A stretch of 39,256 nucleotides of DNA from Halostagnicola sp. A-GB9-2 (GTDB lineage Archaea; Halobacteriota; Halobacteria; Halobacteriales; Natrialbaceae). A program made the translations under genes and the position numbers. The notes under the pieces are model-generated. The model had not been told where the DNA came from and ran no database searches. It saw nothing but the letters and a program-made list of their open reading frames with translations. The stretch is from the NCBI RefSeq assembly GCF_030068615.1, contig NZ_JASJOC010000020.1, forward strand, positions 1 through 39,256, given 5' to 3'. Each line of letters opens with the position of its first letter. The stretch's first letter is position 1. This document shows, piece after piece, positions 1 to 39,256 of the stretch.

Positions 1-196
1 CATCGACACCCGAATCGAGGTTCGACAGGGTGATCCGGCCGACGAAATCCTCGCCGTGGAAGATACCGTCGATCCGACGACGATCCTCGTCGGATCGCGC
101 GGTCACAGTCGGTTGCGCAGGCTGTTACTCGGCAGCGTCTCCGAGGAGCTGGTCGCTCGAGCGAACGGCAACGTGATGCTCGTGCCGCCGGCCTGA
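1..196 (+). CDS. Universal stress protein (UspA family), C-terminal part
   Basis: The window opens inside this gene; the frame runs from base 2 to a TGA at 194-196. About 64 residues are visible. They contain the Usp nucleotide-binding signature G-x2-G-x9-G-S, seen as GSRGHSRLRRLLLGSVSE, followed by the usual last strand ending NVMLVPPA. In this family the motif binds the ATP phosphates, and the proteins are cytosolic stress proteins, often present in many haloarchaeal copies. The N-terminal half and promoter lie outside the window, so the subfamily cannot be named. The next gene starts 92 bases downstream on the same strand and is probably independent. Confidence 0.85.
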   Translation, partial: IDTRIEVRQGDPADEILAVEDTVDPTTILVGSRGHSRLRRLLLGSVSEELVARANGNVMLVPPA

Positions 197-288
197 GTGC
201 AAAACTCGCCCCCTCGAATGTTTTGGCTATTGTGAACGACTCGAAATAACACTTGGATTTTAACCCCGTGGCAGTCACAGTGCAAGCT

Positions 289-657
289 ATGGCCAATAAT
301 TCCGAGTTCCTCCGCATCGTAGTGCTCGTCGTCGCGACCGTCGTACTCGTACCCCTATTGCTGATGGTCTTCGCCTGGCCGATGATGGGCATGTGGGGCG
401 GTGGACACATGTGGAGCGACGGCGCACAGACCGGACCCGCCGGAACGTGGATGTGGCTGCTCGCCTGGCTTCCCCTCCTTCTGATACTCCTCGTCGGAGG
501 ATCTTTGCTATATAGAGCCGTCGTCAGCCCCCGGGGAACTGAAGAAGACCCAGCGCTCGAGGAACTTCGCATCGCTTACGCGCGGGGCAACCTCTCCGAC
601 GAGGAGTTCGAGCAACGCCGGAAGCGTCTGGAACAGGACGAATACCGGGAACAATAG
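289..657 (+). CDS. Small two-helix membrane protein with C-terminal SHOCT domain
   Basis: The product has 122 residues from the ATG at 289. An in-frame TTG at 253 would add 12 unlikely residues, so the ATG is preferred. Two hydrophobic segments are clear, about residues 6-30 and 59-83, separated by a Gly/Met/Trp-rich loop (MMGMWGGGHMWSDG). The last 35 residues form a SHOCT (short C-terminal) domain: an acidic helix, then ARGNLSDEEFEQRRKRL. SHOCT tails are oligomerisation-type modules found on many small haloarchaeal membrane proteins. The real function is unknown. It is flanked by a stress protein and a DsrE remnant, which does not help to assign a role. Confidence 0.8.
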   Translation: MANNSEFLRIVVLVVATVVLVPLLLMVFAWPMMGMWGGGHMWSDGAQTGPAGTWMWLLAWLPLLLILLVGGSLLYRAVVSPRGTEEDPALEELRIAYARGNLSDEEFEQRRKRLEQDEYREQ

Positions 658-670
658 TGCTCGACGCCGA

Positions 671-922
671 CTAGCCGATCGTCAGCACGCGATCCGATGA
701 CGTCATGACCTCGAGCAGATCGCTCATCGTCGACATTGGGAAGTACTCGCTCTCCTCGCTGTTGCGAAGCTCCAGACACGTCCCACACGCCTGTTGGTCG
801 CCCCCGGCGTCGACGAACCCCTCCATGCGGTCGCGAACGTCGAACTCGTCATCGGTGATTTCCTCGGCCTCAACGCCCTCCCCGAAAAGAAACACCGAAA
901 CCTCGTGGTCGTCCTCGAGGCC
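671..922 (-). pseudogene. DsrE-family sulfur relay protein, 5'-truncated remnant
   Basis: On the minus strand the frame is open from 922 down to a stop at 671 and gives a good DsrE/YchN-type C-terminal three quarters. It contains EDDHEVSVFLFGEGVEAEE, then ACGTCLELRNSE with the two cysteines typical of this subfamily, then the final STMSDLLEVM...DRVLTIG. Intact relatives begin about 20 residues earlier with the first beta strand. Here a stop codon (923-925) lies immediately upstream and no good ATG exists; GTG at 895 would make only 74 residues. The reading breaks exactly where a plus-strand beta-propeller fragment starts (927), so the 5' end was probably lost by deletion or rearrangement. A functional shortened protein is unlikely. 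Confidence 0.65.
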
Positions 923-926
923 CTAG

Positions 927-1202
927 GTGACCAATGAAGCGCTTCGAGAGCAACTCTACGTGCCAGTTCAGACGATTGACGAAGTGGCCGTGATCGACAA
1001 CGACGAACGGGACATCGTCGAGCAGATTTCGGTGGGATCGGGGCCAAACGGGGCGACCGCAGCGTCGGTTCGCCCGGATTCCGACGCGACCGACGCTGTG
1101 ATGGTACTCTCGCGTCGATCAGCATCATCTCCGGTGGGGACCCGACGCATTGTGAGGGGGGCTGTTGCTGTACGCCGAACGAAAACGGCGGATAGTACCT
1201 AG
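927..1202 (+). pseudogene. YVTN-type beta-propeller protein, fragment
   Basis: The open frame starts abruptly with LREQLYVPVQTIDEVAVID, then VEQISVGSGPNGATAASVRP. This is the spacing of one to two YVTN/YncE beta-propeller blades (surface 'yVp.q..dev.vid...v...i.vG..P'). Only about 45 residues look like the family. After residue 55 the frame turns into Arg/Ser-rich sequence without blades, suggesting another frameshift near 1100-1150. The start is fused to the truncated DsrE gene that runs the other way. It probably represents the 3' end of a once full-length secreted or periplasmic propeller protein. I see no reason to think it is expressed. Confidence 0.5.
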
Positions 1203-1278
1203 TGAAGATCGCACAGCAGCGATCATGCTCATCGATCTCATACAGCTGTGATTTCGCAACCGACTTCGTTCCGACCGA

Positions 1279-1812
1279 TCAGGTGGACTCGTCTCGATCG
1301 ACAATCACTGGACTTTGATCCGTTTCAGGCTCGTCACCCTGAACTACTAACTCGAGTTTCTCCTTGCTTATGTCGTCGATCACGTCGACGGCGTCGACCA
1401 TCCAGGTGTACAGCCCGAGTTTAAACTGCCGTCGTACCGCGTCCGCCGATCGGTGCGAGTAGATGTTGACTCGTCCGCCTTCCGAGAGTACACGCGAGCG
1501 TTTCTCGACCATGCCGAGTTCGACCAGGTGGTTAATATGTCTGGCGACGACGCTTCGATCACGGTCGACAGCGTCCGCGAGCTCCTCGATCGTCACCTCT
1601 GGCTCGGACATGAGGTGTCGACAGACCTCGAGTTCGGTTTCGGAAATGTCGAAGACGGTTCGCAGGAGCTGTTCTTCGTCCGGTGGTTCGATCGGAACGG
1701 TGTCGTCGAGTTCGTTCATCGACTCCTCACAGCAGTTCATCTCGGTGGATCCCAGCTGGTAGGTATCGCACGAAGGACATTCGTACACCGTGAGTTCGCA
1801 TTCAGAAGCCAT
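1279..1812 (-). CDS. Winged-helix transcriptional regulator with N-terminal zinc ribbon
   Basis: The product has 177 residues from the ATG at 1812; an upstream in-frame start at 1884 would add an unconvincing Ser/Gln-rich leader. Residues 8-32 contain CPSC and a later CC pair, a small zinc-ribbon or rubredoxin-knuckle element (YECPSCDTYQLG). Residues about 55-140 form a MarR/TrmB-like winged helix: SETELEVCRHL, TIEELADAVDRDRSVVARHINHLVELGMVEKRS, then the wing with GGRVNIYSHRS. The tail is a dimerisation-type helix. Regulators with this make-up accompany haloarchaeal sulfur-relay genes. It lies next to a DsrE remnant and the window has a sulfur cluster at 16325-19690, so a sulfur-responsive role is a reasonable inference. 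No target has been shown. Confidence 0.75.
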   Translation of the reverse strand: MASECELTVYECPSCDTYQLGSTEMNCCEESMNELDDTVPIEPPDEEQLLRTVFDISETELEVCRHLMSEPEVTIEELADAVDRDRSVVARHINHLVELGMVEKRSRVLSEGGRVNIYSHRSADAVRRQFKLGLYTWMVDAVDVIDDISKEKLELVVQGDEPETDQSPVIVDRDEST

Positions 1813-1994
1813 TGTCTGAGCCAGTACACCGGTCGCCGAGTAAAAGCTTTCAGTGGGGTCGGAACGCAGTTGTTGAGGGTGCATATTGGACTCGTTTTAT
1901 CGTGTTATAGAGCTTTGTGGCAGCGACGAGTCCAGTGCACGACCACCTTACTGTTAAAATCTGTCTCGGTGTAAACAGACCGGCACGGATATCT

Positions 1995-2798
1995 ATGCCT
2001 AGCAATTCCACACCACAAACCGACACACTAGCGCGTTCAATGACGCTCTCACGGCGAAAGGCTCTCGGAGTGATTGGTGTAAGTGCAGTAGGAATCGGTA
2101 GCGCTACGGCCGCATCGGCGATGGACGAACGGGCACAGTATGAACTCGAGATCGACGACGAAATCGTCGTCGATTCGAAGGGGGAGCCTATCGGTGCGGA
2201 TCACGACAGTGAAACCGAACTGTTCGGTCCAGAGCCGGAGTTCCCGCCGTTCGTTATGCATGACGCAAGTGACGTTCAAGAGGGAAGCCCGGAGGCGGCG
2301 TATCTCCGAGAACACGGCGCGTCGAACCTGTTGGAGTCGCGTCGACTCGTCGTCCATCCCGAAGCGGCAGAAAGTAGGCCGTTGACGTGGGGTGAGTACG
2401 AGACTCCCGAACTGGTCGAAGCGACGGTAACGGCCGGCGGGAACGGGTGTTCGAACGTGGAGATCACACTCGATGGTCTCGTTCCGCACGGGACGTACAC
2501 GATGTGGGTCGTCCACGAGCCGACGTACCACAGGCCGCTCGGGGGGAACGACGGGGACAACAACACATTCGTTGTAGACGAAGATGGGCGCGGCCAGATC
2601 AGCGCGACCGATGAGCCCACAGAACTCACCCTGCCGCCGGGAGCGACAACGGATAACGGGGACGAGATTCCAGTCACTACGTACCCGCTTTACGACATTG
2701 ACGAGTGCATGTTCGTCGGTGCGTACCACTACGACGACCGGACGTGGAGTTCACAGCCGGGGCCATTCATGCTCACACAGTTCAACATCTCAAGCTGA
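1995..2798 (+). CDS. Tat-exported protein of unknown function
   Basis: I choose the ATG at 1995 (267 residues) because it places the twin-arginine leader TLSRRKALGVIGVSAVGIG at residues 16-34; the longer frame to 1917 adds unrelated residues. The hydrophobic stretch ends in SATAASA, a likely signal peptidase site, and no lipobox cysteine is present. The mature part is acidic. Residues 135-265 look like an immunoglobulin- or CHRD-like beta sandwich, with VEATVTAGGNGCSNVEITLDGL and HGTYTMWVVHEP. Two of its cysteines could pair. It has no catalytic motif I recognise. An extracytoplasmic binding or surface protein is the limit of what can be said. The regulator at 1279-1812 is divergent to it, sharing a 182-base intergenic region. 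Confidence 0.7.
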   Translation: MPSNSTPQTDTLARSMTLSRRKALGVIGVSAVGIGSATAASAMDERAQYELEIDDEIVVDSKGEPIGADHDSETELFGPEPEFPPFVMHDASDVQEGSPEAAYLREHGASNLLESRRLVVHPEAAESRPLTWGEYETPELVEATVTAGGNGCSNVEITLDGLVPHGTYTMWVVHEPTYHRPLGGNDGDNNTFVVDEDGRGQISATDEPTELTLPPGATTDNGDEIPVTTYPLYDIDECMFVGAYHYDDRTWSSQPGPFMLTQFNISS

Positions 2799-2837
2799 GA
2801 GTGTGTGTGTGTGATCCCTGTGCACATCAGGCACGGA

Positions 2838-2843
2838 TTTATT
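2838..2843 (+). promoter_or_regulatory. TATA box of the isochorismatase-like gene
   Basis: TTTATT lies 27-32 bases ahead of the ATG at 2870, the usual spacing for a leaderless haloarchaeal transcript. This supports that start. Confidence 0.55.
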
Positions 2844-2869
2844 CGTGAACCAATCGGACACCCAGTTGC

Positions 2870-3523
2870 ATGAGCGAACTCACGATCGATCCCGAGAACA
2901 CGGCGGTGCTGTTCACCGACCCGCAGGTCGACGCGCTCAAACCCGAGGGTGTGATGTGGGAGCAGGTCGGAGACCTCGTCGAAGAACACGACGTCGTCGA
3001 GAAACTCGAGACCATCCAAAACGCTGCCCGTAAGGGCAACGTGCCGGTATTCTACTCTCCGCATTACTACGACGACGACGAGTTCGAGAGCTGGGAAGAG
3101 CTGAACGGCATCGACCAGAAGATGTTCGATACCGAGATGTACCACGTCGACAAGGAAGGGAGCAACATCATCCCTGAGCTCGAGCCCGACGACAATACGT
3201 TCGTGCTCTCGTCGCACAAACACTTGAGCGGCTTCTGGGCCAACGATATCCAGGCGCAACTGACAAAGCGCGGAATCGATACGCTCGTTGTCGCCGGGAT
3301 GTTCGCGAACCTCTGTGTGGAATCGCACATGCGAGACGCCATCGAAAACGGGTTCAAAGTCATCGCCGTAACTGACGCGACCGCGGCACCGGGCGAGGAC
3401 TTCCTCGAGGCCGCCAAGACCAACGCCGAGATGATCGCTCACGAAACCGCGGAAACGGACGACGTTGTCGGCCGACTGTCGAACGCGGGACGGACAGCGT
3501 CAACGGAGCCAGCGGAGGAATAG
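2870..3523 (+). CDS. Isochorismatase-family cysteine hydrolase
   Basis: The product has 217 residues and is complete. The catalytic triad of the family is readable: Asp17 in VLFTDPQVD, Lys117 in SSHKHLSGF, and Cys149 in GMFANLCVESHMRDA, followed by the family's strand VIAVTDATAAP. The fold is a three-layer Rossmann-like alpha/beta sandwich acting in the cytosol. Family members hydrolyse isochorismate, nicotinamide, N-carbamoyl amides or peroxyureido compounds; the residues visible do not select one. The last 20 residues (SNAGRTASTEPAEE) are a dispensable acidic tail. A TATA box sits at 2838-2843. The following glucoamylase gene is 135 bases on and probably has its own promoter. Confidence 0.85.
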   Translation: MSELTIDPENTAVLFTDPQVDALKPEGVMWEQVGDLVEEHDVVEKLETIQNAARKGNVPVFYSPHYYDDDEFESWEELNGIDQKMFDTEMYHVDKEGSNIIPELEPDDNTFVLSSHKHLSGFWANDIQAQLTKRGIDTLVVAGMFANLCVESHMRDAIENGFKVIAVTDATAAPGEDFLEAAKTNAEMIAHETAETDDVVGRLSNAGRTASTEPAEE

Positions 3524-3658
3524 ACCGATGTCTCCAGTACTGGTAGTTCGGTTCGTCCGTGGTCCCATTTTTCCTGCTGCTCCTCGAACAGGATAGTATG
3601 GACATCGCCTCACCGCTCGGTTACGCACCGTTCGACACCGCAGTTCGTGCTGTGGGTA

Positions 3659-5524
3659 ATGTCTGTGACTGAGCCCGCAGCATATCCGCCAATCGAAACC
3701 TACGGTGTCGTCGGCAACCTCGAGACGTGCGCGCTCGTCGCGCCCGACGGGTCGATCGACTGGTTCCCGTTTCCACATCTCGAGTCACCGAGCATCTTCG
3801 CGGCGATCCTGGACGCCGAGCGTGGCGGTCGATTTCGGATCACTCCGGGCGACCCCTTCGAGACGGATCGACGATACGTCGATACCACGAACGTTATCGA
3901 GACGACCTTCCACACTACGGAAGGCATGGCGACGATAACTGACTTCTTGCCTCCGGCCGGCCAGGTCGACCATCCGAAGAAGGTTCTCTACCGCAAGGTC
4001 GCGTGTACGAACGGAACCGTCGATCTCGAAGTCGAACTCGACCCGCAGTTCGATTACGGGCGTGCAGAGACGACGATCGAATCGGTCGAGGATGGAATCC
4101 TCGCCGCGGGTGGGGAAGAACGAACGTTGCTCGAGAGCCCGATCGACCTCGATACTGAAGACGGGCGAATCACTGGCACACTCTCGCTCGAAACGGGTGA
4201 GACGGAGTGGTTCTTGCTCCGGTGTACAGGGGCCGAGAACGCGAATACGGATCCGGATGCTGCGTTGGACGAGACGATCGAGTACTGGACCGACTGGGCC
4301 CACAACTGCGATCCCGACAACGACTGCGCGTTCGAGGGGCCGTGGCACGATCTGGTCGTTCGCTCGGAACTCGTGCTGAAACTCCTTACACACGCCGAAT
4401 CGGGAGCGATAGCCGCCGCACCGACTACCTCGTTGCCCGAGGATATCGGCGGTGTCCGAAACTGGGACTACCGGTTCAACTGGCTCCGAGACGCCGGCTT
4501 TACCGTCCAAGCCCTGATGAACCTTGGCACCGCCGACGAGGCGACCGACTACTTCGACTGGTTCATGGGCCTCTGTCAGGCAACCGATCCCGAGGCGAGC
4601 CAGCCACTGTACGGACTCCACGGCGAGTCCGACCTCGAAGAATGGGAACTCGAGCACTTCGAGGGGTACCGCGGGTCACAACCGGTTCGGATCGGGAACG
4701 AAGCCGTCACCCAGAGACAGCACGATATCTACGGAGAACTGCTACTGGCCGTCGACGAGATGCGCCAGCACGGGCGGGAACTGGCCGACAACGAGTGGAC
4801 TCGGATCCACGATCTCGTCGACTACGTTCGCGAGATCTGGGATGAACCGGATGCTGGCATTTGGGAAGTGCGTGGCGGGAACGAACACTTCGTCTACTCG
4901 AAAGTGATGTGCTGGGTCGCCCTTGATCGGGGGATCGTGATCGCAACCGATGGAGGCCATGACGCCCCACTCGAGGCGTGGCGGGAGACTCGCGAGACGA
5001 TCCGAACGGACATCCTCGCGAACGGGTACGACGAGGATGTCGGCGCGTTCGTGCAATCATACGGAACCGACGCGCTCGACGCGACGGACTGTTGCTGCCG
5101 ATCGTCGGATTTCTGCCTTTCGACGACGACCGCGTCCAGGGGGCGATCGATGCGATCGAGAAGCGGTTAGTCGGGGACGACGTCTCCGTGTTGCGGTACG
5201 ACAGCGACGACGGACTGCCGGGCGACGAGGGGGCGTTCGTCCTCTGTTCGTGCTGGCTGATCAACGCGCTCGTACTCTCCGGGCGTGTCGAGGACGCACA
5301 GTCCCGATTCGAGACGCTTCTCTCGTACCTGAATCCGCTGGGGCTCGTCGCGGAGGAGATCGATCCGGAAAGCGGTGCGCACCTCGGGAATTACCCGCAG
5401 GCGTTCAGCCACATCGGGATCGTCAACAGTGCCCTCTATCAGCTATGCCCGAGGACACGAAACGCCCGGATCGGCACCGATTGGGATTCGGATCGGTGAT
5501 CCGGTCGCGCTCCCTGAAGAGTGA
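3659..5524 (+). pseudogene. GH15 glucoamylase-like enzyme, interrupted by two frameshifts
   Basis: The ATG at 3659 opens a GH15 family protein: YPPIETYGVVGNLETCALVAPDGSIDW is the standard N-terminus, cited here in part only, followed by the beta-sandwich domain and then the (alpha/alpha)6 barrel with GGVRNWDYRFNWLRDA and DAGIWEVRGG (Glu403, the family's general acid). At about 5086 the frame shifts by one base (LDAT, then LLLPIVGFLPFDD in the frame starting 5089), consistent with loss of one G from a run. The shifted frame holds LVAEEIDPESGAHLGNYPQAFSH (second catalytic Glu, about 5353-5358). Near 5443 it shifts back to the original frame, giving SYARGHETPGSAPIGIRIGDP and a stop at 5522-5524. 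Repaired length would be about 620 residues, normal for the family. Either a young pseudogene or two sequencing errors. Confidence 0.8.
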
Positions 5525-5571
5525 TAGCGGACCGGCGCTCGACGGCCGTATAGTTCGTCGGACGAGCGCTG

Positions 5572-5928
5572 TCAGAACGTGATGATCTCGTAGTCGTCAT
5601 CGACTAGCGACCGAACGCTTGGGTGGCCCTCGTTCTCGTCGATGCGCACGACTCCTGCGTCGTCGACGGCGTCGTCGACATCGAACGCACCGACACAGTA
5701 GTCACAGACGGCCGCTTCGTCTTTCACCGACTGATAGAGGTCGTGATAGTCGTGGTTCTCGTCCTCGAGTTCCTCGATCCACTGGGTGGCGGCACCGTCG
5801 AAGATGAGTTCTAGTTCGTCCTCATCGTTCTCGGCGAACTCCTTGGCCGCCTCGAGGCCGTTTAACAGACGGCCGCTGTCACTGTGCGACTCGGTTCCTG
5901 CGAGAATGAGGATGGCTGCGTTTACCAT
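5572..5928 (-). CDS. DsrE/DsrF-like family protein
   Basis: The product has 118 residues from the ATG at 5928; a second ATG at 5943 is possible. I prefer 5928 because TTTTAA on the minus strand (5955-5960) lies 27-32 bases upstream. The protein opens with the DsrE beta strand NAAILILAGTESHSDSGRLLNGLEAAKEF and keeps the later DEAAVCDYCVGAFDVDD with a Cys-x2-Cys pair. This family has a Rossmann-like sulfur-relay fold that carries persulfide or senses it in the cytosol. This version, with the CDYC pair in the second half, is a common stand-alone haloarchaeal form. It is convergent with the broken GH15 gene and upstream of the disulfide reductase, which runs in the same direction. Confidence 0.75.
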   Translation of the reverse strand: MVNAAILILAGTESHSDSGRLLNGLEAAKEFAENDEDELELIFDGAATQWIEELEDENHDYHDLYQSVKDEAAVCDYCVGAFDVDDAVDDAGVVRIDENEGHPSVRSLVDDDYEIITF

Positions 5929-6039
5929 TGCACGCGAACCCATGCCATTTTCGCTTAAAATGGCTTGGCTGATGTGTATACGCGATGCATGACCGGTGCC
6001 CGCCGAGCGCCTCTACTGAGCCTCCCTGCGATCCTCTGG

Positions 6040-7488
6040 CTAGTGGTCGTGGTCGTGCCCACCACGGGTGAACCGTCCCGAGAACGCGCGCTGGATGACC
6101 TCCGAGAGCGCGGGGTGAATATGCACCGACTCGCGGATGTCCTGTACCGTCCCGGTCCCGGCTTTCATCGCGACGACGACCTCCTCGATGAGGTTCGATG
6201 CCTCTGGACCGACGATGTGACAACCCAGGATCTCGCCCTCGAGGGAGATGAGCGGCTTCACGAATCCTTCGGCCTTCATCGCACTCCCGCGTGCGGTATC
6301 CTCGTATCGGTACGTTTGCTTGGCGTAGTCGCGGTCGGCGGCCCGGAGTTCGGCCTCGGTCGCACCGACGCCGGCGACTTCGGGGGAGGAAAACACCGCG
6401 AACGGCATCGCTGTGTAGTCGATCGGCTGGAGTTCGTCGCCGAAGAGGTTTCGCACGACAGTCTGTGCCTCGTGGTTCGCGTTGTGTTTGAGCAGGTATT
6501 CGCCGATGACGTCTCCGAGCGCCCAGACCCCTTCGGCGGTCGTTTGGAGGTATTCGTCGGTTTCAACGAACCCCTGCTCGTCCGTTTCGATTCTCGCCGC
6601 GCTCACGTCCAGCGTGTCGGTGTTCGGGACTCGACCAGCCGCGACGAGCAGTGCGTCGCCAGTGGCCGTGACGCGCTCTGCAGTTCCCTCGCCGCTTTCG
6701 GGCTCTGGATACGGCTGCGTTTCGAGTTCCGAAAAGGGTCGCGCTTCGACAGTTACCTCGCTGTTCGACTCCGAGACGGCAGTGGCCTCGTACCCTGTAT
6801 ATACGTCGAGCCGGTCGGCGAGACGCTCTGTGAATTCGGTAGCGACTTCCTCGTCGGCGTCCGGCAGCAAGTGCGGTCGTCGACCGATGATCGTCACGTC
6901 GCTGCCAAACGTCCCGAAGAAGTGGCCCAGCTCCGCCGCGATGTAGCCGCCGCCGACTACGACGAGGTGGTCCGGCGGCTCCTCGAGACGAAGTGCATCC
7001 CTGCTCGTCATGTAGTCGACGTCATCGATGCCGTCGATCGGCGGAATTCCGGGGCGGGTCCCGGCCGCGACGAGGACAGTATCCCCATACAGGCGCTCGC
7101 CGTCGTACTCACCACCCGACATCTCTACCGTTCGCTCGTCGACGAACTGGCCCTCCGCCCGGTAGAGGTCGTGATCCGAAGACGACTCCAGTCCCTGACG
7201 GATCGACTCTGCGTCCTCCGCTACCTCCTCGTTGACTCCCCTGACGATATCGGAGAAGGCAACGTTGTCGACCGTCGCCTCGATCCCGAACTCGCCAGCG
7301 CGCTCAATCGTCTCGAGGACATCCGCGTGGTAGAGCAACATTTTCGAGGGGATACAGCCGCGATTGAGGCACGTCCCGCCGAGTCGACCTTTCTCAACGA
7401 CGGCGACCGACTGGCCGCGTCGTGCGGCCGCGTTCGCTACGTCTAGACCCGATCCGGAGCCGATCACCAGAAAGTCGTACTCCTCCAT
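6040..7488 (-). CDS. FAD-dependent pyridine nucleotide-disulfide oxidoreductase
   Basis: The product has 482 residues from the ATG at 7488; a longer frame to 7584 adds a non-conserved leader. The order is FAD-binding Rossmann (YDFLVIGSGSGLDVA), redox pair Cys40/Cys45 in GGTCLNRGCIPSK, NAD(P) Rossmann (VVVGGGYIAAELG), central GVWALGDV, and the dimer-interface active-site His458-Glu463 in HIHPALSE. This is class I disulfide reductase architecture (lipoamide, mercuric, mycothione reductases). Haloarchaea use gamma-glutamylcysteine, and one reductase of this type has been shown to reduce bis-gamma-glutamylcystine, so that is a credible substrate, as is dihydrolipoamide. No N-terminal HMA domain or C-terminal Cys pair is present, so mercuric reductase is unlikely. 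The C-terminus ends in a His/Asp-rich tail. Confidence 0.85.
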   Translation of the reverse strand: MEEYDFLVIGSGSGLDVANAAARRGQSVAVVEKGRLGGTCLNRGCIPSKMLLYHADVLETIERAGEFGIEATVDNVAFSDIVRGVNEEVAEDAESIRQGLESSSDHDLYRAEGQFVDERTVEMSGGEYDGERLYGDTVLVAAGTRPGIPPIDGIDDVDYMTSRDALRLEEPPDHLVVVGGGYIAAELGHFFGTFGSDVTIIGRRPHLLPDADEEVATEFTERLADRLDVYTGYEATAVSESNSEVTVEARPFSELETQPYPEPESGEGTAERVTATGDALLVAAGRVPNTDTLDVSAARIETDEQGFVETDEYLQTTAEGVWALGDVIGEYLLKHNANHEAQTVVRNLFGDELQPIDYTAMPFAVFSSPEVAGVGATEAELRAADRDYAKQTYRYEDTARGSAMKAEGFVKPLISLEGEILGCHIVGPEASNLIEEVVVAMKAGTGTVQDIRESVHIHPALSEVIQRAFSGRFTRGGHDHDH

Positions 7489-7745
7489 GTGTTGGGATGG
7501 CACGTCCGTCGTAATGAAAGGGGAAGGGGAATCCCTGTCGCGTCTGTGCGTAACTGATGCATCGGCGAGATCAATTACAATCATTTGGCGGTGAGCAAAT
7601 CGATGTTTGAACGATCATCCCGTCCTATCGATGAACACCGCTCCCGAAGCCGCCAAGGACGACATGTGCGACGCCGACGGTCGTCCGGCGGTACTCGACG
7701 TAATTCCGAACTGCAGTGCGTTCCAGGCGTCCGGAGTCTGCTGAC

Positions 7746-8246
7746 TCACTCGAGGGCCATGCCACGCAGTCGAGACAGTGGCCCTTCGGGGAACACCTGA
7801 AAGAACGCGGCCCGTCCCAACGCGAGGGCACCGAGCACCCCGCCGAACAATGGTGGCAAGATCGACGGGGAAACGCCGCCGACGTTCGCCAGATAGTGGA
7901 CGAACAGGGTTGCACCGACCCAAAACAGGACGTACGCGGCGAGTGATCCGAGTGCGACCGAGGCGAGGACTCGAGTCGCAGCCGTGTCACCGGGCCGAAT
8001 CCGATCGTCGGTACCGAGAACTGCCGACCCGAGTCGGATGCCGTGTGCCAGCGCACCGACCAGCACGGACAGCGCGAGAAGTCCGGGAACGAGTATCGCG
8101 ACCGGGAGCCAGATCAGTCCGAGGGCCGAATCGAAAAGAATCGGGGATTCGGTGACGACCCCGGCCGCCAACAGGACTGCGAGGGCGGCGAGAAGGGGTT
8201 CGGCTATTCGTCTTTTGGCCGGCCTCTCAAGGTGAGCGGTACCCAT
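7746..8246 (-). CDS. Small polytopic membrane protein, unknown function
   Basis: The product has 166 residues. Four hydrophobic segments can be seen at about residues 17-34, 43-67, 92-117 and 126-147, with short charged loops between them (TDDRIRPGDTAATR). There is no signal peptide and no recognisable motif. A minus-strand TTTATTATT at 8273-8281 lies about 27-35 bases upstream of the ATG and supports this start. The gene is isolated between the disulfide reductase and the hairpin array. I cannot assign a function. Confidence 0.65.
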   Translation of the reverse strand: MGTAHLERPAKRRIAEPLLAALAVLLAAGVVTESPILFDSALGLIWLPVAILVPGLLALSVLVGALAHGIRLGSAVLGTDDRIRPGDTAATRVLASVALGSLAAYVLFWVGATLFVHYLANVGGVSPSILPPLFGGVLGALALGRAAFFQVFPEGPLSRLRGMALE

Positions 8247-8383
8247 GACGTGTAACTGAACTATTGTTTTGGGAATAATAAATGTACTGTCGGTTAGGGG
8301 TTGATGGCTGTCTCGAGAGAGTCAATGTGGTCGCCGTCATCGCTCGAGTGTTTTGGTGTGTTAGGTTGGAGAAGGTACACATA

Positions 8384-8656
8384 TCACACCAACCGCGAGC
8401 GAACACAGTGAGCGAGCGGGCCGAGGAATCCCTTGAAGCCGCGCCAACGGCGCGGCTGAGGGGGTGACGACGTGCTTTTCATCGAAGCTAAGCGGGAGCG
8501 AAGCTCCCGCGAGGTCGTCGGCGCAGGGCGCCGACTGCAAGCGATTCCGAAGGAATCGCCCAGTCCAAAAGAGCGCGGCGTGCTCTTTTGAGGATTTTGC
8601 CGAGTGCGGTCGCTTTGCGACCGCACGCAGAGCAAAAGGTTGGCAGGTGTAGTGAA
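8384..8656. repeat. Array of six perfect short hairpins enclosed by a terminal stem
   Basis: No convincing gene lies here. Instead there are six back-to-back perfect inverted repeats. In order of stem coordinates they are 8438-8445/8449-8456 (8 bp, loop AAC), 8492-8499/8503-8510 (8 bp, loop GAA), 8517-8524/8528-8535 (8 bp, loop AGG), 8541-8548/8552-8559 (8 bp, loop GAA), 8566-8574/8582-8590 (9 bp, extendable to a GGC triloop) and 8604-8613/8617-8626 (10 bp, loop TTT). The last is nested in TTTTGC/GCAAAA (8595-8600/8632-8637). CCAACC at 8389-8394 pairs with GGTTGG at 8638-8643, and TCAC (8384-8387) can pair with GTGA (8652-8655), closing the whole array. It could be a structured RNA or a MITE-like DNA element. 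Confidence 0.7.
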
Positions 8657-8816
8657 CGGATGGGTCACCGGTTTCGGCGTGAAACAAACGGAGTCGTCGT
8701 GTTGCACTAATCCTATAGATATCTACACTCGGGACACTCCCCGGTGTGAGTGGGTACGAGTATGATAACAGTACAGCGCATACTATGGAACAGCCATCCG
8801 ATATTTGGGATAAAAC

Positions 8817-8823
8817 CTTTATT
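8817..8823 (+). promoter_or_regulatory. TATA box of the VapBC-like operon
   Basis: CTTTATT lies 23-29 bases before the ATG at 8846. This favours 8846 over the upstream in-frame start at 8750. Confidence 0.5.
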
Positions 8824-8845
8824 CATGCCATACAAACTGATACCT

Positions 8846-9121
8846 ATGTCAGTGGAAACGGATTCGCACGGGCGGGTGTACCTGTCCTCAGAACTGAGGC
8901 AGAAGTATGGCGAGAGGTTTCACGTGGTTGAATACGAGGATCGCCTCGAACTCATCCCTATCGACGAAAACCCTCTTCAGGCGATTCGTGAAGCTTCCGG
9001 TGACGCATTTGAGGGTGAGGCGATAGAAGAGCTCCGTGAAGAAGCGAAAGAGCAGGCCAAAAAAGATGCTGAAGCGGGATTCGATCGAGGGAAACGCGCG
9101 GTGGAGGATAGCGAGGAATGA
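8846..9121 (+). CDS. AbrB/VapB-like antitoxin
   Basis: The product has 91 residues from the ATG at 8846. Residues 1-40 read as a swapped-hairpin AbrB fold: SVETDSHGRVYLSSELRQKYGERFHVVEYEDRLELIPI, quoted in part here, i.e. 'D..GRv.lp.elr...G' followed by the second hairpin. The remainder is a long charged helix (EELREEAKEQAKKDAEAGFDRGKRA), as expected for the toxin-wrapping tail of an antitoxin. It overlaps the next gene by four bases (ATGA, 9118-9121), so the two are translationally coupled. VapB proteins bind their own promoter, and the TATA region at 8817 is the obvious site. Confidence 0.8.
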   Translation: MSVETDSHGRVYLSSELRQKYGERFHVVEYEDRLELIPIDENPLQAIREASGDAFEGEAIEELREEAKEQAKKDAEAGFDRGKRAVEDSEE

Positions 9122-9504
9122 CTGCGTACGTCGAGACAGACTATCTCCTCGCCCTTGCCAAAGACACTGACTGGCTAAAAGATCGAGCAGAGGAAGAGTT
9201 AGAAGAGCACGACGTCGTCACCTCCACGTATTCATATTTAGAGCTTCTGCTCATCAGCGAGCGCCACGAGTTCGACTACATCAAGCTGTTCTCGAATATG
9301 CTTGAGATCGTCCCCGTTGAGACCGATGAAGAACGCCAGATCGTACTCAAGGCTGTGAATTATTTCGAGGACGGAATGACCGCGTTCGATTCCTTCCATG
9401 CTGCTACTGCCGAAAATCGCGGCCATCCCATTTTGAGCTCTGACAAAGCATACGAAGATGTCGATCCCGAGCGTCTTCCGTTGGAGCCGACCGAGAACGC
9501 GTAA
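9118..9504 (+). CDS. PIN-domain ribonuclease, VapC-like toxin
   Basis: The product has 128 residues. The four acidic residues of a PIN active site can be picked out: Asp8 (ETDYLLALAKD), Glu42 (SYLELLL), Asp91 (TAFDSFHAATA) and Asp109 (ILSSDKAYEDV). This is the metal-dependent RNase fold used by VapC toxins, which cut tRNA or rRNA. The start overlaps the antitoxin stop (ATGA). The 3' end lies 23 bases before an orphan IS200/IS605-type end, which suggests the pair belongs to mobile sequence. Haloarchaeal VapBC pairs are frequent in such islands. Confidence 0.82.
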   Translation: MTAYVETDYLLALAKDTDWLKDRAEEELEEHDVVTSTYSYLELLLISERHEFDYIKLFSNMLEIVPVETDEERQIVLKAVNYFEDGMTAFDSFHAATAENRGHPILSSDKAYEDVDPERLPLEPTENA

Positions 9505-9526
9505 CCCACAATATCTCAACCGCGGT

Positions 9527-9611
9527 CGGGAATCCTCGTCCTCGAAAACGCTTCGCGTTTTCGGGTGCAACGAGACGCTTTGCGTCTCGTCATGCCGCTG
9601 AAGCGTGAGGA
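9527..9611 (-). mobile_element. Orphan IS200/IS605-type right end (omegaRNA-like hairpins)
   Basis: Read on the minus strand it contains CTTCAGCGGCATG, then two triloop hairpins (ACGAGACGC/GCGTCTCGT and GAAAACGC/GCGTTTTC) and ends GAGGACGAGGAT. The same order and near-identical text occurs on the plus strand at 21040-21114. In haloarchaea this layout follows tnpB genes, where it gives the 3' (omegaRNA) part of the element. No tnpB is present at this spot, so it is a solo end or a non-autonomous derivative. It sits just behind the VapC-like gene in convergent orientation. Confidence 0.5.
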
Positions 9612-9834
9612 GGATGTCAACAATCGAAACGGAGGACGGACTCCAGTGCGATCGCTCGTACAACTCGAGGACGATATCGAGCTTCATCGCAGCCCGGTGT
9701 GACGACGAACCCCAGTCTACTCTCGGAGTATCCAACGCTAATTATGTGAGCATTTTGAACTTCCATTGCAGTACTGACGGAGACCGTCCCAATTATGAAC
9801 AGTCGTCTCACTCGAGGGCCGGGCCGCACAGCCG

Positions 9835-9920
9835 CCAAGGCGACAGCGCAAAAAATTACAGTGCCCTGCCCCACCTTCGCGCGAAAATATCCAGTTGATG
9901 CAGATGAAACAGAGGTGGAA
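9835..9920 (+). repeat. Repeat R1, copy A
   Basis: It starts CCAAGGCGACAGCGCAAAA, continues TTACAGTGCC, and later has CCAGTTGATG...GAAACAGAGGTGG. A second copy (12139-12225) has the same order with a one-base difference in the A run. Both copies lie 45-70 bases upstream of an AT-rich cargo gene on the same strand, so they occupy the same position relative to the cargo. Similarity is strongest in the first 35 bases. It may carry upstream promoter or recombination signals. Confidence 0.65.
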
Positions 9921-9965
9921 TACTCCAAAGAAAGAAATATGAATTGTCTTTAATAATCTCTTGAC

Positions 9966-10457
9966 ATGCTTCCAGATACTGTAATTGGTGCACTTATTGG
10001 TGGTGGATTCGCAGTTATGGGTTCTGCAGTAACCTCTTATTTTAGCCTAATAACTTCAAGAGAACAAATTCAAGCACAAAATGAACTAGCAATAGGGAAA
10101 ATGCACTTAGAAAAGAGGTTAGATGAAATAGAGAATCTCCGTGAAGCACTACATAGAGGACTGTTCATCATTTACTTCTATGATCATTACGGCGAGCATT
10201 TTATGGAAAGTAGTGAATTCCGGAAGGAATTCCGGCAGGTATCCGAAAGGGTAGCAAAAAATAGAGTTTTTGTTGATCCTGCCACTAACAGGTTGGCTTC
10301 CAGCGCTGTCGCTGAATTGGAAGATGCCGTTAATACATTAACTAATTCAGAAGAAGAAGAGATAGATACAGAGGAACTCTACTCAACAGTGAAGACAGTT
10401 GAGGATCATCTCTCGAAAGAGGTCCGAAAACCAATTGAGGAAATTCGAGAGGATTGA
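9966..10457 (+). CDS. Membrane-anchored coiled-coil protein, cargo A
   Basis: The product has 163 residues. One transmembrane segment lies at residues 5-28 (VIGALIGGGFAVMGSAVTSYFSLI), followed by a long charged helix (ITSREQIQAQNELAIGK...EKRLDEIENLREAL) and an acidic helical tail with EEEEIDTEELYSTV. The cytosolic part looks like an alpha-helical coiled coil. Base composition is clearly AT-richer than the flanking chromosome, as expected for recent transfer. It sits alone between repeats R1 and R2, the same position that a different gene pair holds in the second module. No family is recognised; single-helix coiled-coil proteins of this size are common among accessory and defence genes, but a function cannot be assigned. 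Confidence 0.7.
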   Translation: MLPDTVIGALIGGGFAVMGSAVTSYFSLITSREQIQAQNELAIGKMHLEKRLDEIENLREALHRGLFIIYFYDHYGEHFMESSEFRKEFRQVSERVAKNRVFVDPATNRLASSAVAELEDAVNTLTNSEEEEIDTEELYSTVKTVEDHLSKEVRKPIEEIRED

Positions 10458-10530
10458 GAATAACTCTCTTTGAGTCCTCGCACATCATTAATGGATTCGA
10501 ACGCAAATCACTATCCCGTTTCCTGACCTG

Positions 10531-10755
10531 TTCCCCTTGGGGATGCATGTCGACAAATCTAGCTTCCCCGATATGCACACGAATGAGGACTGATCGTGTG
10601 CATAACTGGAATTTACTATAAAAATACCCATAGTGTGTCTTTACTCCATCTTTCACATGGAGTGAAGACTAGATCATTGCGAGATAGCACGATCTATAGA
10701 ATCCGTGTTCACCAACAGGTAATTGCGTCCTGAGTAGATAGCTGGAGCAAAGATT
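10531..10755 (+). repeat. Repeat R2, copy A
   Basis: About 225 bases match 13321-13545 without any gap at a constant offset of 2790 bases; by eye roughly four bases in five agree and several blocks are identical (ATATGCACACGAATGAG, TTTCACATGG, AGATCATTGCGA, CCGTGTTCACCAACAGG). It contains inverted repeats: ATGCACACGA/TCGTGTGCAT (10573-10582/10594-10603) and ACTCCAT/ATGGAGT around CTTTCAC. The copy begins 73 bases after the stop of cargo A. Confidence 0.8.
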
Positions 10756-10851
10756 CCCGCCAGTTGTCAATAATAGGATTTCTTTATTTAGAAGCGTGCT
10801 GACACTGAAACGGGTTGTTCGGTAAGTACACCTGCGAACTGACCGAAATAC

Positions 10852-10858
10852 CTTTATG
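10852..10858 (+). promoter_or_regulatory. TATA box of the HTH/PemK pair
   Basis: CTTTATG, preceded by a purine-rich BRE-like GAAATAC, lies 28-34 bases before the ATG at 10886. The spacing supports that start over the in-frame one at 10856. Confidence 0.5.
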
Positions 10859-10885
10859 ACACAGTCGACTACATTTGGGTACACT

Positions 10886-11299
10886 ATGCCGGTGCTCCTC
10901 GAAGACCACGATCCCGAACTTACCCTTCGGCCAGAAACGACGAAGTCAGATATCGTGGCGTATCTATACCAGAATCCCGAGTGGGGATACTCCCCGCAGG
11001 ACCTGAAGGAAGCCCTCGATATCCCTCGAGGGACCGCGACAACCACACTCAAACGCCTCTATGACGACGGCTACATCGGAAAAACCGACGACGGCTACTA
11101 TCACGCGCTGAGCGACCGGGAAGACATTCGACGGTATGTCTCTAGCCTCGATCAAGTACACCGATTGTTCGGTCACCACCGTGATTCGGACGCGACACCC
11201 GAAGAACCCGAGAAACAAATCGGAGAGGGCCGTTCTGATGAGGAACTCGATGCAGAACTCGCAGAACTGGAAGACGGTCTAGAAGAGGTAGATGAGTAA
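10886..11299 (+). CDS. Winged-helix protein, probable antitoxin of the PemK/MazF-like pair
   Basis: The product has 137 residues from the ATG at 10886. Residues 15-85 form a MarR-like winged helix: TKSDIVAYLYQNPEWGYSPQDLKEALDIPRGTATTTLKRLYDDGYIGKT, quoted in part, then a wing ending DDGYYHALS. The C-terminal 45 residues are strongly acidic (DEELDAELAELEDGLEEVDE), the character of an antitoxin arm that can cap a basic toxin. It overlaps the next gene by eight bases, so both come from one mRNA. Neighbour content (toxin fold) is the main reason for calling it an antitoxin; a stand-alone repressor is the alternative. The region between R2 and the phiH1-like remnant appears to be the site of insertion of this pair. 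Confidence 0.7.
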   Translation: MPVLLEDHDPELTLRPETTKSDIVAYLYQNPEWGYSPQDLKEALDIPRGTATTTLKRLYDDGYIGKTDDGYYHALSDREDIRRYVSSLDQVHRLFGHHRDSDATPEEPEKQIGEGRSDEELDAELAELEDGLEEVDE

Positions 11300-11633
11300 A
11301 CTATCTGCAGGAGATGTTTGCTGGGCACAAGACCCAACAGATGCCCATCCCCAGAGACCGATTGTCGTCTTATCTCACGATACGCACCCGTTCAGTGCCA
11401 CTGATTGTACCGTGATGTGTATCGGGACAAGCGCCGGAAAATATCAGCAAACCACTCCTGAGCTCAGAGACGAACACCTCAACGGCATCTCCTTCAACAA
11501 CACGTCGTACCTGATGCCATGGGCACTATATACGATCGCACCAGGGTCAATTATGAACGGAAAGACAAAAGGCGAACTTACAGAAGATGGACGCAGACTG
11601 GTGAAAAAGTCACTCATTTCTCTCATCCCGTAA
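11292..11633 (+). CDS. PemK/MazF-like toxin
   Basis: The product has 113 residues. It begins like MazF/PemK proteins, with SAGDVCWAQDPTDAHPQRPIVVLSHD (a 'GDv.w.......RP.vvls' pattern), a second strand block TDCTVMCIGTS, and SYLMPWALYTIAPGSI where MazF has the strand leading into the second active-site loop. The fold is an SH3-like barrel acting as an mRNA endonuclease in the cytosol. Residues needed for cleavage are not certain from sequence alone. The eight-base overlap with an acidic winged-helix protein gives a normal antitoxin-toxin order. This is one of two toxin-antitoxin-type pairs in the island, along with the VapBC-like pair at 8846-9504. Confidence 0.7.
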   Translation: MSKLSAGDVCWAQDPTDAHPQRPIVVLSHDTHPFSATDCTVMCIGTSAGKYQQTTPELRDEHLNGISFNNTSYLMPWALYTIAPGSIMNGKTKGELTEDGRRLVKKSLISLIP

Positions 11634-11763
11634 CTGGTAGACAATGGAAGCGGCACAGTCTAATTGAACCAGCCTGGGAAGTGAGCGAGTTGTAGTGATG
11701 TGAGTTAGGCACTGAGTGATGCGTGCACCACCAATACTGAACGCGAGTGTCACGCTCCACTCT

Positions 11764-11781
11764 GAATACGGAACCGTATTC
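11764..11781. promoter_or_regulatory. Near-perfect palindrome GAATACGG-AA-CCGTATTC
   Basis: An 8-bp inverted repeat with a two-base centre ends 10 bases before the stop codon of the minus-strand phiH1-like gene. It could be an operator or a short terminator hairpin. It lies downstream of both convergent genes, which makes a terminator role more likely. Confidence 0.4.
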
Positions 11782-11791
11782 CCTACTACTG

Positions 11792-11998
11792 TTATTCGGG
11801 ATCTTCAACTGGCTCGAGTGCGCCCGCATCAAGTTCCTCATTAAGAAAGGCCTCCCCGTCGTCAGTAATTCGATAGAGGCCTTGGGCAACACGCTCGACA
11901 AGCCCATAAGTAGCCATCTTCGAGAGACGATTGCTTGCGTAGTTGGCGACTGTAACGTCCAGTTGCTCGAGACTCGGGCAGTACGGCAGGATTCGACC
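11792..11998 (-). pseudogene. PhiH1-repressor-like winged-helix gene, 5'-truncated
   Basis: The last 67 codons before the stop at 11792 match the intact gene at 13547-13843: VTVANYASNRLSKMATYGLVERVAQGLYRITDDGEAFLNEELDAG, quoted in part, i.e. the recognition helix, wing and EELDA tail. The first part is degraded (GRILPYCPSLEQLD where intact relatives have DERIL...). The frame continues upstream to 12142 but only through unrelated Ser/Thr/Arg sequence, with no ATG. Intact relatives are about 90-100 residue DNA-binding proteins of the kind found in phage phiH1 and many haloarchaeal islands. Its place in the first module matches that of the intact gene in the second module. Confidence 0.65.
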
Positions 11999-12138
11999 AC
12001 GGGGACGGAGTGTGAGTGAGGCGACTCGAGGCGTCTTGGAGAGGGTGTTGTGGGTGGAAACGTCAGTGGTTGGGTGTGTCGAACAGGTGGGGGTAGCTAA
12101 GGACGAGACAACTCGATCGTTCCGCTTCCGCACTGTCA

Positions 12139-12225
12139 CCAAGGCGACAGCGCAAAAAAATTACAGCGCCCCCGCACAACCTCCGCACAGCAGATTTCCA
12201 GTTGAAACAGTCGAAACAGTGGTGG
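12139..12225 (+). repeat. Repeat R1, copy B
   Basis: It repeats CCAAGGCGACAGCGCAAAA, TTACAGCGCC, CCAGTTGAAACAGTC and GTGG of copy A (9835-9920), in the same order and orientation. It ends about 65 bases upstream of cargo B. Confidence 0.65.
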
Positions 12226-12260
12226 CGTATCAACTGTGGCGACAAATGAATGGAAGATAA

Positions 12261-12265
12261 CTTTA
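12261..12265 (+). promoter_or_regulatory. TATA box of cargo B
   Basis: CTTTA lies 26-30 bases before the ATG at 12291, consistent with a leaderless transcript. Confidence 0.4.
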
Positions 12266-12290
12266 GGCTGCTCTATTTGTTTGATAGTAT

Positions 12291-12983
12291 ATGGTTGATC
12301 CAGATTTCGGACCAATTCATCTGGGTAATCCAAGGACCGAATACGTCGCTTGGATTGACTTGATGGGAACTGGTGCGATTATGGAATGGTCTCAAGACAC
12401 GGCTACGACAAATATTGGAAAACTTCAGGTGATTATGGGTGAATGTTCTGAGCCATATGATCTGGAATTATATCCCATGATGGATGGCTGTTATGCGATA
12501 TCTGACAGCGAAAGCGACATTCTACAATTCACTTCCGACGTGTTTGAAAGGACATCTGAAATAATTGTCAATAGGTATCTAGGTCGAGATGCCCCTCCTG
12601 CATATTTTTCACCCGTCATCCGTGGTGGAATAGCAAAAGGTGATGTGTACCATGGAAGTGATATCAACGGGTCCGACCTTGATGATCATCCTATTCAAGA
12701 TTCAATTCTGATAGGACGTGCTGTAGCCCGTGCTCATTCTTGTGAGAGTGACGCAGCTCCTTTCAGTTGTATCGTTCATCCGACTGGTTGGCAGAAGGAT
12801 GATTTTGGCCGATTAGAGTGGTGTGCTGACAAGTATCATGCGCAGCACTTAGTGGATGCACTTAACACATATTTTGATTATTATTCTGGCAAAGAAGATG
12901 TTAATTATCCAAAGAAGAAAATTAGGAAGCATAGAGAGATGGCAGCAGGTGCCCTTCTGAGAGAGGAATCGGTCAGCGATTGA
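12291..12983 (+). CDS. Class III nucleotidyl cyclase-like domain protein, cargo B
   Basis: The product has 230 residues. Several landmarks of the class III adenylate/guanylate cyclase fold occur in order: TEYVAWIDLMGTG with Asp23 (first metal aspartate position), YPMMDGCYAISDS with Asp65 (second), SPVIRGGIAKGDVYHG (residues 108-123; the 'R.gi..G.v..G' block) and SILIGRAVARAHSCES (the 'G..v..A..l..' helix). A single-domain protein of this size resembles the cyclase half of phage-defence signalling systems such as Pycsar. No sensor domain or membrane segment is present. The gene is AT-rich and followed by a small acidic protein, but no obvious nucleotide-binding effector. A cyclase-fold protein without catalysis remains possible. 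Confidence 0.5.
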   Translation: MVDPDFGPIHLGNPRTEYVAWIDLMGTGAIMEWSQDTATTNIGKLQVIMGECSEPYDLELYPMMDGCYAISDSESDILQFTSDVFERTSEIIVNRYLGRDAPPAYFSPVIRGGIAKGDVYHGSDINGSDLDDHPIQDSILIGRAVARAHSCESDAAPFSCIVHPTGWQKDDFGRLEWCADKYHAQHLVDALNTYFDYYSGKEDVNYPKKKIRKHREMAAGALLREESVSD

Positions 12984-13021
12984 ATCTGCTTTCCTCAAAA
13001 GAGGATATTGCAAGTAGAGGA

Positions 13022-13028
13022 TTTATAC
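13022..13028 (+). promoter_or_regulatory. TATA box inside the cyclase-like/cargo junction
   Basis: TTTATAC lies 24-30 bases before the ATG at 13052, giving the small downstream gene its own leaderless promoter. It argues against the TTG at 12980 as its start. Confidence 0.5.
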
Positions 13029-13051
13029 CGAAGATCATCACACATCGTCAT

Positions 13052-13315
13052 ATGAATGTATCTGAACTAACTAATACAGATCTTACGCTAGCCAAATTAA
13101 CAATCGAAATTGATGAATTAGAATCGGGTGACCCCTCGGATTCAGGATGGATCTCTTACCACGAAGATGAAGGTGTAATAGCTATTTCTGAATATGAAGT
13201 GATAGAGAGACAGCCGGGAATTGGTCATGGGGGCTATGAGTTTAAGGGATTAATTGAACAGTTTGATGAAGAAGAAGTACTCCAAGAAGCCGAGAAACGG
13301 TCTATAGATGTTTAG
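13052..13315 (+). CDS. Small acidic protein of unknown function, cargo B partner
   Basis: The product has 87 residues from the ATG at 13052. It has no membrane segment and no recognised domain. The visible pattern is two short beta-type segments (DLTLAKLTIEIDELESG; GVIAISEYEVIERQPG) followed by an acidic helix (EQFDEEEVLQEAEKRS). It lies 68 bases after the cyclase-like gene and probably belongs to the same cargo; repeat R2 copy B begins six bases after its stop. Its own TATA box suggests it can be expressed independently. An immunity or effector role for the cyclase-like protein would be guesswork. Confidence 0.6.
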   Translation: MNVSELTNTDLTLAKLTIEIDELESGDPSDSGWISYHEDEGVIAISEYEVIERQPGIGHGGYEFKGLIEQFDEEEVLQEAEKRSIDV

Positions 13316-13320
13316 GTCCC

Positions 13321-13545
13321 CCCCCCTTGGGGTCACACCCTGACAAAATCAGTTCCACATATATGCACACGAATGAGCACTGATCGTGTGTATAACTGAA
13401 ATCTACTATACAAACACTCATAGCGTGGATATTCCCCATCTTTCACATGGATTGATAACTAGATCATTGCGATATAACGTGAGACATAGAGTCCGTGTTC
13501 ACCAACAGGCAACTGCGTCCTGAGTAGGTAGCCAGAGCAGAGATC
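13321..13545 (+). repeat. Repeat R2, copy B
   Basis: This is the ungapped counterpart of 10531-10755 (offset 2790). It keeps the ATGCACACGA half of the inverted repeat and has one change in the other half (TCGTGTGTAT). It runs from just after cargo B to the base before the stop codon of the intact phiH1-like gene. Confidence 0.8.
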
Positions 13546-13546
13546 C

Positions 13547-13843
13547 TTATTCGTTATCTCCAACTGGCTCGAGTTCCTTCGCATCGAGTTCTTCATCGAG
13601 GAAGGCGCGCCCGTTCTCGTTAAGTCGATAAAGCCCCTGTGCGATTCGGTCGACTAACCCGTAGTTGTTCAGCTTCGAAAGACGGACGCTGGCATGGCTC
13701 CGGGAGCAGACCCCGAAGTTGTCCACAGCCTGCGGGGTGAGATTTCCTTCATCGCGCATTGTCTCCATGATGCGTTCGTCGACTGGACGCATCCAGTCTG
13801 CACGTTGTCGTACCACATCTACAGTGGTTGGATTAGGAGGCAT
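13547..13843 (-). CDS. PhiH1-repressor-like winged-helix DNA-binding protein
   Basis: The product has 98 residues from the ATG at 13843. The layout is a short N-terminal arm with RADWMRPVDERIMETMRDEGNLTPQAV, quoted in part, a recognition helix SRSHASVRLSKLNNYGLV, a wing (DRIAQGLYRLNENG) and the tail RAFLDEELDAKEL. This is the small haloarchaeal winged-helix family that includes the phage phiH1 repressor. It is convergent with the cargo B genes, with R2 between them. The matching but truncated gene in the first module (11792-11998) shows the two modules share this third component. It likely represses its own promoter or that of an island gene. Confidence 0.75.
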   Translation of the reverse strand: MPPNPTTVDVVRQRADWMRPVDERIMETMRDEGNLTPQAVDNFGVCSRSHASVRLSKLNNYGLVDRIAQGLYRLNENGRAFLDEELDAKELEPVGDNE

Positions 13844-14041
13844 AGGTCTACCGATACGTCCGAAAGCGAGGTTCTATCGTTTTAATCTGATTGTGCATCG
13901 TTATCTTCTGATAGTAAATCGTTAGGAAGCTATTTATGAGACGACCCTCTATGCTCAGTTGACCCACCCTTTCGGATTCAAAGGTCCGACGTGTCTCTAG
14001 CACGCCGGGGTCGGGTCATCCTCTACACGAGGTTTCCGACC

Positions 14042-14311
14042 ATGAGAAACGAACGCTCGAGAGGCAATGAATATTGTCCCATAGACGACAGTACAGCCGG
14101 CCAGTCGACTGGCCTCGAGAACACCACACAGAACCCACGCCACACTGCACCCGAAGGCAGTACACAACCTTCTCACAGATCCGAACAGTTCCCTGCAAAG
14201 ACACCAAAACACCACACCACCACCCGCTACGACGAGATCATCGTCGCGGACGACGACGCGATTCTTTTCGAACTCGAGTCAGACCCCGCACCAGGTGATC
14301 CCGATGCATAA
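14042..14311 (+). CDS. Small hydrophilic protein, first gene of the RuvC/coiled-coil operon
   Basis: The product has 89 residues from the ATG at 14042; upstream in-frame starts exist at 13991. It is rich in Thr, Ser, Pro and His for the first 60 residues and likely disordered, then ends in an ordered acidic segment RYDEIIVADDDAILFELESDP. No domain is recognised. Its last eight bases overlap the ATG of the RuvC-type gene (14304), implying translational coupling. It takes the place where the N-terminal half of a TnpB would be encoded, but shows no resemblance to that half. Confidence 0.55.
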   Translation: MRNERSRGNEYCPIDDSTAGQSTGLENTTQNPRHTAPEGSTQPSHRSEQFPAKTPKHHTTTRYDEIIVADDDAILFELESDPAPGDPDA

Positions 14312-15002
14312 CGCCGACCGAACCGCGATCGGCGTCGACCTCGGCGAATACAATCTCTACACCGCGTCTCCGGTGAAAATGCCGGACTCGAGCGGTGCCC
14401 ACACGATCTGCGGCGAGGAGATCTGCGCTCGCCTCGACGAGCTTCGCGACCGAGTTACTGCACTACTCTACGAGGGAGCGGACCGCGAGACGATCGTCGC
14501 GTCCGTAACGCGCCGTCGCGACGGGCTGCTCGAGGAAATCGACGCGGCCGCGCGGGAGATCTGCGAGTACGCGAACGCGTACGACCGACCCGTGCTGGTC
14601 ACCGAGGACAGCCACTACCAGCCGGACCTGTGGACGTGGCTGACGGCTCCAAACGCCCACCGAGGAACGGCGTGGCTGCTCCCGACGGCCCACCTGCGCC
14701 TTCGAGCGGTTGCCGACGAGTGCGGCCTCGAGGTCGCGACGGTCCCCGAAGCGTACTCCTCCCAGGAGTGTCACGCCTGCGGCGTCATCGGCGACCGACC
14801 GGACGGCGAGACGTTCCGCTGTACCAACCCGCACTGCCACGTCGAGACGCTCTGTGCGGATTACAACGCCGCGAAGGTCCTCGCACGGCGGTACTACCCC
14901 GGTCGACGGTGTGCGTACCGACCTCCGCATTCGGTCTCGAGGGGAGAGCCTCCCACGCTCGTCGCTGAGCGGCGGTCCCAACGGCTGCAACGGCCGCCAT
15001 AG
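14304..15002 (+). CDS. TnpB-like RuvC nuclease with zinc ribbon, lacking the N-terminal half
   Basis: The product has 232 residues from the ATG at 14304. The RuvC pieces come in TnpB order: RuvC-I with Asp12 (IGVDLGEYN), RuvC-II with Glu101 (RPVLVTEDSHY), then a four-Cys zinc ribbon (Cys156/Cys159 in SSQECHACG, Cys173/Cys178 in FRCTNPHC), and RuvC-III with Asp186 (CADYNAAKVLARRY). So the nuclease triad and zinc ligands all appear intact. A full TnpB has about 400 residues and begins with about 190 residues of RNA- and DNA-binding wedge/REC domains; none of that is here. There is no adjacent IS end or tnpA. It is followed at 95 bases by a coiled-coil protein. A remnant transposon gene is an alternative, but the clean ends and overlap with gene 1 favour a domesticated protein. 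Confidence 0.72.
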   Translation: MHNADRTAIGVDLGEYNLYTASPVKMPDSSGAHTICGEEICARLDELRDRVTALLYEGADRETIVASVTRRRDGLLEEIDAAAREICEYANAYDRPVLVTEDSHYQPDLWTWLTAPNAHRGTAWLLPTAHLRLRAVADECGLEVATVPEAYSSQECHACGVIGDRPDGETFRCTNPHCHVETLCADYNAAKVLARRYYPGRRCAYRPPHSVSRGEPPTLVAERRSQRLQRPP

Positions 15003-15096
15003 GAGCGGTCGCCCGCCTCCTGTCCCCGACCGGTCGTCTGCCCACCGAGCGCCAGCTGTATCGGCTTGCCAACCACCCCATTCCAACCCCGACGAC

Positions 15097-16035
15097 ATGA
15101 ACACGAATTCCCAACGCTCCGAATCGAACGCATCGAGCATCAACTCGCTGGCTGCCGAACTCGAGTCGCTTCGCGAACGGATCGCCACGCTCGAGTCCGG
15201 CGTCGAACGAAAGAACGAGCGTCTCGACCGCCTCGAGACCGAACTCGAACGCGCCCGGACGGAAAACGACCGCCTCGAAAGCGAATTCGAACGCACCCGC
15301 GAAGCAAACGAACGTCTCGAGGCCCGCGTCGACGAACTCGAGGACGGACGACCGCCGATCGAGGCGCGACTGGACGCCCACGAAAAGAAACTCGAGGCGA
15401 ACAAAGGTCGCGTCGGCGAGCTTCAGGCCCGCGAACTCGAGAAGGGAGCGCATCTGCTCGAGGAGAACGTCGACGAAAGCGGGATCGACGTCTCCGATGA
15501 CCGCCTCGAGCGGATCAGTAAGGACGACGGCAGGCGGTACTTCCGACTCCCCGAGAGCGACGACCCGCTCGAGCGCGGCGGGGATGTCGCGCTGGCACAC
15601 GCCGATCTGCTCCCGATCCAGCAACTCGCGAAGATGGACGACGACATGCTTCACGCGACGACGTCATCACTGCCCTCGCGGCTCGCCGCGAAGCTCTGGA
15701 AGGCACGCACCGATCCCGGAGTCGGCGACAACCCGTGGCAGAACGGAAGTGCAGACATCCGCGAGTACGTCACGGCGAGCGATATGAAACACTGGATTCG
15801 CCGGCAAGAGACGGGAATCAGCGACGACTACGCGAAGAAGCTCGTTTCCAGAACGATCGACGCGTTACTCGATCTGTCGAAGAACCGGCTCGCGATCAAA
15901 CGGAAACGCCAGCGCAAGAACGGGCTCGAGTACACCGAACGCCGCGTTCTGCTGACGGCGGATGCAGATATCCCCGGCGACGGAACAGGACCGGCTGCAG
16001 AGCACACCCCGGTGACAGGTGACGTCGACGGGTAA
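15097..16035 (+). CDS. Coiled-coil protein with C-terminal helical, possibly DNA-binding region
   Basis: The product has 312 residues from the ATG at 15097; the frame is open far upstream (14710) through the RuvC gene, but that part reads as a shadow. Residues 20-125 are a long heptad-type coiled coil (SLAAELESLRERIATLES, then RLDRLETELERARTENDRLE). Residues 150-300 are globular, with YFRLPES, GGDVALAHADLLPIQQL, and a helix-rich section DMKHWIRRQETGISDDYAKKLVSRTIDAL that may be a winged helix, followed by the very basic KRKRQRKNG. No family name is known to me. It shares strand and probably mRNA with the RuvC-type gene and its small leader gene, so it is the natural partner of that nuclease. 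Confidence 0.7.
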   Translation: MNTNSQRSESNASSINSLAAELESLRERIATLESGVERKNERLDRLETELERARTENDRLESEFERTREANERLEARVDELEDGRPPIEARLDAHEKKLEANKGRVGELQARELEKGAHLLEENVDESGIDVSDDRLERISKDDGRRYFRLPESDDPLERGGDVALAHADLLPIQQLAKMDDDMLHATTSSLPSRLAAKLWKARTDPGVGDNPWQNGSADIREYVTASDMKHWIRRQETGISDDYAKKLVSRTIDALLDLSKNRLAIKRKRQRKNGLEYTERRVLLTADADIPGDGTGPAAEHTPVTGDVDG

Positions 16036-16324
16036 GGCCGTCCCCGGTGTTTCTAACCTCCCTGAGAAGGGGTTCGCTCTCTACGGATACCACAAATGCC
16101 GCACGCTCGTGGATGATCGCGCGTCTCGGTACTCGTGTGTCCGTCGCTCGATCGGTCGTCGTCGGTCCCAAGCCGGTGACGGACTGGGAGCTGTCACTGA
16201 AGACGTCAGGTGTCACCGGAACTATCGTAGCCGCTCACACTTGGTTCGGGTTGTTCCAATGCCACAACGTACGTAGTTTGAGTAGCTGGCGGGGGAATAA
16301 CAGTTACTGAGCGCTCAAACGGGT
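16036..16324. other. 289-base spacer, no gene seen
   Basis: The spacer between the coiled-coil gene and the YeeE pair holds one repeat (16215-16238) also found near 20934. No other feature is evident. Confidence 0.5.
16215..16238 (+). repeat. Dispersed 24-base motif, copy 1
   Basis: ACCGGAACTATCGTAGCCGC is followed by TCAC-type bases. It matches 20934-20957 (ACCGGTACTATCGTAGCCAC) at 21 of the 24 positions. It may mark ends of a mobile element. Confidence 0.45.
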
Positions 16325-16786
16325 TCAGTCAGCGCTCGTCGGCGTGGTTTCCGAGGCGGTGCGCTGGCTGCGCCAGTAGCCCTGCAGGTAGGCCCCGACG
16401 AACATTCCAGCGAGCGCCCACAGGATCGTGACGTTGCCAACACCGAGGCTGGCGTAGGCCGCCCCGGGACAGATCCCCGACAGACCCCAGCCGACGCCGA
16501 AGATTGCGCCGCCGATCAGGACGTTGCGGTCGAAGGATTTCAGCCGCCGGCCGTAGGTGTCGCCGGTTAGCGGCGCGCGGTCGAACAGTCGCGGCACCAG
16601 CCCGAAGGCGATGCCGGTGATAACTGCCGCACCGCCCATGACGAACAGCAGCCCAAAGTCCTCGAACTGCAGGAAGTTCAGTACGACTTCGGGACGAGCC
16701 ATGTGGCTAAAGCCGAGACCGAAACCGAAGATCAGGCCGCCGACGAAGATCAGCGGCATGAACAGGGGATGTCGGCTCTGGCTCAT
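16325..16786 (-). CDS. YeeE/YedE-family membrane protein, second half-transporter
   Basis: The product has 153 residues from the ATG at 16786. Four hydrophobic segments are readable (LFMPLIFVGGLIFGFGLGF; GLLFVMGGAAVITGIAFGLV; NVLIGGAIFGVGWGLSGICPG; VTILWALAGMFVGAYLQGY). The conserved SGICPG cysteine motif of the YeeE/YedE (DUF6691) family lies near residue 105. Full-length bacterial YeeE transports thiosulfate; in archaea the protein is often split into two genes, as here. It overlaps the upstream half by four bases (ATGA), so the two form an obligatory pair in the membrane. It is co-directional with the rhodanese-MBL gene. Confidence 0.85.
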   Translation of the reverse strand: MSQSRHPLFMPLIFVGGLIFGFGLGFSHMARPEVVLNFLQFEDFGLLFVMGGAAVITGIAFGLVPRLFDRAPLTGDTYGRRLKSFDRNVLIGGAIFGVGWGLSGICPGAAYASLGVGNVTILWALAGMFVGAYLQGYWRSQRTASETTPTSAD

Positions 16787-17340
16787 GGTGATACCCCCAG
16801 TGCCATCACGACCTGTGCCGTCCCGATCGCCACGATCAGGAACGTGATCACGCCCACGATCGACGTTTTCGAGGCCGATCCAACGCCACAGACGCCGTGG
16901 CCAGAGGTACACCCCTTGCCGATCCGGGTGCCGATCCCGACGAGGATGCCGCCGAGGAACAGTCGCCACGGCTGGACGTCCGTCAACCAAACCGTGAATC
17001 CGCCGATATCGTGCAACTGGCCGGTCGTCCCTGCTTCGTAGAGGCCGCTCGAGACCAGTCCAGACTGAAACGTCAGCGCGTAGACTGCCGCGCCGGAAAT
17101 AATCCCGAGCGTGAAGACGATCCGCCAGTCGCGCGAGCCCCGGTACTGCTGAAACCGCGACTGGTCCGAGACGTAGGAAAGCGTCGACTCGAGGAACGTG
17201 CTCGCGCCGGCCGAAATCGCGGTGCCGAGGTAGATGACGACGGCGCCGAGGCCGACGAGCAGTCCCCCGACGGCGTACCGACTGATCCCGTTCGGGAACA
17301 GCGACTCGTACAGTGCGGGTGCGAAGAGTTCAGTTACCAT
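16783..17340 (-). CDS. YeeE/YedE-family membrane protein, first half-transporter
   Basis: The product has 185 residues. It has about five hydrophobic segments and the family's signature GKGCTSGHGVCGVGSAS near residues 139-155, with two cysteines that in bacterial YeeE relay the sulfur of thiosulfate across the membrane. It is the partner of the 16325-16786 protein. It begins 20 bases after the stop of the rhodanese-MBL gene, so the three genes probably make one minus-strand operon (17361-18602, then 16783-17340, then 16325-16786). The role inferred is uptake of thiosulfate or a related sulfur species for the persulfide chemistry next door. Confidence 0.85.
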   Translation of the reverse strand: MVTELFAPALYESLFPNGISRYAVGGLLVGLGAVVIYLGTAISAGASTFLESTLSYVSDQSRFQQYRGSRDWRIVFTLGIISGAAVYALTFQSGLVSSGLYEAGTTGQLHDIGGFTVWLTDVQPWRLFLGGILVGIGTRIGKGCTSGHGVCGVGSASKTSIVGVITFLIVAIGTAQVVMALGVSP

Positions 17341-17360
17341 TCGACTGGAAAGTGGTGGGG

Positions 17361-18602
17361 TTAGTCACCGGCCAGCGATTCCTGGCTGGCGGCGCAGTTG
17401 TTCGGACCGAGCTCGAGTTCGAACGCTTCCTCGTCGTCAACGTCCCGCTGGCCGAGGTTCGTCGCGATAATGTCCTCGTAGTTGGGCGGACGGGGCGGCA
17501 TGTCCGAGAGGATTAGTTCGACGAACTCGGCTTTCTCCATCGTCAGGGCAGCCATGTCCTCCGTGAGTTGGCCGATTCGTGCAGTGTAGGTGCCATCGTC
17601 GGCGGGCGCGGCCGAGTCGCTGAAGTGGGCCCCGCCGATCAGGGTGTCGTCGGGTAAGGTAAGAACGCGATCCTGGAGCGACTCGTAGAGTTGCTTGGCG
17701 GCGTCTTCGGCGCCCTCGTCCCCCTCCTCTAAGTCGGGGCGAGCGACGCTCTCGACGAACAGTCCGTCGCCGGTCGCGAGTAACTCGCCGTCGATCAGGT
17801 ACGAGGTCATCCCGGACGTGTGACCGGGCGTGTAAACCGTCTCGATCGTGGCGTCACCGACCTGGAATTCGTCGCCGTCCTCCGCGCGGGTCACCTCGTC
17901 GTCGTAGGTGACTCCGCGGTCGACGGCAGTCGCAGGGATGATGCCTTCGACGCCCTTCTCGGCGAGGGTTCGAACACCCGAGATGTGATCCGCGTGGACG
18001 TGTGTGTCGATCGCGTATTTCAGCTCGACATCGAGACCCTTCGCATCCTGCTGGGATTGCGAAGCAGGGCTCGCAGAACGTCGTTCTGCGGCGTCCTCGA
18101 GATAGCGGTCGGTGAACGCGCGCAGTGGGTCGATCACGGCCGCCTCGTCGCCGTCGACGATTAGGTAGCCGAGACAGCCAGAGGAGGGACGCTGGTACTG
18201 GTAAAGCGTCCCGCTTCCGTCGTAGCGCTCAACCTCGACGGCCTCGTAGATTCGCGCCCACCCGTTCATCCCGTCCTCGAGGTGGTTCACGTCGTAGCCG
18301 CGTTCCTTGAGCGAGCCGGCGACGAACTCGCTGGCACCGCCTTTCGCACAGAGGACCGTGACTTCGCGATCGTCCGGTATCTGTGCAAGAATATCGTCGT
18401 CGACCTCCTCGTCGAGGAAGTTGAAGTACGGGACGTTAATCGACTCAACGGTCCCGCCGTTGATTTTCCACTCATTGTAATCCGACTCCATTCGAGCGTC
18501 GAGGAGTGTGACGTCCTCGCTCGCATCGATACGTCCTTTTAATTCGGCCGGCGTCACCGATTCGATGTCCACGTCCGGCGTTGGAAAGTCCATGTCGTTC
18601 AT
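17361..18602 (-). CDS. Rhodanese-metallo-beta-lactamase fusion, persulfide dioxygenase-like
   Basis: The product has 413 residues from the ATG at 18602 (18593 is also possible). Residues 14-125 form a rhodanese domain with active-site Cys85 in VTVLCAKGGAS. Residues 130-380 form a metallo-beta-lactamase domain with THVHADHISG (His201, His203, Asp205, His206), YTPGHTSGM and GDGLFVESVARPDL, the iron site of ETHE1-type persulfide dioxygenases. The likely job is oxidising glutathione- or low-molecular-weight thiol persulfide and handing sulfur on in the cytosol. Residues 173-188 (ERRSASPASQSQQDAK) interrupt a normally short linker and coincide with a perfect DNA hairpin, so they look like an in-frame insertion. 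A TATA-like CCTTAAG lies near 18633-18640. Confidence 0.85.
   Translation of the reverse strand: MNDMDFPTPDVDIESVTPAELKGRIDASEDVTLLDARMESDYNEWKINGGTVESINVPYFNFLDEEVDDDILAQIPDDREVTVLCAKGGASEFVAGSLKERGYDVNHLEDGMNGWARIYEAVEVERYDGSGTLYQYQRPSSGCLGYLIVDGDEAAVIDPLRAFTDRYLEDAAERRSASPASQSQQDAKGLDVELKYAIDTHVHADHISGVRTLAEKGVEGIIPATAVDRGVTYDDEVTRAEDGDEFQVGDATIETVYTPGHTSGMTSYLIDGELLATGDGLFVESVARPDLEEGDEGAEDAAKQLYESLQDRVLTLPDDTLIGGAHFSDSAAPADDGTYTARIGQLTEDMAALTMEKAEFVELILSDMPPRPPNYEDIIATNLGQRDVDDEEAFELELGPNNCAASQESLAGD
18072..18090. repeat. Perfect 8-bp triloop palindrome inside the rhodanese-MBL gene
   Basis: CGCAGAAC-GTC-GTTCTGCG lies within the coding sequence and encodes part of the extra ERRSA segment. 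It has the same build (8-bp stem, three-base loop) as the hairpins at 8438-8626, 9527-9611 and 21040-21114. Confidence 0.6.
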
Positions 18603-18662
18603 GTTGTACACTGCCCAGTACTGGGTACGGCCACTTAAGGATTTGTGTAGTAGTTCCATATT

Positions 18663-18672
18663 CATACAATAT
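18663..18672. promoter_or_regulatory. CATACAATAT motif, minus-strand arm
   Basis: Read from the rhodanese-MBL gene it is ATATTGTATG, 61-70 bases upstream of the ATG at 18602. It matches the motif ahead of tusA (18806-18815) in the same orientation relative to its gene, so it is a candidate operator shared by both divergent arms. Confidence 0.5.
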
Positions 18673-18805
18673 GGCATTCAAAGATATCTGGTTATACTCT
18701 GTTATTGGCCCACATAACTGCCTCTAGACGCATCTGTGAAGTCAGGGTAACTACTGGATGTTTGTATGTGGCACAATAATCGACATCCTTTTATTGGTGG
18801 CCCCA

Positions 18806-18815
18806 ATATTGTATG
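18806..18815 (+). promoter_or_regulatory. ATATTGTATG motif ahead of tusA
   Basis: It lies 32-41 bases before the tusA ATG at 18847, close to the TATA position. The ten bases are identical to the motif on the opposite arm. It is probably an operator or part of the promoter. Confidence 0.5.
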
Positions 18816-18846
18816 ATAGCTCCAATACAGAGCACAAAGATCAATT

Positions 18847-19092
18847 ATGAGTTCAGAATACGATATCACGGACACGCTCGACGTGAAAGGACAGTCCTGC
18901 CCGATGCCTATCGTCAAGACCAAACAGGCAATCGACGACCTCACAGCTGGCGACGTGCTGGAAGTCGTGGCGACTGATTCAGGCAGCATAAGTGACATTC
19001 AGGGCTGGGCGGATGGTACCGACGGGGTCGAACTCCTCGAGCAAGTCGAGGATGGCGACCGCTACACACACTACGTCAAGAAGGCGGCATAA
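18847..19092 (+). CDS. tusA: TusA-family sulfur carrier
   Basis: The product has 81 residues, the usual size. The signature CPMPIVKTKQAI with Cys18 is present, after the strand YDITDTLDVKGQSC, and the tail reads DRYTHYVKKA. TusA proteins carry sulfur as a persulfide on that cysteine and pass it to DsrE or to tRNA thiolation and molybdenum cofactor enzymes. The next gene, a DsrE-like protein, starts one base after the stop codon, so the two are co-translated partners. The divergent arm encodes the rhodanese and YeeE proteins. The gene name reflects the family; which acceptor it serves cannot be told. Confidence 0.88.
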   Translation: MSSEYDITDTLDVKGQSCPMPIVKTKQAIDDLTAGDVLEVVATDSGSISDIQGWADGTDGVELLEQVEDGDRYTHYVKKAA

Positions 19093-19093
19093 C

Positions 19094-19690
19094 ATGAGTG
19101 CGGATACTCCCGCGACGTCGGCCGATGACAGCGAAGTCGAACCCGAGACCGACGCCGCCGAACTACAGGCGCTCCGTAAGCGCGTCGACGAACTCGAGCA
19201 GTCGCTGGCCGACTTGGACGACGGCGACGGACCGAAGAAGATGACCATCGTCGCCACCCAGGGGAGCTTCGACATGGCGTACCCGCCGCTGATCCTCGCG
19301 AGCACAGCGGCCGCCTTCGGGTGGGACGTCGTCGTCTTCCACACGTTCTGGGGGCTCGACATCCTCCACGAGGAAAAATCGGAGAACCTCAAGCTGAGCG
19401 CCGTCGGCAACCCGAATATGCCGGTACCGAACGCGCTCGCTGCGTTCCCCGGCATGGATCGGATGGCCACGCGCATGATGGAAAAGAAAATCGACGAAAA
19501 CGGGACCGCGACGATCGAGGAACTGATCGACCTCTCGCTCGAGCAGGGCGTCGATCTGCAGGCCTGCCAGATGACGGTCGAGTTGATGGACTACGACGAG
19601 GACGACTTCTACGACGGCGTTACCACCGGCGTCGGCGCAGCAACCGCGCTCCAGCACATGGCCGAGTCGGACATCCAGCTCCTGGTATAG
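19094..19690 (+). CDS. DsrE/DsrF/DrsH-like family protein
   Basis: The product has 198 residues from the ATG at 19094; the frame opens further upstream (18992) inside tusA as a shadow. Residues 1-50 are an acidic coiled coil (AAELQALRKRVDELEQSLADL). Residues 50-198 are the DsrE-like fold: KKMTIVATQGSFDMAYPPLILASTAAAFGWDVVVFHTFWGLDIL, quoted in part, and the conserved Cys region VDLQACQMTVELMDY, then GVGAATALQHMAESDIQLLV. This large cytosolic form, common beside tusA in archaea and sulfur oxidisers, relays persulfide with TusA. It ends the plus-strand arm of the cluster; no terminator is evident, though a T-rich stretch follows at 19770. Confidence 0.85.
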   Translation: MSADTPATSADDSEVEPETDAAELQALRKRVDELEQSLADLDDGDGPKKMTIVATQGSFDMAYPPLILASTAAAFGWDVVVFHTFWGLDILHEEKSENLKLSAVGNPNMPVPNALAAFPGMDRMATRMMEKKIDENGTATIEELIDLSLEQGVDLQACQMTVELMDYDEDDFYDGVTTGVGAATALQHMAESDIQLLV

Positions 19691-19880
19691 ACCCGTTGTG
19701 CATCGAGTCTAGTCACGTGCATTCAACCAATTATCAGTACAGAAGACTAACAGACTAGTGCAAGCCAAAATATATTTGTTCTTACCAAAATCTGTGCAAC
19801 ATAGAGGCTGTATTCAGCACTTCAATATAGGGCAGCGGTTGAATCACAAGGACGGCGCTTGCACACACATTAACCGGCTC

Positions 19881-20330
19881 TCAATCGTCGCGTCGGTGTG
19901 GCCGAGCAGAACGTGATTCTCGCTGTGATGCGGTGAGCAAGCCGACCACCATTCCGAATGTAGTGCCACTCAGCATCCCCAACGCCTTCCGTTTTGAGAT
20001 ACGACCAGTCAGTCCCGCGTGCAATACCATGATGGTGTCGGCCGTATCTACCAGCAGACCAATACGCTGCCACTGCCGCTGATGGGCGGGTGGGGCAGTG
20101 AGTTCCCCAATCCCAAGTGCGAAAGCCCGGATACACGCATAGCGAATTGCAACCTCGTTTGGCCCATCGCCCTCGAGACCAAAAATGCCATACAACCGGC
20201 CTAACAACCGTGGAGCCAGTAATCCGAGACCTCCAAAAAGGATCCTGAACCAGGGTAGTGTCACTTGCAGCCGCTGCGTTATCGAATCCTGCGATTGAGC
20301 GTTTACGTCCTGTCGATCTGTGTCGCTCAT
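19881..20330 (-). CDS. Small membrane protein, DUF4267-like
   Basis: The product has 149 residues. Three to four hydrophobic segments are seen (WFRILFGGLGLLAPRLLGRLYGIFG; IRAFALGIGELTA; IGLLVDTADTIMVLHAGLTG; KALGMLSGTTFGMVVGLLTA). The spacing of the Gly-rich 'GLG.l..P...gR..G' block and the later 'D..d...h' block resembles the DUF4267 family, a group without known function. Its N-terminus is hydrophilic and it has no signal peptide. It is convergent with the DsrE-like gene but 190 bases away, so probably not part of the sulfur cluster. Confidence 0.6.
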   Translation of the reverse strand: MSDTDRQDVNAQSQDSITQRLQVTLPWFRILFGGLGLLAPRLLGRLYGIFGLEGDGPNEVAIRYACIRAFALGIGELTAPPAHQRQWQRIGLLVDTADTIMVLHAGLTGRISKRKALGMLSGTTFGMVVGLLTASQRESRSARPHRRDD

Positions 20331-20510
20331 CGGTCATTACTGAGAAAAGTGTAATATTACAATAATCTATCGCTTCCACACAGGATTTAACTTGTTTAAT
20401 GAATTTTCCTCGTGTGTTACATTCGCGCTATAGATCTTGCACAATGGCATGAGAATCATATAGTTTGGAAAGAAGGTCCTTTGGCTTATTATCAGACTAT
20501 AGATAGTTAT
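20331..20510. other. Unannotated spacer beside the IS6 relic
   Basis: AT-rich bases following the relic. The open frame here is a continuation of the dead transposase and no gene is supported. Confidence 0.4.
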
Positions 20511-20815
20511 AACATTGTTTTGATTTCCATGTCGTTCATCTCTAAAATCGAGGCCGTATCGTTGACAGACATAATTCAGTAATTCGTCGCCATCAATAAG
20601 AAACACAGCGTCTGAGACATCGTGATTCTCACGCAAGTCCCTGAAAAACACGCTTAATATTACTTTGCTCGAGTCGGTTTAAGCTATGTACATAGTGGTT
20701 TGTTCGAGTTAGGGTCAACCGTGGCGAACAGCCAATACTGCCCACCGTTGAGTCGGATCATGGTTTCGTCGCCTGCGACGTGATCCGGGCGTTGACCTGA
20801 TTCGGGCCCCGATCG
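20511..20815 (-). pseudogene. IS6-family transposase relic
   Basis: Read on the minus strand, two separated blocks match IS6-type (ISH14/ISH15-like) transposases: RPDHVAGDETMIRLNGGQYWLFATVDPNSNKPL, quoted in part, and FFRDLRENHDVSDAVFLIDGDELLNYVCQRYGLDFRDERHGNQNNV, quoted in part. They are joined by a frameshift with a stop (about 20655-20700), and the sequence after NNV is no longer transposase. About 100 residues of the usual 210-250 remain. It is an old, dead insertion; no terminal repeats are visible. Confidence 0.7.
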
Positions 20816-20933
20816 GATTCAGGGCCTATGGATAGTCCATTGTTCTCATTTGACACTGATTCCCTCGAGAACTCTAACAGTATTTAAAATCGATAGTTAA
20901 GCAAGGATAGAGTGATGAATCCCAGTTAAACTG

Positions 20934-20957
20934 ACCGGTACTATCGTAGCCACTGAC
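20934..20957 (+). repeat. Dispersed 24-base motif, copy 2
   Basis: ACCGGTACTATCGTAGCCAC matches 16215-16238. It lies just upstream of the orphan IS200/IS605-type end (21040-21114), so it may be the edge of the same dead element or a transposon scar. Confidence 0.45.
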
Positions 20958-21039
20958 AGTCAATGCATTCAATCACACGACGGACTGTGCGACTGATGTG
21001 TGGCAGTTGCCGGTTGTTACGTGAAACAGGCGCAAAGCC

Positions 21040-21114
21040 TCGCCCTTCAGGGGCATGGCAAGACGCTCCGCGTCTTGTTGCAACTGAAAACGCTTTGCGT
21101 TTTCAAGGACGGGG
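21040..21114 (+). mobile_element. Orphan IS200/IS605-type right end (omegaRNA-like hairpins)
   Basis: The order is TCGCCCTTCAGGGGCATG, hairpin CAAGACGC-TCC-GCGTCTTG, spacer TTGCAACT, hairpin GAAAACGC-TTT-GCGTTTTC, then AAGGACGGGGAT. It is the plus-strand counterpart of 9527-9611. The bases after GGGGAT would be the guide-proximal sequence of an omegaRNA. No tnpB lies upstream; only about 70 bases of possible tnpB 3' coding sequence could precede it. It is 96 bases before the acetyl-CoA synthetase gene and may contribute to its leader. Confidence 0.5.
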
Positions 21115-21209
21115 ATACGCGCCGTAATTCTCGTTAATCTTCCTATCGTGGCCGCGGAACCCTTCAATAAACGGAATCTACAAAAGAATCGACGTCGAAA
21201 GGGCAATCG

Positions 21210-23177
21210 ATGACCGAAGAGAGACCAGCGTATCCTTTCCTCGAGAACCAAACGGTTCGTCGCTGGACTCCGCAAGCGTTCGGTCGCGATAGAACGCCAA
21301 CGGACCTGGCCGCCAGTAACCGCTCTGATCGCGAGTGGCCAGCGTGCTGGGGTGACGCCGCATCGTTGCTCGAGTGGAGCGACACCTACGAGCGCATCCT
21401 CGACGAGGAACATGCGCCATTCTACCGATGGTTCGTCGGTGGCCGGTTGAACGCCACGGAAAACTGCATCGATCGCCACCTCGAGGAGCGGAAGAATCAG
21501 GTCGCACTGCGGTGGGAGGGAAAACGAGGCGAGCGTCGAACCTATACGTACTACGACCTCCACCGCGAGGTATCGGCCGTCGCGGCCGCGCTCCGCGGGC
21601 TCGGCATCGAAGCGGACGACGTCGTCACGATCTACCTACCGAAACTCCCCGAGTTGCCGATCACGATGCTTGCCTGCGCTCGAATTGGGGCAGTCCACAA
21701 CGTCGTCTTCGCGGGGTTTGCTCCCGATGCTCTCGTCAAGCGGATGCAACGCGTCGACTCGTCCGCGTTCGTCACCTGCGACGGCAGCTTCCGCGAGGAG
21801 ACCGCGATCGACCAGAAGCGAAAAGCCGATACAGCACTGGCCTCGCTTGAGAAATCGCTCCCCACGATCGTCGTCGATCGACTTGGCGCGAGCCACGGGA
21901 CACACCTCGGTACAGACCAATACGACTACAACGAACTCGTCGAGACCTACGCTGGCGCAGATGTGTCTCCAGTGCCGCGGAAAGCAACCGATCCCCTCTT
22001 TCACATCCACACGTCGGGGACAACCGGTAATCCGCAGCGGATGACTCACTCCACAGGGGGCTACCTCGCAGGTGTCACGTGGACGGCCCAGACCGTGTTC
22101 GACCTCTCGCCGGGGACCACGATCTGGTGTACAGCCGATATCGGGTGGATTACCGGTCACTCCTACGTCGTCTACGGACCATTACTTTCGGGCGCGACGG
22201 TCGTCCTTGTGGAAGGGAGTCTCCGCTATCCGGACCGTCACCGTCCATGGGAAGTCATCGAACGGAACGGCGTGGAGGTCTTCTATACGACGCCAGGAGC
22301 GATCCGGACATTCATGAAGTGGGGAAAGTCGTTTCCCTCGTCCCACGACCTGTCGTCGCTTCGGCTGCTCGGCACCGTCGGTGAACCGATCGGTCCGAAT
22401 ACGTGGGAGTGGTACTACACCCACGTCGGCGAGGAGCGGTGCCCGATCGTCGACACGTGGTGGCAGACCGAAACCGGATGCGTTCTCATCTCAGCCCGTC
22501 CCGGAGTCGACGAGTTGAAGCCCGGTTCGGTCGGCCCACCGTTGCCCGGAATCGAAATCCAGATCGTCGACGAAGACGGTCGCGACCTTCCGCCGGGTGA
22601 ACCTGGCTATCTGACGATTGACCGTCCCTGGCCGTCGATGCTTGCTCCACTCGAGGGTGATCAGTACTGGGTTCTTGCGGAGTACTGGCAAGCGTTTTCG
22701 GACCCGCGGGCGGAGACCTGGCGGTATTTCACGGGCGACCGTGCCGTTGTCGACGACGATGGGTACGTAACGATCATCGGCCGTGACGACGATGTAATCA
22801 CGATCGATAACCGCCGCCTCGGAACGGCCGAACTCGAGGCTGCAATCACGATGGTAGACGGCGTTACCGAAGCCGCTGCCGTCGCCGAGAGTGCCGCTGG
22901 CGAGACGACGCTCTGTGTCTTCGCAACCCTCGAGCAAGAACAGCGGGACCGGAACGCCGTTCGAGACGCCATCAGGGATGCAGTCGCCGAGCGCGTCGGC
23001 GAGTTCACACGGCCAGCGAGCATTGTATTCACACCAGAACTTCCCGAAACATACTCCGGGAAAACGATGTACCGGCTCCTCGAGCGCGTCGTCAACGGCC
23101 GACCGCTTACGGACAGCGACACCCTTCGAAATCCAGAAATCCTCGGTGAACTCATAACGATCTGGAATCGGGAGTAA
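21210..23177 (+). CDS. Acetyl-CoA synthetase-like AMP-forming ligase, divergent
   Basis: The product has 655 residues, the usual length for acetyl-CoA synthetases, from the ATG at 21210. The N-terminal substrate region, WPACWGDAASLLEWSDTYERIL, and EVFYTTPGAIRTFMKWG, VDTWWQTETGC and RPWPSMLAP place it in the ACS subfamily. The C-terminal A10 block reads LPETYSGKTMYRLLER, keeping the adenylation lysine near residue 617. But the ATP loop reads HTSGTTGNPQRMTHSTGGYL (near residues 265-284), replacing the usual TGKPKGVVH, and GRDDDVITIDNRRLG lacks the common Ser-Gly-His. So it may act on another acid or be impaired. Not assigned the symbol acs for that reason. Confidence 0.75.
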   Translation: MTEERPAYPFLENQTVRRWTPQAFGRDRTPTDLAASNRSDREWPACWGDAASLLEWSDTYERILDEEHAPFYRWFVGGRLNATENCIDRHLEERKNQVALRWEGKRGERRTYTYYDLHREVSAVAAALRGLGIEADDVVTIYLPKLPELPITMLACARIGAVHNVVFAGFAPDALVKRMQRVDSSAFVTCDGSFREETAIDQKRKADTALASLEKSLPTIVVDRLGASHGTHLGTDQYDYNELVETYAGADVSPVPRKATDPLFHIHTSGTTGNPQRMTHSTGGYLAGVTWTAQTVFDLSPGTTIWCTADIGWITGHSYVVYGPLLSGATVVLVEGSLRYPDRHRPWEVIERNGVEVFYTTPGAIRTFMKWGKSFPSSHDLSSLRLLGTVGEPIGPNTWEWYYTHVGEERCPIVDTWWQTETGCVLISARPGVDELKPGSVGPPLPGIEIQIVDEDGRDLPPGEPGYLTIDRPWPSMLAPLEGDQYWVLAEYWQAFSDPRAETWRYFTGDRAVVDDDGYVTIIGRDDDVITIDNRRLGTAELEAAITMVDGVTEAAAVAESAAGETTLCVFATLEQEQRDRNAVRDAIRDAVAERVGEFTRPASIVFTPELPETYSGKTMYRLLERVVNGRPLTDSDTLRNPEILGELITIWNRE

Positions 23178-23332
23178 GCAGTCGAGGGGTACTCCTGCCC
23201 ACGGATTTCTCGTCCGCTGGCTGACGAGGTATTTTCACGTCCTCGAGTCTTTGCTGAGGGGTTTCGATTCCATCAATGGCAGGTGATCGTCTCGTCTTCC
23301 GTACCGACGGCTAGCGCTCGACGCCTTACGTC

Positions 23333-25159
23333 CTATTCAGTACGAGTGTCAACATTGTCCGAGCGTGGGTGAACCTCGAACGGACGCATCATATCGTGGT
23401 CTTCGTGCTCGATCATGTGACAGTGCCACATGTATGTACCCGTCTGATCGTTGAACAGTCCGTCGTGCTCTCCGAAGTGGACGATCACGTGGACAATTTC
23501 ACCGGGATCGACGGTGATGACGTCGTTCCATCCTCGTTCGTACGGCTCGGGTGCCTCGAGTGCGTCGAGGTCGATCTCGTCCTCGTTCGGATCGTAGTCC
23601 CCAATCGACTGTCGCCCCAACATCTGGAAGTGTACGAGGTGAAGGTGGATCGGATGGGACATTGCGCTTCGGTTGGCGAAACTCCAGATCTCGGTGTCAC
23701 CGAGCGCGGGCTCCTCGGTCACGGGGTCGTCGACCTCGAGACCGACACGGTCGGCTGCCGTTCCAAGCAAGTGGAGCTGCCGTCCGTAGTCGTCACTCGC
23801 GCCGCCGTTGAGCGTGAGATAACGTTCGTTGTCGACCGAATCGACGGGGATGTCCGGAACGCGGGTCAACTTGTCGGGGAGTTCGGTAGCGTCCTGTGAA
23901 TCCTCGGCGTCGCTCACATCCACGAGCATGATCTGGGGGAGCGAAACGATGTCGTCGTCAGCCGAGCCCGCCTCACCGCGATACTGCGCGGGCGCGTCGT
24001 TGTGGAGCAGTAGCGTCTCTCCGGCGTATTCGGAGAAATCAACGAAGATATCGGCACGCTGACCGGAGCCAAGCTCGAGGCGGTCGTCGATTTCTCCTGG
24101 CGTCGAGAGGAGGCCGCCATCGTTCCCGATCTGGACGAAAGACGGCCCGCCCACGCCAATCTCGCCCGACGACTCGTCGTACTGACGGAGTTTGAGGGTG
24201 TAATACCGACTGTTCGACCCGTTGAGGAGTCGGAACCGATACGATCTGGGTTCGACGGAGAGCCGAGGCCAGGCCTTCCCGTTGACGACCGACGTATCGC
24301 CGTAGAACTGCGGAACGATACTCGGGTCGGGGTGCGCATCGTCTCCGCCGCCTTGCTCGTCCGAGACGGCCGTGGGATAGAACAACGACCCGTCCTCCTC
24401 GAAACTCCGATCCTGGAGCACGAGCGGAATCTCGTACTCGTCCTCGGGCAGACCGAGACTCCGTTCGTGTTCGCTCCGCAGGAGATAGAATCCCACGAGC
24501 CCGGCATAGACGTTTAATCGCGTAATACCGAGCGAGTGGTCGTGATACCACAGTGTCGCCGGCGGCTGGTCGTTCACGTAGTAGTAGTCTCGCTTCTCGA
24601 ACTCGGGGCCCGTCTCCTGAAAGTCCCGAGTGAACCACGCCTGCGCGTGGCCGTCGCTCTCGGACTCGACGTTTCCACCGTGGAGATGCGTTACGGTCCG
24701 TGCACCCGGCGTATCGTACGGAATAATGTCGCTGTGGATCGTCGTGTCTTCAGGCAGGAGATGTTCGTCCGGGAGGTCGTTCGTCCAGCGGACGTAGATC
24801 GGTTCACCCTGCTCAGCTTCGATCGTCGGGCCCGGGAACTGCCCGTCGTAGCCCCAGACGGCCGTCGCTGGGAGGTCGCGGTGTAGCTTCTGCTCGACCT
24901 CGCTCATCGCTATCTCGTAGCGGGGGTGACCGTCTTTCGTTCCGGACGGTTTCGCGACACCCGGTCGGGGAACCTCATCGACCCACTTCTCGAGGTCTGG
25001 TGACGAGTGGTCCGTTATCGTCGTCGCGTTCTTGGCTTGGGGCGGATTCGTATTCTCAGTCGAACAGCCTGCGAGAGCTGAGATACCCGTGCCACCGGCT
25101 GCGATGCAGAGCTCACGGCGTGATACCACTGGTCGAGGTTCTACAGCGCGATCACTCAT
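23333..25159 (-). CDS. Multicopper oxidase (laccase-like), Tat-exported lipoprotein
   Basis: The product has 608 residues. The leader SRRELCIAAGGTGISALAGC carries a twin-arginine motif and a lipobox with Cys32, so export by Tat and lipid anchoring are predicted. Four copper-binding segments follow in cupredoxin order: THLHGGNV, LWYHDHSLG, SHPIHLHLVHFQ and MWHCHMIEHEDHDMM, which together supply the type 1, 2 and 3 sites; the final Met is the axial ligand position. The family includes haloarchaeal laccase LccA and bacterial CotA. The reaction is oxidation of phenols or metals with oxygen reduced to water, outside the cell. The gene stands alone, convergent with the synthetase gene. Confidence 0.88.
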   Translation of the reverse strand: MSDRAVEPRPVVSRRELCIAAGGTGISALAGCSTENTNPPQAKNATTITDHSSPDLEKWVDEVPRPGVAKPSGTKDGHPRYEIAMSEVEQKLHRDLPATAVWGYDGQFPGPTIEAEQGEPIYVRWTNDLPDEHLLPEDTTIHSDIIPYDTPGARTVTHLHGGNVESESDGHAQAWFTRDFQETGPEFEKRDYYYVNDQPPATLWYHDHSLGITRLNVYAGLVGFYLLRSEHERSLGLPEDEYEIPLVLQDRSFEEDGSLFYPTAVSDEQGGGDDAHPDPSIVPQFYGDTSVVNGKAWPRLSVEPRSYRFRLLNGSNSRYYTLKLRQYDESSGEIGVGGPSFVQIGNDGGLLSTPGEIDDRLELGSGQRADIFVDFSEYAGETLLLHNDAPAQYRGEAGSADDDIVSLPQIMLVDVSDAEDSQDATELPDKLTRVPDIPVDSVDNERYLTLNGGASDDYGRQLHLLGTAADRVGLEVDDPVTEEPALGDTEIWSFANRSAMSHPIHLHLVHFQMLGRQSIGDYDPNEDEIDLDALEAPEPYERGWNDVITVDPGEIVHVIVHFGEHDGLFNDQTGTYMWHCHMIEHEDHDMMRPFEVHPRSDNVDTRTE

Positions 25160-25395
25160 AGTACATGTTAGCGTATGATATCCCAGTATATGCGGGGCCA
25201 GCCGATTCCTACTGAGTCGGAATCCGGAGAGGGTACATCACCGGGAGCGGCCTATCCCAGCCGTCCTCGTTCCCAAAACGTGGAACACGATATGCATGAT
25301 CCGGAGTCGATGTGGCCACAGCAACATCATTATGGTTCATCCGGAATAAGCTATCTATGCGCACCCCGATAGCCGCTAGAGACACCTCGATCACC

Positions 25396-25671
25396 ATGAC
25401 CAAAGTCCCTTCCCAGTTACAGACGTTCGATATCGCGGAAACCGACGACGTAGTGCGAGCGTATCTACAAACGGAGTGTCTGGATCACCCGACGAGAGGA
25501 CCCTACATAAAATCACGAGTACTGTACGAGGGTGTCGAAGACGAGATCGACGACCGGTTTTCACTGGAGCTGTTCGGATTATTCTGTGAAAGCCGATCGT
25601 ACTTGGAGAAGTGGTCGAGAGGATATAACGGATCGTACCGGTATCGGATCCTCCGTGAGCATCTCCGCTAA
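25396..25671 (+). CDS. Hypothetical protein, haloarchaeal type
   Basis: The product has 91 residues from the ATG at 25396; an earlier in-frame start at 25312 gives a Met/Arg-rich leader not likely to be real. It has no membrane segment. Visible features are acidic helices, EELDDVVRAYLQTECL-like helix (ETDDVVRAYLQTECLDH) and a Tyr/Arg-rich C-terminus (YNGSYRYRILREHLR), with two cysteines. No family is recognised. It starts 237 bases from the divergent multicopper oxidase gene, and the iclR gene follows by 97 bases. Confidence 0.6.
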   Translation: MTKVPSQLQTFDIAETDDVVRAYLQTECLDHPTRGPYIKSRVLYEGVEDEIDDRFSLELFGLFCESRSYLEKWSRGYNGSYRYRILREHLR

Positions 25672-25738
25672 CCGTGCGTTGCCTACGGATTTCTGAGAGG
25701 AGCGGCAGTAGTACTTAATAATTCGATTAGAACGAATC

Positions 25739-25759
25739 TTTATACCGATTTAGCCGGTA
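25739..25759 (+). promoter_or_regulatory. TATA box and inverted repeat at the iclR promoter
   Basis: TTTATA (25739-25744) is placed 25-30 bases before the ATG at 25769. TACCG-N7-CGGTA at 25743-25759 overlaps its downstream side and reaches to 10 bases before the start, where a bound repressor would block transcription. Autoregulation by the IclR protein is a natural guess. Confidence 0.5.
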
Positions 25760-25768
25760 CGAAGAGGT

Positions 25769-26569
25769 ATGACCAAACAGACGGCGAAAACCACGGAACG
25801 ATCGCTGGACGTAATCGACACGATTCAGAAATTAGGCGGTGCAACACTCGAGGAATTGACCGGTGAATTAGAGATTGCGAGAAGTACGATCCATCTCCAC
25901 CTCCAGACCCTTCTCAAGGAGGGGTATCTCACAAAAGAGGGCGCGGTATATCATATTGGATTGCGGTTCCTCAATCACGGCGAGTATGCACGATCACGCA
26001 AGAAGGCGTACACGCTGGCGAAGCAGACGGTAACAGACCTTTCCGACCGAATCGACGAAGAGGTCGAATTCGTCGTCGAGAACGATAATCGCGGCATTCT
26101 CGTCCACGAATCCTTCCATCCGGATAGCCACTTTCCATCGAAGGAGCGCTATATCTCTACCGCGCCTAGTTCCGCCGGGATCTACTATTACCTCCACAGC
26201 GTTGCAACCGGCAAAGCGATCCTGGCCGAATTACCCGACGAGCGCGTCGAAGCGGTATTGGATGACTGGGGACTCCCTAGACAGACAGCACACACCATCA
26301 CGGACCGGAACGATTTCTTCCGAGAACTCGAGCAGATTCGCGATCGAGGCGTTGCGTTCGCCGATGAAGAGTACGTCGACGGTCTCAGAGAAGTCGGGCG
26401 GCGTGTGACGGGTCCCGATGGGAGCGTTCTCGGCGCGATCGCCATCATCGGCCCGAAGTATCGATTTACGGACGAACGGTACACCACCGAGTTGCCGGAG
26501 GTTCTGATGGAATACGTCGACGACCTCGAGACCGAAATCAGCGATTCGTACTTGGACGATTATCGCTAA
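25769..26569 (+). CDS. IclR-family transcriptional regulator
   Basis: The product has 266 residues. Residues 8-75 form the IclR winged helix, with GGATLEELTGELEIARSTIHLHLQTLLKEGYL. Residues 85-260 are the IclR effector-binding domain: LAKQTVTDLSDRIDEEVEFVVENDNRGILVHE, quoted in part, then YYYLHSVATGKAILAELP and VAFADEEYVDGLREVGRRV. The family senses small organic acids or aromatic degradation products. The gene starts a group with no obvious metabolic partner; its next plus-strand neighbours are small proteins. It differs from the second IclR gene at the window's right end. The operator candidate at 25743-25759 suggests self-control. Confidence 0.85.
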   Translation: MTKQTAKTTERSLDVIDTIQKLGGATLEELTGELEIARSTIHLHLQTLLKEGYLTKEGAVYHIGLRFLNHGEYARSRKKAYTLAKQTVTDLSDRIDEEVEFVVENDNRGILVHESFHPDSHFPSKERYISTAPSSAGIYYYLHSVATGKAILAELPDERVEAVLDDWGLPRQTAHTITDRNDFFRELEQIRDRGVAFADEEYVDGLREVGRRVTGPDGSVLGAIAIIGPKYRFTDERYTTELPEVLMEYVDDLETEISDSYLDDYR

Positions 26570-26918
26570 GTAACCGGATCTCTCACGAGTTTCAGCGAAT
26601 AATCCGAGTACACTGTATCATTATATGTGTCCCTGTTTTCGGAACGAGATGATGGGTTTCCATTACGCCCGCATGTGTGTAACTCTTTGAGTGTGATTGC
26701 GAAACCGTACGGCGCGTCGCCGACATTGTTCGGAAAATCCGGACTACTATACACACTGGACGAATACGTTGTATTCCAGGAGAACCGCCGGCCGTCGTCA
26801 ACCGTGCTGACGGCAGTTAGGTCGGCGAAGAACCGACTAGAATGAAAATTTCACCTCACATTGCGATAAGCGATACGTAGCGAACGGGAGCACAGTATGA
26901 TTCCTAGCGAACAGGTAA
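26570..26918. other. 349-base gap, no feature seen
   Basis: It contains only AT/GC-mixed spacer. An open frame at 26627-26845 has no domain, no TATA spacing and reads as noise. Confidence 0.4.
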
Positions 26919-27200
26919 TTACGATCCGTCTCTGTTGACTTCAACTATCGTCCCGATCATCGTCCACGCCGATTCGTCTACGCCCTTTCGTCCGACCAGA
27001 ATCGATTCGTTATCCGTGCTCGTGATGAATCGATAGTCCGCGTCAGCGTCCTCGCAAACACCCTCCGCCTGAAATTCCTGCTGAAAGAATTCGGCCCCGG
27101 AAATATGAAATATGGCCGTCGTTCCGTCGTCGAGCGTCAGCTCGACGGGGTCGGGACTGATCTGGTGTATTCGTTTCGCGGTCGGGTTGAGGTCTGCCAT
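26919..27200 (-). CDS. Small hypothetical protein
   Basis: The product has 93 residues from the ATG at 27200; CTTATA on the minus strand (27225-27230) is 25-30 bases upstream and supports this start. The sequence is beta-rich (DPVELTLDDGTTAIFHISGAEFFQQEF, then DYRFITSTDNESILVGRKG and WTMIGTIVEV). This looks like a small SH3-like or OB-like barrel of the type haloarchaea keep next to transport genes, but no family is recognised. It follows trkA on the same strand by 46 bases and may be co-transcribed, although it has its own TATA. Confidence 0.6.
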   Translation of the reverse strand: MADLNPTAKRIHQISPDPVELTLDDGTTAIFHISGAEFFQQEFQAEGVCEDADADYRFITSTDNESILVGRKGVDESAWTMIGTIVEVNRDGS

Positions 27201-27246
27201 ACGTACGTACTGGCGGTTACGGCCTATAAGTCGTGTTGATTCCGCG

Positions 27247-28581
27247 CTAGATAACCTCGATGACTTCCTCGAGTACATCTGTATCAACGAACAGAATGAC
27301 GTGATCTCCCGGTCTGATTACGGTTGTTCCGCGAGGCGTCACGAGTTCACCGGAGCGAGCGATCGCACCGATAATGACTTCGTCCGGAAGGCTCGCCGTA
27401 GAATCCCTGATTTCGTGATCTGCGAGAGTACTCTCTTCGGTAACGACGATCTCGATCACTTCCGCACGATCGTGGTCAAGCAGTACGATTTTTTCGGTCG
27501 GAATCAATCGGGTAAAGCGAATAATTTCCTCGGCGGTCTCCTCGCGTGGATTGACAGTCACGTCGACGCCGGCAGCTTCGAACAGGTCGGCATACCCTCT
27601 GTCCTCGACGATAGCGATGGTTTCACCGACGCCGAACTGGCGGGCAACTAACGATACGAGTAAGTTTCGTTCGTCACTCGCCAATGCAGCGATGACGATA
27701 TCGACATCCCCGATGTGTTCACGCTCCAGAAATACGACGTCCGCGGGATCCCCCTCGAGCACTGTCGTGTTCGGGAGTGCTTCAGCCGCGTTTCGAGCGC
27801 GATCGGGATCCTGTTCGAGTAACCGGGGACGATAGCCGTGTTCTTCGAACAGCCGAGCTATTTGAAAGCCGATCTCACTTGCGCCGGCGATAACGACCTC
27901 GTCGGTCGGACTTCGCGACGACAGTGAAATACGATTCGCGACGTTCGTAACGCCGCTAGCGCTTCCGATGACTACGATCCGATCGGTGGCCCGTATTACG
28001 GTTTCTCCGGTCGGAAGCACCAGCTCGTCGTCGCGGAAGATCGCTGCGACCGTGACCGATCTGTCCAGATCGATCTGGCGCACAGTTCGATCGACGAACG
28101 GACTCTCGGGGTTGACTTCGAACGCAGCCATTCGAACGAGACCGTTGGCGAACGTATCAACCTCCTGTGCAGCAGGGAGTCCTGCGATCCGAAACGCCGC
28201 TTCGGACGTCAACGAGTCCGTGCAGATCATGAAATCGACACCGAACGCGTCCGGACGGGCGGTCCACGTTTCGAAGAGCGTTCGACGTCTCACTCGAGCA
28301 ATAGTGAACGCGTCGGAGATCATCGTTACGGTCGCACAAATAACGGTATTGACCTCGTCGTCGTCGGTACACGCGATCACGAGATCCGCCCGATCGATTT
28401 CGGCCTCGCGTAGTGTTTCGATATCTCGGCCGTCCCCGTGGACGGCGAGGACATCGTACGCGTACGCGAGTTCGTCGACGACCCGCTCGTCGCCGTCGAC
28501 GATGACGACCTCGTGAAGGTCCGCGAGCGTCGCAGCGATCGCTCGTCCGACTTCACCAGCTCCGACGACCGTTATACGCAT
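27247..28581 (-). CDS. trkA: TrkA-type potassium uptake regulator with duplicated RCK modules
   Basis: The product has 444 residues from the ATG at 28581. An alternative start 60 bases upstream (28641) would add 20 residues, which are not typical. Two TrkA-N Rossmann folds (MRITVVGAGEVGRAIA near 1-16; VVIAGASEIGFQIARL near 222-237) alternate with two TrkA-C domains (near 135-215 and 365-444, ending FVDTDVLEEV). This is the usual doubled KTN/RCK arrangement binding NAD(H) on the cytosolic face of a Trk potassium channel. The channel gene (trkH) is not in the window, and the neighbour at 26919-27200 is unrelated. Salt-in haloarchaea depend on Trk potassium uptake. Confidence 0.9.
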   Translation of the reverse strand: MRITVVGAGEVGRAIAATLADLHEVVIVDGDERVVDELAYAYDVLAVHGDGRDIETLREAEIDRADLVIACTDDDEVNTVICATVTMISDAFTIARVRRRTLFETWTARPDAFGVDFMICTDSLTSEAAFRIAGLPAAQEVDTFANGLVRMAAFEVNPESPFVDRTVRQIDLDRSVTVAAIFRDDELVLPTGETVIRATDRIVVIGSASGVTNVANRISLSSRSPTDEVVIAGASEIGFQIARLFEEHGYRPRLLEQDPDRARNAAEALPNTTVLEGDPADVVFLEREHIGDVDIVIAALASDERNLLVSLVARQFGVGETIAIVEDRGYADLFEAAGVDVTVNPREETAEEIIRFTRLIPTEKIVLLDHDRAEVIEIVVTEESTLADHEIRDSTASLPDEVIIGAIARSGELVTPRGTTVIRPGDHVILFVDTDVLEEVIEVI

Positions 28582-28675
28582 TGGACTCGTGTTCGACTGA
28601 TACTCGAGTGGTGACTTGAGAGCGGCATCAGTGACCGTCATTGATTTCTATGGATCATCCGACAGACCGATCGAC

Positions 28676-28689
28676 CGACCATGTGGTCG
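28676..28689. promoter_or_regulatory. 14-base palindrome CGACCATGTGGTCG upstream of trkA
   Basis: It lies about 95-108 bases ahead of the trkA start (28581). It may be a regulator site, but single palindromes of this size can occur by chance. Confidence 0.3.
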
Positions 28690-28797
28690 TCTCGTCCCGG
28701 ATGTGTTCAGGTATAGAGTTCGTGGACCATTATGAGTTCCGTTCGTGGACGATTCTGTTCCCGGACAGTCCCGAATTCCGGTGCAACGACGACCGAG

Positions 28798-28864
28798 TCG
28801 ATTACTATCGGTATCGATCCACCGTCGCTTCCAGGCTCAGTGGTGAACGCTGAGTAGTAATCGA
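28798..28864. other. Long intergenic inverted repeat in the trkA-DUF5786 gap
   Basis: TCGATTACTA (28798-28807) and TAGTAATCGA (28855-28864) are perfect 10-base complements. The 47 bases between hold a smaller CTCAG/CTGAG stem. It could be a structured RNA or the end of a decayed mobile element. The rest of the 28582-29351 gap shows nothing else. Confidence 0.4.
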
Positions 28865-29351
28865 TACGAACTCTCACAGACGGTCGGACCGCCGTCCTCC
28901 AGACCGAAGACACGACAGCTTCCGATCTCGTCTCAGAGACTCTCAAATGGGGGCTGATACCGTCTGATAGATTTCTGACCAGCCAATCGTGTAGCTCGAG
29001 TGAGCCAGCCACCGTAACTGGGTCACACGCTCGTTCGATAGCACGAGAGAATTGTTCGATATAGCTGGATTATTATATTGAAGTACCGATTCAGGAATCA
29101 CATCTCTGGATACGGTGCTCCCACAATTTTGTATAATACTCTGGATTTTGTATGGAAATATCGACACCAGCACACCTATTACATACATATGATTGTAATA
29201 TAAATCGAATGGAAGCAAACGCAGACAACAGAATCCAATTATACTGTACTATTAAAAGTAGAGTTATCAAAACCTTCTTGCAGTGTCTGTAACGCTGTTC
29301 TGTCGGTGACCGATACCTTGATTACGACTGCTCACAAACGTTCGTATTCAC

Positions 29352-29531
29352 ATGGGAATGGGTAACTATGACCAGCGTGAGTACGAACGTCGCGAACGGA
29401 CGATCTCCGAAATTGAGTCCGACTCGGACGACCAGCCGAACGAGTATCGAGGCAAAATAACGTTCGACGACAGCAGCTCGACCAGCGAACTTCTCGAGAA
29501 CCTCCAACAGATGAAGTCGGAAGAATCGTGA
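29352..29531 (+). CDS. DUF5786-type small haloarchaeal protein
   Basis: The product has 59 residues, too short for many gene finders. It reads MGMGNYDQREYERRER, then an acidic segment (SDSDDQPNEYRGKI), then FDDSSSTSELLENLQQMKSEES. This is the layout of the abundant haloarchaeal DUF5786 group ('MGfGsYdE..', then 'ST.ELl..l..mK'), so it is real. Those proteins are small, acidic and cytosolic with no assigned function. It has no operon partner; the next small gene follows 61 bases on. Confidence 0.8.
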   Translation: MGMGNYDQREYERRERTISEIESDSDDQPNEYRGKITFDDSSSTSELLENLQQMKSEES

Positions 29532-29562
29532 CAGAGTTGCTGAACGATAGCAGACCAAACGA

Positions 29563-29567
29563 TTTAT
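29563..29567 (+). promoter_or_regulatory. TATA box of the small membrane protein
   Basis: TTTAT in GATTTATCTC lies 26-30 bases before the ATG at 29593, so a leaderless transcript is likely. Confidence 0.45.
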
Positions 29568-29592
29568 CTCTATTTGATTGGTACTGCTACGT

Positions 29593-29727
29593 ATGGCGCT
29601 CGACGAAATCCTTAGTGGTGACCAGATCACTGGCCGTCAAGCTACGATGATCTTCTTCACATGGCTAACGCTGGTGTTAGCGGCTGGAATTATCCTGCTA
29701 TTGATCACGAGAAGCACTGTTGGATAG
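29593..29727 (+). CDS. Small single-helix membrane protein
   Basis: The product has only 44 residues: MALDEILSGDQITGRQATMI, then a hydrophobic helix (FFTWLTLVLAAGIILLLITR, about residues 21-40) and a short STVG tail. It is not a fragment of a larger frame. Small haloarchaeal integral membrane proteins with an N-terminal amphipathic segment like this are usual, but no function can be given. TATA at 29563-29567 supports expression. Confidence 0.55.
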   Translation: MALDEILSGDQITGRQATMIFFTWLTLVLAAGIILLLITRSTVG

Positions 29728-30176
29728 GCTGCGATCGATTGACTGATCCGAAACGCGTTGCGTCTCGCTATCTCGCAACCTCGCGTTCTGCGACCGTTCC
29801 TCGAGATACTCGATCCCACCGGGAGGTGAACCAATATTCTAGTCAGTAGGGCGTTCCAAACACCCCAGTAAAATAGGTATAGATGTCATAGAACTAATTA
29901 ATTGCTATTTGAAATGAGATTGTCTGCCGTCCTACTCGGTCATCTCGGGGCTGTCCGTTGATTCTGAACGCAGGATCCGTGAGTAGGAATCGTCAACCCG
30001 GTGACCTCGAGCAAATGTCGACATTTGTGAGAGGAGACCATTCGGGGAAACGCATATTGTCAGAATCGAGGGATCTCCGAATCTGGATACGGACCGATTG
30101 TTCCGGAATGGCAATTGCCGAGGATCCAGCGATCGATCTCGAGACATTCAAATCAGTCGTCGCACTACGGAATCGT
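29728..30176. other. 449-base gap upstream of the deoxyhypusine synthase gene
   Basis: It contains one perfect 16-base palindrome (30012-30027). The deoxyhypusine synthase frame is open through part of it (from 29958), but that extension has no conservation to the family. Confidence 0.5.
30012..30027. promoter_or_regulatory. Perfect 16-base palindrome CAAATGTCGACATTTG
   Basis: It is 150 bases before the chosen start at 30177 (81 before the alternative in-frame ATG at 30108). Fully symmetric sites of this size usually bind a dimeric regulator. Confidence 0.4.
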
Positions 30177-31148
30177 ATGGAAGAAGACGACTCTCGTGAA
30201 CACGTTGTTCCAGGTAGTGAGAACGAACTACCCACGGCGGACGTCCGTGGATACGATTTCCGCGGGGAGTTCGACTTTCACGACCTTATTGCGTCTTACG
30301 AGACGACAGGATTTCAAGCGACGCAACTCGCCGAGGCCGTCGATATCGCCGAGCGAATGCAAGACGAAGAGGCGACGATCTACCTGACGTTCACCTCGAA
30401 CATCATCTCCTCGGGATTGCGTGAAGTAGTTGCACACCTGGTCCGCGAAGGCTACGTCGACGTGCTCATTACTACGTCCGGGTCGCTGACGGAGGACGTT
30501 ATTAAGACCGCAAAGCCATTCAAGATTGGCAAGTGGGATGCTGACGAGGCCGCGCTTCGCGACCGCGGCATCAACCGACTCGGTAATATTTTCGTCCCCT
30601 CCGATCGGTACGTATGGCTCGAGGAGTATCTCTACGACTTCTTCGACGATTTTTTCGCGGACGAAAAAGTGCGCACACCGACAGCGTTCGCACGAGAACT
30701 AGGCGAGACACTCGATGACGAGGATTCTGTCTTGAAACAGGCCGCGGACAATGATGTCCCCGTCTACTGTCCGGCGTTGACGGACGCCGAAGTTGGTAAC
30801 TTCCTCTATTACTACCGGCAAGGATACGATTCGGAGGTTGGGATCGAGATTCTGGACGACTACGACTCGCTCATCGAAGACGGTTTGCTGGCGGAGACGA
30901 CAGGATTGATAGCCGTCGGTGGCGGCGTGCCGAAACATCACGCAATCATGACGAATTTGTTCCGGGGCGGCGCGGACTACGTCGTCTACATTTCTACGGG
31001 AATGGAAGGAGACGGGTCGCTCTCGGGAGCGCCGCCCAACGAAGCAGTGTCGTGGGGAAAGATCAAAGACGAGCAAACGAACTACACGCAAGTCGAAGCC
31101 GAAGCAACGCTCGTGTTCCCGCTGTTAGTCGCGAGTGCGTTCGCGTAG
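30177..31148 (+). CDS. Deoxyhypusine synthase-like protein
   Basis: The product has 323 residues from the ATG at 30177, where the haloarchaeal family begins (HVVPGSENELPTADVRGYDF). In-frame ATG at 30108 and earlier codons would add unconserved residues. The NAD-binding region ATIYLTFTSNIISSGLREVV and the Gly-rich TGLIAVGGGVPKHHAIM are followed by NEAVSWGKIKDE with catalytic Lys295 (Lys329 in the human enzyme). The enzyme transfers the aminobutyl group of spermidine (agmatine in haloarchaea) to a lysine of translation factor aIF5A. The haloarchaeal partner gene is not next to it. It is also possible that this is a second paralog; the window cannot tell. Confidence 0.82.
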   Translation: MEEDDSREHVVPGSENELPTADVRGYDFRGEFDFHDLIASYETTGFQATQLAEAVDIAERMQDEEATIYLTFTSNIISSGLREVVAHLVREGYVDVLITTSGSLTEDVIKTAKPFKIGKWDADEAALRDRGINRLGNIFVPSDRYVWLEEYLYDFFDDFFADEKVRTPTAFARELGETLDDEDSVLKQAADNDVPVYCPALTDAEVGNFLYYYRQGYDSEVGIEILDDYDSLIEDGLLAETTGLIAVGGGVPKHHAIMTNLFRGGADYVVYISTGMEGDGSLSGAPPNEAVSWGKIKDEQTNYTQVEAEATLVFPLLVASAFA

Positions 31149-31474
31149 TGGTGACTTCGTAGTCAGCGCCCCGATTCACACCGAATCAGCCCTTCCGAAG
31201 ATGTTCACTACTCTCGTAATCAAATATTTGGATGTCTCTGATACCCGTGTGATTGTCATCACATCCATACAATTACCAGTATTGTGATTCTTGACAATCA
31301 ATTAGAAAACGCGCGAATCCTCAAGATAGAGTATGTAATTATCCTCCAAAGGTAGGTGGAGCCAATACGACTAAACCGATTATGATGATTATCGAGTGAA
31401 TCTCAAGTGTTACAGAGTCTGACTACTATAGTAACTATTAGAACTTTCTTCTCATAGGTTGTAGCTGAATGCAG
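31149..31474. other. 326-base gap, nothing seen
   Basis: AT-rich spacer between the deoxyhypusine synthase gene and the IS630 relic. No gene or repeat is evident. Confidence 0.45.
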
Positions 31475-32455
31475 TGGGCTATTTCGACGAAATCTCTGTC
31501 GAGGAATTGCAAGATCCCTTCGACAACGTGGAGGGAAAGAATCCGATACAATGAGTCTTAGCGACAAGTGCGTACAAAAAGCGTCACGAAGACTGAATTA
31601 TCCGAATGGTACAATGTACAGCGATGGACTATCTATAGCTGGCCCAAGCGACTCGATATTGACGAGTCGCTTGGGTAGCCGTTACTGATACTCATCAATC
31701 TGGGAGAAGACAAGATCTTTCAGAAAAGGAGAAGAAAGAATTCGAAGAAACTGTCTACCAATCACCTCAAGAAGTTGGGATTGACGCGCCGGCGCTCGCC
31801 CAGCAGTATCTCGACGAAACCTATGATGGAAAATATTCAATCCCGAGTTGCCGGCGGTTGCTCAAAGAAGCGGGATTGGGCTATCAAGAACCACGTCGTA
31901 CAGTCGCTGAATCTGACGCTGACAAGCAAAAAGCGTTCCGTGACGAACTCAAAAAGTAACGGAAAGTTGATGACACAGTAGTCTGTATCGATCAAACCAA
32001 GAAACCCGTGCAAGTCAAGCCGCGTACCGTGTGCTTTCTGCGCGGCACGCGGCCGACCGTCGAATTATTAGGACAACGCGACTGGACGTGTCTTTTAGGC
32101 GCGATCACCGTCTTCGGTGATCGCTTTTTCGCTCGGTTCGAAGAGTATGTTGCCGCAAATCACACGAAACATTTCATTCCAACATCATACATTGATATCG
32201 AAGATAGCTTGATCGTAATTCTGGACAAGCGCCGTGCTTTCGGGTGTAGACCGTTATGAATCCAGCGGCTAGTAACGACCTCGAGTCCGTCACGTTACCA
32301 ACATCTTCTCCAGAACTGAATCCAGTCGAAGAGTAGCGGCGACAGCTACAAGCAACTCTTCGCAACCGGTTCTTCAGTCCATTACCGGGTTACCAACGGC
32401 GATCAACACCACTCTTACTCAATATCCATACCAAATCGGGTAAGAAATTCTAATT
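31475..32455 (+). pseudogene. IS630-family transposase relic
   Basis: Across three frames the sequence shows an IS630-type transposase: EISVEELQDPFDNVEGK at the N-terminus, SEKEKKEFEETVYQSPQEVGIDAPALAQQYLDETYDGKYSIP, quoted in part, and KVDDTVVCIDQTKKPVQVKPRTVC, RDWTCLLGAITVFGDRFF, and SSPELNPVEE (the end of the DDE domain). There are at least two in-frame stops (one at 31957-31959) and several frameshifts, so it is dead. It has long perfect hairpins: 31643-31655/31663-31675 (13 bp) and 32101-32110/32115-32124 (10 bp). No terminal inverted repeats were found by eye. Confidence 0.78.
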
Positions 32456-32980
32456 TCTTATGGAGTTAAGCCAGCTCGAGAAACGAGCAGACCGTTGACT
32501 AAAGTGGTTCAGATGGTCACAGATCCGCTCCGTGAGTGCTTCGCAGTTGATTTAGAAGCGGTTTTGGAGAGTGAGCGGACGAGCATCTCGGATAACCAAG
32601 AGTACCTGCGAGGTGGCGACCTTGTTCTTCGGAATTATGTAGCCAAGTCCGGCGAGCGACACGAGGTGAGGTGGTTGGTCGCGAATCAGCGGGATGATGA
32701 CGACGTCGGTACGCGTTCGAGCGGACGACGGCGACTGAACTGCCCCGTCGTGACGGTGGGATCAAGGCCCTATTCAGGGCCAAAGTATTCGGCGTGGGTG
32801 CACTCTTGATCCAGCTCCGCCTCGGAGAGCACTTCGACGACCTCGTTGACGCACGAGATGAAGCCGAAAATGGAATTGTCGGCGTCGTTGACGCTTCTCA
32901 ATCAGCTCAAGTGCGGCGACACCGAGTTCGATTTCGGTGTCGTCCTCGCGAAGGGACTCGAGAACTTCGGTTTCATCTTC
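32456..32980. other. 525-base region without a supported gene
   Basis: It holds an open frame (32495-32809) without any recognisable domain. It probably contains the rest of a degraded gene or old insertion, possibly the missing C-terminal part of the XdhC remnant, but no such similarity is visible. Confidence 0.4.
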
Positions 32981-33172
32981 CTGTAATGGACCATGGATGC
33001 AACCGGCAGTGATTCCGACGTGTGACGTTTCGTGAAACTCGATCACCATTTTGCCACCGTGACGTGGATACCCTGTTCGCTCGGCAGCTATGACTGTTGT
33101 GACCGCAAATTGAGCGTTGCCTGCGAGAGCTTGCTCAACTCGCCTGAGGACCTCGGATGTGGTACTCCACGA
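32981..33172 (-). pseudogene. XdhC/CoxI-family fragment
   Basis: On the minus strand a stretch of about 64 codons gives WSTTSEVLRRVEQALAGNAQFAVTTVIAAE, PRHGGKMVIEF and SHVGITAGCI, which is the N-terminal XdhC/CoxI domain ('W....evl.rv..aL..g...alatVv...GSa.rrpGaKM.i...g...GsItaGCle'). Downstream the frame turns into Glu/Arg-rich noise (EDETEVLESLREDDTEIELG), and the C-terminal Rossmann domain is missing. XdhC helps insert the sulfurated molybdenum cofactor into xanthine dehydrogenase-type enzymes, so its presence next to the coxS/coxL genes, divergent from them, fits a once intact maturation gene. The loss means the enzyme must get this help elsewhere. Confidence 0.6.
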
Positions 33173-33243
33173 ATCTGGCGCCGCGTGCACAGATTGGCTA
33201 TTCGACCGGCACATATATGGTTATCGTTGGTCATTGTCATACC

Positions 33244-33801
33244 ATGCCCATGGAAATAGAGATGACTCTGAATGGGACTGAACGAACGTTCGAAGCTGAA
33301 CGCTCGGATTCGCTTCTCGATGTTCTTCGCCGCAACGGCTACACCGGGGCAAAACGCGGCTGTGACACGGGAATTTGTGGGTTCTGTACCGTGACTGTTG
33401 ATGGCGAACCCGAACGCTCCTGTATCAAACCGGTCGCGACAATAGACGGGACGGCGGTCGAGACGATCGAGGGGATCGGTACCCAGGATGACCTCCATCC
33501 TATTCAAGCGGCTTTCGTCGACAACGCCGCACTCCAGTGTGGATTCTGCATTCCGGGGATGATCATGCAGTCACGAAGCCTGCTCGCGAACAATCCCGAT
33601 CCGACTGAAGCCGAGATTCGCGAGGGGCTCGCAGGCAACCTTTGTCGGTGCACCGGCTATGAGAAGATCATCGATGCTGTGCAGGACGCCGCTGAACGAA
33701 TGAGTGGCGAGCAGACCGTCGTTACCGATGGTGGCGACTTGACTCACGAGACAGCAGGGTGTTCAAGCCAGGATTGGAGCAGGGGTGAGTGCGATGAGTA
33801 A
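33244..33801 (+). CDS. 2Fe-2S subunit of a molybdenum hydroxylase (CoxS/XdhC-type small subunit)
   Basis: The product has 185 residues from the ATG at 33244; CATATATGG at 33211-33219 lies about 25-33 bases before it. Plant-type [2Fe-2S] ligands are Cys40, Cys45, Cys48 and Cys60 (GCDTGICGFCTVTVDG); the second cluster uses Cys98, Cys101, Cys133 and Cys135 (QCGFCIPGM and NLCRCTGYEK). The chain of the two clusters passes electrons from the molybdenum subunit. It overlaps the next gene by eight bases (33794-33801). An FAD subunit (CoxM) is normally third in this operon but is absent, so electrons must leave by another acceptor. Confidence 0.88.
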   Translation: MPMEIEMTLNGTERTFEAERSDSLLDVLRRNGYTGAKRGCDTGICGFCTVTVDGEPERSCIKPVATIDGTAVETIEGIGTQDDLHPIQAAFVDNAALQCGFCIPGMIMQSRSLLANNPDPTEAEIREGLAGNLCRCTGYEKIIDAVQDAAERMSGEQTVVTDGGDLTHETAGCSSQDWSRGECDE

Positions 33802-36238
33802 GCCAAATGGCCCGCAAGACGACGACAGTCATCAGCGGCTCTCCTCCTCCGCCGAAGCCGAGCATCCGCTCGAATGGGACGAGAGCCCAAACAATCGCAA
33901 ATCGAAGAGCGAGCGGCAGGCAATCTCCAGGCGCGAGGAGAAGACCGACGCTCGAAAGATCGTTACAGGCGAGTCGAAATACACCGCCGACTACGCGCTA
34001 CATTTCCCGGATCTGGCGGAGGCATCGATCCTCCGTTCGGATATTGCACACGGGTACGTAACCGAAATCGATACGAGTGACGCCGACGCAATGGACGGGG
34101 TTTACGCGGTCATCACGCCGGATTCCGACGAGGTTCCTGACGCGATGTATACGTCTGCGGGACAGTCGTATCCTGAACCAAGCCCGTGGGACCTGAACGT
34201 TCTCCGGCGAAAGGTGCGCTATGTCGGCGATCCAATCGCTGCTGTGGCGGCCACAGATACCCAGACAGCCAACAAAGCTCTCAGAGCGATTGATGTCACG
34301 TACGAAGAGCTAGACGCCGTTCTCGATCCAGAAGAGGCGATGGAGCCTGATGCACCACAGATCCACGATCCCGATCAGGTGGAAAACATCCAGCCGGGTG
34401 CGGACTACGAACGGAACATCGAAGCCCATACCGAAGGCGAGATCGGCGATGTGGACACGGCATTCGAGGAGGCAGCGACCAGGGACGACTGGTTCGTTAC
34501 CGAAACCGAGTGGAAAACACCGTATCAATCCCACTGCGTTCCCGAACCGCATACGACCATTGCACATCGCGATGAGGATAACCGCTTTCACCTCATCACC
34601 AGTACGCAGGTCCCGTACCATACACGTCGACAACTCGCACATCTGTTCGATGTCCCAATTCGGGATATTCGGGTAACGAAACCGAGAATTGGTGCCGGAT
34701 TTGGCGCCAAACAGTCGATGCTGATCGAACCCATTACAGTAGCGCTGATGCTCGCCGCGGATCGTCCCGTGAAACTGGAGACGACGCGTCGCGAGCAGTT
34801 CTACGCCATGCGCTTTCGACGCTCTGCTCGCGTCCAAATGCGAAGCGTCGTGACCCAGGATGGAGCGATCAAGGCGTTCGATATGTCGGCAGTTACGAAC
34901 GCAGGTGCGTACGGCCCACATGGGCTAACTGTAACCAGTTCTATTGCGACGAAACCGCTGCCACTGTACACGCATACACCGAATATCCGGTTTGAGATGA
35001 AAGCCGTCCATACTAATCTCCCAATTGGCGGTGCAATCCGCGGCTATGGGGCACCCCAAGGCCATTTTGCACTCGAGGGTCACATGGACGAAGTAGCCAA
35101 CAAACTAGGACTTGATCCCATTGTCCTTCGCTCACGGAATCTCATTGGGAACGGCGATCTCGATACTGCGTCGGGTGTCACCACAGATGGTGAGCATGTT
35201 CGTCGGATCCGCTCGTGTGGTATCAACGATTGTATCGAACGCGGGAAGGCCGCAATCGGCTGGGAAGACGTCAAGCAGCCCGAAGAGGACCATCTCCACC
35301 GAGCCTGTGGTGTTGCTCTCACTGCCCAAAAAAGCGGTGTTGCAGGCGACGAACTCGGCGCTGCCCATATCAGGATGAACGAGGACGGATCGTTCATCCT
35401 CCAAACGGGCGCTGTCGATATCGGTCCCGGCGCGGATACTGCGATGGCACAGATCGCTGCGGAGGTGCTCGGTGTCCCACCCGAAGACGTTCTCGTTCAG
35501 GCATCGGATACGGATATCTCGCCGTTCGATTACGGAGCGTACGCGTCTTCGACGACGTACGTTACCGGAAGCGCGGTCAAAAAAGCCGCCGAGGATGCGC
35601 GAGCGCAACTACTCGAGTTCGCCTCACAGATGCTTGATGAGCCAGTAGAGAATCTCCAAGCCCGCGATGGAGCAGTCCGTTCCACACAGACGGGAGATTC
35701 GGTCACGATAGAGGATATCGGCTACGAGTCGATCTACGGCGACAACGTGCGTGCGCAGGTAATGGGCCAGGCGAGCCACTGCACGGACGAATCACCGCCA
35801 CCATTCGGCGCACAGTTCGCCGACGTGACCGTCAACGAGCACACCGGTGAATTCGAGATCCATCAACTCGTATTCGCGGTCGACTGTGGCGTCGCGATCA
35901 ATCCAGACCTCGTGGAAGGACAGGTCGAGGGTGCGATGCATATGAGTTACGAGTTCGCGGTGTCTGCGGGACTCTCGTTCGAGAACGACGGGACGCCGGA
36001 AACCCTCGGGTTCCGCGACTACGGGATGCCGACGACAGCGGACCAGCCTCCCCTCGAGTCGATCCTCGTCGAGACACACGAGCCGACGGGGCCGTTCGGC
36101 GCAAAATCTGTCGCCGAGATCCCCGTTAACGGTGTCCCGCCGGCGCTGAGCAATGCGATTCACAGCGCCGTCGGCGTCAGGATAACCGACCTTCCAATCA
36201 CCGCTGAGAAGATTCGAGCGAAGCTTGACACCGACTAG
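33794..36238 (+). CDS. Molybdopterin-binding large subunit of a molybdenum hydroxylase (xanthine dehydrogenase family)
   Basis: The product has 814 residues from the ATG at 33794. A 45-residue acidic N-terminal stretch precedes the domain start (EKTDARKIVTGESKYTADYALHFPDL). Molybdopterin contacts are visible: PRIGAGFGAKQ, AIRGYGAPQGHFALE and DIGPGADTAMAQIAAEVLG, and the active-site glutamate is Glu775 in GPFGAKSVAEIP. The family hydroxylates purines, aldehydes or carbon monoxide. CO-type enzymes have a Cys in an AYXCSFR loop; none is seen here, so a purine or aldehyde substrate is likelier. Its neighbours, an NCS2 permease and two IclR genes in the window, fit a purine. No FAD subunit is adjacent. 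Confidence 0.88.
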   Translation: MSKPNGPQDDDSHQRLSSSAEAEHPLEWDESPNNRKSKSERQAISRREEKTDARKIVTGESKYTADYALHFPDLAEASILRSDIAHGYVTEIDTSDADAMDGVYAVITPDSDEVPDAMYTSAGQSYPEPSPWDLNVLRRKVRYVGDPIAAVAATDTQTANKALRAIDVTYEELDAVLDPEEAMEPDAPQIHDPDQVENIQPGADYERNIEAHTEGEIGDVDTAFEEAATRDDWFVTETEWKTPYQSHCVPEPHTTIAHRDEDNRFHLITSTQVPYHTRRQLAHLFDVPIRDIRVTKPRIGAGFGAKQSMLIEPITVALMLAADRPVKLETTRREQFYAMRFRRSARVQMRSVVTQDGAIKAFDMSAVTNAGAYGPHGLTVTSSIATKPLPLYTHTPNIRFEMKAVHTNLPIGGAIRGYGAPQGHFALEGHMDEVANKLGLDPIVLRSRNLIGNGDLDTASGVTTDGEHVRRIRSCGINDCIERGKAAIGWEDVKQPEEDHLHRACGVALTAQKSGVAGDELGAAHIRMNEDGSFILQTGAVDIGPGADTAMAQIAAEVLGVPPEDVLVQASDTDISPFDYGAYASSTTYVTGSAVKKAAEDARAQLLEFASQMLDEPVENLQARDGAVRSTQTGDSVTIEDIGYESIYGDNVRAQVMGQASHCTDESPPPFGAQFADVTVNEHTGEFEIHQLVFAVDCGVAINPDLVEGQVEGAMHMSYEFAVSAGLSFENDGTPETLGFRDYGMPTTADQPPLESILVETHEPTGPFGAKSVAEIPVNGVPPALSNAIHSAVGVRITDLPITAEKIRAKLDTD

Positions 36239-36590
36239 CTAACGCGGTATTCGTACTGATGACGGATGCTACCGCACTCTTGTTACGATGTTCGAGATTG
36301 GTACGGTACTCAGGGCATTACGGTACTCAGTTTGGTACGATACTCAGGGTATTACGCTACTCAGTTTGGAACGGTGCTTAGGTTAGTACGGTACTCAAGG
36401 AGCTGAAGTAACGACCGTGCCCTGTTGGAACCGCACTCGCCACGGAACGGGAATCGCAACGATTGATACGGAATTCTCTACTGTTCTCACCGATATCGCA
36501 TCACTGGAGACCGCAGAGAGGTGATAACTCGCAGATTCGACTCCCTTCAGACCACAGGATTCAGTGGTAGCCAAATAGCCCTGAGCTAGA
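36239..36590. other. 352-base spacer containing a 17-base tandem repeat
   Basis: Between the converging coxL-type gene and the permease gene. Apart from the tandem array at 36298-36399, no feature is evident. Confidence 0.5.
36298..36399 (+). repeat. Six-copy 17-base tandem repeat
   Basis: Units start at 36298, 36315, 36332, 36349, 36366 and 36383, each exactly 17 bases. The consensus is near TTGGTACGGTACTCAGG; even units start instead GCATTACGGTACTCAGT or similar. So the true period may be 34 bases with two variants, repeated three times. The strongest shared core is ACGGTACTCAG. It lies in the gap of two converging genes, an unusual place for an operator array. Confidence 0.75.
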
Positions 36591-37961
36591 TTAATCGTCG
36601 TCGACTGGCTCGGAGACTGGCGGAACGGTGTCGGGTGCGTCGAAGATGGGACTGGAGTCTCCCGGAACGAACGTGTTCAAGAGGAGTGCCGTGAGGCCAG
36701 TGATGATTACTGCCTCTCCGAAGAACGTTTGTGCGCCGGGAGGAAGTCCGGCGAGTGCTTCAGGAACGGTTTCGACTCCTAGTCCGAGTCCCAGCGCAGT
36801 GGCGATGATCACCATGTTTCGGCGGTTCATCTCGATATTCAAGAAGAGCAACCGCATCCCGCTCGCAGCCACCATTCCCACCATGACCAACACCGCACCG
36901 CCGAAGACTGCATCGGGGATCGTCGTCACGATTGCTCCGATCTTCGGGACGAGGCCAAGAACGACGAGAACGATGCCTCCAATACCGACAATGTGTCGGC
37001 TCATGATGCCGGTAAAATTGATGATACCGACGTTTTGGGAGAACGAAGTCTGCGGGAACGATCCGAAGACGGCTCCGATCGCACTAATAAATCCGTCAGC
37101 GAAAATTCCACCGCGAAACTCATCACTTGTTGGATTCCGCCCTTCTGCAGCGGTGATACCGGACATGTCTCCGATCGTTTCCATTCCTGAAACGAGAAAT
37201 AGAAACGCGAACGTGAGGAGTGGAACGGCTTCGAAGCTGAATCCGAACTCGCCGGGCGTGGGTACTGCGAACCACGCTGCGTCCGCGACTGGGCTGAAGT
37301 CAACGACACCGAGTCCGATCGCGATAACGTAACCAGCGCTAATGCCAATGAGAATGCTCATCATTCGCCAGACGCCTTTCAGAAGCAGGTTAAACAGGAC
37401 AGCGATGAGCAAAACGGTTAAAGCGAGCGATAAGTTCTCAACTGAGCCAAAATTGTCTGCTCCAACTCCGCCTGCGGAGTATTCCATTCCGACTGGGATG
37501 AGATACAGTCCGATGATGATTACGATGAGGCCCGTAACGAGCGGTGGAAAAAACGACTTGAGTCGCTTAAACTGCCAACCAAGCAAAAAGGGAACCACAA
37601 CTGCTGCAACGACAATCGATCCAAAGACAGTATCAAGACCAGAACTTGCTCCGATAGAGCTCATTGCCCCGACAAAGGCAAAACTGGTACCCATGACGAT
37701 GGGGAGTTTTGCACCAACCGGGCCGATAGTGTACGCCTGAACGACGGTCGCTATCCCGGCAAATAGAATCACCATTTGGACCAAATACGTTGTGTCGGCA
37801 GCGTCTAGTCCTATGGCTCCCGCGACGACGAACGCGACTGCCGTCGAGGGGACAATCATGACGGACACATGTTGCAGTGCAAGGAGAATCGATGCTGGTA
37901 ACGGCGGTTTTTCATCGAGACTGTACGCTAACTCTATTCCATCCCCATTTTCGCTGGACAT
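36591..37961 (-). CDS. NCS2-family nucleobase permease, xanthine/urate type
   Basis: The product has 456 residues. The first helix has the QH motif (Gln30-His31 in LALQHVSVM). Later blocks carry GMETIGDMSG (the acidic residue of TM8) and SFPQTSFSQNVGIINFTGIMSR (the signature of TM10). The QNVGIINFTG form resembles the xanthine/urate (NAT) group more than the uracil group. The transporter uses a cation gradient and has about 14 hydrophobic segments; the N- and C-termini are short. A TATA-like GTTTAA (37991-37996 complement) lies 30-35 bases upstream of the ATG at 37961. It is convergent with the molybdenum hydroxylase, giving a purine uptake and oxidation locus. Confidence 0.85.
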   Translation of the reverse strand: MSSENGDGIELAYSLDEKPPLPASILLALQHVSVMIVPSTAVAFVVAGAIGLDAADTTYLVQMVILFAGIATVVQAYTIGPVGAKLPIVMGTSFAFVGAMSSIGASSGLDTVFGSIVVAAVVVPFLLGWQFKRLKSFFPPLVTGLIVIIIGLYLIPVGMEYSAGGVGADNFGSVENLSLALTVLLIAVLFNLLLKGVWRMMSILIGISAGYVIAIGLGVVDFSPVADAAWFAVPTPGEFGFSFEAVPLLTFAFLFLVSGMETIGDMSGITAAEGRNPTSDEFRGGIFADGFISAIGAVFGSFPQTSFSQNVGIINFTGIMSRHIVGIGGIVLVVLGLVPKIGAIVTTIPDAVFGGAVLVMVGMVAASGMRLLFLNIEMNRRNMVIIATALGLGLGVETVPEALAGLPPGAQTFFGEAVIITGLTALLLNTFVPGDSSPIFDAPDTVPPVSEPVDDD

Positions 37962-38309
37962 TCTTCAACAAAGAATCTCCATGTAATGTGTTAAACCTTT
38001 TCATTGGTTGCTATTCGAACACTAGTGGAGGATTCAACGGACAAACGTCGAGTTTTATCCCCCGTCTCACTCACATGTTCAACATATACAAACAAGGTTT
38101 TTACATTATATTAATATGATACGACTGACCAGTTTTTGGAGGGAACTATGCCGAAAACTTACAGATGTATGAATGTAATCTGAATGGGCAGGAAAAACAA
38201 TTGTCCAACTCGGAGAGTCTGCTCGTGATGTACGAGAACACTCTAGCAATGGAGAACTGCGTGTGAAAACTAATTATTCCGCTGATCGGTTAGATAACTA
38301 CAACTGACT
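37962..38309. other. 348-base regulatory gap between the permease and the IclR gene
   Basis: It holds the permease promoter and the operator-like site at 38075-38093. The iclR gene ends at 38310 on the same strand, so it faces the permease tail-first; no gene is seen. Confidence 0.5.
38075..38093 (+). promoter_or_regulatory. Operator-like 19-base site, permease side
   Basis: ATGTTCAACATATACAAAC matches the site at 39169-39187 in 17 of 19 bases. It is 114-132 bases upstream of the permease ATG. It is a slightly degenerate form of the GTTC-N9-GAAC palindrome seen at the regulator's own promoter. Confidence 0.55.
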
Positions 38310-39128
38310 TCAAGTGCCTTCGTTGATTATTTCGGAACTTCTTCTATGCATATTGACGTTCACTTCGATAACGTTCGCTGTCTTTGTTACTAGATCACTG
38401 ATTTTCTGGTACGCTGAGTCGTCCTCAAACATGCTTTTGGGACCAGAGACGCTCAACGATCCTCTTACGATTCCATCACGAGATCTAATCGGAGCACCGA
38501 TAGCTTGGAACCCCTCGATCTCTTCTTCGTTATTGTGCGAATACCCTTGCTCACGAATGTCCGCTATCTCTTCGAATAAACGATCCTTACTAGTTATCGT
38601 GTGTTCGGTGCGAGCGGGAAGACCGTGGTGGTCGGTGATTGTTTCGACCCGCTCTCGTGGAAGATATGCGAGGATGGCTTTTCCTGAAGCGGTGATATGT
38701 AGATAGTCTCGTTGCTGGAATTTGGCCATCTGATAGTCGTCCCCAACTGCCTGTTCCCCTTTCGATTTATACAAATTGTGTCCACGTCCGTTCTCTTCGA
38801 CCACCAAATGTGCGTACTGCCCCGTTTCCGCAGCTAAGCTATCTATCTCGCTTTTGCCTATCGTGTAGAGAAGGCTCTGATTCCGAACATACTCTCCGAA
38901 GATCAGCATATCATACGACAACTGGTACTCCTTCCCGTCCTTTCTAACGAGCCCTCCCTGTTCAAGGGATTTAAGATAGGTATACGTGGTACTCTTCGAC
39001 TCATCGAGATGGTCGGCGAGTTCTGTGACACCTGCACCATCTAACTGCATCAGGGTACGTATAATATCGATTGCGTTGAGCACAGTGGTCAGTGTGCGTG
39101 GATCGGATGGCGTGTCTTCAGTTGTCAT
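38310..39128 (-). CDS. IclR-family transcriptional regulator, purine-locus candidate
   Basis: The product has 272 residues from the ATG at 39128; a longer frame to 39251 runs over the operator and is unlikely. Residues 12-75 carry the winged helix (TVLNAIDIIRTLMQLDGAGVTELADHLDESKSTTYTYLKSLEQGGLV, quoted in part). Residues 95-270 are the effector domain (YAHLVVEENGRGHNLYKS; YLHITASGKAILAYLPRERVE; EGFQAIGAPIRSRDG). It probably responds to a small organic acid or purine breakdown product, and controls the permease and perhaps the molybdenum hydroxylase. Two nearly identical 19-base sites, one by its own promoter and one by the permease, fit this. Confidence 0.82.
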   Translation of the reverse strand: MTTEDTPSDPRTLTTVLNAIDIIRTLMQLDGAGVTELADHLDESKSTTYTYLKSLEQGGLVRKDGKEYQLSYDMLIFGEYVRNQSLLYTIGKSEIDSLAAETGQYAHLVVEENGRGHNLYKSKGEQAVGDDYQMAKFQQRDYLHITASGKAILAYLPRERVETITDHHGLPARTEHTITSKDRLFEEIADIREQGYSHNNEEEIEGFQAIGAPIRSRDGIVRGSLSVSGPKSMFEDDSAYQKISDLVTKTANVIEVNVNMHRRSSEIINEGT

Positions 39129-39168
39129 AACACAGTATCTGTAACAAGCCTCCTTCAATATTCTGCCG

Positions 39169-39187
39169 ATGTTCAATATATACGAAC
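39169..39187 (+). promoter_or_regulatory. Operator-like palindrome GTTC-N9-GAAC, regulator side
   Basis: ATGTTCAATATATACGAAC contains GTTC and GAAC arms around an AT core and sits 41-59 bases upstream of the IclR ATG at 39128. An AT-rich TATATA core overlaps a possible TATA element, so binding would repress. It is nearly the same as 38075-38093. Confidence 0.6.
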
Positions 39188-39256
39188 GCTCTATTCGGTG
39201 TTTGCTTACACCACTGCCGTTGATCCCGTCGGAACTGTTCAACCAGTGCAATCAAT

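What the first reader, a model, noticed from the sequence alone, without database searches (positions are those of the whole stretch)
14042..16035. RuvC-only TnpB-like nuclease with intact active site paired with a coiled-coil protein
The 232-residue protein keeps Asp12, Glu101, Asp186 and four zinc-ribbon cysteines but lacks the RNA/DNA-binding N-terminal half of TnpB. It overlaps a small gene upstream and is followed by a 312-residue coiled-coil protein with a basic C-terminus. No IS end, tnpA or omegaRNA-like structure flanks it. Known TnpB relatives, including RNA-guided repressors, keep the N-terminal half or lose catalysis; the reverse state is unusual. Perhaps the coiled-coil protein supplies target recognition.
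Basis: partly seen in the sequence, partly recalled or inferred. Interest (0 to 1): 0.75.

Follow-up and report, generated by a model that had tools for sequence, protein, structure and literature searches.

The report
TnpB nuclease half without guide-reading half
In one family of salt-loving archaea the DNA-cutting half of an RNA-guided nuclease (TnpB) survives as its own intact, conserved protein without the half that reads the guide RNA, usually carried beside a coiled-coil winged-helix protein in a dispersed genetic element, so something other than a TnpB-type guide RNA probably tells it where to cut.

Summary
The observation largely holds. The 232-aa protein (NUC, 14304-15002) begins where the TnpB RuvC domain begins, and D12, E101, D186 and four zinc cysteines are invariant in 32 relatives. 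It is no local 5' deletion: it is a monophyletic family under purifying selection, found only in Natrialbaceae. The coiled-coil/winged-helix protein (CC) follows it in 24 of 35 loci; most exceptions form one clade beside gas-vesicle genes, seven of whose members remain intact.

Two corrections. The unit has conserved ends (similarity starts at ~13323 and stops at ~16222). CC is not a dedicated partner: it is multi-copy across Halobacteriales, mostly without NUC, and is followed by its own 213-bp repeat site.

The helices that hold omegaRNA in TnpB have lost half their basic residues, and no conserved omegaRNA-like block follows NUC, so TnpB-style guidance is probably lost. A second RuvC-only family sits beside Cas7/Cas5-like genes in HRAMP-like loci.

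Best reading: a guide-RNA-independent RuvC nuclease carried in the payload slot of a CC element and directed by protein partners or DNA structure. Catalysis and physical contact are inferred, not shown.

The parts
13323..13410 (.). Left end (LE) of the module: CCTTGGGGT...TATGCACACGA-N-TCGTGTGTATA palindrome
   Evidence: Similarity to loci with unrelated flanks starts here; LE profile matches about 40 loci, E down to 1e-24
13547..13843 (-). Divergent winged-helix-like regulator (98 aa)
   Evidence: Recurrent neighbour in 44 loci, with NUC or with other payload; Pfam matches weak only
14042..14311 (+). Leader ORF (UP, 89 aa), stop overlaps NUC start by 8 bp
   Evidence: Overlapping upstream ORF recurs with variable body; fused in frame to NUC in L071 and, in part, L053, L055, L057, L058
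14304..15002 (+). NUC: RuvC-only TnpB-like protein, 232 aa, D12/E101/D186, zinc Cys 156/159/173/178
15097..16035 (+). CC: coiled-coil plus winged-helix-like protein, 312 aa; its last codons overlap the left repeat arm
16009..16026 (.). Left arm of inverted repeat, CCGGTGACAGGTGACGTC
16153..16167 (.). Tandem direct repeat CGGTC-gtcgt-CGGTC, 10-bp spacing, co-varying between clades
16202..16222 (.). Right arm of inverted repeat GACGTCAGGTGTCACCGG and right end (RE) of the module
   Evidence: Similarity to all other loci stops here

Best explanation
NUC is a conserved, probably active DNA nuclease derived from a TnpB/Cas12f-like ancestor by loss of the whole REC lobe (WED and REC), and it no longer uses a TnpB-type guide RNA. 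It is carried in the payload slot of a ~2.9-kb module with defined ends (LE, divergent winged-helix regulator, leader ORF, NUC, CC, 213-bp repeat site). It is directed to DNA by protein partners or by DNA structure. In the complete module the likeliest director is CC: it would dimerise by its coiled coil, bind the repeats of the 213-bp site with its winged helix, and bring NUC to nick or cut there, helping to mobilise or maintain the element. Shown: domain loss, intact motifs, selection, synteny, single-clade pairing, module ends, eroded RNA-binding surface. Inferred: catalysis, loss of RNA guidance, CC binding to the repeats, CC-NUC contact, a role in mobility.
For: NUC aligns to ISDra2 TnpB from residue 184 on; in that protein WED is 1-12 and 117-176, REC 13-116, RuvC 185-326 and 360-375 (PMC10097598). 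Catalytic and zinc residues invariant; dN/dS medians 0.29 with CC and 0.22 without. The alpha1-alpha2 region (NUC 36-93) has 6.3 K+R and net charge -5.6, against 12.3 and +2.5 in full-length haloarchaeal TnpBs. The NUC-CC gap is the least conserved stretch of the right half, so no omegaRNA-like block follows NUC. CC adjacent in 24/35 loci, one CC clade, correlated distances. CC is itself a dispersed repeat: in G133 four 1.34-kb copies, ~90% identical, unique flanks, hairpin right end. Direct repeats co-vary, as expected of protein-bound DNA sites.
Against: CC is mostly found without NUC, so it does not need NUC. Seven NUC genes of the gas-vesicle-locus clade stay intact without CC or the 213-bp site, so NUC does not need CC. 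No empty site or target duplication was found. No activity or binding data. The 213-bp unit could instead be an RNA: consensus folding is far better than column-shuffled controls (-57 against -20).
Confidence: 0.4

Rival explanations
1. NUC is independent cargo, for example a defence or regulatory nuclease working with its overlapping leader protein under the divergent regulator; CC is only the vehicle that spreads the module.
For: Regulator and leader overlap persist where CC is lost and NUC there stays intact and selected. NUC and an unrelated protein family (FEYT) occupy the same slot before CC. Leader-NUC fusions occur, and L082 fuses NUC to a ~500-aa extension without CC.
Against: 24/35 adjacency, one CC clade and correlated distances suggest more than carriage. 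PADLOC shows only generic Cas12 similarity.
Confidence: 0.35
2. NUC is still RNA-guided: another small protein or the 213-bp region transcribed as RNA replaces the lost lobe, as the Cas7/Cas5-like proteins might in the HRAMP-like loci.
For: The 213-bp unit is structured (single-sequence z -2.39; consensus fold). A RuvC-only relative lies beside Csm3/Cmr3-like genes.
Against: The 213-bp unit follows CC whether or not NUC is present and is absent at CC-less NUC loci. Its direct repeats co-vary as direct, not complementary, copies. RNA-contacting helices lost basic residues. No Rfam match.
Confidence: 0.12
3. NUC is a non-catalytic structural or DNA-binding remnant.
For: No activity data; two copies (L083, L084) are decayed.
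Against: All three catalytic acidic residues and four cysteines invariant in 32 sequences down to ~60% identity.
Confidence: 0.1

Closest known systems
TnpB of IS200/IS605 (e.g. ISDra2 TnpB, PMC10097598)
   Same: RuvC DED triad, CCCC zinc TNB domain, spacing and fold
   Different: No WED/REC lobe, eroded RNA-binding helices, no omegaRNA-like 3' block, no tnpA
TldR nuclease-dead TnpB-like RNA-guided repressors (PMC13418256 names the family)
   Same: TnpB descendants taken out of the transposon
   Different: By general knowledge of the family, TldRs keep the guide-binding half and lose catalysis; NUC is the reverse
HRAMP-associated RuvC-only proteins found here (L205-L212)
   Same: ~210-220 aa, start at RuvC-I, intact motifs, overlap a small upstream gene, share the WLLP motif
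   Different: Downstream partner is Cas7/Csm3-like and Cmr3-like instead of CC; sister relation not resolved
Cas12f (type V-F)
   Same: Best structural match of the RuvC half (Z 13.8)
   Different: No REC lobe, no CRISPR array

Membership tests
TnpB (IS200/IS605 RNA-guided nuclease) | RuvC catalytic triad | tested here: met
   D12, E101, D186 invariant
TnpB (IS200/IS605 RNA-guided nuclease) | CCCC zinc TNB domain | tested here: met
   Pfam PF07282 E 1.7e-11; C156, C159, C173, C178 invariant
TnpB (IS200/IS605 RNA-guided nuclease) | N-terminal WED and REC domains | tested here: not met
   Protein starts at RuvC-I; upstream ORFs have no Pfam match to TnpB domains; model aligns from TnpB residue 184
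TnpB (IS200/IS605 RNA-guided nuclease) | omegaRNA at the 3' end of the gene | tested here: inconclusive
   3' region of NUC not conserved, no Rfam match; no transcript data
TnpB (IS200/IS605 RNA-guided nuclease) | Linked tnpA transposase | tested here: not met
   None among the neighbouring ORFs; a TnpA acting in trans is not excluded
TldR nuclease-dead repressor | Loss of RuvC catalytic residues | tested here: not met
   Triad intact
Type V CRISPR effector (Cas12) | CRISPR array nearby | tested here: not met
   Only coding coiled-coil repeats found at 9000-20500
HRAMP | Adjacent diverged Cas5/Cas7 genes | tested here: not met
   Window neighbours are CC and a regulator; met for the second RuvC-only family
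RuvC Holliday junction resolvase | Stand-alone RuvC fold acting on junctions | tested here: inconclusive
   Fold match Z 10.5 (6s16_A), weaker than Cas12f; zinc TNB insertion present; activity not testable

The most novel reading that the evidence does not exclude
A TnpB-derived RuvC half has become a protein-directed nuclease: a coiled-coil winged-helix protein bound to its own repeat site recruits it, and together they run a mobile element not previously described. The same nuclease half was recruited a second time beside Cas7/Cas5-like proteins.
Probability: 0.25. Interest if true: 0.82.

Novelty: new variant of a known kind. Interest (0 to 1): 0.62.

Why it matters
Known domestications of TnpB keep the guide-binding half and drop or keep cutting. 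A conserved family that does the reverse would show that the nuclease half can work without the lobe that reads the guide, which bears on how Cas12-type effectors were assembled and could give a very small nuclease module. It also gives a direct test of what sets the target when the RNA-reading lobe is gone.

Tried and rejected
Simple 5' deletion: rejected, whole clade is short with a clear gap to full-length TnpBs (287 to 114 bits). N-terminal half split into the upstream ORF: rejected, no TnpB-like match, upstream ORFs are unrelated to each other. Terminal inverted repeats joining LE and RE: weak resemblance only, RE motif not found at the left. Rfam: nothing. Empty site: none found for L057 or for the G133 copy L222. 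PDB sequence and fold search for CC: only generic coiled coils and winged helices, no match at E 0.001. Phage records: no CC match; one viral contig, 43% identity. Single-clade origin of both RuvC-only families: left open, tree unresolved.

Full report
What is there. The ORF at 14304-15002 encodes 232 aa (NUC). It overlaps an 89-aa ORF by 8 bp and is followed 94 bp later by a 312-aa protein, CC. Pfam recognises only the Cas12f1-like TNB domain (E 1.7e-11). The AF2 model matches Cas12f RuvC plus TNB (Foldseek E 1e-7; Z 13.8 to 8dzj_A, Z 12.2 to TnpB 8exa_A over residues 184-377). In ISDra2 TnpB the WED and REC domains occupy residues 1-176 and RuvC begins at 185 (PMC10097598), so NUC starts at the domain boundary.

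A real family, not a deletion. A search of 125 family genomes gave 35 members at 56-76% identity, then a drop to full-length TnpBs at 27-37%. A profile search of 293 genomes of the order found members only in the same family, with scores falling from 287 to 114 bits. NUC is monophyletic (99/98). In 32 relatives D12, E101, D186 and the four zinc cysteines are invariant. Median pairwise dN/dS is 0.29 beside CC and 0.22 without CC. Two copies, L083 and L084, are decayed.

RNA binding. In TnpB the alpha1 and alpha2 helices of RuvC hold the omegaRNA through basic residues (PMC10097598). The corresponding stretch has on average 6.3 K+R and net charge -5.6 in NUC, against 12.3 and +2.5 in full-length haloarchaeal TnpBs (acidic proteins are usual in haloarchaea, but the comparison is within haloarchaea). 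DNA conservation is lowest just after NUC (14951-15050), where an omegaRNA would be expected, and Rfam gives nothing.

Context. CC lies downstream in 24 of 35 loci. The 11 exceptions include L081 (an in-frame stop in the search), L082 (NUC fused to a ~500-aa extension) and a clade supported 100/98, most members of which lie beside GvpO and a GvpN-like AAA gene (GvpO E 9.5e-29; map). Seven of that clade are intact. G067 has such a NUC and no CC in its genome. NUC-linked CCs fall in one clade, inside which one subclade of 25 has an unrelated protein (FEYT) in the slot of NUC. NUC and CC distances correlate (Mantel r 0.43), though shared species history was not removed.

The module. Between loci with unrelated flanks, similarity starts at ~13323 and stops at ~16222. 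The left end holds a palindrome, TATGCACACGA...TCGTGTGCATA, about 220 bp left of a divergent winged-helix-like gene. The right end is a 213-bp unit bounded by an 18-bp inverted repeat with nearly constant spacing (arms at 16009-16026 and 16202-16219), present after CC with or without NUC and absent at CC-less NUC loci. It contains a tandem direct repeat with 10-bp spacing whose two copies change together (CGGTC, TGGTC, CAGTC, CGGGA; mean 4.74 of 5 matching against 4.22 shuffled; shared ancestry is not corrected for). This favours a protein-bound DNA site, but a structured RNA is not excluded: the consensus fold scores -57 against -20 for column-shuffled alignments and the single sequence z is -2.39.

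CC alone moves, or has moved. CC was found in 76 of 293 genomes of the order, often in many copies. In G133, of another family, four copies share ~90% identity over 1.34 kb with unique flanks and end in the hairpin TTCCGGTGACGACACCTGTCACCGGA. No empty site or target duplication was found, so mobility is inferred from dispersal. CC has no known catalytic domain: a long helix and a winged-helix-like domain only.

A second RuvC-only family. Ten loci in other haloarchaea encode ~210-220-aa proteins that also start at RuvC-I, with the motif GxWLLP shared with NUC. In seven of ten the gene abuts or overlaps a gene matching Csm3 models (E 2e-4), followed in L206 by one matching Cmr3 (E 2.8e-7). These look like HRAMP, an array-less haloarchaeal CRISPR derivative whose listed nucleases are mostly HNH and PD-(D/E)xK (PMC8730458, PMC12669027). 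Whether it is sister to NUC is unresolved. The original HRAMP paper is not held, so prior notice of this protein cannot be excluded.

Interpretation. Shown by sequence: loss of the REC lobe, intact motifs, selection, recurrent company, module ends. Inferred: that NUC cuts, that it does so without a guide RNA, and that CC or DNA structure sets the place. The intact CC-less clade argues that NUC has a use without CC, so independent cargo is nearly as likely as a CC-directed nuclease; the two readings share the claim that the TnpB-type guide is gone.

Noticed in passing
L205-L212, L214, L215: Second RuvC-only TnpB-like family (~210-220 aa), in seven of ten loci directly before Csm3/Cmr3-like genes (HRAMP-like).
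   Followed up: partly
window 10532-10754 and 11791-11971: A second, broken copy of the left end and regulator (80% identical to the first), split by a 1036-bp segment 10755-11790 that carries a MarR-like and a PemK-like gene (10856-11299, 11292-11633; PemK E 2.9e-5). The two halves are contiguous in L156.
   Followed up: partly
L220-L223 (G133): CC as a 1.34-kb single-gene dispersed repeat with a perfect hairpin right end, four copies on one chromosome.
   Followed up: partly
window 16009-16219 and homologous sites: 213-bp unit with inverted repeat of constant spacing and co-varying direct repeats; DNA site or RNA undecided; no Rfam family.
   Followed up: partly
L082:5503-7707: NUC fused to a ~500-aa C-terminal extension with a weak C2H2 zinc-finger match, preceded by a 314-aa HTH-like protein, on a plasmid.
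   Followed up: partly
L067, L070, L072, L074, L076, L077, L083, L084: NUC without CC beside gvpO and a gvpN-like gene in several species, suggesting one old insertion.
   Followed up: partly
G000:C4, ~33-71 kb: Several CC copies clustered on one contig of the window's own genome, some with in-frame stops; the similarity past the stop may reflect the repeat arm that overlaps the end of CC.
   Followed up: no
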